From Spirochaetaceae bacterium (GTDB lineage: Bacteria > Spirochaetota > Spirochaetia > DSM-27196 > PWMO01), in assembly GCA_007693325.1 (NCBI GenBank), contig REDW01000102.1, forward strand, positions 1-51,480: 51,480 nucleotides of DNA, written 5' to 3'. The position numbers and the translations under genes are program-made. Below, one piece after another: positions 1 through 51,480 of this stretch. The stretch's first letter is position 1. Each line of letters opens with the position of its first letter. The notes below the pieces were generated by a model. It saw nothing but the letters and a program-made list of their open reading frames with translations, was not told the origin of the DNA and ran no database searches.

Positions 1-2
1 AC

Positions 3-88
3 TGCCGGAGACGGGACTTGAACCCGTACAGACCTTACGGTCCGGGGGATTTTAAGTCCCCTGTGTCTACCAGTTTCACCACTCCGGC
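3..88 (-). tRNA. tRNA-Leu (anticodon UAA)
   Basis: Read on the minus strand, this 86-base sequence folds as a class II tRNA. The acceptor stem GCCGGAG pairs with CTCCGGC and the discriminator is A. The anticodon stem GGGGA/TCCCC has loop CTTAAAA, giving anticodon TAA. A variable arm (GGACCGTAAGGTC) and a T arm with GTTCAAGTC follow. CCA is not encoded. It is transcribed away from the diguanylate cyclase gene and has its own promoter at 98-127. Confidence 0.97.
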
Positions 89-97
89 GCGAAGCAA

Positions 98-127
98 ATA
101 GTACACCGCCGCCGGGGCAGCGGTCAA
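98..127 (-). promoter_or_regulatory. Promoter of tRNA-Leu
   Basis: On the minus strand TTGACC (127-122) is followed by an 18-base spacer and TACTAT (103-98). The tRNA 5' end lies 10 bases further on. This is a good sigma70-type match placed exactly where a tRNA promoter is expected. Confidence 0.65.
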
Positions 128-136
128 TGAATTGCG

Positions 137-165
137 TTTACGATAGGCGCGTAGCGTGATAGTAT
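137..165 (+). promoter_or_regulatory. Probable promoter of the GGDEF gene
   Basis: TTTACG (137-142), a 17-base spacer and TAGTAT (160-165) lie directly before the GTG start at 175. The predicted transcript would begin about 3 bases before the start codon and there is no Shine-Dalgarno sequence, so the mRNA may be nearly leaderless. Confidence 0.45.
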
Positions 166-174
166 GAGCGCCTT

Positions 175-1281
175 GTGAAAAATTCGGACCTGCTCGCCAA
201 ATTCAACTGGTGGCCATCCTTCTCTGTCGGCGACCGCAGCGCGTACCGTTTTGCCACCGTTACCCACTACATCTACCTGTTTTCCTTTTTTGCGCACGCC
301 GGATTCACTATTGTGTTTCTCCTGCTTGAGGCACCGATCCTTGCGGCGTACAACGTGGTCAGCTGCGTGGTCTTTATCCTTGCTGCAATTCTCAATCAGC
401 GCGGCCGTTATCGGCTGGCTTTTCACCTTGCAGCGCTGGAAGTGCTGCTGCATTCATCGCTGTGCGCCTTCCTGATCGGCTGGGAGACCGGATTTCACTA
501 CTTCATACCGGGGATCATTCCGTTTGCAGCCATCCTTCCGCAGACCTCGCGTTTGCGCAAGACGCTTCTGATTTCTCTGCTGATTGCAGGCTACGGCGTG
601 GTCTATTTTGCAAGCGATGCTGTGGCAAGCTTCTATCAGCTTGCGCCGCAGATGGTAACTGCTCTGAACTACATGAACCTGGTACTGACCTTTGGCGCGT
701 TCTCTTTCCTGGTTAACTATCTCGCCAGGGCGTCCACTCGCGCCGAAGAGCGCGTAACTGAGGCATCCCGAACCGATTATCTCACCGGAGTGCTCAACCG
801 TCGCGGAATGAGTGAAAGCCTCGATGCAGCCCGTTCGATAGCCAGACGCAGTGGACAACCGCTGACCGTTATCATCGGCGACCTCGACGATTTTAAAATG
901 ATCAATGACAATTACGGACACAACTGCGGCGATCACGTTCTGGTAGCAGTTACCGAACGGCTGCAAAGCAGTATCCGCGAAGAAGACCTGGTGGCCCGCT
1001 GGGGCGGAGAGGAATTTCTGATTCTGCTGCCGGCCACCAATACCGCCGGGGCGCAGAAGGTCGGCTGGAAGCTGTTGGCAAGCATTCGCGAGCAGCCGTT
1101 CATCTGCGGACTGCATTCGCTTCGCATGACCATCACTCTAGGCTTGGCCTCCGGCACCGGGCACGAGACCGCGGAAGACCTAATCGGACGGGCAGACCGC
1201 GCGCTCTACTACGGCAAGCAGAGCGGCAAGAATCGACTGATTTCCGAAGCTCCGGATTACAACGCTCAGACGCCGAAGTAG
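175..1281 (+). CDS. Membrane-bound diguanylate cyclase (GGDEF domain)
   Basis: This 368-residue protein probably makes cyclic di-GMP from two GTP at the inner face of the membrane. Residues about 28-183 hold roughly six hydrophobic segments of no recognised sensor family. Residues about 200-360 are a GGDEF domain. The active-site loop reads GGEEF at 277-281, so the cyclase should be active. An RxxD motif (REED, 268-271) sits five residues before it, the normal place for the product-inhibition I-site. The GTG start is used because the upstream ATG at 164 is out of frame and quickly stops. Its 3' end overlaps the convergent thioredoxin-fold gene by 16 bases. The input signal cannot be told from sequence. 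Confidence 0.93.
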   Translation: MKNSDLLAKFNWWPSFSVGDRSAYRFATVTHYIYLFSFFAHAGFTIVFLLLEAPILAAYNVVSCVVFILAAILNQRGRYRLAFHLAALEVLLHSSLCAFLIGWETGFHYFIPGIIPFAAILPQTSRLRKTLLISLLIAGYGVVYFASDAVASFYQLAPQMVTALNYMNLVLTFGAFSFLVNYLARASTRAEERVTEASRTDYLTGVLNRRGMSESLDAARSIARRSGQPLTVIIGDLDDFKMINDNYGHNCGDHVLVAVTERLQSSIREEDLVARWGGEEFLILLPATNTAGAQKVGWKLLASIREQPFICGLHSLRMTITLGLASGTGHETAEDLIGRADRALYYGKQSGKNRLISEAPDYNAQTPK

Positions 1282-1847
1282 CCCGGCTCGTTTCCCTGGC
1301 GCCACTTGATATTGCAGCCCATGCTGGGCTTCTGCTGTTCAGGTGCCGGCTTGCCGGCCAGCAGCGCGTCGAGCGCCGCTCGAAGGTCTCTGCCGTCCAC
1401 CGGTTTGTCGTTGCCGGGCCGTGAGTCATCCATCTGTCCGCGATAGAAGAGCTTGCCCTCACCGTCAAAAACAAAGAAGTCAGGAGTGCACGCCGCCTGG
1501 AACGCCTTGGCGGTCTCCTGGGTCTGGTCGTAGAGGTACGGGAAGCTGAAATCATTCTGGTGTGCAACCTCTGCCATCTTCTGCGGACTATCATCGGGGT
1601 GGGCATTGATATCATTTGCACTGATCGCCACCGCCTTGATACCCTTGGGCTGGTACTGCTTCACCAACGCAACCAGCGCTTGGCGGATGTGAATCACAAA
1701 CGGACAGTGGTTGCATATGAACATGACCAGCGTCCCCGGAGCGCCGGTGACCTCGGAACTCGAAACAGTCTTGCCGTCAGTATCGGGCAGCGAGAACTGC
1801 GGCATTGGCGTTCCCAACTGTAGCATTGTAGAAGGTGTTGCAGCCAT
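1266..1847 (-). CDS. Thioredoxin-fold (AhpC/TSA-type) redoxin
   Basis: A 193-residue cytoplasmic protein of the peroxiredoxin/thioredoxin-like superfamily. It starts with the typical redoxin opening (FSLPDTDGK near residue 18) and carries a CNHCPFV motif near residues 45-51, where thioredoxins have CxxC. A later ACTPDFFVFD segment matches the cis-Pro region of these proteins, here with an extra Cys. Close relatives are annotated only as thioredoxin family proteins, and the substrate is unknown. There is no signal peptide. An AAGGAG ribosome site lies about 7 bases before the ATG. The gene is divergent from pstS. The last residues carry another Cys in the sequence SMGCNIKW. Confidence 0.85.
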   Translation of the reverse strand: MAATPSTMLQLGTPMPQFSLPDTDGKTVSSSEVTGAPGTLVMFICNHCPFVIHIRQALVALVKQYQPKGIKAVAISANDINAHPDDSPQKMAEVAHQNDFSFPYLYDQTQETAKAFQAACTPDFFVFDGEGKLFYRGQMDDSRPGNDKPVDGRDLRAALDALLAGKPAPEQQKPSMGCNIKWRQGNEPGYFGV

Positions 1848-1935
1848 CTAATCACTCCTTGTAACTTCAAAGTAGCACATAAGTCAGTTTTTGCAAAATG
1901 CAAGCTGGTCGACGAGGCGCGTTTTGCGCTGTAGT

Positions 1936-2001
1936 GCTCACCAAACCTTAATCCAAAGCTAACTGGAATCTCACGGCTTCCTATCACGTTTCTAACCGTT
2001 G
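1936..2001 (+). promoter_or_regulatory. Array of six 11-base Pho-box-like direct repeats upstream of pstS
   Basis: Six back-to-back 11-base units can be read: GCTCACCAAAC, CTTAATCCAAA, GCTAACTGGAA, TCTCACGGCTT, CCTATCACGTT and TCTAACCGTTG. Each has a core like CT(A/C)AC in its first seven bases followed by four looser bases. PhoB/PhoP response regulators bind seven-base direct repeats with four-base spacers, the same 11-base period. The array sits directly upstream of the pst operon, which supports phosphate-starvation control. The regulator gene is not in this window. Confidence 0.65.
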
Positions 2002-2043
2002 CGCTGCACATTACACCCAGAATTAATCATTGGAGGAAGTAAG

Positions 2044-3201
2044 ATGAAGACAATCTATCGAACCATGACCCTAACTGCACTTACGCTGCTGGTAGCTGCA
2101 GCCGGCTTTGCCGGGGGAGCGCAGGAAGGAACCACGCCGGGCGCCGCGGCCGGCGGAACTTCGCGCGCACAGGCCGAGCTGCTCGGTGCCGGAGCGTCAT
2201 TTCCAGCGCCACTCATCACCGCGTGGGCCGATGAGTATCGCGACCTCACCGCTGGAGCGGTAACCATCAACTATCAGTCAATCGGTTCCGGCGGTGGTGT
2301 GCGGCAGTTCATGGAACAGACTATCATGTTCGGTGCCTCTGAGGCAGCGCTGAATGACGAGAATGCCGAACTGGCACGCCGCAACACCGGCGGCCTCGCG
2401 TACAACATGCCTATTACGCTCGGTGACGTTGTACTGACCTACAATGTACCCGGTGTCGATCAGGGCCTGGTATTCAGTCCGGACACCATAGCCGGTGCGT
2501 TTCTGGGCGAGATTACTCGCTGGAATGATCGCCGGATTGCCGAACTCAACCCGGGAGTCAACCTGCCAAATCTGCCTATCCAGATCGCGCACCGCTCAGA
2601 CGGATCGGGTACCACCAACATCTTCACCAACTACCTGACCAAGGTCAATTCGACCTGGGCCGACCGGATTGGCTTCGGCAGTTCGGTGAACTGGCCGGTT
2701 GGTTCAGGCGGAAACGGCAATGAAGGTGTGGCAGGCATCGTGCAGAGCACCCCCGGCGCGTTGGGTTATAACAGTCTGGTCTACGCGGTGCTGAACGACA
2801 TCACCTACGGGAGTGTCATCAACAACTCCGGAAATGTCATCGCTCCATCGCTGCAGGCCACCAGTCTGGCCGCCGCGGTCGATATCCCAACCGACGGCCG
2901 CATCATGCTGACAAACACCGATGCTCCACAGGGCTATCCGATTGCCGGCTTCGCCTGGGCGCTGGTGTATGAGAACCTCGACCAGAATCAGGCGATATCT
3001 ACCCGACAACAGGCCGAAGAGTTGACCCGCTTTCTCTACTGGGTTGTCACCGAGGGCCAGAATATTAACGAGAGCCTGGACTTTGCGCGTCTGCCCGATG
3101 ACGCCCAGACGCTTGCGCAGAGCATGATTGCGACGCTCAAGTGGCAGGGAGATCCGGTAGGTGAACAGGTGATCGCCGACGTGCGCGCCAACGGCTTCTG
3201 A
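2044..3201 (+). CDS. pstS: Phosphate ABC transporter, periplasmic phosphate-binding protein PstS
   Basis: PstS captures inorganic phosphate in the periplasm and delivers it to PstCA. The ATG at 2044 is chosen because GGAGG lies just before it (2031-2035) and a signal peptide follows at once, ending near FAGGAQEG, a form common in spirochaetal binding proteins. No lipobox cysteine is present, so it is probably soluble. The mature protein (385 residues in total) has the family hallmarks GAGASFPAPL near the N-terminus, a SIGSGGGVRQF segment, and HRSDGSGTTNIF, which forms part of the phosphate site. It is the first gene of a six-gene operon behind a Pho-box-like array. Confidence 0.96.
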   Translation: MKTIYRTMTLTALTLLVAAAGFAGGAQEGTTPGAAAGGTSRAQAELLGAGASFPAPLITAWADEYRDLTAGAVTINYQSIGSGGGVRQFMEQTIMFGASEAALNDENAELARRNTGGLAYNMPITLGDVVLTYNVPGVDQGLVFSPDTIAGAFLGEITRWNDRRIAELNPGVNLPNLPIQIAHRSDGSGTTNIFTNYLTKVNSTWADRIGFGSSVNWPVGSGGNGNEGVAGIVQSTPGALGYNSLVYAVLNDITYGSVINNSGNVIAPSLQATSLAAAVDIPTDGRIMLTNTDAPQGYPIAGFAWALVYENLDQNQAISTRQQAEELTRFLYWVVTEGQNINESLDFARLPDDAQTLAQSMIATLKWQGDPVGEQVIADVRANGF

Positions 3202-3210
3202 GGAACGACA

Positions 3211-4194
3211 ATGACAGATACGGTGCTGCCGGCGCTTCGATCCAGGACGCTGGTCCCCGCGCGCTACCGGGCGCCGGGAGATCGGGTCTTCAAGACCGTG
3301 GTGGTCGTGCTGGCCAGCGGAATCATAGCGCTGGCACTGGCGATGGCTGTGGTGATCTACCTGGAGGCCGCGCCGACGTTTCGTGCTTTCGGCTACGTCA
3401 GTTTTCTGACCGAAACTACCTGGGATCCGGTAGCCGCAATTCACGGGGCGCTGCCGTTTATCCTGGGAACGCTGCTGACCAGTTTCAGCGCGCTGTTGCT
3501 GGCCGTCTTTCCGGCACTCGGCGTGGCAATCTTCACTGCGGAATACGCACCGCGCTGGCTGGCTGAAATCATTAACTACACTGTGGATCTGCTGGCCGCA
3601 ATCCCCAGTGTTGTAATCGGGCTGTGGGGAATATTCAACTTTGCACCCCAGATCCGCGATGCGGTCTATATGCCGATCTACATGTGGGCGCTCGAGGATG
3701 CCGAGTGGCTGGTGCCGATCATCGGTGCCCCATCGACCTACAACTTTGTAACCGCCACACTGATACTGGCGCTGATGATTGTTCCGTATACGGTGGCGTT
3801 GTCACGCGACGCAATCGGGCAGGTACCGAAAGAACAGCGCGAAGCTGCGTGGGCGCTGGGTGCAACTCGCTGGGAGGTCATCCGCAATTCGGTGTTGCCG
3901 TACGCGCGCACCGGAATCATCGCCGGCATTCTGCTGTCACTGGCGCGCGCGCTGGGAGAAACCATGGCGGTGGCAATGCTGATCGGTAACCGCAACCGTC
4001 TGCCGTTCACTCTGTTTGGCCCGGCGGCTACCATGCCGTCGGTCATTATCAACGAATTCCGCGAGGCAGTGGAACCGTTGCACTACTCGAGCATCATGGC
4101 GGTCGGCTTCTACCTGTTCATCGTAACCATTGGAATCAACCTGCTGGCAAGCTGGATACAGCAGAAACTCAGTCTGACCAAGGGGACCCTATGA
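3211..4194 (+). CDS. pstC: Phosphate ABC transporter permease PstC
   Basis: A 327-residue inner-membrane permease that pairs with PstA to form the phosphate channel. It has an N-terminal membrane anchor (about residues 28-52), a periplasmic loop, and a five-helix binding-protein-dependent transport domain. The cytoplasmic EAA loop that docks the ATPase is visible as EAAWALGATRWEVI. The start lies 9 bases after the pstS stop, with GAGGA overlapping that stop. Its stop codon overlaps the pstA start by 4 bases (ATGA), so the two permeases are translationally coupled. Confidence 0.95.
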   Translation: MTDTVLPALRSRTLVPARYRAPGDRVFKTVVVVLASGIIALALAMAVVIYLEAAPTFRAFGYVSFLTETTWDPVAAIHGALPFILGTLLTSFSALLLAVFPALGVAIFTAEYAPRWLAEIINYTVDLLAAIPSVVIGLWGIFNFAPQIRDAVYMPIYMWALEDAEWLVPIIGAPSTYNFVTATLILALMIVPYTVALSRDAIGQVPKEQREAAWALGATRWEVIRNSVLPYARTGIIAGILLSLARALGETMAVAMLIGNRNRLPFTLFGPAATMPSVIINEFREAVEPLHYSSIMAVGFYLFIVTIGINLLASWIQQKLSLTKGTL

Positions 4195-5048
4195 CACTGC
4201 AGGCACGTTACGCGCGAGACCGGCTGGTGGAAATATCGATTATCCTGTTGACGCTGCTGGTTGTTGTCCCGCTGTTGATCATTATTGTCTACGTCATCAT
4301 GAACGGTTTCAGCGCCCTGAATCTAAGCTTCTTCACCGAAGAGTTGGGCAGCCCGGCGCGCGCCATGCAGGGCCGTCCTGCGGGACTGATGCACTCTATC
4401 ATCGGGACAATAGTAATCGACCTGGTTGCGCTGATGATGGCGGTTCCGTTTGGCATTGCAACCGGAATCATGATGTCTGAGTACCACGAGCATCCGTTTT
4501 CGCCGGTGGCCCGGCTGATGACCAGCACGCTGAACGGCATGCCCGCGGTCCTCATGGGGCTTCTGGCGTACGCCCTGGTAGTCAAAAACACCGGCGGGTT
4601 CTCGGCGCTTGCCGGTTCGGTAGCTCTGGCCTTCGTAATGGTACCGATCATCGCACGCACCACCGAGAGCGTTCTGCGGATTACGCCGTGGAGTCTGCGC
4701 GAGGCAGGGCTCGCCCTGGGCCTGCCTCGCTGGAAAGTCACCATGTCTCTGGTGTTGCCGGCCGCGCGCGCCGGGGTGATCACGGGCATACTGATCGCGT
4801 TTGCACGGGCCGCCGGTGAAGCAGCACCGCTATTGCTTACCTCGTTCGGCAATAACTACTTCAGCATCGATCTGACAAGCCCGATGGACACCCTGCCGCA
4901 GCGGCTGTACAGCCTGGCGATCAGCCCGTACCGGCAGTGGCATTCGATGGGCTGGGGTGGGGCTATCATTCTGCTGCTGTTCGTAATGATCACGTTTTAC
5001 GTTGGTCGGGTGGTAATTCGCAAACTTGAGAAATATACCAACTCCTGA
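4191..5048 (+). CDS. pstA: Phosphate ABC transporter permease PstA
   Basis: The second phosphate permease subunit, 285 residues, with an N-terminal anchor followed by a transport domain of about five helices. The EAA loop reads REAGLALGLPRWKV. The start overlaps the end of pstC in an ATGA junction. The protein is close to the usual PstA length and shows no obvious defect. With PstC and a PstB dimer it should form the complete importer. Confidence 0.95.
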   Translation: MTLQARYARDRLVEISIILLTLLVVVPLLIIIVYVIMNGFSALNLSFFTEELGSPARAMQGRPAGLMHSIIGTIVIDLVALMMAVPFGIATGIMMSEYHEHPFSPVARLMTSTLNGMPAVLMGLLAYALVVKNTGGFSALAGSVALAFVMVPIIARTTESVLRITPWSLREAGLALGLPRWKVTMSLVLPAARAGVITGILIAFARAAGEAAPLLLTSFGNNYFSIDLTSPMDTLPQRLYSLAISPYRQWHSMGWGGAIILLLFVMITFYVGRVVIRKLEKYTNS

Positions 5049-5060
5049 GGAGAACAGAAG

Positions 5061-5912
5061 ATGTCTTCCGTTGAACAAGGACAAGCTGTGCAATCCGCGC
5101 CGGCGTACCACACAAATGACCGGCACCCTGCACCCGAGCGCATCAGCGGTGAAGCCCCGCGGATGCAGACCGATAATCTGACCGTACGCTACGGCGTGTC
5201 AACCTTCGGCATACGCGACGTAAGCATGCCGGTATTTGACCGGCGTATTACCGCGCTTATCGGTCCTTCCGGCTGCGGCAAGTCGACCTTTTTGCGCGCA
5301 CTCAACCGAATGCACGATCTGGGCGCGGACATCGAGGTCAGCGGTGCGGCTTACCTGGATGGAGAGAACATCTACCAACCCGGGGTGGACCCGGTAGTGG
5401 TACGCCGCAGAGTTGGCATGGTGTTTCAGAAACCCACGCCGTTCCCTACCAAGTCAATCTACGAGAACGTCTGCACCGGACTGCGGCTGGCAGGCATCCG
5501 TCGCAAGAGCGTGCTCGATGAAGCGGTGCAGAAGGCGCTCAGCGATGCAGTTTTGTGGGATGAAGTCAAGGATCGGCTGAAGAGTCCCGGTGGCAGCCTT
5601 TCGGGTGGGCAGCAGCAGCGCCTGTGCATTGCGCGCGCGCTGGCGGTTGAGCCGGAGGTACTCCTGATGGATGAGCCTACCAGCTCGCTGGACCCCAACG
5701 CTACCATGCGTATCGAACAGCTGATCCAGCAACTCAAACAGCAGGTTACGATTGTCATCGTTACCCACAATATGCAGCAGGCGAAACGTGTCAGCGACTA
5801 TACGGCATTTTTCTACGTTGGCGAGATGGTAGAGCTTGCACCTACGCCCGAGATCTTCAGCTCCCCGAAGCAGCCGCGCACTGCCGAGTATCTGCACGGA
5901 ACGTTCAGTTGA
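5061..5912 (+). CDS. pstB: Phosphate ABC transporter ATP-binding protein PstB
   Basis: This ATPase drives phosphate import. Of its 283 residues the first 35 or so are an extra polar leader before the conserved core. Walker A is GPSGCGKST (68-76), the ABC signature is LSGGQQQ (180-186), Walker B is VLLMDEP (200-206) and the switch histidine is H236. The insert and pattern match PstB rather than other ABC ATPases. A GAGGAG ribosome site at 5047-5052 supports the ATG at 5061. No phoU gene follows; the next gene is a Fic-like protein. Confidence 0.96.
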
Positions 5913-5921
5913 CCTGAATCG

Positions 5922-6575
5922 ATGCGCAAAGTATTCAACCTTAAGGCGATCGAAGGGTCGCTGAAGGGCTTCCAGAGCGTGTTTCCACAGATTAACGATC
6001 AGCTTGCGATTCGTCGCGAAGAGCTGACGGATTCCATGGTCGAGCAGATTGTTGAAGCGTATCACTTCCTCAACAATCTGCTGAACAAGCAGATCGACAT
6101 CTTCACTCCGGCAGGCTTGCACGCGCTGTTGGAAATGAACCATATTGTGCTCTGTGGTACAGAAAAGGATACACGCTCACAGTACTACTTTCACCTCGAA
6201 GAGACGCGCAAGAGTTTCCTGCGCCAGATCCGGCCAATCAAGGATTGGGTGCTGCGAAAACGCAGCGTGAGCGATCCCTATTACCTTGCCACCGGCTTCT
6301 ATTCGCAAATGCTGAGCCGGCCACAGCTGTTTCTCGAAGGAAACCACCGTACCGGCAACGTTATTCTCAACTACCTGCTGATCAGCAAGGGGTCTGCGCC
6401 CTATATCGTAACCGAGTACAATGCCCGCGGTTACTTCGACATATCCGGAGACATCAAGTTCACAGAGAACGGCAACTATTTCGACACCGCGCTGCGCATG
6501 CCGGGACACCGCAGCCGTTTTCGCGCCTTCCTGCGGACTCAGGTTCGAGGCGAATTCGTGTACAACGCGGAGTAA
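5922..6575 (+). CDS. Fic-like protein with degenerate active site, in the pst operon
   Basis: A 217-residue soluble protein of unknown function. Residues 135-145 (QLFLEGNHRTG) resemble the Fic core motif HPFx(D/E)GNGRxxR, and the flanking helices (ATGFYSQML before, NVILNYLLI after) fit a Fic helix pair. The catalytic histidine position holds Gln135, and the second glycine of GNG is His142, so AMP transfer by the usual mechanism looks unlikely. The gene starts 9 bases after pstB and ends 4 bases before the Na/Pi-type gene, so it is part of the phosphate operon. The Fic assignment rests on this short motif and on predicted helices seen by eye; it may be a phosphate-signalling adaptor instead. 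Confidence 0.6.
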   Translation: MRKVFNLKAIEGSLKGFQSVFPQINDQLAIRREELTDSMVEQIVEAYHFLNNLLNKQIDIFTPAGLHALLEMNHIVLCGTEKDTRSQYYFHLEETRKSFLRQIRPIKDWVLRKRSVSDPYYLATGFYSQMLSRPQLFLEGNHRTGNVILNYLLISKGSAPYIVTEYNARGYFDISGDIKFTENGNYFDTALRMPGHRSRFRAFLRTQVRGEFVYNAE

Positions 6576-6579
6576 CAGC

Positions 6580-8289
6580 ATGCAGGCAGTACTGACGGTG
6601 GCCGCCGCAATCGGTTCAATCGGCATATTCATGGCCGGATTCATCCAGCTCACCGGTGCTTCGATGCGGCTCATCGGCCCGTGGTTTCGCGCCGGGGTTA
6701 CTGACCGCCACGCGAGTGCCCGCGACAGAATGTTGCTCGGCGTTGGCGGGGGTGCCGGCGGCTCCGGCGTATCGGCGGTTGTATCGCTGCTGTCACTGGT
6801 TGACGGTGGTGCGCTGGAGGCGCGGCACACGCCGTGGATTCTGATCGGTATCAACCTCGGCGCAACTGCAGCGTGCTGGATAGTGGCGCTGGGCGGCTTC
6901 CGCACAACGCTGGCACCGGTTGCGCTGCTGCTGTTTGCCTGTGCACTGCCGTTTCGTCGCAGCGCAACGCTGGGACGCTACACCCATCCCGACGTGCTCA
7001 GCGGGCTCGCGCTGCTGATGCTGGGAATTGACCTCATCACCGCCCGGGTGGTGGTAATAGCCGATGCACCGCAGCTGATGCGCGTCTTGCAGCACCTGTT
7101 TGAAAGCGGCGCAGCACCGCTGCTGGGGTTTGGACTTGGAGTTGTGATTTCTGCCCTGTTGCGGTCATCGGTAGGAGCCGTGGTTCTGGCAATGTCTCTG
7201 ATGATTCGCGGCTGGCTGCCGTTTGAGCCGGCGGCGGCGATGGTGCTGGGCGGCAACGCCGGGGTTGCGTTGACCGGCTACCTGGCGGCCGGAGGTCTTG
7301 CAGCAGATGCACGGCGCAGCGCCATGATTCACCTGTTGATCAGTGGATTAGCCTGCGTCTGGGCCGCGTTGGTGTTCAGCCCACTGCTGAGTATTACCAG
7401 CGCACTGCTTGTCGGAACCCCATCCGCCACACTGGCAGCTGCGCGATTGGCCCTCTTCCATAGCCTGGTACACGCGATAAATGCCTTGCTGTTCCTGCCG
7501 TCCAAATGCGTCATACTCACCGTTTCTGAGCGTCTGGTTCCCTGCGAGGCAGCGTCTGCGCACGGAGAGAACAACAGCTACTCGCTGGCACTGCTTCCGC
7601 CAACCTATCCCGAGGCGCTCGACGCCAACCTGATACGCTTACGGTCGGGACTGGCCAGAATGGCAGAGCTGGCCTACGAGATGCTGATGATCGTCATCAA
7701 TACCTCTCAGCTCGGTGATTCGGCCGCGGAGCAGACCGAGCGGGTGGTAGGGTTGCGCTTCTCGATAAAGCAGCTCGAAGAGGAGATATCGGCTGCGCTG
7801 ACCAGCAGCGTGCAACTGCCGTGTAGCCGCACGCAGGCCGAAAGAATACAGCAACAGCAACGCACCGCGCAGCAGATTTCGCTGATCAGTGACGATTGCT
7901 ACAAGACGATGCGCCTGCTCGAACTCAGCTACCGCAAGAATTACCGCTTCCACCAGCAGAGCCACGATGAGCTTTTCGACTTTACCTCACAGATTCTGGA
8001 CTTTCTGAAGTACAACAGCGATTACCTGGCCGGCAATATTGACACTCCGAACTGGAACGTGGCCAATCGCATGGAGGATACCATTGACGAGGTGCGCGAC
8101 AAGCTCAAGCGGCGCGTCAGCGAAGTGCTGCGCAGCAATGAAGAAGCCGATATCAAGGCAGAGCTTGCCTTCATCGATATCGTGTCGCACCTCGAGCACG
8201 TAGGCGACCGTTGCCTCACCATATCCGACAGCGTGCGCAAACTGACCCCGAGACGGCGACTGCTGCGCAAACGGCCTGCCTCAGGTTGA
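6580..8289 (+). CDS. Na/Pi cotransporter-like membrane protein with PhoU-like C-terminal domain
   Basis: A 569-residue protein. Residues 1 to about 340 contain eight or nine hydrophobic segments with the duplicated layout of the NptA/YjbB family. Residues about 360-569 are a charged helical region resembling PhoU. The ATG at 6580 is chosen because it lies 4 bases after the previous stop and begins the first membrane helix. The family's repeated QSSSA motif, which binds sodium and phosphate, is not visible: the matching places read GGSGVSA and LRSSVGA. It may therefore be a changed transporter or a sensor. It is the last gene of the pst operon, which has no separate phoU, so this tail could take over that role. 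The gene ends 2 bases from the convergent helicase gene. Confidence 0.75.
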   Translation: MQAVLTVAAAIGSIGIFMAGFIQLTGASMRLIGPWFRAGVTDRHASARDRMLLGVGGGAGGSGVSAVVSLLSLVDGGALEARHTPWILIGINLGATAACWIVALGGFRTTLAPVALLLFACALPFRRSATLGRYTHPDVLSGLALLMLGIDLITARVVVIADAPQLMRVLQHLFESGAAPLLGFGLGVVISALLRSSVGAVVLAMSLMIRGWLPFEPAAAMVLGGNAGVALTGYLAAGGLAADARRSAMIHLLISGLACVWAALVFSPLLSITSALLVGTPSATLAAARLALFHSLVHAINALLFLPSKCVILTVSERLVPCEAASAHGENNSYSLALLPPTYPEALDANLIRLRSGLARMAELAYEMLMIVINTSQLGDSAAEQTERVVGLRFSIKQLEEEISAALTSSVQLPCSRTQAERIQQQQRTAQQISLISDDCYKTMRLLELSYRKNYRFHQQSHDELFDFTSQILDFLKYNSDYLAGNIDTPNWNVANRMEDTIDEVRDKLKRRVSEVLRSNEEADIKAELAFIDIVSHLEHVGDRCLTISDSVRKLTPRRRLLRKRPASG

Positions 8290-8291
8290 GC

Positions 8292-10316
8292 TCAGGTAGC
8301 CGAACGCGCAAACTTGGCCTTCATCAGTGCGAAGTAGTCGGCGGCCTCGCTCTGTTCAACCGTTACGTCTATTTCTGACAACTGTACCAGCTCGGCCGGG
8401 ATCTCCTCCAGAAACGGTGAAGGCGCACACTCGATGACCTCGCGCATAACCTTGCGCCGCTTGCACGAGGTGAGATAGAGCTTGCGCCTGGCGCGCGTGA
8501 TTGCCACGTAGAACAGGCGGCGCTCCTCTTCGATGTTAGCCTCGTTCTCCTCGATCGCGCGCGCGTGTGGAATGATTCCATCCTCAACCCCGGCCACAAA
8601 CACCACCTCGTGCTCGAGGCCCTTGGCGGCGTGAATCGTCATCAGGTTGACTTTGCCTGTGTCGTCGTCCTGCTCGATGTCGTCGCGCAGCTGCAATGTG
8701 ATCCGATTGAGAAACTGGAACAGGCCGCGGTCGAGATTGTCGGGGTCTGTTTCATAGGCTCGAACCATGTCGATGAACAGCTCGATGTTACGAAACCTCC
8801 ACTTGGCTACCTTATCGTTGCGCTGATGTTCGCTCACCAGGTGCGCCCAGTAGTCGATCTCGGCAATCAGCGCCGTGAGCGTTTCGGCCATGCGCCTGCC
8901 CGACAGCAGCCTGGTACGGTACCCATCGATCAGCTTGATGAACTCCGCGAGATCCGAGCGCACACGCTGCGACAGCGGCGAATCTTCGGCAGCGGCGGCG
9001 GCGTGCATTGCCGAAAACAGCGGGATGCTCTGCACACGCGCCAGCTCCTGCAGCACCTCAAGCGTCTTGCGGCCTACGCCGCGCCGTGGCGTATTCATGA
9101 CACGAAGCAGGCTGATATCGTCGTCAGGGTTTGCGCACAATCTCATGTAGGAGATCAGGTCCTTGATTTCGCGGCGCTGAAAGAAGCTCTCGCCACCGGA
9201 CATGCGGTAGGGGATCTTCTCGGCCAGGAATCCTTCTTCCAGAGCACGAGCCAGGTTGTTGGTGCGGATCAGAATCCCGATGTCGTGATACTTCAGCTTC
9301 TCCTTGATAGCCAGAGTCTTGATGCGGTCGCAGATAAACCCTGCCTCGGCGCGTTCGTCCTCGGGGTGATAGAGCTCAATCGGCGAGCCTCCGTTACTGC
9401 CGGTCCATAGATTCTTGCCTTTGCGGTTGGTGTTATGCGCAATCACCCCATTGGCCGCCGCCAGGATGGTATCGCTGGAGCGATAGTTGCGCTCGAGCTT
9501 GATCTCCTGAAGCCCCGGGTAGTCGGCCTCAAACTGCATCAGGTTCTGGTAGTCGGCGCCACGCCAGGAATAGATCGATTGGTCGTCATCGCCCACAACG
9601 CAAACGTTCTGGTGTTCTGCACCCAGCAGATGCAGAAAACGGTACTGCTGGCGCGACGTATCCTGGAACTCGTCAACCAGGATGTAGCGAAAGCGGCGGC
9701 GATATTCCTGTGCCGCCTCGGGAAATTGGCTCAGAATCCTGATCGGCAGCTGGATCAGGTCATCAAAGTCCAGCGCGTTGTAGAGCCGCATGTGCGACAG
9801 GTACTCGTTGTACAGGGTCTGATACGGCAGAGTCTGATCATCCCAGTCGGTGAAACCGCTCTTGATTCTGGAAAACGCAGTCAGGGTGGTGTAGAGGTCA
9901 ACGTTGTCCAGTGAGAACTTGATCTCACGCGCGGTCTCTCTCAACAGCGACATCTGATCGTGAGTGTCGTAGATGCTGAAGTTATCCCTGTATCCCAGCC
10001 GGTGAATCTGTTCGCGCAGAATTCGCACACCAAACGCGTGGAATGTCGAGACAACCAGGCTGGGCAACTTGCGGCCCACCAGCTCGCGAACGCGCAGCGC
10101 CATCTCGCGCGCGGCTTTGTTGGTAAACGTCAGCGCCAGAATAGCGCTCTGCGGTACGCCGGCGGCCAGCATGTTGGATATCCGATACGTGATCACACGG
10201 GTCTTGCCCGATCCGGCGCCGGCAACAATTAAAACCGGGCCGTTGATTGTCTCCACGGCCCGGCACTGCTCGGGGTTGAGTTCGTCCTGGTAGTTAAGCC
10301 TCACGGCTGCAACCAC
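8292..10316 (-). CDS. UvrD/Rep-family ATP-dependent 3'-5' DNA helicase
   Basis: A superfamily 1A helicase of 674 residues, very near the length of E. coli Rep. Walker A is GAGSGKT (33-39), motif II is DEFQDT (215-220) and motif III is GDDDQSIYSWRGA (242-254). Motifs V and VI (TIHAAKGLEHEVVF and VAITRARRKLYL) lie near the C-terminus. Such enzymes unwind DNA in replication restart and repair. The long PcrA/UvrD C-terminal tail is absent, so Rep is the better comparison, though the exact subfamily is uncertain. The GTG at 10316 has no clear ribosome site. A second GTG at 10304 would give MRLN, the typical Rep opening, and may be the true start. Confidence 0.92.
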   Translation of the reverse strand: MVAAVRLNYQDELNPEQCRAVETINGPVLIVAGAGSGKTRVITYRISNMLAAGVPQSAILALTFTNKAAREMALRVRELVGRKLPSLVVSTFHAFGVRILREQIHRLGYRDNFSIYDTHDQMSLLRETAREIKFSLDNVDLYTTLTAFSRIKSGFTDWDDQTLPYQTLYNEYLSHMRLYNALDFDDLIQLPIRILSQFPEAAQEYRRRFRYILVDEFQDTSRQQYRFLHLLGAEHQNVCVVGDDDQSIYSWRGADYQNLMQFEADYPGLQEIKLERNYRSSDTILAAANGVIAHNTNRKGKNLWTGSNGGSPIELYHPEDERAEAGFICDRIKTLAIKEKLKYHDIGILIRTNNLARALEEGFLAEKIPYRMSGGESFFQRREIKDLISYMRLCANPDDDISLLRVMNTPRRGVGRKTLEVLQELARVQSIPLFSAMHAAAAAEDSPLSQRVRSDLAEFIKLIDGYRTRLLSGRRMAETLTALIAEIDYWAHLVSEHQRNDKVAKWRFRNIELFIDMVRAYETDPDNLDRGLFQFLNRITLQLRDDIEQDDDTGKVNLMTIHAAKGLEHEVVFVAGVEDGIIPHARAIEENEANIEEERRLFYVAITRARRKLYLTSCKRRKVMREVIECAPSPFLEEIPAELVQLSEIDVTVEQSEAADYFALMKAKFARSAT

Positions 10317-10337
10317 ACCACAGGCGCAGCACGTCTG

Positions 10338-11153
10338 TCAAGGCAGAATCTTGTGCAGCAGGCAGACGTAGAGCGGGCCGCGGCCCTCTGCCGCATCGGG
10401 CAGCACGTGAATGCCGTACTCGGTAGACTCACCCCAGGGCAGTTCAGGCGTTTGGTATTCAACCTGCCCGGCGCGCTTGCGCAACGCCCTGGCAATCACC
10501 TGGTCGTTCTCTGCCGGAGTCAGCGCACAGGTAACGTAGAGCAGCGAACCACCGCCTTCCAACGCATCGATAGCGGAGGCCAGCAGCGCAAACGCCTGAA
10601 TCGATAGCCTCCGCGGTCTGGAGGCAGACCAACGGCCCAGGTGCGTTGCATCAGTGATCACGTGACGTTCGGACGAACAGGGAACGTCGAGCAGAATCCG
10701 CTGACAGGAGGAAGGCTGAATCAGCCCCCAGCGGGTTGCATCGTGGCCGCTGACGCTGACGCGCCGGCGCAACTGCGGCGCCAGGTGGCTGTCCAGCACA
10801 CGGTGCAGCCGCGCACGACGCGCCGAGGAGCGCTCGTTGCAGATCAGCGTAGCACCCGGCGGCAGGCGCCGAGCCAGCGCCAGGCTCTTGCCACCGGGAG
10901 CAGCGCAGAAATCGACAATCCGGTCTCCGGCCGTAAGCGGCAGCGCGTCTGCGGCTGCAACTGACGCCTCATCGAGGTAGTACGGCTGCAGCAGCCCGTC
11001 ACGCAGAGCAACCTGACGCGCGGGCAGCAGCAATGCCCGGCGCAGCTCGGGCCAACGCGCGCCAAAGAGTTGCCAATAGTGGTTTTCGAACGCTTGCGGC
11101 CCCGCGCGGGGGAGTTTCTGATCTCTTGCCAAACGCCTGTCCTTGACTCTCAT
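10338..11153 (-). CDS. RsmB/NOP-family RNA m5C methyltransferase
   Basis: A 271-residue S-adenosylmethionine-dependent enzyme that methylates a cytosine at C5, probably in ribosomal RNA. The SAM-binding motif is VDFCAAPGGKS near residues 100-110. Motif IV with its cysteine reads DVPCSSERH and motif VI with the catalytic cysteine reads YVTCALTPAEND. The SSERH form resembles the NSUN3/4 branch. The usual N-terminal RNA-binding domain of RsmB is absent, so the protein is short. It is upstream of and co-directional with the helicase (21-base gap) and divergent from gph. Confidence 0.85.
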   Translation of the reverse strand: MRVKDRRLARDQKLPRAGPQAFENHYWQLFGARWPELRRALLLPARQVALRDGLLQPYYLDEASVAAADALPLTAGDRIVDFCAAPGGKSLALARRLPPGATLICNERSSARRARLHRVLDSHLAPQLRRRVSVSGHDATRWGLIQPSSCQRILLDVPCSSERHVITDATHLGRWSASRPRRLSIQAFALLASAIDALEGGGSLLYVTCALTPAENDQVIARALRKRAGQVEYQTPELPWGESTEYGIHVLPDAAEGRGPLYVCLLHKILP

Positions 11154-11171
11154 TGTGCCGGCGGGTATCGT
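11143..11171 (+). promoter_or_regulatory. Promoter of gph, apparently leaderless
   Basis: TTGACT (11143-11148), a 17-base spacer and TATCGT (11166-11171) precede the ATG at 11178. The start codon is the seventh base after the -10 box, the usual transcription start distance, and no Shine-Dalgarno sequence exists between them. Confidence 0.55.
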
Positions 11172-11177
11172 AACGCG

Positions 11178-11837
11178 ATGGGAATCAACGCGGTAGTATT
11201 TGACCTCGACGGCACCTTGCTCGACACCTTACCAGATATTGCCGACGCAATGAATCGCGCGCTGACAACACTCGGCTACCAAAGCGTTTCAACCGAGCAA
11301 TACCGCTACCGGGTTGGTTGGGGAGCGCGGGTGCTGGTGGAGAAGACGCTGCCCGCTGAAGAGCAGTCGGAATCGTTGGTCCAGCGCTGCATCGATGAGT
11401 TTCAGCGCGAGTACCGTGCCCAGCCGGCAACGCGAACGGTAGCCTACGATGGTGTGCTGCGGCTGCTGCAGGAACTGAGTCAGCGCGGCGTTGAACTCTC
11501 GATCGTATCCAACAAGCCCGATGAGCTGACTCAGCTGGTGGTCAAGGAGCTGCTGAGCGATTACCGCTTTGCTTTTGTCAAAGGGGATCACCCGGACTAC
11601 GCCAAGAAGCCCGATCCGCAGACCACCCTGCTGGCGGTACAGGCAATGGGCGCTTCAGCCGAGCGCACCGCGTTTGTGGGAGACTCCGATGTTGACATGG
11701 CTACCGCACGGGCCGCCGGTACACTTGCCGTAGGTGTAGCGTGGGGTTTTCGCAGCCGGAGCGAACTGGAGCAGGCCGGCGCGCAACTGGTAATCGAACA
11801 GCCTCTGGAGCTTCTGAGACTGCTTGATCCGGCATAG
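11178..11837 (+). CDS. gph: HAD-family phosphatase, phosphoglycolate phosphatase-like
   Basis: A 219-residue HAD hydrolase of the Gph type. Motif I is FDLDGTLLDT at the N-terminus with the nucleophile Asp. Motif II is IVSNKP, a conserved Lys follows in YAKKPDP, and motif IV is FVGDSDVDMATARAAG. These match phosphoglycolate phosphatase, which clears the 2-phosphoglycolate left by DNA repair, but related enzymes act on pyrophosphate or sugar phosphates. The ATG at 11178 is preferred because the family begins here and a promoter fits directly before it. The phosphohexomutase gene follows after 20 bases on the same strand. Confidence 0.88.
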   Translation: MGINAVVFDLDGTLLDTLPDIADAMNRALTTLGYQSVSTEQYRYRVGWGARVLVEKTLPAEEQSESLVQRCIDEFQREYRAQPATRTVAYDGVLRLLQELSQRGVELSIVSNKPDELTQLVVKELLSDYRFAFVKGDHPDYAKKPDPQTTLLAVQAMGASAERTAFVGDSDVDMATARAAGTLAVGVAWGFRSRSELEQAGAQLVIEQPLELLRLLDPA

Positions 11838-11857
11838 CCGTGACAAGGAGAACAGCA

Positions 11858-13633
11858 ATGAAGATGCAGGAAATCATCGAGCGAGCACAGCGCTACGTTG
11901 CACTCGAGCAGGATGAAGTTTTCCGTGCTCAGGTCCGCGATCTACTGCAGGCAGACAACCAGCAGGAATTATCGGATCGTTTCTATACCGACCTGGAGTT
12001 TGGCACCGGCGGGTTGCGCGGCGTTATCGGTGGCGGTTTCAACCGCATGAACCCGTTTGTGGTGCAACGCGCCAGCCAGGGTCTGGCGCAATACGCAACG
12101 CGTCACGGTGAAAGAGCGCCGGACGGAACACTGCGCGCTGTAATCGCACATGATTCGCGCCGTTACTCCGCGGAGTTTGCACTGCAGTCGGCGCTGGTGC
12201 TGGCCGCCAACGGAATTCAGACCTATCTGTTCCGCGGACTGCGCCCGACACCTCAGCTCTCGTTCACTGTGCGCCGGCTCAGCGCCACCATCGGGATAGT
12301 GGTTACCGCCAGCCACAATCCGCCGCAGTACAATGGCTACAAAGTCTACTGGGCCGGCGGGGCACAGGTTATTCCACCGCACGATGAAGGCATAATTGAT
12401 GAGGTAGCCAGGGTCAGCGATGGCATCAAGCGGATCAGCGAGCAGCAGGCGCTGGAACGCAATATGCTGGTCTACCTCGATGCCGAAGCGGACGACGCCT
12501 ACATTGAGATGGTAAAACGCAAGTCGGTGCGCCCCGAAATGATGGCAGCTCACGGCGGTGACGTCAAGGTTGTCTACACACCGCTTCACGGTACCGGTGC
12601 GCCGATCGTAGAACGCGTACTTCGCGAGGTTGGGGTAGAGGTAATCACGGTGCCCGAACAACGTGAACCCGATGGCGAGTTTCCAACGGTTGAGTTTCCC
12701 AATCCTGAAGAAGCGCCGGCACTGGAGCTGGCTCTCAAACTCGGCCGCAAGCAGCGCGCAGATCTGGTCATGGCCACCGATCCCGACGGCGACCGCCTGG
12801 GCATTGCAGTACCCGATGGAACCGATTTTCGCCTGCTAACCGGTAATCAGCTCGGTGTACTGCTGGTAGACTATCTGTTTTCCTCGCTGAAAGAGACCGG
12901 GACTCTGCCGCAGCGGCCCGGGTTTGTCAAAACCATCGTTACCACAGAATTACAGCGTGCGGTTGCCGAGTACTACGGAGCCGAAGTGTTTGACACGCTG
13001 ACCGGCTTCAAGCACATAGCCGAACTGATCCGCCGCTGGGAGTCCGAATCCGGTCAGCCAACCTTTGTGATGGGTGACGAGGAGAGCTACGGCTACCTGA
13101 TCGGCAGCGAGGTGCGCGACAAGGACGCCTTTTCCGCGGTGCTGCTGACTGTTGAGATGGCGCTCTACCATGTGCGCCAGGGAAAATCGGTAGTAGAACG
13201 GCTGCATGAGATCTATCGGCAGTTCGGTTACTACGAGGAGATCACGATCTCTCGCTACTTTCCGGGTCAAGCCGGAGTTGCCACCATGCAGGCGCTGATG
13301 CAACAGCTGCGTGACAACCCGCCTGCACAGATCGCTCAAATTGCCGTGTTGCGCATCCGCGACGTGCAGCAGGGTACCGTAACCGACCTTACAAGCCGCA
13401 GCACAACAGCAATCGAGGATTTGCCGCGGTCAAACGTGCTGCAGTTCTTTCTTGAGGACAATACGGTTATCAGCGCACGTCCCTCCGGCACCGAGCCCAA
13501 GATCAAGTTCTACGCATCCTCACCGGCTACGGTGGAGAGCTCACTTGACGAGGCACAGCGTCTCGTCCGCGGCAAGCTGGAACGGATTGAAGCGTTCATA
13601 AACAGCCGGATTGAATCGATAGGTGCGGACTGA
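11858..13633 (+). CDS. Phosphohexomutase (phosphoglucomutase/phosphomannomutase)
   Basis: A 591-residue alpha-D-phosphohexomutase that moves phosphate between C6 and C1 of a hexose, linking glycolysis to sugar-nucleotide synthesis. The phosphoserine loop is TASHNPPQYNGYK with Ser152. The magnesium loop is DPDGDR (308-313), the sugar loop is GDEESYGY, and the phosphate-binding end is RPSGTEPKIKFY. The length and motif spacing match the PgcA-type long phosphoglucomutases. AAGGAG at 11845-11850 lies 7 bases before the ATG at 11858, which decides the start. Substrate preference between glucose and mannose cannot be read from the motifs. Confidence 0.93.
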   Translation: MKMQEIIERAQRYVALEQDEVFRAQVRDLLQADNQQELSDRFYTDLEFGTGGLRGVIGGGFNRMNPFVVQRASQGLAQYATRHGERAPDGTLRAVIAHDSRRYSAEFALQSALVLAANGIQTYLFRGLRPTPQLSFTVRRLSATIGIVVTASHNPPQYNGYKVYWAGGAQVIPPHDEGIIDEVARVSDGIKRISEQQALERNMLVYLDAEADDAYIEMVKRKSVRPEMMAAHGGDVKVVYTPLHGTGAPIVERVLREVGVEVITVPEQREPDGEFPTVEFPNPEEAPALELALKLGRKQRADLVMATDPDGDRLGIAVPDGTDFRLLTGNQLGVLLVDYLFSSLKETGTLPQRPGFVKTIVTTELQRAVAEYYGAEVFDTLTGFKHIAELIRRWESESGQPTFVMGDEESYGYLIGSEVRDKDAFSAVLLTVEMALYHVRQGKSVVERLHEIYRQFGYYEEITISRYFPGQAGVATMQALMQQLRDNPPAQIAQIAVLRIRDVQQGTVTDLTSRSTTAIEDLPRSNVLQFFLEDNTVISARPSGTEPKIKFYASSPATVESSLDEAQRLVRGKLERIEAFINSRIESIGAD

Positions 13634-13670
13634 AAAGCGCCGCAGCCAGCATGTACCGTCAGGGGCAGCT

Positions 13671-14237
13671 ATGGATTTTTCGCTTTCGGTCAACGCAGTT
13701 ACATTCACCGCCTTCGATTTTGAGACCACGGGGCTCTATCCTGCCACCGACCGGATAGTGGAGTTTGGTGCGGTCAAGTTTCGCGAAGGGAAGATTCTTG
13801 ACTCGTTCGACGCGCTGGTTGACCCAGGCGTAGCAATTCCGCAACACGCCGGCGCGGTCAGCGGCATAACCGACGCAATGGTTGCCGGCAAACCACCGGT
13901 AGAAGAGGTGCTGCCGCGGTTCATGCACTTTGTCGAGGGTACGGTGCTGGTTGCGCATAACGCCCAGTTTGACATAGGGTTCCTGCGTGCCGCGCTCGAT
14001 GCCGCCGGATTGCCCAGCCTGACAAACATCATCATCGATACCCAGGTGCTGGCGCAGCGTGCCTTTCCACGCCAGAAGAGCTACGGCTTGCAGGCTCTGG
14101 CTGCCGAGCTCGCGCTTCCGCGCGGAACAGCGCATCGCGGACTCGATGACTCGATCATGTGCATGCGGCTGTTCCAGGCGTGCGTGGACTCACTGAGCTT
14201 CATGGGAGAGATGACGCTACAGGAACTGATTGTCTGA
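13671..14237 (+). CDS. DnaQ-like 3'-5' exonuclease (DEDD family)
   Basis: A 188-residue exonuclease with the fold of the DNA polymerase III epsilon subunit. Exo I is FDFETTG (Asp16 and Glu18), Exo II is VAHNAQFDIGFLR, and Exo III is HRGLDDSIMC with the general-base His and last Asp. There is no polymerase-binding tail, so it may be the proofreading subunit or a separate repair or RNA-trimming nuclease. The ATG at 13671 is preferred with a weak AGGGGCAG just before it. A GTG at 13623 would add 16 residues and overlap the mutase end. The 3' end overlaps the convergent NTPase gene by 21 bases. Confidence 0.88.
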   Translation: MDFSLSVNAVTFTAFDFETTGLYPATDRIVEFGAVKFREGKILDSFDALVDPGVAIPQHAGAVSGITDAMVAGKPPVEEVLPRFMHFVEGTVLVAHNAQFDIGFLRAALDAAGLPSLTNIIIDTQVLAQRAFPRQKSYGLQALAAELALPRGTAHRGLDDSIMCMRLFQACVDSLSFMGEMTLQELIV

Positions 14238-14783
14238 GTTGAACATTTCGCCGAGCAGTCGGTCACGGTTGTCGGGACTCACCTGCACGGTTTGGATATC
14301 GGGACGTGACCGAGAGTGCGCAAAGAAGCGCTTCAGCCGTTCGTGCAGTGACGGACGGACAACAGCTACGGTCTGGTGCGGCAACTGCGAACTTTCGAGA
14401 AACCTGAGTATCGGTAGAAAGCCCTTCTGCACGGCCAGTTCCAGCGGGCCGATCTCGTCAAGAATCAACACATCAGTACCCTCGTCCAGCGCCTGCACGG
14501 TTGCCCGCACGCAGTCGTTGAATGCGTCGTCACTGAAGGTGTAGCATGCCCAGCGAGAGCCGCGCAAACTTCCGTCCTTGCGCGCCAGCGGAACGGTTGT
14601 GCCGGCAGAAATGGTGAACGCGTCGATGCCGACCTTCCGATCAGCTTCATCAAAGACCGCGTAACTGATAATCCCGCACACGTCAAGTCCGCGGTCCGCG
14701 GCACGCCGATATAGCTTTTCGCACAGTGTTGTCTTACCCGCACCTCGATCGCCGATGATCAGTGTTACTGTGGGAGAGTTCAC
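14217..14783 (-). CDS. THEP1-type nucleoside-triphosphatase (NTPase_1 family)
   Basis: A 188-residue P-loop protein. Walker A is GDRGAGKTT (11-19) and Walker B is VLILDE (105-110) followed by IGPLEL, the signature of the THEP1 NTPase family. These enzymes hydrolyse ATP and GTP slowly; the cellular role is unclear. The gene overlaps the upstream 687-residue gene by 4 bases in an ATGA junction, so the two products are made together and may interact. There is no membrane segment. Confidence 0.85.
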   Translation of the reverse strand: MNSPTVTLIIGDRGAGKTTLCEKLYRRAADRGLDVCGIISYAVFDEADRKVGIDAFTISAGTTVPLARKDGSLRGSRWACYTFSDDAFNDCVRATVQALDEGTDVLILDEIGPLELAVQKGFLPILRFLESSQLPHQTVAVVRPSLHERLKRFFAHSRSRPDIQTVQVSPDNRDRLLGEMFNSDNQFL

Positions 14784-16843
14784 GATATCTTTCCGAGAAT
14801 CTTGAGCATGTAGAGTTCCAGATAGGTCTTCAACGCGTCCTTGCGGCGGATCTGATCGAAGACTTCACTCTGCGAAAGTTTCTCCGCAAAACCCTGAATA
14901 CGCGCCCGATCCGGTGGTATCAGACGAAAACCGACTTTCATGCGCCTGAGGAAATCGCGTACCAGCGAGTTCACATCTTCAACCAGGTTACTCTTGGCAA
15001 CCGGGTCAAGCAGCGGATTCCAGCGCTCGATCAATTCCTCGAGTTTGGCATCAACATTGCCGCCTTCACCCACGTAGGCTCGCTGCAACTCTTCGATGCG
15101 CTGCTTGAACTCCTGAGCCTTAACGTTGCGTGTAGCTGCCTGGTCCACGGAGCGGGCTTTGGGGCGCGCAGCGCTTGTAGCCGCAGCATCGCCGGAAGCT
15201 GCAAGCTGCATGGTAGTCGGCTGCATCTCGGTTGCTGCTGCTCCGTCGGCGCTCTGCGACAGTCGGGCCGCAGAGCGCCGACGGCCCACGCCGCGGCGCT
15301 TGCGGCGCGAATTGCTAGTGCGCTCCAGATAGCCCGGAGTCTTGGTTCCCATGAACGCGCGCTGCAGGAAGCGCACGATTCCGTGAAGCCACGGAATTGC
15401 CTGCCAGAAGGGCAGCAGCAGTTTGGCGTCGGCCGCCAGCTTCTCGCGATCCAGATTTAAAACCACGTGCATCGGGCGCATCGTGCGTTGTTCGCGGTCA
15501 ATTATGCGGTTGACTTCGGCAGCGGCCTCACCCATGATCTTCTGCTCTGTGGCGCAGAGGTAGATCAGGTCAAACCGGCACAGGGCACACAGAACCGGAT
15601 AGCGTTGCTCCATTCTCTCCTGAACGGCGGCCTCAAAGGCACCCTGATCGGTCATCTCCCGAGGGCGCCGGTCAGCTTTCATGTCGGTACTCCAGCTCCC
15701 GATGAAGTGATCCGCAAAATCTCGCGAAGCCTGAAACAGCCCCTCCATGAGGACCTGCAATACGTACTCGTGACGAATATAGTACTCTTTGTTGCCAGGC
15801 CCTTTGAGGCGTACCAGCGGCGCCAGCTGCTTCTGGCCGTCTCCTCGTAGCTGCTCGGCAAGGTATTCGTTGATGTTGTCGGTGCTGTAACGCTTGGTGA
15901 GCAGCACGCCTTTGGAGTCGGTGAAGTTGTAGATGTCGGTGATGCTGAAGGCATACGGCGGTTTGCGTAAACGATTGTCGAGAGTCTGCAGCGCGGCTTC
16001 GGTTTCGCGCTTGCGCTGCAGAATACCCTTGTAGTACACGTTGTAGTAGCCGAGCAGGTAGGCCGTCTGGGCGTAGTCGTGATCCTCCTGCATCTTGTCT
16101 TTCTTACCCGCCAGATCCTTTATCAGCACGCTGGAGAGGGTTGTCCAGAAATGAAAACTGAACTCTGACGGCTGCAGCACCGAACGCACCGCCTCATCGG
16201 GAGTTGTCAGAATCTTGCCGAGCATCTCGGCCAGAACCATTTCGCGGTTGCGAAACACGCCGCTCAATTTGCTCTTTATGTAGCTGACGTTCTTCTCGCT
16301 TCGCAGGTACCCGCGAATCTTATGCACCGAGGCTTCAACCAGTACCCGCGGCAACAAATCGGTAGTAGCGATGATCGTCTTCAATCCCTCTGGAAACATC
16401 AGCCGCAGCACACGCACGCCGCTGCCGGGCTGTTTGCCGAGCCACGTAACGAAGTCGGTTTTGACATCGATCGGCTGAATCAGCGAGTTGGGGATAACTA
16501 TTTCGAAGGTCTCTTCGGACGGGAATGGCAATGACGGCCGCTCGTGTAGCTTGCGATACTGGGCGTGAATCAACGATGTGTAGTACTCGGGGAAATCGAT
16601 TGATTCAATACGGCTGCCCTCGTAGCGGATTGCCAGGCGTCCCTGCTTCTCCAGCTCGATCAGCCGCGCGGCGAGCAGATTCTCGGTGTTCTCCTCGAGA
16701 TCCGCAAGTTCAGGGTTCTCATCGGCGTAGCGTTCGAGATACTTGTTGGTGAACGCAACCAACTGTGAAAACGCAACCTCAGAGCCGCGAGTTTTCCTGG
16801 TGCACCCCTGAAGAATCTTCAGCACGTCCTGCGCAGTTGACAT
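14780..16843 (-). CDS. Conserved-looking 687-residue protein of unknown function
   Basis: I do not recognise this protein. It is soluble, charged and mostly helical. The first 470 or so residues look like one or more folded domains. Residues about 490-580 form a basic, low-complexity linker rich in Arg, Ala and Ser (SRRKRRGVGRRR), which could bind nucleic acid or a membrane. The last 110 residues are helical. It is translationally coupled to the THEP1 NTPase. A promoter-like TTGCAC, 18-base spacer and TACTAT (16881-16852) ends 8 bases before the ATG with no ribosome site. Codon use resembles its neighbours, so it appears native. Confidence 0.8.
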   Translation of the reverse strand: MSTAQDVLKILQGCTRKTRGSEVAFSQLVAFTNKYLERYADENPELADLEENTENLLAARLIELEKQGRLAIRYEGSRIESIDFPEYYTSLIHAQYRKLHERPSLPFPSEETFEIVIPNSLIQPIDVKTDFVTWLGKQPGSGVRVLRLMFPEGLKTIIATTDLLPRVLVEASVHKIRGYLRSEKNVSYIKSKLSGVFRNREMVLAEMLGKILTTPDEAVRSVLQPSEFSFHFWTTLSSVLIKDLAGKKDKMQEDHDYAQTAYLLGYYNVYYKGILQRKRETEAALQTLDNRLRKPPYAFSITDIYNFTDSKGVLLTKRYSTDNINEYLAEQLRGDGQKQLAPLVRLKGPGNKEYYIRHEYVLQVLMEGLFQASRDFADHFIGSWSTDMKADRRPREMTDQGAFEAAVQERMEQRYPVLCALCRFDLIYLCATEQKIMGEAAAEVNRIIDREQRTMRPMHVVLNLDREKLAADAKLLLPFWQAIPWLHGIVRFLQRAFMGTKTPGYLERTSNSRRKRRGVGRRRSAARLSQSADGAAATEMQPTTMQLAASGDAAATSAARPKARSVDQAATRNVKAQEFKQRIEELQRAYVGEGGNVDAKLEELIERWNPLLDPVAKSNLVEDVNSLVRDFLRRMKVGFRLIPPDRARIQGFAEKLSQSEVFDQIRRKDALKTYLELYMLKILGKIS

Positions 16844-16851
16844 CGTAATGC

Positions 16852-16881
16852 ATAGTAGCGTGCAATCAGCCCGCCGTGCAA
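16852..16881 (-). promoter_or_regulatory. Probable leaderless promoter of the 687-residue gene
   Basis: On the minus strand TTGCAC (16881-16876), an 18-base spacer and TACTAT (16857-16852) are followed by only 8 bases before the ATG at 16843. No ribosome binding site is present. Confidence 0.45.
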
Positions 16882-16912
16882 GCTATTGCACCACGGTCAG
16901 CTTCACCACGGT

Positions 16913-16941
16913 TTGACAGGCTGCTGCTGCGCAGTTACTAT
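16913..16941 (+). promoter_or_regulatory. Promoter of the lipoprotein gene
   Basis: TTGACA (16913-16918) is a perfect -35 box. A 17-base spacer and TACTAT (16936-16941) follow. The ATG at 16951 is 10 bases after the -10 box. A GGAG at 16945-16948 would fall at or before the transcription start. Confidence 0.6.
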
Positions 16942-16950
16942 AGTTGGAGA

Positions 16951-17547
16951 ATGAAGCGAGTACCCTTTATCCTGATCACGCTGGCTGCTGCATTGCTGCT
17001 TTTCAACGCAGGCTGCGCCGCAGCGCCGCAGCCGCACGAGCGGCCGCCGGAAGAGCCGGTGGCGCCCGCTGACCCGGAGCCGGAGGCGCCTGCAGAGCCC
17101 GCGCCCGCCGAACCTGCGGATCCGGCTACTCCACCTGAGGAAGAGGCGGTAGAGCCGCAGGAGTTCGAGGTAAGCGAGGAAGTTTTTGAACGCACCTTCA
17201 GCGAGGTAGAACAGACAATCAGCGAGCTCAACAGCGTCATCGCGCGCCGTGACTATCAGCGCTGGCTCGACTATCTTACCCCGGAATATCGCCGCACATA
17301 CTCCGACCCCCAGACACTGCGCGAAATCTCGCGCATGCCGATTCTGCAGCGCAACGAAATCGAGCTGCAGAGCCTGCGCGATTACTTTGAATGGGTAGTT
17401 GGTCCCAGTCGCGCTGACGCGCGGCTCGATGATCTGCGCTTTCTCAGTAACGACCAGGTGGAAGCGATTATGGTTGTACGCGGTCGACCGGTCATACTCT
17501 ACCACCTGCGAAATGTAGATGGGAACTGGAAAGTTGACGTCTTTTAG
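16951..17547 (+). CDS. Lipoprotein with proline/glutamate-rich linker and NTF2-like tail
   Basis: A 198-residue exported lipoprotein. The signal peptide ends in a lipobox (LFNAGC, Cys near residue 22). Residues about 25-70 are an extended linker of repeated Pro, Glu and Ala. The last 120 residues begin with a helix (LNSVIARRDYQRWLDYLTPE) and end in beta strands, a pattern like NTF2/SnoaL-type folds, although this is inferred. The function is unknown. The ATG at 16951 gives the signal peptide directly. A HEAT-repeat protein gene follows after 39 bases. Confidence 0.82.
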   Translation: MKRVPFILITLAAALLLFNAGCAAAPQPHERPPEEPVAPADPEPEAPAEPAPAEPADPATPPEEEAVEPQEFEVSEEVFERTFSEVEQTISELNSVIARRDYQRWLDYLTPEYRRTYSDPQTLREISRMPILQRNEIELQSLRDYFEWVVGPSRADARLDDLRFLSNDQVEAIMVVRGRPVILYHLRNVDGNWKVDVF

Positions 17548-17586
17548 GCTATACTCTGAACAGTAGTCTCGAGCGAGGAGCGTCCG

Positions 17587-18306
17587 ATGAAGCGATTTCT
17601 TATAGTTATTACAGTTGCTTTAATGCTGAGCCCGGCGGTATTTGCTCAGCAGGCAGAACCCGCTGAGGAACGCCGCCAATACACAATCGAGGAACTCTAT
17701 CTCAGCCAGGACGTCGAACTGCAGATCATCAGAAGCCAGGCGTTGTCCGAGAACCGGGAGATGAAACTGCTGGCGCTGCAGAGCATTCGTTCGATGATCC
17801 AGTCGGGCGCCCTGACTGAAGACAACCCCTCACTGTTCATCGTTCTTGAATCACTGGCAACCGAAGGCACCGGTCGCCGAGTCACAACCGGTGGCAGTCG
17901 GGTCATGAACAACTACCCCGACATCCGCCGTGAAGCCGCAGGGCTCCTCGGTGAAATCGGCGGTGAGCGGTCCAAACAGGTACTGCTGACTATCCTGCGC
18001 GATGATCCCGAGCCGATGGTGCTGTCAGAGGCGGTTTACGCGCTCGGCCTCATCGGGATCAACGATGAGAACGAGGTTACCAACCACGTTGCACGCGTCT
18101 TGAGCCGCCAGACTATACAGCCTGCGCCGGATAACAATCTGGCGTTTGCATCGCTGTTGGCTATCGAAAGAATGGCCGTCGCCAGCGGCGGCATCTCGGA
18201 TCCGGCTGTGATCGACGCACTGCTAGAGGTAGCCTCCGGCAACTACATTCGCGAGGTGCGGCTCAAAGCCATTGATGTCATTTCAAGATTGCGGGGCCGA
18301 ACGTAA
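17587..18306 (+). CDS. Exported HEAT-repeat protein
   Basis: A 239-residue protein with a clear N-terminal signal peptide ending VFAQ (cleavage near residue 21). The rest is built of helical pairs resembling HEAT repeats, for example IRREAAGLLGEIGGE and EAVYALGLIGI, which normally form a curved protein-binding scaffold. No enzyme motif is visible. GAGGAG at 17575-17580 lies 6 bases before the ATG. The end overlaps the start of the SanA-like gene by about 32 bases, suggesting coupled expression and an envelope role. Confidence 0.85.
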   Translation: MKRFLIVITVALMLSPAVFAQQAEPAEERRQYTIEELYLSQDVELQIIRSQALSENREMKLLALQSIRSMIQSGALTEDNPSLFIVLESLATEGTGRRVTTGGSRVMNNYPDIRREAAGLLGEIGGERSKQVLLTILRDDPEPMVLSEAVYALGLIGINDENEVTNHVARVLSRQTIQPAPDNNLAFASLLAIERMAVASGGISDPAVIDALLEVASGNYIREVRLKAIDVISRLRGRT

Positions 18307-19060
18307 TAAGGAAGCTGTTTCGCGGCCACCTGCCACTACTGCCCCAGAGAGAGCCGCGCGCCTGCTGCGCGCGGCCAGTTACGTAGCGCGCTATTCTCTG
18401 CTGCTGTTCATAGTGCTGGTATTCTATGCCAATACCGTGGTTGAACAGCACGCCAGAGCGTTTGTCTACGACAGTCTGAACGAAGTCCCATACAACGATG
18501 TCGGCCTGCTTCTCGGCACCGCCAGGTATCAACCCGGTGGCGGCATGAACCCCTATTTCTCCCATCGCATAGACGCCGCCGTTGACCTGTTTGACGCCGG
18601 TAAGGTTCGTTACATTCTGGCAAGCGGTGATAATCGCCATGCCTCGTACAACGAACCCGCTGCAATGCGCGAAGAACTGATCAAGCGCGGTGTTCCGGTT
18701 GAATCCATCTATCTCGATCACGCCGGATTCAACACCTACGATTCGATGCTCCGTGCGCAGCGGGTTTACGGGCAGTCGCAAATCACGGTGATCTCTCAGG
18801 CATTTCACGCCGAGCGCGCGCTCTACATCGCCGATCACTTCCAGATCGAGGCGGTGGCGTACCGCGCGCGCGATGTCAACGGCGTGGCTTCCCTGAGGAT
18901 GACGGTGCGGGAGTATCTGTCACGGGTGAAGGTCTTGATCGACATTCACGTGCTTCGTCGACGCCCGCATTTCAACAACGAGTTCCAACCCATTCCGAGG
19001 CAGTCTGATTCTCATCGGCAGCGAGAACTGCCAGTGCCCACCGCGCGTGCTCGGCAATGA
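18275..19060 (+). CDS. SanA/YdcF-like membrane protein (DUF218)
   Basis: A 261-residue inner-membrane protein of the DUF218 family related to E. coli SanA, which affects envelope permeability to vancomycin at high temperature. One transmembrane segment lies near residues 38-58. The conserved domain follows with LLLGTARYQPGG, ILASGDNRHASYNEP, NTYDSMLRA and VISQAFHAERALYIA. The start is uncertain: the ATG at 18275 or the TTG at 18272 both lie inside the end of the HEAT gene. The 3' end overlaps the convergent queG gene by 89 bases; the family-like segment RRRPHFNNEFQPIP is inside that overlap, so the overlap seems real. Confidence 0.85.
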   Translation: MSFQDCGAERNKEAVSRPPATTAPERAARLLRAASYVARYSLLLFIVLVFYANTVVEQHARAFVYDSLNEVPYNDVGLLLGTARYQPGGGMNPYFSHRIDAAVDLFDAGKVRYILASGDNRHASYNEPAAMREELIKRGVPVESIYLDHAGFNTYDSMLRAQRVYGQSQITVISQAFHAERALYIADHFQIEAVAYRARDVNGVASLRMTVREYLSRVKVLIDIHVLRRRPHFNNEFQPIPRQSDSHRQRELPVPTARARQ

Positions 19061-20069
19061 CGGCATCCGAGTCGGCGCTGCAGCGCTGAAGCAGCGACTT
19101 GAGGTCGTGCCGGCGAGTGTTGGCCGCTACCACGCACGCGTTACGTACCAGCCCCTGTCGCCGTGCGCGCATCAGAGGCGTTCCGGCAAAACGGGCGGCA
19201 AACTGCAGGTCGTTTTCGATAGCCAGAATCCCGCTCAGATCTGGTGACTCGCCGGCTCGGTCGTGCAGAAAGTCCTGCTCGGTGGTAACCTGAGCACGCA
19301 GATTGAGCGGGCAGACCTCCTGGCATAGATCGCAGCCGAATAACCAGTTCCCGATGGCAGAGCGAAGCTGCACTGGAATCGAACCGCGCAGTTCGATCGT
19401 CAGATAGGAGATACAGCGCGAAGCGTCGATCCGGTTTGGTCCCAGCAAGGCTCCGGTAGGGCAGACATCAATGCATCGGCGGCAACTGCGCGGGCAGGCA
19501 CCGTGGCTGCCTTTGGGCGCGGGCGTAGCAGGGAAGAGCTGCGTTGAAAGTATCCCACCCAGCAGAAACCAGCTGCCGTACTGACCGCTGATCAGTAAAG
19601 TATTGCGCCCACTGAATCCTACGCCGGCACGCTCGCCGAAGAAGCGCTCATCCAACGGGGTAGCATCGGTGAAGGATCTGAACTGCTGATTACCGTAACT
19701 CTGACCGAGCCGCCGAGCCAGACGCCGCAGCCGTTTGCCGAGCACAAGATGATAATCACGACCCCAGGCGTAGCGCGCTACGCGCGCTTGATCCGTGGCT
19801 GCGCTGCTGCGGCGGTAGTAGTTCATCCCGGCCATCAGAATAGAACGGCAGCCCTGCAGCAACTGCTGCGGAGAGTACTTCAGCGGCGCGTGGCGTACCA
19901 GATAGTGCATCTGTGCAGCGTGGCCGGAGTCGATCCATTGCTGATAACGTGCCGCAGCCTGCTCGTCGCTGCTGCACTCGGCAATGCCGAGCAGAGAGAG
20001 CCCCTCTGCTGCAAACAGCTCGGCCAGCTGCGGTGGTACCTCCGGATAGTGCGGACGCTGAACAAGCAT
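18972..20069 (-). CDS. queG: Epoxyqueuosine reductase QueG
   Basis: QueG carries out the last step of queuosine synthesis in tRNA, reducing epoxyqueuosine with cobalamin and two 4Fe-4S clusters. The 365-residue protein has the paired ferredoxin motifs: CPRSCRRCIDVCPTGAL with ASRCISYL, then GCDLCQEVCPLN. The Asp of the DATPLDER segment matches the proposed proton donor region. A HEAT-like helical tail ends near residue 350. The ATG is preceded by TTGACA, an 18-base spacer and TAGGCT (20109-20080) ending 10 bases before it, without a ribosome site. The cobalamin need fits the B12 theme with NrdJ and ChlD. Confidence 0.95.
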   Translation of the reverse strand: MLVQRPHYPEVPPQLAELFAAEGLSLLGIAECSSDEQAAARYQQWIDSGHAAQMHYLVRHAPLKYSPQQLLQGCRSILMAGMNYYRRSSAATDQARVARYAWGRDYHLVLGKRLRRLARRLGQSYGNQQFRSFTDATPLDERFFGERAGVGFSGRNTLLISGQYGSWFLLGGILSTQLFPATPAPKGSHGACPRSCRRCIDVCPTGALLGPNRIDASRCISYLTIELRGSIPVQLRSAIGNWLFGCDLCQEVCPLNLRAQVTTEQDFLHDRAGESPDLSGILAIENDLQFAARFAGTPLMRARRQGLVRNACVVAANTRRHDLKSLLQRCSADSDAVIAEHARWALAVLAADENQTASEWVGTRC

Positions 20070-20079
20070 ACGTCGTTGC

Positions 20080-20109
20080 AGCCTACCGGCGTGGCACCAC
20101 CATTGTCAA
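20080..20109 (-). promoter_or_regulatory. Probable promoter of queG
   Basis: On the minus strand a perfect TTGACA (20109-20104), an 18-base spacer and a weak TAGGCT (20085-20080) precede the ATG at 20069 by 10 bases. No Shine-Dalgarno sequence is present. Confidence 0.45.
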
Positions 20110-20205
20110 CGCGACCGTGAGGACCAACTGTCAGACCCGGCCGCTTGTGCGCTTGACGAAACCGTGCATCTTGGTTTTTCCTATACACAGGAAACGGAGC
20201 AGCCT

Positions 20206-20823
20206 ATGGCTGAAGAACGGGATTATTACCGGACACTTGGAGTTCCACGCGACGCGGACAGCCAGGACATCAAACGTGCGTATCGCCGGCGTGCCAAAGA
20301 GGTCCATCCGGATGCCGGTGGTAGCGACGATGCACGCTTCTCCGACCTGAATCAGGCCTATCATACGCTGCGCGACAGCACCAGCCGGCGTGAACACGAC
20401 CGTCAGCTGCGCCAGGCCGAGGGAGTCAGCGGGATGTCCGACTGGGTACCAGATCAGGGTCTGGAACGCTTTGCTACCGGTCACGGGTGGGGACTCTGGA
20501 GCCTGTTTGACCTTTTCGGCGGAATCATGGGTGCCGACCAGTGGTGGCGTGGGCCCGCACCCCCGGACAGCGACGTCCAGATGGACCTGGAACTCACCAG
20601 TACAGAAGCCGCGGCGGGAGTGGAGCTTCCGATCGAGCTGACCGAAGCCGATCTTGCCGCTGTCCCGCGCTCCTTTGGTGGGCAGCCGCGTCCGTTTTCC
20701 ACGGTGGTTATGGCACGCGTCCCGGCGGGAGTTGAGCACAACGAGCTGTTTCACTACCGCTTCCAGGATGGTAACCGCGACAACCGCGTTCTGGCGTTAC
20801 GCATCAGAATTGTGCCCGGTTGA
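20206..20823 (+). CDS. J-domain protein (short DnaJ-like co-chaperone)
   Basis: A 205-residue protein with an N-terminal J domain (residues about 6-70) including the HPD motif in EVHPDAGG, which stimulates Hsp70 ATPase. It lacks the zinc-binding region. The last 80 residues contain strands like the end of a DnaJ substrate-binding domain (LPIELTEADL, ALRIRIVPG), so it may be a cut-down class B J-protein. The ATG at 20206 is chosen because GGAG (20196-20199) lies 6 bases before it and it begins the J domain. The stop codon overlaps the -35 box of the tRNA promoter downstream. Confidence 0.85.
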   Translation: MAEERDYYRTLGVPRDADSQDIKRAYRRRAKEVHPDAGGSDDARFSDLNQAYHTLRDSTSRREHDRQLRQAEGVSGMSDWVPDQGLERFATGHGWGLWSLFDLFGGIMGADQWWRGPAPPDSDVQMDLELTSTEAAAGVELPIELTEADLAAVPRSFGGQPRPFSTVVMARVPAGVEHNELFHYRFQDGNRDNRVLALRIRIVPG

Positions 20824-20848
20824 CCGCCCAGGGCGCCGTCGATATAAT
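20820..20848 (+). promoter_or_regulatory. Strong promoter of tRNA-Pro
   Basis: TTGACC (20820-20825), a 17-base spacer and a perfect TATAAT (20843-20848) lie 18 bases before tRNA-Pro. The -35 box shares bases with the stop codon of the J-domain gene. Confidence 0.75.
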
Positions 20849-20866
20849 TCGCTTTTGTGTGGTTTT

Positions 20867-20939
20867 CGGGATGTAGCCTAGTGGCTAAGGCGCCTGCTTT
20901 GGGAGCAGGAGACCGGAGGTTCGAATCCTCTCATCCCGA
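20867..20939 (+). tRNA. tRNA-Pro (anticodon UGG)
   Basis: A 73-base cloverleaf. The acceptor stem CGGGATG pairs with CATCCCG and the discriminator is A. The anticodon stem CCTGC/GCAGG has loop TTTGGGA, giving TGG. The T arm contains GGTTCGAATCC. CCA is not encoded. The C1-G72 pair at the acceptor end is typical of bacterial tRNA-Pro. Confidence 0.97.
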
Positions 20940-20940
20940 C

Positions 20941-20964
20941 TTCGGTCCGCACGAACGGGCCGAA
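20941..20964 (+). other. Hairpin directly after tRNA-Pro
   Basis: TTCGG-T-CCG pairs with CGG-G-CCGAA around a short loop. It starts two bases after the tRNA and has no T run, so it may be a processing signal rather than a terminator. Confidence 0.4.
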
Positions 20965-20996
20965 AACAGGCGTGCCGTGATTTCGGCGGCGCCGCT

Positions 20997-21016
20997 CCTG
21001 CAGCGTCGGCTGCAGG
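20997..21016 (+). other. Perfect 8-base hairpin between the two tRNAs
   Basis: CCTGCAGC and GCTGCAGG form a perfect stem around a GTCG tetraloop, 7 bases before tRNA-Arg. No T run follows. It may guide tRNA precursor processing. Confidence 0.5.
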
Positions 21017-21023
21017 ACTCTAT

Positions 21024-21097
21024 GCGCCCATAGCTCATCTGGATAGAGCAACAGCCTTCTAAGCTGTAGGTAGCTGGTTCGAGTCCAGCTGGGCGTA
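21024..21097 (+). tRNA. tRNA-Arg (anticodon UCU)
   Basis: A 74-base cloverleaf. The acceptor stem GCGCCCA pairs with TGGGCGT (with a terminal G-U pair) and the discriminator is A. The anticodon stem ACAGC/GCTGT has loop CTTCTAA, giving TCT. The T arm contains GGTTCGAGTCC. CCA is not encoded. It is probably co-transcribed with tRNA-Pro. Confidence 0.96.
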
Positions 21098-21219
21098 CTT
21101 TGCACCCGCGCAGCCTTGCCTTCCTGGGGCAACACCGTTACCCTATAGGGAAATGTCTGCGCGCGGCTGCTGTCACATCCGCTACGTGGACTCTTTTCGA
21201 GCATATCAGGGAGTTTCTT

Positions 21220-21702
21220 ATGAATGTCAAAGAAAAAGCAGTTGTCAGTATCGATTATACTCTCAAGGATGACGCCGGAGAGGTGCTCGACACCTCAGAG
21301 AACCGGGAACCACTTTCATTTCTCTACGGCCAGGGGTCGATCATTCCCGGCCTTGAGAAGGCACTCGAAGGCAAGAGCCCCGGTGATGAGCTGGCCGTGT
21401 CGGTCACGCCCGAGGAGGGCTACGGCGAGTACAACGAAGACCTGGTCTTCTCGGTGGGTAAAGACCGTTTTCAGGACCCGTCGATTATTGAAGTAGGATC
21501 TCAGGTGCAGGCGCAAACCTCCGATGGATCGGTACAGGTGCTGACTATCAAGGGAGTAGGGGACGACGAGGTTACCCTCGATGCCAATCATCCGCTTGCC
21601 GGTCAGACACTGCACTTTGAGGTTGCGATTGCCGACGTACGCGAGGCCACCTCAGAAGAGATCGATCACGGTCATCCGCACAATGGCGAGGACGGCCACT
21701 AA
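21220..21702 (+). CDS. slyD: FKBP-type peptidyl-prolyl isomerase, SlyD-like
   Basis: A 160-residue prolyl isomerase and chaperone. The FKBP core is visible as VSIDYTLKDDAGEVLDTS, GSIIPGLEKALEG and NHPLAGQTLHFEV. An insert-in-flap domain lies between them (EGYGEYNEDLVFSV), which marks the SlyD subfamily. The short tail DHGHPHNGEDGH carries several histidines, a reduced form of the metal-binding tail of E. coli SlyD. AGGGAG at 21208-21213 lies 6 bases before the ATG. A weak promoter TTGCCT, 17 bases, TACCCT (21116-21144) sits upstream. Confidence 0.93.
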   Translation: MNVKEKAVVSIDYTLKDDAGEVLDTSENREPLSFLYGQGSIIPGLEKALEGKSPGDELAVSVTPEEGYGEYNEDLVFSVGKDRFQDPSIIEVGSQVQAQTSDGSVQVLTIKGVGDDEVTLDANHPLAGQTLHFEVAIADVREATSEEIDHGHPHNGEDGH

Positions 21703-21707
21703 CATCA

Positions 21708-21750
21708 AGAGCAGAGGAGCCCGGCCCGTTGCAGGCGCCGGGTGCGCTCT
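21708..21750. terminator. Possible bidirectional terminator hairpin
   Basis: In the gap between convergent slyD and the lipase gene, AGAGC pairs with GCTCT and inner CCCGGC pairs with GCCGGG. The stem is GC-rich but lacks a T run on either strand, so its terminator strength is doubtful. Confidence 0.35.
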
Positions 21751-21757
21751 CTCAGGT

Positions 21758-22591
21758 TCAGTGACCGAAAGCCGAAAAGAACTCTTGATCCGCACCTGCG
21801 GCACGCGCGCGCTGACGCAGCGAATGCTCGTAGCCGGGATCGTGGTCAAATTGTGAAGCGATTCGTACACCGCCGTTCGCGTCGATATCGACTTGCCGGC
21901 CGACGTGGCGGTAGCCGAACAGTCTCCACGGCAGCCGGGGAACGATATCCGCTCCGTTGACCACGCGCACAATGCGATGCTGCTGCGGCTGCAGAAAGCT
22001 GACACCGGCGCGATTGAACACGCGCGGAGCCCCAAAACTGACCGTATGCGAGAGCCGTTGCGGCTCAACGTCCAGCAGATCAACAAATGCCAGCAGAGCC
22101 AGCGCTCCACCGGCACTGTGACCCACGGTAACGATGCGTGACGCTGATGAGCGTTGAACCTCCCGCAGCACCGTTTGGCGAATCCCGAGATACTTGGTAG
22201 TAAAGCCGATATGAGTTCGAACATCGCGCGGAAGGCCGCCAAATCCGGGCCGGCGGCGCGCTATCATGGTGTTGTAGCTGCGATCGAGATCGCTGCGGCG
22301 CACCTGGCTACCGCGAAATATGACATACAAGGTGCTGTCCTGTTCAATCAGCAGCACCAGGGTGTTGGTTGCTTCATCCAGGCGGTATTCCAGCTGCCAG
22401 CCGGTTTCGAGGAACTCATCGCGCTGGCGCCACGCCGCGCGGCACATCTGAAACAGGCGGTAGAGGTCGCTATCGGTGACCGAGCCGCCGAGCATAACGG
22501 TCTGCTGTGACGGAGCCGGCACCACAACGCAGGAAGCCGCTGCCATCAGCATCGAGCATAGCAACGAGAATCCAAACGGCTGCAGCTTCAA
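21758..22591 (-). CDS. Lipoprotein class 3 lipase-like hydrolase
   Basis: A 277-residue alpha/beta hydrolase of the lipase class 3 family. The signal peptide ends in a lipobox-like MAAASC (Cys21). The nucleophile elbow is GHSAGG with Ser159. Likely partners are Asp215 in NGADIVPRLP and His256 in YEHSL, the usual class 3 arrangement. The oxyanion region IFRGSQ and the strand VSFGAPRVFN also fit. The substrate is unknown. The ATG overlaps the end of uppP by 4 bases, so the two envelope genes form a coupled operon. Confidence 0.85.
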   Translation of the reverse strand: MKLQPFGFSLLCSMLMAAASCVVVPAPSQQTVMLGGSVTDSDLYRLFQMCRAAWRQRDEFLETGWQLEYRLDEATNTLVLLIEQDSTLYVIFRGSQVRRSDLDRSYNTMIARRRPGFGGLPRDVRTHIGFTTKYLGIRQTVLREVQRSSASRIVTVGHSAGGALALLAFVDLLDVEPQRLSHTVSFGAPRVFNRAGVSFLQPQQHRIVRVVNGADIVPRLPWRLFGYRHVGRQVDIDANGGVRIASQFDHDPGYEHSLRQRARAAGADQEFFSAFGH

Positions 22592-23382
22592 AAGAAAACC
22601 AACCCCGCGATGCCGAGCGGAACCAGATAGAAGGCGAAAAGATACAGTTTGCCGCCGCGGATCAATTGCAACAGCAGCAACAGCGATACGGCCCCCACCA
22701 CCAGCGACGCCACAAAACCGGCGGCAAGCTCGGGGATGCCAACCACGCCACGGAGTTCTCCCAGATCGCGCAGAGTCAGCACCAGCGCTCCGAGCACAGC
22801 CGGCACCGAAATCAGAAACGAGAACTCACCGGCACGTGAGCGGTCGATTCCGGATGCCAGCGCCGCGGTAATGGTGATGCCCGAGCGGGAGATCCCGGGC
22901 AACACAGCCAGACCCTGTGCAACACCGGTGATAAGCGCGTGACGCGTTCCCAGCTGATCGTAGGTCAGATGGCCGTCCAAGTAACGCGAGATGACCAGGA
23001 TTCCACCGGTGACAATAAACAAGCCCGAAACCAGCTTCGGAAAGCGTGCCAGGTTGAGCTCGGCAATGCCCAAGCCGATAGCCGCGGTCAATAGCGTTGC
23101 AATGGCTACCAGCAGCGCCAGGCGCAGGTCGGTTGCGTCACTCTGGTCGGCGCGGCGCGTAACCCAGCGCAGCAGCGAGATCACAATTCGGGTTATGCGC
23201 TCGCGGAACACAATCACGATGACGATCAGGGTAGCGATATGCAGAATCACATCGAACAGAACAGGGATTTCACCCAGACCCATCAGATGCCGTGCCACCA
23301 CAAGATGACCCGAGCTGGAAATGGGGATAAACTCACTGACACCCTGCAGAACCCCAAGGAGAATTGCCTGAAGCATGTTCAT
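22588..23382 (-). CDS. uppP: Undecaprenyl-diphosphatase UppP
   Basis: UppP (BacA) removes one phosphate from undecaprenyl pyrophosphate to recycle the lipid carrier for peptidoglycan and other wall polymers. The 264-residue protein has about eight membrane helices and the two conserved signatures: EFIPISSSGH (17-26) and LPGISRSG (161-168). Length and motifs are typical. The ATG lies 8 bases after a TATAGT -10 box, part of a divergent promoter shared with apbE, and has no ribosome site. Confidence 0.96.
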   Translation of the reverse strand: MNMLQAILLGVLQGVSEFIPISSSGHLVVARHLMGLGEIPVLFDVILHIATLIVIVIVFRERITRIVISLLRWVTRRADQSDATDLRLALLVAIATLLTAAIGLGIAELNLARFPKLVSGLFIVTGGILVISRYLDGHLTYDQLGTRHALITGVAQGLAVLPGISRSGITITAALASGIDRSRAGEFSFLISVPAVLGALVLTLRDLGELRGVVGIPELAAGFVASLVVGAVSLLLLLQLIRGGKLYLFAFYLVPLGIAGLVFF

Positions 23383-23390
23383 CGTTGGGC

Positions 23391-23444
23391 ACTATAGCGC
23401 GGCTCGCGGGTGAATTGCAATCAAGCGCGTTGTTGTGATATAGC
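23391..23444. promoter_or_regulatory. Divergent uppP/apbE promoters sharing one palindromic -35 box
   Basis: TTGCAA at 23415-23420 lies in the palindrome ATTGCAAT and reads the same on both strands. Rightward, an 18-base spacer leads to TATAGC (23439-23444), 5 bases before the apbE ATG. Leftward, an 18-base spacer leads to TATAGT (23396-23391), 8 bases before the uppP ATG. Both mRNAs would be nearly leaderless, and one -35 box could serve only one polymerase at a time. Confidence 0.55.
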
Positions 23445-23449
23445 AAAGT

Positions 23450-24520
23450 ATGAAGCTTTTCTCAAAATACCGACTGCTGCCTTCCCTTGGCGCAGCTATT
23501 GCCATAGCAGTGCTGTTCGGCGCGTGTGGTTCAGACTCACCGCAGCGCGAGAGCCGCTTGATTCTGGGAACAACCTCGACCATCACGATCCATGACCGCC
23601 GTGTACCCAGCGGCATCTTTGATAGAGTCTTTGATCGCGTAGCGCAGATCGAAGCGCTGATGAGTAGCAATCAGGCCAACTACGATGACACAGAGATACT
23701 CAGGATCAATCGGTCGGCCGGCGGTGAACCGGTAGCGGTCTCGGCGGATACCTTCAGGGTCATCGAAGCCGGTATTCGCTACAGCGAAGCCACCGGCGGA
23801 GCGTTTGACATCAGTGTGGGACCATTGGTAAATTTGTGGGGTATTGGAACGCCGCGCGAGAATGTGCCCAGCGAGGAAGAGATAGCCGCAGTGCTGCCGT
23901 TGATCGACTACCGCAGGATTGAGCTCGACCACGATCGGCGCACCGTCTACCTGCCGCAGCCGGGTATGGCTCTCGATGTCGGCGGTATCGCCAAGGGCTA
24001 CGCGGTAGAGGAAGCCGCCCGGCTGCTGAGTGAGTCGGGCGTGGAGCACGCCGTGCTCGATTTCGGCGGCGACATCTACACCGTTGGCATGCGCAGGGAC
24101 GGCGATCTGTGGCGCATTGGCCTGCAGAACCCCGAATCCGGCCGCGGCAGCATTATCGGCATTCTCGATTCCAGCAACAACGCCGTGGTGACTTCGGGCG
24201 CCTACGAGCGCTTTTTCATTGAAGACGGCGAACGTTATCACCACCTTTTCGATATATCGACCGGCCGTCCTGCCCGTAACAACCTCACCAGCGTGACCGC
24301 GATAGCCGAAGATGCAATGCTGGCGGATGTTTTCTCCACCGCGGGCTATGTTCTAGGACTGGAAGAAGGTTTGCAGATCTTTGCGCAGACACCGGAAGTT
24401 GAGGCTGTCTTTGTTACCGAAGACAGACGCGTCTATGCCACAGCGGGCATCCAGCCGGTTTTCCGGCTGACGGACGACAACTACCGTATGCAGCGCATCG
24501 ACTCGCAGATTGGAGAGTGA
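23450..24520 (+). CDS. apbE: FAD:protein FMN transferase ApbE (lipoprotein)
   Basis: ApbE attaches FMN covalently to threonines of exported flavoproteins such as Nqr/Rnf subunits. The 356-residue protein has a lipobox (VLFGAC, Cys26) and family motifs ISVGPLVNLWG, LDVGGIAKGYAVEEA, VLDFGGDIYTVG, and HHLFDISTGRPA with the flavin and metal site. No flavoprotein target is in the window. It begins directly after the divergent promoter. The next gene begins across its stop codon, with the ribosome site GGAGAG inside the last apbE codons. Confidence 0.93.
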   Translation: MKLFSKYRLLPSLGAAIAIAVLFGACGSDSPQRESRLILGTTSTITIHDRRVPSGIFDRVFDRVAQIEALMSSNQANYDDTEILRINRSAGGEPVAVSADTFRVIEAGIRYSEATGGAFDISVGPLVNLWGIGTPRENVPSEEEIAAVLPLIDYRRIELDHDRRTVYLPQPGMALDVGGIAKGYAVEEAARLLSESGVEHAVLDFGGDIYTVGMRRDGDLWRIGLQNPESGRGSIIGILDSSNNAVVTSGAYERFFIEDGERYHHLFDISTGRPARNNLTSVTAIAEDAMLADVFSTAGYVLGLEEGLQIFAQTPEVEAVFVTEDRRVYATAGIQPVFRLTDDNYRMQRIDSQIGE

Positions 24521-24522
24521 TT

Positions 24523-25659
24523 ATGCGTGGTGTCCACACCACCGGTTTTCTTCTGGCGTTGATTGTTCCGATCCTGTTCATGACGGTTTGGGACGGCGTC
24601 TATCTGGTACGCGAAGGCGCGTATCTTCTCAGTCTGCTATTGCGCGCCGAGCCGGTGGAGCGTGTGCGCTTCCAGCCGCATCTGGATGAGCCTACCGCAG
24701 CGCTTTTCGATTCCACTGCCAGCATACGGGCTTTTGCACAGCAGCAGCTCGGACTGGCGGCAGACAGTAACTTCTCACGCTACGTGCGCACCGACAAGGA
24801 TTACCTGGTGACGGTGGTTTCAGCGGCCGGACGGTATTCTTTCAGACGCTATTACTGGGACTATCCGCTGTTTGGTCGAGCGCCGTATCGCGGTTTCTTC
24901 TCAGCGCAGCAGGCGCAGCGCGAGGCCGAGCGCCTGCGGCAGGCTGGCTGGGACGTGATGGTACGCCGGGTACACGCCTTCAGCCTGCTCGGCGTTGCCG
25001 GTGATCCGTTGTACTCGTTCATGAGCAACTACACGACCTACCGCCTGGCATCGTTGATTTTTCACGAGCAGACCCATTCCACCATCTGGCTGCGCAATCA
25101 GGTGCAGTTCAATGAGGAACTGGCGGTCTTCGTTGAACACCAGGGAGCGTTACTCTACCTGCGCGCACGCTACGGCGAGGATTCCAGCGAGTACCGCACC
25201 GCCCTGGCCGCGCGCGAAGACCGCCAGCGCTTCCGCGAGATGATTGCCGGGTTACGCATGGATCTCGATCGACTCTACGGTTCGCAGAAAGAGCGCGGCG
25301 AAATGCTGATCGAGAAAGAACGCATTATAGAAGACTTCCGCTACGATTTTTCGCTTAACTACGATGAACACTTTGAAACCGAGACGTTTCGTAATTTCGG
25401 ACGCATGCCGATAAACAACGCATTGCTGGATCTCTATACCACCTACAGCGGTGAAATCGGGCTGCTCTACGACCTTTTCTACGCCGCCGACCGAGATCTT
25501 CCCGCAACTATTGCGCTGCTGCAGCGCGTGCGTGCCTGGCCGGATGATCCGCGCGGCTACATTCGCGAAGTGCTGATTCCCGAGCTGCAGTACCTCTCCA
25601 CTCAGAGTGAACCCGCCACGCCCGATCTCGCGCCGCAACAGAATGCGGTACCCAACTGA
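24523..25659 (+). CDS. Predicted zinc aminopeptidase (COG4324-like)
   Basis: A 378-residue protein with one N-terminal membrane segment (about residues 8-32) and an HExxH zinc motif, HEQTH, at about 181-185. FNEELAVFVEHQG follows 10 residues later and supplies a likely third zinc ligand Glu. This layout matches the predicted aminopeptidase family, a poorly studied gluzincin-like group. GGAGAG at 24512-24517 decides the ATG at 24523; a GTG at 24517 is also possible. It is coupled to apbE. The stop codon abuts the stop of the convergent dnaE2 gene in the sequence TGATCA. Confidence 0.8.
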   Translation: MRGVHTTGFLLALIVPILFMTVWDGVYLVREGAYLLSLLLRAEPVERVRFQPHLDEPTAALFDSTASIRAFAQQQLGLAADSNFSRYVRTDKDYLVTVVSAAGRYSFRRYYWDYPLFGRAPYRGFFSAQQAQREAERLRQAGWDVMVRRVHAFSLLGVAGDPLYSFMSNYTTYRLASLIFHEQTHSTIWLRNQVQFNEELAVFVEHQGALLYLRARYGEDSSEYRTALAAREDRQRFREMIAGLRMDLDRLYGSQKERGEMLIEKERIIEDFRYDFSLNYDEHFETETFRNFGRMPINNALLDLYTTYSGEIGLLYDLFYAADRDLPATIALLQRVRAWPDDPRGYIREVLIPELQYLSTQSEPATPDLAPQQNAVPN

Positions 25660-28600
25660 TCAGTGAAAATCGCGGCTGGCAACGTGCGGCGCGCGGCCAG
25701 GCAGTGTGGGGACCCAGCAGGAGCGGAGAATCAGGTGCGTTACCCCCTGCTCGCTCTGCAGCGTTCCGCTGACCCCCAGCATCGACTGCGTCAGCAGCAG
25801 CGCACGGTTCTGCTGAAAATAGTGCTTCCATACAATCACATTTACAAATCCGGTTTCATCTTCCAGCGTCAGGAACAGCGTTCCACCGGCGGTACTCGGA
25901 CGCTGGCGGCAGATCACCAGCCCCGTAAATGATACTGCACTGCCTGCAGCGCAGCGTTGCAGGTCAGCCGCCGAAGGCAGCGCCTGTTGTTGCAGCGCCT
26001 GCCGGTAGGCAGCCATCGGGTGACCATCGGTGCTGTGGCGCGCAGTATCGTAATTCCATCTGATCAGCTCTGCCTCCTCCAGCGGACGAAACTGCGGCTG
26101 CTCTGCGGCCTCGGTTTCAGCGAGCTGTTCTGGTACGGATTCTGCTGTGCGCTTACCGATTATCTGCCATAAGGCGGCACGGCGTGAAACTCCGAATGTC
26201 TCGAGTGCGCCGCTCTGAGCCAGTGAAGCCAGGATCTTCTCATCGAGCGCGCTTACCCGAAGGAACTGCTCCAGCGTAGCTACGCGGTCCTCTCGCGCCA
26301 CCCTGATACACTGCCACGCGCGCTGCGACATTCCTTTGACGTAGCGTAGACCCATCCGGATTGCACACTCCGGCCCCACAAGCGTGCACTCCCATTGACT
26401 CTGCAGAACATCTACCGGCAAAACCGTAACGCCGCGTCGTCTGGCATCCTCAACAATGGTAGCCGGTGAATAGAATCCCATTGGCCAGGCGTTCAATAAC
26501 GCGCAGGCAAAGACCGCCGGATAGTGGCAGCGCATCCATGCGCTAGACCACGCAATCAGCGCAAAACTGGCGGCGTGACTCTCGGGAAATCCGTACTCGC
26601 CAAAGCCGCGAATCTGCTCGAACACCGCCTGTGCAAAGCGGCGTTCGATACCTTTTACGCTCATGCGCTCGATAATAGTCTCACCGTGTTTCTCGATTGC
26701 GCCGCTTCTCCGCCACGCGGCCATGTCCCGGCGCAGCTGATCGGCCTCGCCGGGGGTATAGTCAGCGGCTATCATCGCCAGTCTCATAACCTGCTCCTGG
26801 AACAGCGGCACACCCAGCGTCTTCTTGAGCACCGCAACCAGATCCGGGTGGGGGTAGGTGACTTCCTCCTCGCCGTTACGCCGGCGCAGGTAGGGATGCA
26901 CCATACCGCCGCTGATCGGTCCCGGACGAACGATGCTGATCTCGATCACCAGGTCGTAAAAGCAACGCGGGCGCAACCGTGGCAACATCGCCATCTGTGC
27001 ACGGCTCTCTATCTGGAATACGCCAATGGTATCGCCACGCGCCAGCATCTCGAATACCGCGTTGTCTGAAGCCGGAATCCGCTCCATAGACAGGTCGCTG
27101 CCGTAGTGTTGCCTGAGCAGCGAAAAACAGTAATCCAGATGTGTCAACGCGCCCAGCCCAAGCAGATCAACCTTGAACAGACCCAGCGCTTCAACATCGT
27201 ATTTGTCCCATTGAATAACAGTGCGCTGCCGCATCGTTGCATTCTCTACCGGTACCAGATCGATCACCGGCTCGCTGCCCAACAGGAAGCCTCCCGGATG
27301 AATCGACAGATGACGCGGGGTATCGATGATCTGCTGTGTCAGTTCTATCAGCCGTGAATGCAACGGCGCCTGCGGATCCATTCCGGCCTGTAGCAGTGCA
27401 CCTGCCAGGTCGCTGCTGTGGTAAGACAGCAGTCGCGCAATTGTGTCTACATCGCTCATCGACAAGCCCAGCACTTTGCCAACTTCGCGCAGTGCCGACC
27501 GCGGCCGGTAGCGTACCACGTTGGCTACCATCGCCGCACGCTCGCGGCCGTAGTTTTGATAGACGTGCTGGATAACCTCTTCGCGCCGGTTGTGCTCGAT
27601 ATCGAGGTCGATATCGGGGGGCTCGGCCCGCTCGCGCGAAATGAAGCGCTCGAACAGCAACCCCATCCGCACCGGGTCGATAGCCGTGATACCCAGACAG
27701 TAGCAGACCGCCGAGTTGGCAGCCGAACCGCGCCCCTGACACAGAATGGCATTGCGACGACAAAAATTAACTATTTCATACATGGTGAGAAAATATCCAC
27801 AGTAGTCGAGCTCTTCGATTAGCGCCAGCTCCTTTTCGAGCTGATGAGCCACCTCGGCGGGGAGCGCGCCGCCGTAGCGCGCGCGGGCGCCATCAAGCGT
27901 GCGCGCGCGCAGCCAGCCGCCGGTGCTGTAGCCGCTCGGCACGCGCTCAGACGGGTAGCGGTAGCGCAGCTCATCCAGCGAGAAATTACATTGGGCAGCA
28001 ATTTGTACGCTTCTCTGCACATCATCAGAGTAATTCTGGAATCTTGTTTCGATTTCTGCCGCGCTGCAGAGCGTGTGCTCGGCGTTGGGCGGCAACCGAG
28101 TACCCGCTTCTTGGATGCGAATGCCCATATCGATACAGCGCAGCACATCGTAGAGCGGTTTGCGCTCTCGGCTGTGGTAGAGCACTTCGGTTGCGGCAAC
28201 TGTTGCAATGTTGTACTGCCGGGCTCGCCGCCGGATCAACCGCTCGCTGTGCAGCTCAGTGTCGCAGCGATGCCGCGCTATCGCAGCGTGGAGCCGTGGA
28301 CCGAAGGCTCGCTGCAGCAGGAGAACGGTTTGCTCCGCAGCGGCGCTGAACCCGCCGGCCCACACGGCTATCAGGCCCTCGGCGTGAGCGGCTATTTCGG
28401 CAGCTGTTACGCTGAATTGTCCCTTGGGGTTACGCATCCGGCCGGTACTGATGAGACGGCACAGATGCCGATAGCCGCTGCGGTTCTGCACCAGCAGGAT
28501 GATTCTGCTACCGGTTTCTTCGCTGATTTCTGCACCGATAATCAGCTGGATATCGTGTTTTTTGGCCTCGATGTGCGCGCGTACCACCCCGTACAGGCCA

Positions 28601-28725
28601 TTTTGGTCGCACAGCGCAATTGCCGGCATACGTAGTGCAGCGGCCTGCCTTACAAGTTCTTCGGGGTGGCTGGCCGCGGCCAGAAAGGAGAAATTACTCT
28701 TGCACCACAGCGGAACGTAGGCCAC
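25660..28725 (-). CDS. dnaE2: Error-prone DNA polymerase DnaE2 (ImuC)
   Basis: The catalytic C-family polymerase of the ImuABC mutasome, which copies past DNA lesions and causes damage-induced mutations. The 1021-residue length is typical of DnaE2 and shorter than replicative DnaE. An N-terminal PHP domain (CKSNFSFLAAASHPEELV) is followed by the palm with PPDIDLDIEH near residue 366-375 and FKVDLLGLGAL. Helix-hairpin-helix and OB-fold regions (LFLTLEDETGFVNVIVW) come last. A GTG start lies 3 bases after the imuB stop, so translation is coupled. Confidence 0.95.
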   Translation of the reverse strand: MAYVPLWCKSNFSFLAAASHPEELVRQAAALRMPAIALCDQNGLYGVVRAHIEAKKHDIQLIIGAEISEETGSRIILLVQNRSGYRHLCRLISTGRMRNPKGQFSVTAAEIAAHAEGLIAVWAGGFSAAAEQTVLLLQRAFGPRLHAAIARHRCDTELHSERLIRRRARQYNIATVAATEVLYHSRERKPLYDVLRCIDMGIRIQEAGTRLPPNAEHTLCSAAEIETRFQNYSDDVQRSVQIAAQCNFSLDELRYRYPSERVPSGYSTGGWLRARTLDGARARYGGALPAEVAHQLEKELALIEELDYCGYFLTMYEIVNFCRRNAILCQGRGSAANSAVCYCLGITAIDPVRMGLLFERFISRERAEPPDIDLDIEHNRREEVIQHVYQNYGRERAAMVANVVRYRPRSALREVGKVLGLSMSDVDTIARLLSYHSSDLAGALLQAGMDPQAPLHSRLIELTQQIIDTPRHLSIHPGGFLLGSEPVIDLVPVENATMRQRTVIQWDKYDVEALGLFKVDLLGLGALTHLDYCFSLLRQHYGSDLSMERIPASDNAVFEMLARGDTIGVFQIESRAQMAMLPRLRPRCFYDLVIEISIVRPGPISGGMVHPYLRRRNGEEEVTYPHPDLVAVLKKTLGVPLFQEQVMRLAMIAADYTPGEADQLRRDMAAWRRSGAIEKHGETIIERMSVKGIERRFAQAVFEQIRGFGEYGFPESHAASFALIAWSSAWMRCHYPAVFACALLNAWPMGFYSPATIVEDARRRGVTVLPVDVLQSQWECTLVGPECAIRMGLRYVKGMSQRAWQCIRVAREDRVATLEQFLRVSALDEKILASLAQSGALETFGVSRRAALWQIIGKRTAESVPEQLAETEAAEQPQFRPLEEAELIRWNYDTARHSTDGHPMAAYRQALQQQALPSAADLQRCAAGSAVSFTGLVICRQRPSTAGGTLFLTLEDETGFVNVIVWKHYFQQNRALLLTQSMLGVSGTLQSEQGVTHLILRSCWVPTLPGRAPHVASRDFH

Positions 28726-28728
28726 GGT

Positions 28729-30168
28729 TCACTCCACGGTGCCCTGCAGCATCCAGAGATCGGTTTCGCTGTCATAGTAAAGCCACACAATGCGTTTACC
28801 GTGGTAGGCGTAGTAGTAATGGCGTTCGGATTCCTGCTCCCACCACCTGCCGGCCACGATGAACGGACCGGCAGCAGGTCGCAGGCGGTCTCTGCAAGGC
28901 AGTTCGGAGGCGTTATCGTAGATGCGCCGCACAAGCTGCAGCCGTTGCTGGTTGACCTCAGCGCGAACAGCCGGCAGTTGCAGCCGATCGAGCGGTAAGA
29001 GCGCAAACTGCCGATCCGGCCGATGCTCCTGCTGCAACACCACCCGGCACACCACACCGTTTCCGAAGCGAGCGCGCAGACGCGCAAATGCTCCGGCTGC
29101 AGCTGCCGGGTCGCGCTTGACAGCTGCGCTGAACAGCTCATTTTGCGATGCCGGGGCTGCCGCGGCTTCAGCGTTCAAAGCGAGACGCGATACTCCCGAA
29201 GAAGCGGACAGCTCCTCAATTCGCAGCCGTAACAGCCGCAGCCAGACCGCAGCATCACGGCTGGCTGCTGCCGGACGCAGAACCTCACGCTGCAGGGTCT
29301 GGTCTTCGAAGGTCAGCTCGATACACAGCTGCTGCAGATAGAGCCCCGCGGCAACCGTCTGTGACAGAACATCCAGCAGCAGCGATTCGATCTCCGCCAG
29401 CAGCAGCGTTCGATCCCTGATGGGCGCAGCAGGTCGGGTTGTGCTGGTCAGTTCAGAAAGCGGCGCGCTGCCTTGCAGCGGAACGATGTCATCTTCCACG
29501 GCAAATCGATAGACAGTATCAGCTTCAGCGCCAAAACGGCTGCGGATACCCTCACGCGGCAGCGCGCAGAACTCCGCAACGGTTGCAATACCGAGCTGGG
29601 CCAGCCGCTGTTGCACTTTAGGCGTAAACGGCAAAAGGCTAACCGCCGCCGATTGCGCCCAACGGCGCTCCTGTGCTGAACTGCGAAACAGCCGCGTAGC
29701 AGATTTTGCCCCGGCGTAGCTGCCGAAACGGCTGAATCCAACGCAGATGCGGCAGAAGTATCCGATGCCCTCCATCGCGCTACGCAGCGCGCCGACCCAC
29801 TGCTCCACCGAGCGGTAGAGAGATTCGAGCCCACGAGCATCCAGCCAGAAAGTACCCGGATCAAACGAACACTCCTCTACGTGCGGCGTGTAGCGGTACA
29901 ACAAGGTGATACACTCATCGATCTGCTGCTGAACAGCATCACTGCCGACCACATCCGCCTGCAGGGCTGGGCAGACCGTCAGCGCCACCGAGTAACGCAT
30001 ACCCCGCTGAACCCCGGCCTCGCGCGCAACACGGTTGGTCTCCAGGATGAGACCGAGCGGCTTGTCCTCGCTGACAACGGCAACCGCGTTCGAAGACCAT
30101 TCGGGATTGGCATTGAGCAGGATCTGCAATGGAAACTGAACGATACTAAGACATGCCGGGCGGACCAT
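28729..30168 (-). CDS. imuB: ImuB, Y-family polymerase-like mutasome protein
   Basis: A 479-residue relative of Y-family polymerases that links DnaE2 to the sliding clamp rather than making DNA. The N-terminal palm is recognisable (VAREAGVQRGMRYSVALTVCP, CSFDPGTFWLDARGLESLY), but the usual acidic residues of the active site (DxDxFF and SxDE) are replaced, as expected for ImuB. Helix-hairpin-helix and little-finger regions follow. The C-terminus carries aromatic-rich motifs. It overlaps imuA by 23 bases and is followed by dnaE2 after 3 bases. Confidence 0.92.
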   Translation of the reverse strand: MVRPACLSIVQFPLQILLNANPEWSSNAVAVVSEDKPLGLILETNRVAREAGVQRGMRYSVALTVCPALQADVVGSDAVQQQIDECITLLYRYTPHVEECSFDPGTFWLDARGLESLYRSVEQWVGALRSAMEGIGYFCRICVGFSRFGSYAGAKSATRLFRSSAQERRWAQSAAVSLLPFTPKVQQRLAQLGIATVAEFCALPREGIRSRFGAEADTVYRFAVEDDIVPLQGSAPLSELTSTTRPAAPIRDRTLLLAEIESLLLDVLSQTVAAGLYLQQLCIELTFEDQTLQREVLRPAAASRDAAVWLRLLRLRIEELSASSGVSRLALNAEAAAAPASQNELFSAAVKRDPAAAAGAFARLRARFGNGVVCRVVLQQEHRPDRQFALLPLDRLQLPAVRAEVNQQRLQLVRRIYDNASELPCRDRLRPAAGPFIVAGRWWEQESERHYYYAYHGKRIVWLYYDSETDLWMLQGTVE

Positions 30169-30784
30169 TGCACGTCTCCGTCCAGCGCCACGGCGTACCG
30201 CGCCGCTTGTCTCTGGTAACTTCTATCTCAAGCGCAAACCGCCCTGCGGATATCACGCGGCTGCGGGCGCAGGCTCGAAACGAAACCATCGATCCCAGGG
30301 CTGACCTATCGGACTCTGCCGCGCTGCATAGAAACAGAACCGTTGCCTGGTGAGTTCGCACCAGTCCTTTCAGCCGGGCCAATACTGCATCGCCAATCTT
30401 TGTCTCAACGGCTGAGAGATCGATCACCAGCAGACCGAAACAGCCGCTGCGCAGCAGTTGATCGGCTGCCTGAGCTGCGGCTTGCGCATCGGCAACGCGT
30501 AAGATAGTGAGCGCCTGCAGGTCTACACCGTTGGACTCCAGATCGGGCGGGAAAAACAGCGCTGAAGCAGCGCAGATCCAGGCAACCGGTTCGGCACAGC
30601 GCTGGGCCTCGGCAATCAGATGTGTAGCGGCGGTCAGAAGCGCCGAAGATTCAGTAGCGGCTGACAGCGACAGCAATTCACATAACCGTCCGCTCAGTTC
30701 GGCGAGGCACCAGTTCGGCACGCCCGCCTGGGCTGCCTGATCAGAGATGAGTCTGCGTGCGCGAACTACACCGTGCGAAATCAT
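30146..30784 (-). CDS. imuA: ImuA, RecA-like mutasome protein
   Basis: The first gene of the imuA-imuB-dnaE2 cassette. The 212-residue protein is recognised by position and by weak RecA-like strands (VAWICAASALFFPPDLES, GCFGLLVIDLSAVETKIGDA). No intact Walker A motif is seen, which is usual for ImuA. The ATG at 30784 is chosen over a TTG at 30832 because the latter would place the promoter and its palindrome inside the coding region. GGAAG lies about 10 bases before the ATG. Known ImuA proteins recruit and regulate ImuB and DnaE2. Confidence 0.85.
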   Translation of the reverse strand: MISHGVVRARRLISDQAAQAGVPNWCLAELSGRLCELLSLSAATESSALLTAATHLIAEAQRCAEPVAWICAASALFFPPDLESNGVDLQALTILRVADAQAAAQAADQLLRSGCFGLLVIDLSAVETKIGDAVLARLKGLVRTHQATVLFLCSAAESDRSALGSMVSFRACARSRVISAGRFALEIEVTRDKRRGTPWRWTETCNGPPGMS

Positions 30785-30803
30785 CCGGGATACTTCCGGA
30801 TGA
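30781..30803. repeat. Inverted repeat over the imuA start codon
   Basis: TCATCCGG and CCGGATGA form 8-base arms around a 7-base loop. The right arm on the coding strand contains the imuA ATG. Most of the other arm lies at or before the predicted transcription start, so it may act in DNA more than in RNA. Confidence 0.55.
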
Positions 30804-30832
30804 TTATTACTATACAGTTGTATAGTAGTCAA
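30804..30832 (-). promoter_or_regulatory. imuA promoter with LexA-like palindromic operator
   Basis: On the minus strand TTGACT (30832-30827), a 17-base spacer and TAATAA (30809-30804) form a strong promoter. The spacer is filled by the near-perfect palindrome TACTATAC-N4-GTATAGTA (30808-30827), an operator position that would block polymerase. LexA controls imu cassettes in many bacteria, so a LexA site is the best guess, though the repressor is not in the window. Confidence 0.65.
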
Positions 30833-30835
30833 GGC

Positions 30836-31486
30836 CTATATCGGTCGTACCTCGCCATCGGAAATTACGTAGAACACGCGATTATCTTTCTCTGAGATCT
30901 CGTAACCATCGGGGAGAACCCCAAATGACGGCATCAACAGCAGCGCCGGTTCAACCACAAAACAGGGGAGCCTCATTGAATCAGCGGTTTTACTCAGACG
31001 TGCGCACGGATGCAGATGGCCGCAGATCTGCGGCTGCGGCCGATCTGCTGCTGGTTTGTAGCGGAAACGAAGCGGCTCAACCAGCAGCGTATCTCCCACC
31101 GGCTCGACATCCCAGCGGTTCAGTATCGGCGCCGGCAGATGATCGTAGCTTCCACGCACAAGGAGCACTTCGGCGTTCACGGTCTTACGCCATTCGACAA
31201 CCACACGGATGAGTGAAGCTACAACCGCTTCTCTGCCGTGCACAAAATCACCCAGGATAAGCAGCTTTCTTGCATTGCTTTCGCGCACAACCCGTGCCAG
31301 TCGCTGCAGTGCAGCAGAGTCGGCTGCAAGCGCGTCTGTTTTACCGGCCGCCTCACCTGTCAGTGTTCGCCCCAGATGCAGATCAGCGGCTACCAGCAGC
31401 TCTTTCTCGCGCCACAGCAGGGTCCTGTCGCTGCCGAGTTCGAGAGATTGTCCCGCAAAACCGATTGTCCGCGCTCTGTTCTTCAT
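30836..31486 (-). CDS. PdeM-like metallophosphoesterase
   Basis: A 216-residue calcineurin-like phosphoesterase most like the DNA ligase-associated PdeM group. Metal-site motifs ADLHLG, GDFVHG and CGHLHP are present. The usual GNHD motif reads GSYD, replacing the Asn metal ligand and the catalytic His, so activity may be changed or lost. No ligase or helicase partner of the PdeM type is nearby, but the imu repair cassette follows on the same strand. A TAATAT -10 box (31498-31493) ends 6 bases before the ATG, suggesting its own leaderless promoter. Confidence 0.8.
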   Translation of the reverse strand: MKNRARTIGFAGQSLELGSDRTLLWREKELLVAADLHLGRTLTGEAAGKTDALAADSAALQRLARVVRESNARKLLILGDFVHGREAVVASLIRVVVEWRKTVNAEVLLVRGSYDHLPAPILNRWDVEPVGDTLLVEPLRFRYKPAADRPQPQICGHLHPCARLSKTADSMRLPCFVVEPALLLMPSFGVLPDGYEISEKDNRVFYVISDGEVRPI

Positions 31487-31510
31487 GTAGCCATATTATT
31501 GCGCAAAACT

Positions 31511-32323
31511 TCACAAGAGGAAAGTGCCGTGAATCCGGCCGCGCGAGCGCAGAATGACCGCGTCGGTAATCCGGGGGAAATGGCGCTGCATGAATACAAG
31601 GTACTTCCCGGCCGCCGTCATGTAGCTCTTGCGCCGCCTGCGCACAATCGTACGCAGAATCTCTTCGGCCACCTGGCGTTGCGTGGTTGATGCCTTGCGC
31701 GAGACTCTCACCGGGGCGCCATCTACACCCATGACCGTCTTGTCGGGGTCATTCTCGGTGAACGCCACGAAGACAACCCCCACGTGTACCCCCGAGGGGG
31801 CCAACTCGGCGTGCAGCGCTTCAGCCAGACCCGTCAGCGCCATTTTGGCCGCCGAGTAGATCGAAACTCCGGCAAAACCACGCACACCGGCGAGGCTCGA
31901 GACAAACACGATGCTGCCACGCGCCTCAATGATTGCCTCAACGGCAAACCGTGCCGGCAGTGCAGCGCCGAGCAGGTTGGTGCGGCTCACTGATTCTATA
32001 ACGCCCGGATCAAGCTGTGCGAAAGCGCCGCGCATCGAGATCCCGGCGTTATTGACCAGGATATCGAGCCTGCCGTGCTGTGCAATCACACGCGTGATCA
32101 TGGCGCGACACTGGTCGGCGTTGGTGACGTCTGCGGTCACGGAGGTAGCGCTATAGCCGCGCGAACGCAGCAGCTCGGCGGTCTCAGCCAGCTTGGCTTC
32201 GTTGCGCCCGTTCAGGACCACTGTTGCCCCGCGTTCTGCAAACAACAGCGCCGTCTGACGGCCGATTCCACGGCTGGAACCGGTAATCAGCGCAACCGTA
32301 CCCGCAAGTTCCCCGCTGTTCAT
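31511..32323 (-). CDS. Short-chain dehydrogenase/reductase
   Basis: A 270-residue classical SDR with a Rossmann fold. The cofactor loop is TGSSRGIG (14-21) and NNAG is at 91-94. The catalytic set is Ser142, Tyr156 and Lys160 (YSAAK). Arg40 after the second strand (VVLNGRNEAK) suggests NADP(H). The C-terminal stretch is basic (RTIVRRRRKSYM). The substrate is unknown. The ATG at 32323 lies 7 bases after the dnaJ-like stop, so they share a transcript. Confidence 0.9.
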   Translation of the reverse strand: MNSGELAGTVALITGSSRGIGRQTALLFAERGATVVLNGRNEAKLAETAELLRSRGYSATSVTADVTNADQCRAMITRVIAQHGRLDILVNNAGISMRGAFAQLDPGVIESVSRTNLLGAALPARFAVEAIIEARGSIVFVSSLAGVRGFAGVSIYSAAKMALTGLAEALHAELAPSGVHVGVVFVAFTENDPDKTVMGVDGAPVRVSRKASTTQRQVAEEILRTIVRRRRKSYMTAAGKYLVFMQRHFPRITDAVILRSRGRIHGTFLL

Positions 32324-32330
32324 GCAACCT

Positions 32331-33398
32331 CTATTTCTTGCTCTTGCGTGGATTGAACGTCGAGGTCTCTGCAAGCTTCTGCCACAGTTCGCGCTCCTCT
32401 GGTTTCAACTGTCCCGGTGTCACAATAGTAATCACCAGGTAGAGATCACCGCGCTCGTTACCTTCACGACGCAGGCCTTTGCCCTTGAGTCTCAGCTTCT
32501 TGCCGCTCTGACTGCCCGCAGCAACCGTGACCGTTGCTGTTCCGTCAACCAGCGGCGCTTCCACCTTTGCACCCAGTGCGGCCTCCCAGGGAGCCACCGG
32601 TAGATCAGCTTCGAGGTCGGCTCCGTTGACGCGGAAAACAGGATGCGGCGCAATCTTGATCTTCAGGAAGAGATCCCCGGCCGGCCCTCCGGCTCCTCGG
32701 CCGCCCTGGCCGCCGAGGCGCAGCCGCTTTCCATCCTGAATACCCGGCGGGATTGTCACCTCAAAGTTTTTCTGCTTGCGTTGCATTACGCCGCCGGGGC
32801 CGGGTTCATCGATAGTCAACGCCAGGCTGCGTTTGCCGCCGCGGTACGCTTCCTCCAGCGGCATTGTGATCTCTGCTTCGTGATGGTCGACGCGCGGCGG
32901 TGCGCCGAAGCCGACGTGCGGCTCCCTGCCGCCGGGCCGGCCGCCTATTTCGTCCTCGGTACCAAAACCACTGAAGCCACTGAAACCGCCTCCGCCACCC
33001 AGTCCACCGAAGAGCGACTCAAAGAAATCGCTGAAACCGCCGGAGAAGAACTCAAACGACTCCTGCCCATCGAAACCGGTGAACCGGAATGACTGATCAC
33101 GTCCTGTGCCGGCGCTGCCCTGCCTTCCACCGAAGCCCTCCCAGCCGGGTGGCGGCCGGAAGTCCTCACCGGCCTGCCAGTTGGAGCCGAGAGCATCGTA
33201 ACGGCGCCGTTTTTCCGGGTCCTTGAGCACCTCGTAGGCCTCAGTAGCCTCCTTGAACTTCCGCTCAGCCTCCGGATCCTTGTTAACGTCGGGGTGATAC
33301 TTACGCGCCAGTTTGCGGTAGGCGGACTGGATCTGCTCCTGGCCTGCCGAACGGTCTACGCCCAAAGTTGCATAGTAGTCTTGATATTTCACCGCCAT
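32331..33398 (-). CDS. DnaJ/CbpA-like co-chaperone without zinc finger
   Basis: A 355-residue class B J-protein. The J domain (residues about 6-72) has HPD in KYHPDVNKD. A Gly/Phe-rich region (about 75-165) with several GGFSDFF-type runs follows. The two beta-sandwich substrate domains come last (NFEVTIPPGIQDGKRLRL, GDLYLVITIVTPGQL). There are no CxxCxGxG zinc motifs. It delivers substrates to DnaK. GGAGGG precedes the ATG. It lies 34 bases downstream of htrA, so the two form a protein-quality group. Confidence 0.92.
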   Translation of the reverse strand: MAVKYQDYYATLGVDRSAGQEQIQSAYRKLARKYHPDVNKDPEAERKFKEATEAYEVLKDPEKRRRYDALGSNWQAGEDFRPPPGWEGFGGRQGSAGTGRDQSFRFTGFDGQESFEFFSGGFSDFFESLFGGLGGGGGFSGFSGFGTEDEIGGRPGGREPHVGFGAPPRVDHHEAEITMPLEEAYRGGKRSLALTIDEPGPGGVMQRKQKNFEVTIPPGIQDGKRLRLGGQGGRGAGGPAGDLFLKIKIAPHPVFRVNGADLEADLPVAPWEAALGAKVEAPLVDGTATVTVAAGSQSGKKLRLKGKGLRREGNERGDLYLVITIVTPGQLKPEERELWQKLAETSTFNPRKSKK

Positions 33399-33432
33399 AG
33401 ATCAGAACCCTCCGTTGGCCTTTGCTGTTATC

Positions 33433-35010
33433 TTACAACGCGTCCATCCCAACGACAATCCTCACGCCGCTGCGATTCACCCGAAAGAGAATCTCTCCCG
33501 ATGCAGCGGCCAGCGCCCTATAGAAATCGCGCGCACTGTGCACCAGAGTACCGTTGACCTGCGTTACCACGTCCCCGTTGCGTATGCCGGAAATTGCCGC
33601 AGGGCCGTCCTGCAGGACCGAGGCAACCAGTACACCCTCGATTGCTTCATCGATCTCACGCGCCTCGCGCATCGATTCGGTCAATGGGACAATCGCCATA
33701 CCCGGCCACATACCCGACGGCGCGGCTACCTCATCCTCGGTTCCGCGGCGGTCGAGCGTGACACTGAGTGTCTGCTGGCGCCCGGCGCGGATGATGGCAA
33801 AGTCAGCACGGCGTCCCGGGGCGATGTTGCCTACAATACGCGTCATCTCGGTGGAATCGCTGACCGGCCGGTTGTCTATGCGCGTAACAAAGTCTCCCGG
33901 TCTGATGCCCCCGCGCGCCGCCGGAGAATCGCGGTGCACGTTGATCACCAGGGCTCCGTCCTGCGCCTCAATACCCAGGTCCGCGGCCAATCCCGGCATG
34001 CTCTGCGGACGTACATCCTGAATAGAGACCCCGAGCCAGCCGTAGACGATGCGGCCCTGTTCGATGAAATCATCAATGGCGCGACGGGCGTTATTGATCG
34101 GTATGGCAAACCCCAGGCCAACGCTGCCGCCGCTGCGCGAGGCAATCCAGGTGTTTATGCCCACGATATTGCCGTGTACGTCTGCCAGCGCTCCGCCGGA
34201 GTTCCCCGGATTGATCGAAGCGTCGGTCTGTATGTAGTCGGTGAAGCCTGCGATCGGAGAGCCCGGCTGCGGCCGGCGTCCGAGCGCGCTGACAATCCCG
34301 GCGGTCACAGTAGACTCGAAACCGAGCGGATTCCCAACCGCCAGCACCCAATCACCAACGTAGAGCGAATCGGAGTCACCCAGGCGCGCGATGGGAACCT
34401 CGTCGCGGGTCTCAAAACGCACCAGAGCCAGATCAGTACGGGAGTCCTTTCCCACTATTTCGGCCTCGTACTCGCGCCCATCGTAGAGTTTCAGACCGAT
34501 TTCGCGCGCATCGCCAACCACGTGGTTGTTGGTCAGCACGTAGACCGTACTGCCGTCTCGGCGTACGATCACGCCGGAACCCAGTCCCGGTCGGCGGAAC
34601 TCGCGTTCCTCGGGTTGCTGCGGCTGCCGCGGACCGAAGAAGTCCCACGGAGAGGGAAACCGCGGTACGGTCTGCCGGATAACCTCAACGGTGTTGACCT
34701 CCACTACAACCGGCAGCACCTCCTGGGCTACCCCGCGAAACGAAAACGGCGCATCTGCCGGGGCTGTTTCTACCGCCGCCCCCGGGGCCTGACGCGGCTC
34801 GGCGGCCGGCGCGCGTTCAACCGACTGCGAGCCGGAGACCGCCAGCTGCTGGGTTGCATCATGGCGCTGAAACTCGATGCGCTGCGTCTCAAAGCTACCG
34901 GCTGCGGCCTGCATCCGGTCGTGCGTCCGTCCAACGGCGTAACCGGCAAATAGCATAGATACCGCACCCAGCAACACCCACAAAGTGGTGCGCAACCTTC
35001 TGTGTGCCAT
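33433..35010 (-). CDS. Trypsin-like periplasmic serine protease, HtrA/DegQ family
   Basis: A 525-residue protease and chaperone of the cell envelope. An N-terminal membrane segment (about 9-27) is an uncleaved anchor or signal peptide. The catalytic triad is His163 (TNNHVVGD), Asp193 (RTDLALVRF) and Ser271 (NPGNSGGA). Two PDZ domains lie at about 325-420 and 430-525, as in DegP/DegQ. A linker rich in Gln, Pro and Ala (30-90) separates anchor and protease. GGAGG lies about 10 bases before the ATG, so this gene has a normal leader. Confidence 0.95.
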   Translation of the reverse strand: MAHRRLRTTLWVLLGAVSMLFAGYAVGRTHDRMQAAAGSFETQRIEFQRHDATQQLAVSGSQSVERAPAAEPRQAPGAAVETAPADAPFSFRGVAQEVLPVVVEVNTVEVIRQTVPRFPSPWDFFGPRQPQQPEEREFRRPGLGSGVIVRRDGSTVYVLTNNHVVGDAREIGLKLYDGREYEAEIVGKDSRTDLALVRFETRDEVPIARLGDSDSLYVGDWVLAVGNPLGFESTVTAGIVSALGRRPQPGSPIAGFTDYIQTDASINPGNSGGALADVHGNIVGINTWIASRSGGSVGLGFAIPINNARRAIDDFIEQGRIVYGWLGVSIQDVRPQSMPGLAADLGIEAQDGALVINVHRDSPAARGGIRPGDFVTRIDNRPVSDSTEMTRIVGNIAPGRRADFAIIRAGRQQTLSVTLDRRGTEDEVAAPSGMWPGMAIVPLTESMREAREIDEAIEGVLVASVLQDGPAAISGIRNGDVVTQVNGTLVHSARDFYRALAAASGEILFRVNRSGVRIVVGMDAL

Positions 35011-35080
35011 ATCACAATTCCTCCTGTTGCTTCTTCCTGATTATAATATAGCGCTGAGGCATGCGATTGATGAAATACTA

Positions 35081-35108
35081 TTGCGAGGAGCCTGCATTTC
35101 GCTATACT
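35081..35108 (+). promoter_or_regulatory. Leaderless-type promoter of the ParA-like gene
   Basis: TTGCGA (35081-35086), a 16-base spacer and TATACT (35103-35108) precede the ATG at 35116 by 7 bases. The only GAGGAG nearby (35085-35090) is too far away to act as a ribosome site. Confidence 0.5.
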
Positions 35109-35115
35109 GGTGACG

Positions 35116-36795
35116 ATGCAGGGTGTTCAACAGCGGCCGACTTCGCAGGCGTCGCTTACACGCAAGAGTGTTGCCGTCGGGTCGGGCAAGGGTGGAGTCG
35201 GGAAGTCGACTACCGCCCTCAATCTGGCGTTGTTATGTGCGCGCAGCGGTATCCGGGTCGCTCTGGTAGACCTCGACCCGCTGTCCAATATCGCTGTGAT
35301 TCTCGATATTGATCAGAACACATTGAATGCAATCCCACAACAGATCAACAGTTCACACGATTCGGTTGACAGCTATACGCTGCAGCTGTTTCCCAATTTT
35401 GATCTGTTGTTTCCGCGTCAGAAACTGGTCCGCGGCGAGAGCGATCAGCTGCGTCAGGCGCTGTTCGATCGCTACGCCGAGCAGATCGATACGCGCTACG
35501 AGCTGGTGGTCTTCGATATGCCTGCCGGTATCAGCCATTCGGAAAATCTCGCGTTCTTGCCCTACGTTCATACGCTGCTGGTGGTAGTCCAGCCAGAGCC
35601 GACATCGCAGGTTTCCGCGGGCGGCTATCTCAAGGCGGCACTCGAGATAGCACCCAACCTCAACCTGCTGTTGTGGCACAATCGATTCGCGGCCGACGCC
35701 TACGAAGGTCTGCCCGCAGCGCAGGTCATTGCACAGTACAACCGCTACGTTCCCGAAGAGCTGCAGCTCGCGGTAGAGCAGGCGCAGAGAATCAGGGACG
35801 TTGCCTACGTCCCCAGTGACGCGGCGCTCGATCTGCTGCAGCACCGCTACTCGCCGGAGACCACGCTGGCCTACCGCATCCACGGCCTGCTCGATATGAT
35901 GCAGGACGCGCTGTTGCCGCCGATACCGCCGGAAGTGGCGGCTTCCTCGATCAGCCGCATGCGGATTCGGCGTGCCATGCTGCGTGAATATGCGTTGAGT
36001 CCAAGTTCACGTTCGGTTGCCGAGGTAGCCGAGCGCCTGATGGCGTTACGGCTCCAACGCGATTCAATCGGCGAGGACCCGGCCGCACGTAGACAGCTGC
36101 GTTATGCGCTCTACCGCTGGGTAGCGTCGGCTGCCAAATCGCGGTTGCGCCGCGCGGTACTGCGGGCGCTGTGCGAAAGCCAACGCTACCTGGAATCGGT
36201 TGCGGAGGGCGCCAACCGCTCCGGCGGCGTTATGGGCCAGGACCCGAGCCGCAGGCTGGAAGCGCGCCTGCGTACGTTACTGCAGGCTCTCGGCGGTAGC
36301 GATATCGGTGCGTTGGCGCCTGAAGTACGCTCGGCGTCCGGTGTTCTGCTGTTCTACACCGCAATGATCAACCTGCAGCGCGCTCGAAGCGTCAGGCAGC
36401 GATTCAATGCGGTAGTGCCGCGTTCCAGGGCAGAAGACGGCCGCATCACGCGCAACCGCAATGCGCAGATCTCACACTTGATCGACCACGACGGCGCGTA
36501 CCATGCGCGATTTCTGGCGCTGATTCGCGCACTGTTCCCGGTTGTGACGCGGCAGATCGGCCGCCTGGCCCGTGCGCTCGAAGCTGAAGCGCTGCTGTTG
36601 AGCAATCAGGACGGCACAGCCAACGCCCAGGTATATCTCAAACTTCTGACGCGCTATGCCCATGAAACGCTGCACAGCGGGCTTGGCGTAGTGATTGGCA
36701 TGCCCAACACGCCGGCCTACCTGTCCGCGCAGCAGGCGTGCCGCGACCTGTTGCGGTTGATGCGCATCGGTAGTGATGCAAAAGCCGGGCAATAG
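35116..36795 (+). CDS. ParA/MinD-like ATPase with long C-terminal extension
   Basis: A 559-residue protein. Residues about 15-260 are a ParA/MinD/FlhG-type ATPase with the deviant Walker A KGGVGKST (25-32), switch I region VDLDPLSN, and switch II VVFDMPAGIS. These ATPases form dimers on DNA or membrane and position cell structures. Residues about 280-559 are a helical, Arg-rich domain I cannot assign, more than doubling the usual length. A CbbX-like AAA+ gene follows after 50 bases on the same strand, so the two may act together. The function may be cell polarity or flagellar or chromosome placement; this is a guess. Confidence 0.82.
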   Translation: MQGVQQRPTSQASLTRKSVAVGSGKGGVGKSTTALNLALLCARSGIRVALVDLDPLSNIAVILDIDQNTLNAIPQQINSSHDSVDSYTLQLFPNFDLLFPRQKLVRGESDQLRQALFDRYAEQIDTRYELVVFDMPAGISHSENLAFLPYVHTLLVVVQPEPTSQVSAGGYLKAALEIAPNLNLLLWHNRFAADAYEGLPAAQVIAQYNRYVPEELQLAVEQAQRIRDVAYVPSDAALDLLQHRYSPETTLAYRIHGLLDMMQDALLPPIPPEVAASSISRMRIRRAMLREYALSPSSRSVAEVAERLMALRLQRDSIGEDPAARRQLRYALYRWVASAAKSRLRRAVLRALCESQRYLESVAEGANRSGGVMGQDPSRRLEARLRTLLQALGGSDIGALAPEVRSASGVLLFYTAMINLQRARSVRQRFNAVVPRSRAEDGRITRNRNAQISHLIDHDGAYHARFLALIRALFPVVTRQIGRLARALEAEALLLSNQDGTANAQVYLKLLTRYAHETLHSGLGVVIGMPNTPAYLSAQQACRDLLRLMRIGSDAKAGQ

Positions 36796-36845
36796 CGCTA
36801 TAATCAGGGGCATTCGACCGACGCCGCGTTGGAGGGGAACCGGCT

Positions 36846-38744
36846 GTGCGACAAGAGCTTGAATCTCAGCTGGGGCGCATTGCGAACTGGCTGCACGTTT
36901 CATTCAAGAAGAACATCCTCAACACATTCGACCGGGTGCTCGAAGACGATGAAGAAGTCGATGATGTGCTCGAAGGCTTCTACCGTGGCAACAGAATTGC
37001 GGCATCGGGCTCGGGAGCACCGGGAATTCTGTGCATCACCACCAAGAGGGTCATGTTTCTGCTCAACGGAAAGTCTTCTACCGCCGCCGAGACTATCGAG
37101 TTTGACGACCTTCTGCTGGTAGAGGCCAAGAAGAGTAACAGTTCAATCAAGATCTCGCTGCAGCACAGCGCCGGAACAAGCGTACTGACCTCTACCAAAC
37201 CCAGCACGCTGACTCGCACCTTCTTGGATCATCTCAAGGCGCGTGTGGGCGATGACCTGGTACTCGAGGATGCCTCGATTGCCGCCGAAGAGGCCAACCG
37301 ACCGCGCTCGGATGAAGAGCGCCTGGCAAATCTCAATTTTCTACACAATGAAGCGCGCAAGATTATCCGGGCGGTCAACCAGTACAAGCAGTTCAACAAC
37401 GAACCGGCCTTTTTGCAGCAGATGATTGACGATCTGTTCTACCTCACCTTTGCCTGCGTTGGTAAGGACGATCCACCCGACGAGGCCAAGCTGTTCATCG
37501 CAATGGTGTTCATGTACCTGCGCCAGCGCCTGATCCCGGACCGCGAGCTGGTGCTGGATGTTTTTCGCTACGACTCGCTGCCGCTGCACCACCGACGCGA
37601 GATTCTGGCCTACTGGCACATCTTCTACAACGAGATCCAGAAAATGCGCAGCGTGACCGCCTCTTCGCTGAAATCGCTGCAGTACCTGCATCTCTATGAC
37701 CGGCGTCAGGACAGCTCGCACTTCGACAAGATGGCCGCCGCGTTTTTCACCTACGCCCAGTGCGTCATCAAGGCCGACGGTACGGTCAACAAAGAGGGGC
37801 CGCAGAAGCTGCAGCAGATCCGCAAGCTGATCTACGGCGATCAGGAACAGGTTTCTGCTTCTGAAGAGAAGAAAGAGGCGCGCAAGACGGTGCGCATCGC
37901 CGAGCAGGAGCAGGAAGAGACGCTCGAAGAAGTCATGGAGAGCATCAACGGCCTGATCGGCATGGTCAAGGTCAAACAGCAGATCGCTACCTTTGTCAAC
38001 GTGATCAAGGTTCACAGTGAACGCGAGCGTCGCGGTCTGCCCGTGACCCCGTTCTCCAAGCACGCGGTCTTCTATGGTCCGCCGGGCACCGGCAAGACCA
38101 CCATCGCGCGTTACCTCGGGCGTGTCTACAAGTGCCTCGGGCTGCTGCAGAAGGGCCACATGGTCGAGACCGACCGTGCCGGACTGGTAGCCGGCTACGT
38201 CGGGCAGACCGCAATTCAGGTAGACGAGGTTGTCACCGAAGCACTCGACGGCGTTCTGTTTATCGACGAGGCCTACAGCCTGTCACCACGCGGGGCGGGG
38301 AAGGACTTTGGTCAGGAGGCTATCGATACGCTGCTCAAGCGTATGGAGGATTACCGCGATCGCCTGGTGGTAATCGTTGCCGGTTACCCCGACGAGATGA
38401 ACGACTTCATCCATTCAAACCCCGGTCTTCAGAGCCGCTTCAGCCGCTACTTCTATTTCGATCACTACACGCCCGAAGAACTGCTGCGGATCTTTGATAT
38501 CTTCGCCTCCAACGCGTCGTTCAATCTGACCGCTCCGGCGCGCCGCGAACTGCTGGCAATTATGTCGCTGTTCTACAAGAAGCGCGATAAGGGTTTCGGC
38601 AACGGGCGCTTTGTGCGTAACCTGTTCGAAAAGACCGTAGAGAAGCAGGCCAACCGCATTTCTTCCATCACCCCGTTGACCGACCAGATCCTCTGTTCGA
38701 TCACCAAACACGATATCCCCACGCGCGAAGACTTCCACCACTGA
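36846..38744 (+). CDS. AAA+ ATPase with PH-like, TerB-like and CbbX-like domains
   Basis: A 632-residue protein with an unusual layout. Residues about 45-110 contain ILCITTKRVMFLLNGK, typical of bacterial PH-like domains. Residues about 290-330 (FFTYAQCVIKADGTVNKEG) resemble a TerB-type helical domain. Residues about 370-632 are a CbbX/SpoVK-type AAA+ module: GPPGTGKT near 411, VLFIDEAYSL near 470 and an arginine-finger region LQSRFSRYFYFDHYTPEEL. Related AAA+ proteins remodel partner complexes. The GTG start follows a GAGGGG site at 36832-36837. It is probably co-transcribed with the ParA-like gene. The end lies 10 bases from the convergent cysS-like gene. Confidence 0.82.
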   Translation: MRQELESQLGRIANWLHVSFKKNILNTFDRVLEDDEEVDDVLEGFYRGNRIAASGSGAPGILCITTKRVMFLLNGKSSTAAETIEFDDLLLVEAKKSNSSIKISLQHSAGTSVLTSTKPSTLTRTFLDHLKARVGDDLVLEDASIAAEEANRPRSDEERLANLNFLHNEARKIIRAVNQYKQFNNEPAFLQQMIDDLFYLTFACVGKDDPPDEAKLFIAMVFMYLRQRLIPDRELVLDVFRYDSLPLHHRREILAYWHIFYNEIQKMRSVTASSLKSLQYLHLYDRRQDSSHFDKMAAAFFTYAQCVIKADGTVNKEGPQKLQQIRKLIYGDQEQVSASEEKKEARKTVRIAEQEQEETLEEVMESINGLIGMVKVKQQIATFVNVIKVHSERERRGLPVTPFSKHAVFYGPPGTGKTTIARYLGRVYKCLGLLQKGHMVETDRAGLVAGYVGQTAIQVDEVVTEALDGVLFIDEAYSLSPRGAGKDFGQEAIDTLLKRMEDYRDRLVVIVAGYPDEMNDFIHSNPGLQSRFSRYFYFDHYTPEELLRIFDIFASNASFNLTAPARRELLAIMSLFYKKRDKGFGNGRFVRNLFEKTVEKQANRISSITPLTDQILCSITKHDIPTREDFHH

Positions 38745-38754
38745 ACCGTGCGGA

Positions 38755-40041
38755 TCAGCGCGCGAAGATTACCCCGAGCACACTGTCGATCGCACTCAGC
38801 ACAGCACGCACGCGGGTTGCCGCCGCCGCCGGCAGCGGCCGGCCACCGCTGAACTGCCGCAGTTGCTGCAGCGCCTTACGCAACGCGTAGACCGCATCGG
38901 CAACGTGCAGATCGTTGTTCATCGCGGTTTCGAACAGTAACGGCAGCTCCTGGATGATTGCCTCGGCAGCCGGGTCCAGTTCTTCGGCCGGCTGCTGTTT
39001 GCCCAGCAGTCCATCGACGTCCGCGCGCAGCGCGCGGATCAGCGCTACGCGTTCATCGATCAGTTCGTCGGTAATGTTCAGCTTATCGCGGTAGTGACCG
39101 CAGATCAGCAGGAAGCGAACCTCGCGCGGCGTAATGCCGCGTTCGGCCATGTGTTCCAGGTAGAGCACGTTGCCCTTGGACTTGGACATCTTGCTGCCCT
39201 CGACTATCACATGCTCCCCGTGCAGCCAGTAGTGACAGAACTCACCCCCGGTGATGCCTTCGATCACGGCGCGGTTGTAGTCGTGATGCCGATAGAGGTT
39301 GTCGATGCCACCGCAGTGAATGTCGATCTCGTAACCCACCTGCTGCACGCACATTGCCGGATCCTGCACGTTCCACGACGGACGCCCTGTGCCCAGCGGA
39401 GTGTCCCATCCCACCGCGTCACCTTCCTGGTAGCCGTGCCACAGAATGAAATCACCACGGTTCCAGCGGTTACCCTCGTAGGTATCCTGAGCAAATCGGC
39501 GCCGCTCCTCCGGCCAGTCGCTCATATCGAGACCAAAGATCTGGCCAAAGCCGGGATACTTGAGTGGATCGTAGAAGACGTCCGAACCGTGGCGGTAGGC
39601 CACGCCGCGGTCGATAAGCTGCTGAATCAGATCTACTGCTACGTCAACGCTGGTAGAGGCGCGCGGCATCACATCGGGCAATCCAATGCCGAGCCGTTGG
39701 CACTCCTTTCGAAACAGCTCAACGTTCCTGTCGGTCAGTTCCTTGACCGAAAATCCGAGGCGGACCGCTTCCTCGATGGCCTTGTCCTCAACGTCGGTTA
39801 CCACAATGACGCGCCGTACGCGGTAACCGCGATACTCGAGATAACGCTGCAGGACGTCCTCGTAGAGAAAGGTACGGTAGTTTCCCAGGTGCGGCCGGCG
39901 ATAGACCGAAGGGCCACAGGTGAAAAGCTTGACCACCCCGGACTCGCGCGACCGGAAGATCTCTTTACGGCGGGTGAAGGTATTGTGCAATACCAACGGA
40001 CACCCGGGCTGTGTTGCCTGAACTACGGTTTCTTCCTGCAA
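38755..40041 (-). CDS. Cysteinyl-tRNA synthetase-like class I ligase with degenerate zinc site
   Basis: A 428-residue class I synthetase related to CysRS. The HIGH-type motif is PHLGN (50-54) after TCGPSVY (Cys42, a zinc ligand in CysRS), and KMSKSKGN lies near residue 283. The middle zinc Cys of CysRS (WHIEC) is replaced by WNVQD, and the HHENE motif reads HHDYN, so two of four zinc ligands are missing. It may still be the only CysRS, or a paralogue with another job. The start is a TTG at 40041, decided by GGAGGTGATCC ending just before it. It overlaps the upstream membrane gene by 19 bases. Confidence 0.75.
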   Translation of the reverse strand: MQEETVVQATQPGCPLVLHNTFTRRKEIFRSRESGVVKLFTCGPSVYRRPHLGNYRTFLYEDVLQRYLEYRGYRVRRVIVVTDVEDKAIEEAVRLGFSVKELTDRNVELFRKECQRLGIGLPDVMPRASTSVDVAVDLIQQLIDRGVAYRHGSDVFYDPLKYPGFGQIFGLDMSDWPEERRRFAQDTYEGNRWNRGDFILWHGYQEGDAVGWDTPLGTGRPSWNVQDPAMCVQQVGYEIDIHCGGIDNLYRHHDYNRAVIEGITGGEFCHYWLHGEHVIVEGSKMSKSKGNVLYLEHMAERGITPREVRFLLICGHYRDKLNITDELIDERVALIRALRADVDGLLGKQQPAEELDPAAEAIIQELPLLFETAMNNDLHVADAVYALRKALQQLRQFSGGRPLPAAAATRVRAVLSAIDSVLGVIFAR

Positions 40042-40946
40042 CGGATCACCTCCAATGGTTTGTGCTGCACCAATGCCCACACCAGCGCCAGCGCTGCCCA
40101 CAGCGCCACGAGTCCTATCGCCGCAGTCCGCAGCGTCAGCCGCGCCTGCAGGCGCTGTTGGTGCAGCTGTTGATCGTAAAGCGGCTGTGCGCTACGCCTG
40201 AAACGTATCATACCCGCGTACCACTCACCGTTGCCGCGGTCAAACACCGCAACCGGATGATAGAAGAGCACATCATCACCGAGTTCGGCAAGTGATCCGC
40301 CCTCGACTGCCGGCAGAGCGCCGGCGTGACGCGAGGTTACCTGCGCCAACTGTTGTCTGCCGCGCCGATACAGCACGCGAAACACATCGTCCATTTCGGC
40401 CAACTCGGCCTCATCGGCAGCCCGATCCCGGGTCAACAGACGGACGATAGAACGCGTGACCTCCTCGATCTGCGGGCCGAGCTCGGCCAGCTCCAGGGCG
40501 GCGTCCTGATTGACCGCAGCAATGATGCGGCCGATCTCGCTTGAAAGCTCGTCCAGGATCCGCGTGCGGCCGGGATCGTAGCGCAGAGAACCGTCGGCCG
40601 CCCGGTAGCGGCTATCGCTGGAAGCCCAGATGTATTCAAGATTGCGCGGCGTCTGCGCGCCGCTGCCGGTTATGGTCAGCCCGCGCGAACCCGCCAGATC
40701 GCTGGCGGTCTCGCTGAGGCTGAACAGTTCTATCTGGTTGCGTTGCGGGGCGTCGAGATACTGCTCTGCAATGCGTGCCACGGTAGCGGTTGCAACCGCG
40801 CCGGTTTCCATGAATAGCTGCAGGTAGTGCGCTTCAATCTGCTGACGGCGCTGCTGCTGGACAATCACCAGCGTAACTGCCAACACCGCAGTTGCCAGCA
40901 GTCCGCACAAGAGGATCGGCCCCCCGGGCTTTGTGTCTGATTTCAC
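40023..40946 (-). CDS. Two-helix membrane protein with extracytoplasmic sensor-like region
   Basis: A 307-residue protein of unknown function. Membrane helices lie near residues 10-32 and 275-298, enclosing about 240 residues outside the cytoplasm. This region is helical at first (IEAHYLQLFMETGAVATATVARIAEQY) and ends in a sheet-like part (LFYHPVAVFDRGNGEWYAG), the pattern of a CACHE or four-helix sensor. No cytoplasmic output domain follows; only about 10 residues remain. It could be a stand-alone sensor or a truncated receptor. The GTG at 40946 with AAGGGTG before it is chosen as it opens directly into the first helix. Confidence 0.65.
   Translation of the reverse strand: MKSDTKPGGPILLCGLLATAVLAVTLVIVQQQRRQQIEAHYLQLFMETGAVATATVARIAEQYLDAPQRNQIELFSLSETASDLAGSRGLTITGSGAQTPRNLEYIWASSDSRYRAADGSLRYDPGRTRILDELSSEIGRIIAAVNQDAALELAELGPQIEEVTRSIVRLLTRDRAADEAELAEMDDVFRVLYRRGRQQLAQVTSRHAGALPAVEGGSLAELGDDVLFYHPVAVFDRGNGEWYAGMIRFRRSAQPLYDQQLHQQRLQARLTLRTAAIGLVALWAALALVWALVQHKPLEVIRCRKKP
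40043..40053 (-). promoter_or_regulatory. Eleven-base Shine-Dalgarno sequence before a TTG start
   Basis: On the minus strand GGAGGTGATCC is complementary to the universal 3' end of 16S rRNA over 11 bases. It lies 1 base before the TTG start (core GGAGG 7 bases away) and inside the last codons of the upstream gene. Confidence 0.75.
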
Positions 40947-41153
40947 ATTCGCACACCCTTTGAGTGATTTCGGCGTCACACCGGATGGTGAACTGCCGCG
41001 GTTGTTGTCTATGCACAAGGTAACGGTGAGTAAACCGCGTGACAACCACTATTGGCGCGATGCGGCTGTGCCGGTGCAACGTGCATTTCCTGTGAATTTG
41101 TAGTAGTCTATATGGAGTGCAGCAGCAACAGCTCTTGTGCGCGCGGAGGTAGT

Positions 41154-41555
41154 ATGCGAAAGCTGATGATAGTAACGATGTTGTGCGCTGTGGCAGGGAT
41201 GCTTGCCGCGCAGGAGGTCGATATGGTTGGTTCGTGGACCGTCTACCAGATCGACCAGCTGGCCAATTACACCATGAGTGACTATAGCGCCGGTCGAACC
41301 GAGGTCAGCGCCGAGGGTAGCCTGCAGATCGAGGTCGATGGAACAGTGCAGGCCGAGGGCCTCGACTTTGACGCCTGGCGGATGGAAGACACGTTCTTCG
41401 TTCTGCAGAATAACTCGGAAAACAGTTTCTTTGCTGTCAGGCCGATCAGTCCGGAAGTTTATTTCCTGACTAATCTCACCGTTACCGAGCGCAACCGTGA
41501 GGTTACCCATATCCGTGTCAATCGCAGACAGAACCTGCTGGTAGTCAGACAGTAG
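41154..41555 (+). CDS. Small secreted protein of unknown function
   Basis: A 133-residue protein with a signal peptide ending MLAAQ (cleavage near residue 20). The mature part is about 110 residues, mostly beta-strand pattern with two similar stretches (DMVGSWTVYQIDQL, GSLQIEVDGTVQAEGLDF), which could be a small lipocalin-like barrel; this is inferred. It has no cysteines after the signal. GGAGG (41145-41149) lies 4 bases before the ATG. The chlD gene follows after 27 bases. Confidence 0.75.
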   Translation: MRKLMIVTMLCAVAGMLAAQEVDMVGSWTVYQIDQLANYTMSDYSAGRTEVSAEGSLQIEVDGTVQAEGLDFDAWRMEDTFFVLQNNSENSFFAVRPISPEVYFLTNLTVTERNREVTHIRVNRRQNLLVVRQ

Positions 41556-41567
41556 CCGCTCTGCCGC

Positions 41568-41573
41568 TATACA
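41568..41573 (+). promoter_or_regulatory. Possible -10 box of chlD
   Basis: TATACA ends 9 bases before the ATG at 41583. No clear -35 box and no ribosome binding site are seen, so this is another leaderless-type start, weaker than the others. Confidence 0.3.
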
Positions 41574-41582
41574 TAGACGACC

Positions 41583-42785
41583 ATGAATCACGCCGGATAT
41601 CCGTTCAGTGCCGTTGTTGGACAAGAATCCATGAAGACCGCGCTGCTGGCTGCCGCGGTTGATCCTTCGCTCGGCGGCGTATTGATCCGCGGCGAGAAAG
41701 GTACCGCAAAATCCACCGTGGTGCGCGCCTTACGCGAACTGCTACCGCAACTGCAAACGGTTGCCAACTGTCCCTACCACTGCCATCCCGACCAGCCGCT
41801 GGGCCTCTGCGATCAGTGTCGCGACAACCCGGCTCCCCAAGCGGTGTCCGCCGCGGTACCGCTGGTTGAGCTGCCGTTGGGTGCCACCGAGGACCGAGTG
41901 GTTGGCACCCTGGACATCGAGCAGGCACTGAGCGCGGGCGTGCGGCGCTTCGAGCCCGGTCTGCTGGCCGAGGCAAACCGCGGCATTCTCTACGTCGATG
42001 AGGTGAATCTGCTCGAAGACCATCTGGTGGATCTGCTGCTCGACGCTGCTACCTCCGGTGAAAACGTTGTAGAGCGCGAAGGAATTTCGCTGCGCCACCC
42101 GGCGCGCTTCATACTGGTGGGGACCATGAACCCGGAGGAGGGCGAATTGCGCCCGCAGTTCCTCGACCGTTTTGGACTATGTGTCACCGTACGCGGCCTG
42201 TCAGAGCCTGGAGATCGCATCGAGGTAATTCGCCGCCGTAACGCATTTGAAGCCCAACCTCAACGGTTTGCCGCCGAATGGCGGCAGGAGGATCAGCGTC
42301 TCAGCCGACTGGTAGACGCCGCGCGCGAGCGGTTAACCGCGCTCGAGTTGAGCGACGATCTGCTTCACACTGCGGTGACTATCAGCGCGGAGGCCGGAGC
42401 AGCCGGACACCGGGCAGACCTGGCGCTGGTCAAGGCCGCTCGTGCCTTTGCCGCGCTACTCGAGCGCGACAGCATCGAGCGTGAGCTGGTGTTCGAGGCA
42501 GCACGTTTTGTGCTGCCGCACCGATTTGACGGACGGCTGCTGCGTTCACCCGAGGAAGCCGACGCCGAGATAGATGCACTGCTCAAGCGCCTGCAGAGCG
42601 ACGGAGCGTTGCAGAAGGCGTCGACTGATCGCACGTTGTCAGAAGAACCGGCCAGGACCGATCCCGATGAGCTGGACGAACAAGCCCTGGAAGCGATGCA
42701 GATCCCTGGAGGCGCCGCCGCTGGGAGCATTCTGCTGCCGATACTCAAAAAAAAAAGCTCGCCGATGACGACACCCCCGAAGTAA
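41583..42785 (+). CDS. chlD: Chelatase AAA+ part (ChlI-like), zero-frame product of chlD
   Basis: The zero-frame product is 400 residues and resembles the small AAA+ subunit of magnesium or cobalt chelatases. Walker A is GEKGTAKST (37-45), a Cys cluster (CPYHC and CDQC, residues 63-79) is typical of the cobaltochelatase-associated branch, and Walker B is ILYVDEVN. After residue 385 the frame passes through ten A bases (42747-42756) and ends 10 codons later. The conserved linker and VWA domain continue in the -1 frame. A -1 shift gives a 668-residue full ChlD. Known chlD genes make both subunits from one gene by such frameshifting. The partner CobN-type subunit is not in the window. Confidence 0.85.
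   Translation: MNHAGYPFSAVVGQESMKTALLAAAVDPSLGGVLIRGEKGTAKSTVVRALRELLPQLQTVANCPYHCHPDQPLGLCDQCRDNPAPQAVSAAVPLVELPLGATEDRVVGTLDIEQALSAGVRRFEPGLLAEANRGILYVDEVNLLEDHLVDLLLDAATSGENVVEREGISLRHPARFILVGTMNPEEGELRPQFLDRFGLCVTVRGLSEPGDRIEVIRRRNAFEAQPQRFAAEWRQEDQRLSRLVDAARERLTALELSDDLLHTAVTISAEAGAAGHRADLALVKAARAFAALLERDSIERELVFEAARFVLPHRFDGRLLRSPEEADAEIDALLKRLQSDGALQKASTDRTLSEEPARTDPDELDEQALEAMQIPGGAAAGSILLPILKKKSSPMTTPPK
42747..42756 (+). other. A10 slippery site for -1 frameshift in chlD
   Basis: Ten A bases follow CTC in the zero frame as AAA AAA AAA AGC. A -1 slip reads AAG CTC GCC and enters the VWA frame. The A AAA AAA type is among the most slippery sites known. Insertion of one A by polymerase slippage would have the same effect. 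GGGAG at 42723-42727 lies about 20 bases upstream, further than a typical stimulating site. A sequencing or assembly indel is possible. Confidence 0.7.
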
Positions 42786-43588
42786 GACGCTCGGTAGAGG
42801 CTGCGGTTGCCGGAATCATACTGCGCCTGCGGCGCAGACGCGGCAGGGCGCGTCGCACCACCGGCAAACGCGGGCGCTACGTCTTTGCACGCCCGGCGGG
42901 CCGCGACGGCGCAGTCAGTGATCTGGCTGTTGACGCCACGCTGCGCGCCGCCGCGCTGGACCGCGCTGTCGGCGCAGCCCGTTCGCTGATGGATCGCTCA
43001 CACCTGAGGCAGAAGATACGCCGCAGACGTGACCGCCACACGGTTGTTTTTGTGCTCGACACCTCGGATTCCATGGCCGAGCAAAACCAGCTGCACGTGG
43101 CACGGATCGCGCTTCTGTCACTATTGGCATCAGCCGAGCGACGCAAAGACCGCGTTGCGTTGATCACCTTTGGCGATATCGAAGCCAAAGTGGCGCTCGA
43201 ACCAACCTCGGCAATCGCGCGTGCACGCTACGCCATTGATAATCTTTCTCTCGGCGGCGCAACCCCGCTGGCCTCGGGGCTTTACCTCGCGCTGCGCCTG
43301 GTGGAAACCCAGCGCATGCGGGAACCGGGAGAACCGATCGAGGTGCTGGTCTTTTCCGACGGCGAGGGTAACGTCTCGCCCGACAAAGAGCACCAGACTA
43401 TCGAGTCGGTTGCCGCGATGAGTAAGCGCATCGGCGTGCACCCGTTGTTCATCGATACTACCGGGTCGCGGCGCGGCAGCCGAGCGATGCAGGAGCTCGC
43501 CGCGACATTCAGCGGAACCTACCGGCGGCTGCATGGTGCCGACCGCGAGGAGCTGGCGCAGATGATCAGCCAGATGCGGGTTGGCTAG
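42755..43588 (+). CDS. chlD: Chelatase VWA part of ChlD, reached by -1 frameshift
   Basis: Read in the -1 frame from the A run, 277 codons encode an acidic then Arg-rich linker, the family motif TTGKRGRYVFARPAG, DLAVDATLRAAALDR, and a VWA domain. The metal-dependent MIDAS residues are DTSDS, the Thr of GGATPLASG and the Asp of FSDGEGN. In chelatases this domain docks the AAA+ ring onto the large metal-inserting subunit. The first ATG in this frame, at 42989, lies after the conserved linker, so independent translation would lose part of the family core. This supports a frameshift over a separate gene. Confidence 0.82.
   Translation, partial: KLADDDTPEVRRSVEAAVAGIILRLRRRRGRARRTTGKRGRYVFARPAGRDGAVSDLAVDATLRAAALDRAVGAARSLMDRSHLRQKIRRRRDRHTVVFVLDTSDSMAEQNQLHVARIALLSLLASAERRKDRVALITFGDIEAKVALEPTSAIARARYAIDNLSLGGATPLASGLYLALRLVETQRMREPGEPIEVLVFSDGEGNVSPDKEHQTIESVAAMSKRIGVHPLFIDTTGSRRGSRAMQELAATFSGTYRRLHGADREELAQMISQMRVG
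42821..42837 (+). other. Hairpin CTGCGCC-TGC-GGCGCAG in the chlD linker
   Basis: A perfect 7-base stem with a 3-base loop lies 64 bases after the A10 run. This is too far to stimulate frameshifting directly in known cases, and it has no T run. Confidence 0.3.
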
Positions 43589-43662
43589 CTCAAACGCAAT
43601 TTGCCCCGCGAGCGCTGCGGTAGTATACTTTCAACAAACGTCAAAAGACAAAGGTGGACTCG

Positions 43663-44520
43663 ATGAACCACGTCAAGACATTCTTTCTGATGACCCTGCT
43701 CACCGTGCTGCTGATCGTGCTCGGCGGTGCAATTGCCGGCCAACAGGGCCTGATTATGGCTTTTGGTTTTGCGCTGGTTCTGAACCTGATCAGCTACTGG
43801 TTCAGCGATTCGATTGCCATCAAGATGACGCGGTCACGCGAGGTCAGCCGGCAACAGCAGCCGCAACTCTTCGATATGGTTGAGAGACTCAGTCAGCAAG
43901 CCGGACTGCCCACACCCAGGATCTACGTCACACCTTCGCAGCAACCCAACGCATTTGCCACCGGACGCAACCCGCGCCACGCGGCGGTTGCGGTAACCGA
44001 AGGCATCATGCGCGTTCTGGAACCTTCCGAACTCGAAGGGGTGATAGCCCACGAGCTGGCGCATATCAAGAACCGTGATACCCTGATCAGTACGATCGCT
44101 ACCGTGATGGCCGGTGCGCTGGCCTTCCTGGCGCGCATGGGCCAGTACCGCATGATCTTCGGCGGTATGCGTGGTTCACGCAACAGCGGCGGCAGCGCGG
44201 CGATCCTGATCCAGTTGCTGGCGATCATCTTTGCCCCCTTGGCGGCCATGCTGATCAAGATGGCCATATCGCGTTCGCGCGAGTACATAGCTGACGCAGG
44301 CGCCGCGCGCATCGCCGGAGATCCCAGCGGGCTGGCCAGCGCGCTGCTGAAGATGGAACAATACGCACAAGGGCGCCCAATGCAGATCAATGAAGCGGCG
44401 TCGCACATGTTCATCGTAAACCCGCTGTCGCGTCAGGGCATGGCGCGTATGTTCAGCACGCACCCGCCGATTCAAGACCGCGTACGGCGCTTGCGTCAGA
44501 TAGAAGACGGCCGCCGCTAG
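43663..44520 (+). CDS. htpX: Membrane zinc protease HtpX
   Basis: HtpX degrades damaged inner-membrane proteins. The 285-residue length equals the usual family size. Two N-terminal helices (about 7-25 and 29-48) are followed by the zinc motif HELAH (130-134) with RD just after, two more helices, and the third-ligand region SREYIADAGAA. STHPPIQDRVRRLR near the C-terminus is typical. The ATG at 43663 follows AAGGTGG by 5 bases; a GTG at 43654 is less likely. A TATACT box at 43623-43628 may be its promoter. The stop overlaps the convergent deacetylase stop in CTAG. Confidence 0.95.
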   Translation: MNHVKTFFLMTLLTVLLIVLGGAIAGQQGLIMAFGFALVLNLISYWFSDSIAIKMTRSREVSRQQQPQLFDMVERLSQQAGLPTPRIYVTPSQQPNAFATGRNPRHAAVAVTEGIMRVLEPSELEGVIAHELAHIKNRDTLISTIATVMAGALAFLARMGQYRMIFGGMRGSRNSGGSAAILIQLLAIIFAPLAAMLIKMAISRSREYIADAGAARIAGDPSGLASALLKMEQYAQGRPMQINEAASHMFIVNPLSRQGMARMFSTHPPIQDRVRRLRQIEDGRR

Positions 44521-45638
44521 TCTGCGATAGCCCAAATGGTAAGGCGCTGCGCTTCAAGCGGCAGCTCCAGCTGAACCGCAGGCGAGGCGCTGCGCCACGG
44601 CAGTGCAACGCCATCGGCGCTGATCTGCACTTCTCGCCATGACCGAGGCAGTTCAAGTTTCAGACTCAGCGGAATATCGTAGACCGATGGGTCTAGTTCG
44701 CACAAAATGTCGATCGAGACGCTCGACTCATCCAGCTGCCGCACGGTCAGTTGCGTTGAATCGCGGCGTTCGATGTACTTGACCACATCTGCAAACGGGG
44801 CGATCCAGAAGTCCTGGCCAACAAGATAATCCAGCAACCCGCGGTAGGTCTCTATCGATAACGGCTGCCAGCCAACCGCCGCACGCGGAATCCGCCCGTC
44901 GTCTACCCCGTGCAGAGACAGTACCGCCCAGCCTTCGCTATCGAGCACCCGTTCTGCAGCCTCGATCCAGGACTGCGACGCCTCCACCGGGCGGACAGCA
45001 AGCGCGTTGACGCGCTGCAGATCTGCCGGCCGGGCACCCGGCACACCGGCCTCGATGTAGCGCGCTGTTGTTGCCTGTCCGGCGCGCGCGGCAATGTAGT
45101 AGTGAGTTGCCAGTGCGCGGCCCACGCTGTTGCTGCGCCAGTAGGGCCAGGCAAAGGTCAGGCCGCGTTGCTGCGGAATCTCGTGCCGCAGCCGCTGCAT
45201 CGACTGCCGCAGTTGCCGGTCTGTGGCGCGTAAGTCGAGCGTGGTGAGATCTGGATGGTTATGGGAATGACTGCCGATTTCGTGTCCGCGCGCCGCCATC
45301 TCGCGTGCCTGGCTCCAGCTGAACTGCAGACGCTGGATGTCGCCGTCATGCCAGATTCCTTCGTCCAACACCCCGGTAATCGCGTAGAACGTGCCGCGCA
45401 GTCCGCGACTGTCCAGTTCCGGTGCCGCCAGCAGATAGTGGTCCAGCGTACTGTCATCAAAAGTAAGCGAAGCCGCCGAGCGCGCTCCGTCACGCCAGCG
45501 CAACACCTCCGCAGCTACCGTCGGTCGATCCGGCTCAACAGCCGGCTCGGTCTCGGGCAGCGGCAGGCTACGGCAGCCTGCCGCCAGAACCACAAGCGCA
45601 ATTACGAACAGCCGGTTGTAGAGCCGCAGGTGTCGCAT
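44517..45638 (-). CDS. Lipoprotein polysaccharide deacetylase (NodB-like)
   Basis: A 373-residue lipoprotein: the signal peptide ends VLAAGC (Cys near residue 19). A NodB-type deacetylase domain follows with SLTFDDST (catalytic and metal Asp pair), SHSHNHPDL (metal His pair four residues apart) and TFAWPYW. A later LSLHGVDDG supplies the fifth motif's His. The last 90 residues are a beta-rich add-on domain. It probably removes acetyl groups from a sugar polymer of the envelope. The ATG lies within the last codons of nrdJ, giving a 37-base overlap, so the genes are co-transcribed. Confidence 0.85.
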
Positions 45639-48600
45639 TTCATGCACGTCCCGTTGCGCAGCAGCGTGAAGTGACCGCACGCAGTACACGGATCGCCCTC
45701 GTAGCCTTTCAGCCGCGCCAGCTTGCGCTGCTTGCCGGCATCTGCCACCGCTACCGGGCTGCGTCGTTCCGCCTGAGGTTTTGATGCCGCCCCATGCTGC
45801 GTTGCCGGCGTCTGCGGGCGCGCTTCAGCGCTATCGTGCGTTGGCTCGTTGCCGCTTGAGGTCTCACGGTCTGATTTCGCTGGTTCAGCGGATGTCCCCG
45901 TTGCGGCACTGTGCGCGGCAGACTCGGGCTCGGGCGTTGAGTTGCCGTCCAGAGTAGAGGTGGCAATCAGGTCATCCGGCTTGACCTGCACCAGATCGGT
46001 ACGATTGAGATAGGACAGGGCGAGGTCGCGGAAAACCAGGTCGAGTACCGACGTTGCCATTTTGATGTTCTGGTGTCCACTGACGATACCGTTGGGTTCG
46101 AAGCGGGTAAAGGTAAAGGCGTCGACATATTCCTCGAGCGGAACACCGTACTGCAGACCAAGCGAGACCGCAATTGCAAAGCTGTTGACCAGCGAACGGA
46201 ACGCCGCCCCCTCTTTGTGCATGTCCAGAAAAATCTCACCCAGGGTTCCGTCGGCGTACTGCCCGGTTCTGATGAACAGGCTGTGGTTGCCGATCTTGGC
46301 TTTCTGCGTGTAGCCTACGCGTCGCCCCGGCAGCACCCGCCGTTGAGCACGCCTCTGGGCATGGGGTGCATCGGCGGCCGGCTGTGCAGCAGCCGGTGCC
46401 TCGGCGTTCAGTTCCAGCAGCTTCTCGGCGATCCTGTCGGCGCCGGCGCCCAGACTGCTCAGAGGCTGGCTCAGTTTCGAGCCATCGCGGTAGAGCGCTA
46501 TTGACTTCAGCATCAGGCGCCACGACAGCATGTGGGCCTCTTCCACCTCGCCGATGGTGACGGCGTTGGGCATGTTGATTGTCTTGGAGATAGCGCCCGA
46601 TACAAACGGCTGCACCGCGGCCATCATCTCCACGTGTCCACGCCAGCTGATCGAACGTGTTCCCAGGCGGCCCGACGGACTGGCGGTATCAAAGACCGGC
46701 AGGTGCTCCGGCTTGAGATGCGGGCAGCCCTCCACCGTCATTGCTCCACAGGCGTAGATCTCGGCGGCATCTATATCCTGTTGGGTGAACCCGAGATGCG
46801 TTAACAGGTCAAAACCCGGCAGCGCGTAGGTGGCCTCTGGTATGCCGAGTTCCTGCTGCATGACCTCGTCACCGAGCACGTAGTGGTTGATTACTCCCGC
46901 GAGGTTGAAGGCGTTCTTGAGCGAGTCTTCAATAGCGTCCAGAGTCTTCTCGCTGAAGCCCCCGGCGGCCAGACGTTCACGGTTAACCCCGGGTGCGTTA
47001 TCAAGCGTTGCGTGACCGAGACAGTAATCGATGATCTCCTGAACCTGCTTGCTTGAGTATCCCAGCTTCTTCAGTGCCGGAGGAATCGATTGGTTGATGA
47101 TCTTGAAGTATCCGCCGCCGGCGAGCTTCTTGAACTTCACCAGGGCAAAGTCCGGTTCCACTCCGGTTGTGTCACAATCCATGACCAGCCCGATGGTTCC
47201 TGTAGGCGCTATTGCGGTGGCCTGGGCGTTGCGGTAACCGTGCCGCTCGCCGAGCTCCAGTGCACGGTCCCACGAATCGCGCGCGGCCTGCAGCAGATCA
47301 GCTGGACAGAGCTTCTCATCGATACCCCGCGGAACAATGGTCAGCCCCTGGTACTCTTCAGCCGGTGCATTGTACGCGGCGCGCCGGTGATTGCGAATCA
47401 CGCGCAGCATATGCTGCCTGTTGGCCTCGTAACGCGGGAATGGACCGGTGTCTGCTGCCATCTCGGCCGAGGTGGCGTAGGATTCGCCGCTGAGGATCGC
47501 ACTCAACGCTGCAGCGGTAGCACGGCCTTCGTCGCCATCGTAGGGCAAGCCCATCACCATCAGCAGGGTACCGAGATTGGCGTACCCCAGACCAAGGGTA
47601 CGGTAATCGTAGCTCCTGCGCGCTACTTCGCGGCTGGGAAACTGCGCCATGACAACGCTGATTTCGAGTACAACCGTCCACAAGCGAATAGCGTGCAGGT
47701 ACGCTTCTATATCAAACTCACTCTTGTCTGCGTCGTAGAACGTCAGCAGGTTGAGAGACGCCAGGTTGCACGCGGTATCGTCGAGAAACATGTACTCGCT
47801 GCACGGATTAGACGCGCGGATGTCTCCGTCTTCGGGGCAGGTATGCCACTCATTGATGGTGGAGTGAAACTGCAGCCCGGGGTCGGCACACTGCCACGAG
47901 GTGCGCGCCATATTGCGCCACAGGTCGCGCGCTCTGATAGTCTTGCGCACCGAACCGTCGGTACGCGCAATCAGATTCCAGTCTGCGTCGTCGAGCACCG
48001 CCTGCATGAACTCGTTGGCCACGCGCACCGAGTTGTTGGAAGACTGCCCGCTTACCGTGTTATAGGCTTCAGAATCCCACTCAGTGGTGAATTCAACCAG
48101 CAGGGGTTCAAGATCACCCTCGCGTGCGCGCTGCAGCACCTGGTGAATGAACGAGGTCGGGATCTCGGCGTCCATAGCCGCGAGAACCGCCTGATGAAGG
48201 TTGCGGTTGACATCGGGATCGCAGGCCGACTGAAGCTCCCCGCCGTGTTGCTTGATTGTCTCGAGCACGGCACGCATCTTGCGCGCGATTATGCGGCTTC
48301 CGGCTACCATGCTGGCTACCTTGTACTCTTCAGCGGCCTTCCATTCAACGTAGCGCTCAATGTCGGGATGGTCTGCATCGAGCGTTACCATCTTGGCGGC
48401 ACGGCGCGTTGTCCCGCCGCTCTTGATCGCAGCAGCGGAGCGGTCGGCGATCTTCAGAAATGACAGCAGCCCCGATGAAACACCACCACCGGACAGCGGC
48501 TCGGTCTCACCGCGAATGCGCGAAAAGTTGGATCCGGTACCGGAGCCGTACTTGAACAGCCGCGCTTCGCGCGTCACCAGATCCATAATACCGCCTTCAT

Positions 48601-49144
48601 TCACCAGGTCATCGGTAACATCCATGATAAAGCAGGCGTGCGGCTGCGGCCGCTCGTAGGCGCTCTGCGAAGGTTTGACCTCACCGGTTTCCGGCTCAAC
48701 AAAGTAGTGCCCCTGGGCCGGCCCTTCGATACCGTAGGCTGCGTGCAGACCAGTATTGAACCATTGTGGCGAGTTGGGTGCGCCCATCTGCTGCGCCAGC
48801 ATGTAGCACATCTCGTCGTAGAATGCGCGTGCGTCTTCATCGGTGTCAAAATAGCCGGCGCGTTCGCCCCAGATGGTCCAGGTGTGTGCCAGCCGGTGGA
48901 AAACCTGGCGCGCATCGTATTCCTGATCTCCGTGTCCGTTCTTTGAGGGAACCCCGGATTTGCGGAAGTACTTCTGTGCCAGTATATCGGTTGCAATCTG
49001 AGACCAGCTCGACGGCACAACCACACCCTCTCTGCGAAATATGACCGAGCCGTCAGGATTTCTGATTTCGGAAACCCTGGTATCCCAGGTTATTCCGGTA
49101 TACGGCCCGGAGCTGCTATCGGTAAACCGTCGTGTGATTTTCAC
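45602..49144 (-). CDS. nrdJ: Adenosylcobalamin-dependent ribonucleotide reductase NrdJ
   Basis: A class II reductase of 1180 residues that turns ribonucleotides into deoxyribonucleotides with B12, independent of oxygen. Recognisable parts are the [20 protein letters not shown] active-site segment, [20 protein letters not shown], and the C-terminal zinc ribbon [18 protein letters not shown] with the redox cysteines after it. A Ser/Ala/Glu-rich linker of about 80 residues lies before the ribbon. The GTG at 49144 is chosen because GGGGGTG stands about 8 bases before it and the upstream region carries a promoter. Adjacent regulatory boxes suggest NrdR control. Confidence 0.95.
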
Positions 49145-49151
49145 CCAAACA

Positions 49152-49207
49152 CCCCCATATATAATGTTGTACATAGACTGTATACACCATATAGCGGCAG
49201 TGTGCAA
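49152..49207 (-). promoter_or_regulatory. nrdJ promoter with two NrdR-box-like sites
   Basis: On the minus strand TTGCAC (49207-49202), a 17-base spacer and TATACA (49184-49179) form the promoter. Two sites resemble the NrdR box ACAC(T/A)ATATAT(A/T)GTGT: 49184-49199 (10 of 16 bases) and 49152-49167 (12 of 16). They are 32 bases apart, the normal three-turn spacing of NrdR pairs. One box lies in the spacer and the other after the start. Confidence 0.5.
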
Positions 49208-49317
49208 CCGTCAGCCGGCAGAAAACCCAGGAATTTCTGCGCGCGACGGGACTCTGTACGCACCTTCCGTTTCTGGTGTAGGATACACCCATTCAAGGCG
49301 CTCAGGTGGTTGAACCG

Positions 49318-49665
49318 ATGACGGTTGATGAAGTTGTGCAGGTGGTTGACGGCTCAGTGCTCACGGATACCCGCATATCCGAGGACCATGCCGTAGTACA
49401 CGGTTTCTCGTCTGATCTGATGAGCGATGTCTTGACGGTAACCGCGGATCACGTGTTGCTGATCACCGGGCTCTCGAATGCGCAAACGGTACGAACCGCG
49501 ATGATGTCCGATATACACGTTGTCCTGATCGGGCGTAACAAGCGCATCACCGACGAGATGAAAACACTGGCCGAACAGAACCACGTTGTTCTGATCGGGA
49601 CCGCGTATTCGCTTTTCCGCGCCTCCGCGGAACTCTACAATGCCGGCCTGAAACCAATCTTCTGA
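49318..49665 (+). CDS. DRTGG-domain protein
   Basis: A 115-residue cytoplasmic protein that is essentially one DRTGG domain (VLLITGLSNAQTVRTAMMSDIHVVLIGRNK), a small fold found next to CBS domains, in phosphotransacetylase extensions and near hydrogenase genes. Its ligand is unknown, though nucleotide binding has been suggested for the family. The ATG at 49318 follows AGGTGG (49304-49309) by 8 bases. It is divergent from nrdJ and followed by a likely terminator. Confidence 0.8.
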   Translation: MTVDEVVQVVDGSVLTDTRISEDHAVVHGFSSDLMSDVLTVTADHVLLITGLSNAQTVRTAMMSDIHVVLIGRNKRITDEMKTLAEQNHVVLIGTAYSLFRASAELYNAGLKPIF

Positions 49666-49709
49666 ACGCCAGCGGGTCGCGGCCTGTTGCAATCCGGCGG
49701 TTTTTTTTT
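49665..49709 (+). terminator. Probable rho-independent terminator
   Basis: AACGCC and GGCGGTT form the base of a hairpin (one bulge) enclosing a GC-rich loop, followed by nine T bases at 49701-49709. It ends the DRTGG gene. The last T begins a TATACT box (49709-49714) that may be the -10 box of the next gene. Confidence 0.55.
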
Positions 49710-49750
49710 ATACTTGAAGTAACGTAAGCAAAACTAGTAGCCGAGGTCAG

Positions 49751-50515
49751 ATGCAGGACTACCGGGACGATCTTCAGTCAGATTACCGCAAAGTGGCCAA
49801 ACGCATCCGCGATCTGCAGGGCCGGCTGCGCGCCAGTCATGATTCACTGTCTAAACGCACTATTGTCGATGAATTGACCAAGCTCGAGCAGGAGCGGCTC
49901 AAGATCGATAACGTCTTCCTCGAAGACGGCGCGCAGCGTGCCGCTGAAGATGAGTTCGAGGGGTTTCCAATCCTCGCGTCACTGCAGCAGCGCTACCCCG
50001 ATCTACTCAAAACGCACGCGACGCAGGTGCAAGAGATCCAGGCGCTATTGCTCTATCTGCGTTATTTTGAAGATGAGTTCATCGGTCTGTTCAGCGAACG
50101 CAAATTGAAGCTCGACGTCAAGTATTCGGTTGAGCGCGACGGTTTCTATCACCAGTTCAGCCAGCTCTCGCGTCGCGTTGCCAATTACTGCGATGAAGCG
50201 CTGCGTATCCAGGACGGTAACTACTCCAAGAACTACGAGCAGGATATGCTGAAACGCATGGTGGAGATGCGCCACGCGGTAGTCATCGAATCAAATACGT
50301 TCTTCGGTCGTGTACACCGCTTCTCAGGTGAGTTGATCGACGATCTCGACGGCGACGGAATACTGTGCCAGAATGGAGAATCTGAACTGTCGTACACTGA
50401 CCTCGATCGCGAGACCGAGCTGCGCGGGCTAACGGTACGCGATGCGCTGCAGTTGATGTTTGATACCTGCGACGAGATCCTCGAGTATCTCGATGTACCG
50501 GATTTCCAACGATAG
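49751..50515 (+). CDS. Coiled-coil protein of unknown function
   Basis: A 254-residue soluble, acidic protein I do not recognise. Residues about 5-55 form a heptad-rich helix (YRKVAKRIRDLQGRLRASHD), and the rest is also predicted helical, with many Glu, Asp and Leu. No catalytic motif or membrane segment is seen. A TATACT -10 box lies at 49709-49714. GAGG at 49742-49745 precedes the ATG by 5 bases. A kinase-like gene follows after 15 bases, probably in one operon. Confidence 0.75.
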   Translation: MQDYRDDLQSDYRKVAKRIRDLQGRLRASHDSLSKRTIVDELTKLEQERLKIDNVFLEDGAQRAAEDEFEGFPILASLQQRYPDLLKTHATQVQEIQALLLYLRYFEDEFIGLFSERKLKLDVKYSVERDGFYHQFSQLSRRVANYCDEALRIQDGNYSKNYEQDMLKRMVEMRHAVVIESNTFFGRVHRFSGELIDDLDGDGILCQNGESELSYTDLDRETELRGLTVRDALQLMFDTCDEILEYLDVPDFQR

Positions 50516-50530
50516 GCACAGTCAGATAGC

Positions 50531-51379
50531 ATGCGCGTTCCCGAATACGCAATACCCGAAGACGTCGAAATAGTAGCTGCTGAACGAAACCGCATTGCGG
50601 AAGTCAATTCGGTCTATCGGTGTACCGCCCACCGCGGCGGTTCCAACTTCACCTTCTACCTGAAAGTCTGCAAGAGTACCACCGCCACCATGGACAACGA
50701 GCGCGACGCGCTTGTGATGCTGTCGCAGCAGAGCTTTCCGGTACCGCGGGTACTATGGCACGGTGTCGGCCGACGCAGCTTCCTGGCACTCGAAGAGCGG
50801 CCGGGGGTTATCCTGCGAGATGTACTCAACCCGCTCAGTGACGATCATCTGCCTCACATGACAAACCAGGTGCTGCATCAGCTCGGTGAACTGGTTGGCT
50901 GGCTGCACACTATTGATGTGCAGTGGCAGCCGCAGAAACGCACCTCGCTGTATGGCTTTCTCGGCGAACAGGAACTCGACGATCCACGCTTCACGGAGGT
51001 AGTTCTCTGGTTGCGTCAGAATACGCCGCAAAGCCGGGACAACGTATTTGTGCACGGTGACCTGAATGATGCTAACGTACTTGTCAACGGCAGCGAGATC
51101 TCCGCTATTCTCGATTGGGAATCAGCTGGAATGGGCTGGCGCGAATACGAGCTGGCCTGGATACTGCGTGAGCGCCGCAACTACATGAACAGCCGGCAAT
51201 CACGCGAGTTCTTTCTTGACGGCTACAACGCCCGCGCCGGCTTTGACCCCGAAGCGCTGCGCTGGTGCGAAGTCATGAATTGCCTCCACGTTGCCTTCTG
51301 GTGCAAAGACCACTATCGCAACTTCATGCAGTTTAATCTTGAAAAGGCCCGCGAGGCGATGTTCCGCGGTTACGACTGA
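50531..51379 (+). CDS. APH-fold small-molecule phosphotransferase
   Basis: A 282-residue member of the aminoglycoside phosphotransferase-like kinase fold. The catalytic loop is VHGDLNDANVLV (Brenner-type HGD) and the metal motif is ILDWESAGMG. The N-lobe has a plausible Lys in FYLKVCKS and a Glu in NERDALVML. This family includes choline, homoserine and sugar kinases as well as antibiotic kinases; nothing here points to resistance. The substrate is unknown. The gene precedes a histidine phosphatase gene by 30 bases. Confidence 0.85.
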   Translation: MRVPEYAIPEDVEIVAAERNRIAEVNSVYRCTAHRGGSNFTFYLKVCKSTTATMDNERDALVMLSQQSFPVPRVLWHGVGRRSFLALEERPGVILRDVLNPLSDDHLPHMTNQVLHQLGELVGWLHTIDVQWQPQKRTSLYGFLGEQELDDPRFTEVVLWLRQNTPQSRDNVFVHGDLNDANVLVNGSEISAILDWESAGMGWREYELAWILRERRNYMNSRQSREFFLDGYNARAGFDPEALRWCEVMNCLHVAFWCKDHYRNFMQFNLEKAREAMFRGYD

Positions 51380-51409
51380 CAGCGGTGAGCGCTACGGAGG
51401 TGTAGCCGA

Positions 51410-51480
51410 TTGACTGAACTTGCCTTGATACGGCACGCGCAGAGCAGAGCCCAGACCGGCGAAGAGCCGTGGCTCGATCC
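51410..51480 (+). CDS. Start of a histidine phosphatase superfamily gene (cut by window edge)
   Basis: A TTG start at 51410 follows GGAGGTG (51396-51402) by 7 bases. The 23 visible codons begin TELALIRHAQS, the N-terminal RHx motif of the phosphoglycerate mutase-like phosphatases, with the His that becomes phosphorylated. The rest lies outside the window, so substrate and length are unknown. Confidence 0.7.
   Translation, partial: MTELALIRHAQSRAQTGEEPWLD

Follow-up and report, generated by a model that had tools for sequence, protein, structure and literature searches.

The window analysed here, a stretch of 51,480 nucleotides from a Spirochaetaceae bacterium, contains a chlD-like gene that is split by a run of ten adenines (A10), so that its AAA+ part and its VWA part are read in frames offset by one base. 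This locus raises the question of whether the run is a genuine slip point from which one gene supplies two ATPase subunits and, if so, whether these subunits belong to a cobaltochelatase and whether the ribosome or RNA polymerase does the slipping.

Anatomy of the split gene

All features of the gene lie on the plus strand. The zero-frame open reading frame (positions 41583 to 42785) translates to a short product of 400 amino acids, with a structural match that identifies it as a ChlI-like AAA+ ATPase; residues 6–315 align with Rhodobacter BchI (PDB 1g8p, E 4.7e-94). The Walker A motif, GEKGTAKS (41691–41714), is common to the short and long products. The A10 run (42747–42756) is read in the zero frame as CTC AAA AAA AAA AGC, which places the slippery motif A_AAA_AAA in register, and is followed by a zero-frame tail of 26 bases and a TAA codon (42757–42785), the length of which varies between species. 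The -1 frame passes the A10 without a stop; its extension (42755–43588) encodes a basic linker followed by a VWA domain (43043–43366; PF13519, VWA_2, E 4e-16) with the MIDAS motif DTSDS at 43058–43072, and it ends in a stop codon at 43586–43588. Joined by a -1 slip, the two frames give a product of 668 amino acids, which aligns end to end with the TIGR02442 profile (positions 1–640 of 641). The VWA domain with its metal-binding DTSDS motif is confined to this long product, and the intact Walker A motif is found in both. These coordinates and lengths, and the position of the VWA frame one base back, are in agreement with the initial annotation. A scan of the window against Rfam returned tRNAs only.

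This anatomy is that of a published family, fs-chlD, in which a -1 shift at an A-rich site links the AAA+ and VWA parts; as the initial annotation had stated, frameshifting chlD genes have already been reported (PMC3711429; PMC9227772), also by Antonov 2020 according to the description of that work in PMC9227772. The 'stage 1' fs-chlD genes of Kuznetsov 2022 include those of Spirochaeta thermophila and Brevefilum fermentans, and S. thermophila appears there as having a frameshifted chlD but neither a large subunit nor a B12 pathway (PMC9227772). The window gene shares with the family a slippery A run in the overlap of two frames that are offset by one base, the absence of any close separate chlI among the genes found and, with the 'stage 1' genes, the lack of a large subunit and of a B12 or chlorophyll pathway. 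Both its anatomy and its programmed shift place it in this family.

Conservation of the slip site and selection on the -1 frame

Named GTDB contigs and whole genomes at the level of genus, order and class supplied the relatives. Among these, 52 loci were classed as split, having AAA+ and VWA parts in different frames and a readable junction, and they belong to Spirochaetota, Thermodesulfobacteriota and Chloroflexota; two more, L011 and L014, were left out for their further frame breaks. The break is in the -1 direction in all 52 split loci, and the A_AAA_AAA context singled out by the initial annotation is in zero-frame register in every one of them. The run in the frame overlap ranges from A7 to A10, and its offset within the codon is 0, 1 or 2 while the -1 relation stays constant, a combination that argues against sequencing error. 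By chance, about 0.004 runs of A10 or longer would be expected in the window (both strands), and the whole genome (3.47 Mb) has seven runs of A9 or longer. The same A10 is present in a congener from an independent assembly (G004; protein 95% identical). The A10 run is a genuine and widely conserved slip point, not an indel.

Homopolymers are prone to error, and in one congener (G001) the run is A11 and a frame of 676 residues is uninterrupted. Even so, the homopolymer indel that had been named as the main alternative, in which the gene is really one frame, is extremely improbable: some 30 separate genomes of spirochaetes, as well as Chloroflexota and Thermodesulfobacteriota, show the -1 break at an A9 or A10 run, A_AAA_AAA is present in 52 of 52 loci from three phyla, and the codon offset shifts from locus to locus.

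The two excluded loci show irregularities of other kinds. In L014 (G052) the VWA part lies in yet another frame, about 300 bases past the run, and its sister L050 (G077) has the ordinary -1 layout; the further frame of L014 is probably a single indel or sequencing error. L011 (G018) has an additional frame break 5' of the A10, in the AAA+ part, which probably reflects indels in the G018 assembly.

In the phylogenetic tree the split genes of Spirochaetota and Thermodesulfobacteriota form one clade (30 rows, support 100), and those of Chloroflexota fall apart from it. Loci with a separate chlI provide an internal control: where it lies beside chlD, chlD is unbroken (27/27 loci in the tree set); one genome of the window's own order (G031) has a cluster of chlI, chlD and cobN without an A run. 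The clade itself contains no relative with a continuous frame that lacks the run: its single unbroken member (L005, on contig C203 of G001) is the A11 gene of 676 residues, which is nested beside an A10 gene (L004), so that the A11 is either derived or an assembly error. A -1 slip at this A11 would yield the short product instead. The same genome carries a second N-terminal fragment (L031, on contig C229), 73% identical to the window protein.

Selection on the codons past the run bears on whether the VWA part might be a separate protein initiated at its own start codon, with no shift. An ATG at 42989 does open a frame of 199 residues covering the VWA part, but the -1 frame of the window gene has no ATG, GTG or TTG for 77 codons past the run, and the selection begins at the run itself. 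Over the first 75 codons, comparison of L001 with L002 or L003 gave dN/dS values of 0.11–0.21 in the -1 frame and of 2.15–2.44 when the same codons were read in the zero frame (zero-frame values as a set, 1.7–2.4). For the VWA part the values were 0.08–0.09. Purifying selection on the 75 codons is confined to the -1 frame, which indicates that translation in this frame starts at the run and not further on. Because the first usual start codon lies 77 codons past the run, initiation there cannot make the conserved stretch, and without a shift there would be no reason for the run and its register to be kept. A separately initiated VWA protein is thus highly unlikely. The conserved run, register and direction, the A10 of G004 and the selection on the -1 frame all bear out the proposal of a programmed -1 shift with two products, a short one of AAA+ alone and a long one of AAA+-VWA layout, and the cell very probably makes both ATPase subunits from this slip point.

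Partner proteins and the role of the two subunits

The initial annotation had assigned the two products to a cobaltochelatase and suggested a search for cobN. The programmed frameshift it proposed is supported; the assignment to cobaltochelatase is not. In the window genome (97.5% complete, 150 contigs), a profile search with working positive controls gave no match to PF02514 (CobN/ChlH), and CbiC of the corrin ring pathway (CbiC/CobH), CbiX and a BtuR-type CobA were not found. In an assembly of 150 contigs one missing gene could sit in a gap; the absence of CobN/ChlH, however, recurs across some 30 genomes, of which several are single-contig. No split-chlD genome of the window's order has CobN/ChlH, and the same is true of all the spirochaete genomes searched that carry the split gene; across the class it was detected in 5 of 395 genomes, none of these with a split gene. 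Among the named loci, some with short fetched flanks, cobN/chlH was present in the flank of 0 of 22 split genes versus 30 of 51 unbroken ones. TIGR02442, a putative cobaltochelatase model, is the closest in NCBIfam, but its score of 635.6 bits falls short of the cut-off of 779.45. In a few split-chlD genomes of Chloroflexota, such as that of Herpetosiphon (L074), CobN/ChlH is encoded at another place; a chelatase role may apply in those Chloroflexota, but not in the window genome. That the split gene encodes cobaltochelatase subunits is very improbable on this evidence. The use of B12 by NrdJ and QueG had been offered as support for a cobaltochelatase, but needing B12 does not imply making it.

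A magnesium chelatase (ChlI/ChlD) was also considered and rejected: no ChlH was found, PF02514 being unmatched, and the product scored under the cut-offs of TIGR02030 (402.8 vs 466.95 bits) and TIGR02031 (351.2 vs 499.55 bits).

The window gene is therefore probably not a cobalt chelatase, and with neither CobN/ChlH nor a corrin pathway found, the complex most likely inserts no metal into a B12 precursor. Judged from sequence, we consider it likely that the gene is an fs-chlD from which an AAA+ protein of 400 amino acids and an AAA+-linker-VWA protein of 668 amino acids are made, and whose complex is not a metal inserter. At a run of A9–A11, part of the decoding would slip by one base. Without a slip, the product would be the ChlI-like AAA+ subunit of 400 amino acids; with it, the ChlD-like AAA+-linker-VWA subunit of 668, with an identical ATPase domain. 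Frameshifting by chlD cassettes assayed in E. coli reached 63, 40 and 10% with 11, 9 and 7 A, respectively (PMC3711429); from these figures, similar levels of the two products would be expected at an A10 run.

The gene resembles ChlI/ChlD and CobS/CobT in its AAA+ domain (1g8p) and in the AAA+-VWA layout of the medium subunit, but differs in that no ChlH/CobN partner was found and in that one gene serves for both subunits, which share an intact Walker A motif. By analogy with these pairs, the two subunits probably form a mixed AAA+ ring whose VWA arms touch a client protein. RavA-ViaA and NorQ-NorD are AAA+/VWA pairs with clients, and the complex may, like them, act on a different client. When the genes flanking the split gene were examined for a client or partner, no gene family recurred beside it across families; shared neighbours, such as an M48 peptidase, were confined to congeners. 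The role of a machine without the large subunit has already been raised as a question (PMC9227772).

Ribosome or RNA polymerase

The shift could be made by the ribosome at A_AAA_AAA, by RNA polymerase at A9–A11 or by both, and we regard the choice as nearly even; the ribosomal mechanism first proposed is not proven. If RNA polymerase slips, the run would give mRNAs with varied numbers of A, and ordinary translation of these would yield both products; this alternative concerns the mechanism only. The slip sites of the published chlD genes usually have downstream stimulatory structures (PMC9227772). When the 60 bases past the run were folded and compared with shuffles at 30 spirochaete loci, the mean z was 0.01 (0.57 for the window gene), with no stimulatory structure apparent, and the best hairpin 3' of the run was weaker than at most places in the same gene (mean percentile 0.70). 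Nor was Shine–Dalgarno enrichment seen 5' of the run in the spirochaetes. The spirochaete set thus differs from the published sites in having no hairpin signal and at least nine A: the run was A9 or A10 at 30/30 tested loci and A11 in the congener L005, never shorter than nine, though seven A are enough for the ribosome. AAA accounts for 32% of Lys codons in the window region, AAG being commoner.

Several further observations suit slippage by the polymerase. The run of the window gene has the nine or more A of programmed transcriptional slippage sites, and nine A are enough for efficient slippage in bacteria (PMC1088944; PMC5009743); the continuous A11 gene nested in the clade would under such slippage still give both products; and the genome's two A10 runs both lie at -1 transitions. 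Set against this, polymerase slippage would accept either direction, and the direction is constantly -1, with A_AAA_AAA in register, at 52 loci, a uniformity that comes partly from shared descent. A long A run favours ribosomal slippage as well, so that length alone is no sign of the polymerase, and the Chloroflexota relatives with A7 or A8, some of them with hairpins, look ribosomal. Chloroflexota runs are A7, A8 or A9, and hairpins occur at L086, L089, L104, L109 and L120. We put the involvement of RNA polymerase in the window's lineage at slightly below even.

In three of the Chloroflexota loci (L086, L089 and L104), A8 is followed within about 10 bases by a hairpin whose arms resemble CTGACCG...CGGTCAG, in contrast to the sites in spirochaetes. 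The two groups recall the dnaX genes of Thermus thermophilus, in which the polymerase slips at A9 (PMC5009743; PMC1088944), and of E. coli, in which slippage is ribosomal. In dnaX too, one AAA+ gene with an A run supplies a short and a long subunit; there, however, the long product is the zero-frame one, whereas here it depends on the shift in all but the A11 congener, and the partners are unrelated.

At the only other A10 of the genome (G000:C144:5253-5262), a short frame with an ATG start gives way to a frame of 323 codons one base back. In the window species no start codon of the longer frame precedes the run, and the first comes about 130 bases after it. This A10 is kept in all five genomes of the genus in which the gene was found, that of the window included (L155, L157–L161), and the codons past it are under purifying selection in the 323-codon frame, with dN/dS of, for example, 0.02 (L160 vs L161) and 0.26 (L157 vs L158). 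The short upstream frame is well conserved between L160 and L161 only, and the product has no Pfam match. A further run in the window, T9 at 49701–49709 (A9 on the minus strand), lies about 500 bases upstream of the start of the NrdJ gene.

For the clade of Spirochaetota and Thermodesulfobacteriota as a whole, we tentatively propose, as a possibility short of the probable, that chlD yields both subunits chiefly through slippage of RNA polymerase at A9–A11, rather than by ribosomal frameshifting, and that these form a chelatase-like AAA+/VWA machine that acts on a client without a large subunit. New here are the constancy of A9–A11 in spirochaetes without stimulators, the continuous A11 congener and the -1 transition at a second A10. 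The run-length data make ribosomal and polymerase slippage directly testable against each other within one gene family. Annotation pipelines may treat such a gene as two genes or as a pseudogene, and give it the name of a cobaltochelatase. Independent genomes confirm that slippage-coded chlD is retained in lineages without the chelatase large subunit, and this retention suggests that the frameshift serves an AAA+/VWA machine and not only B12 synthesis.
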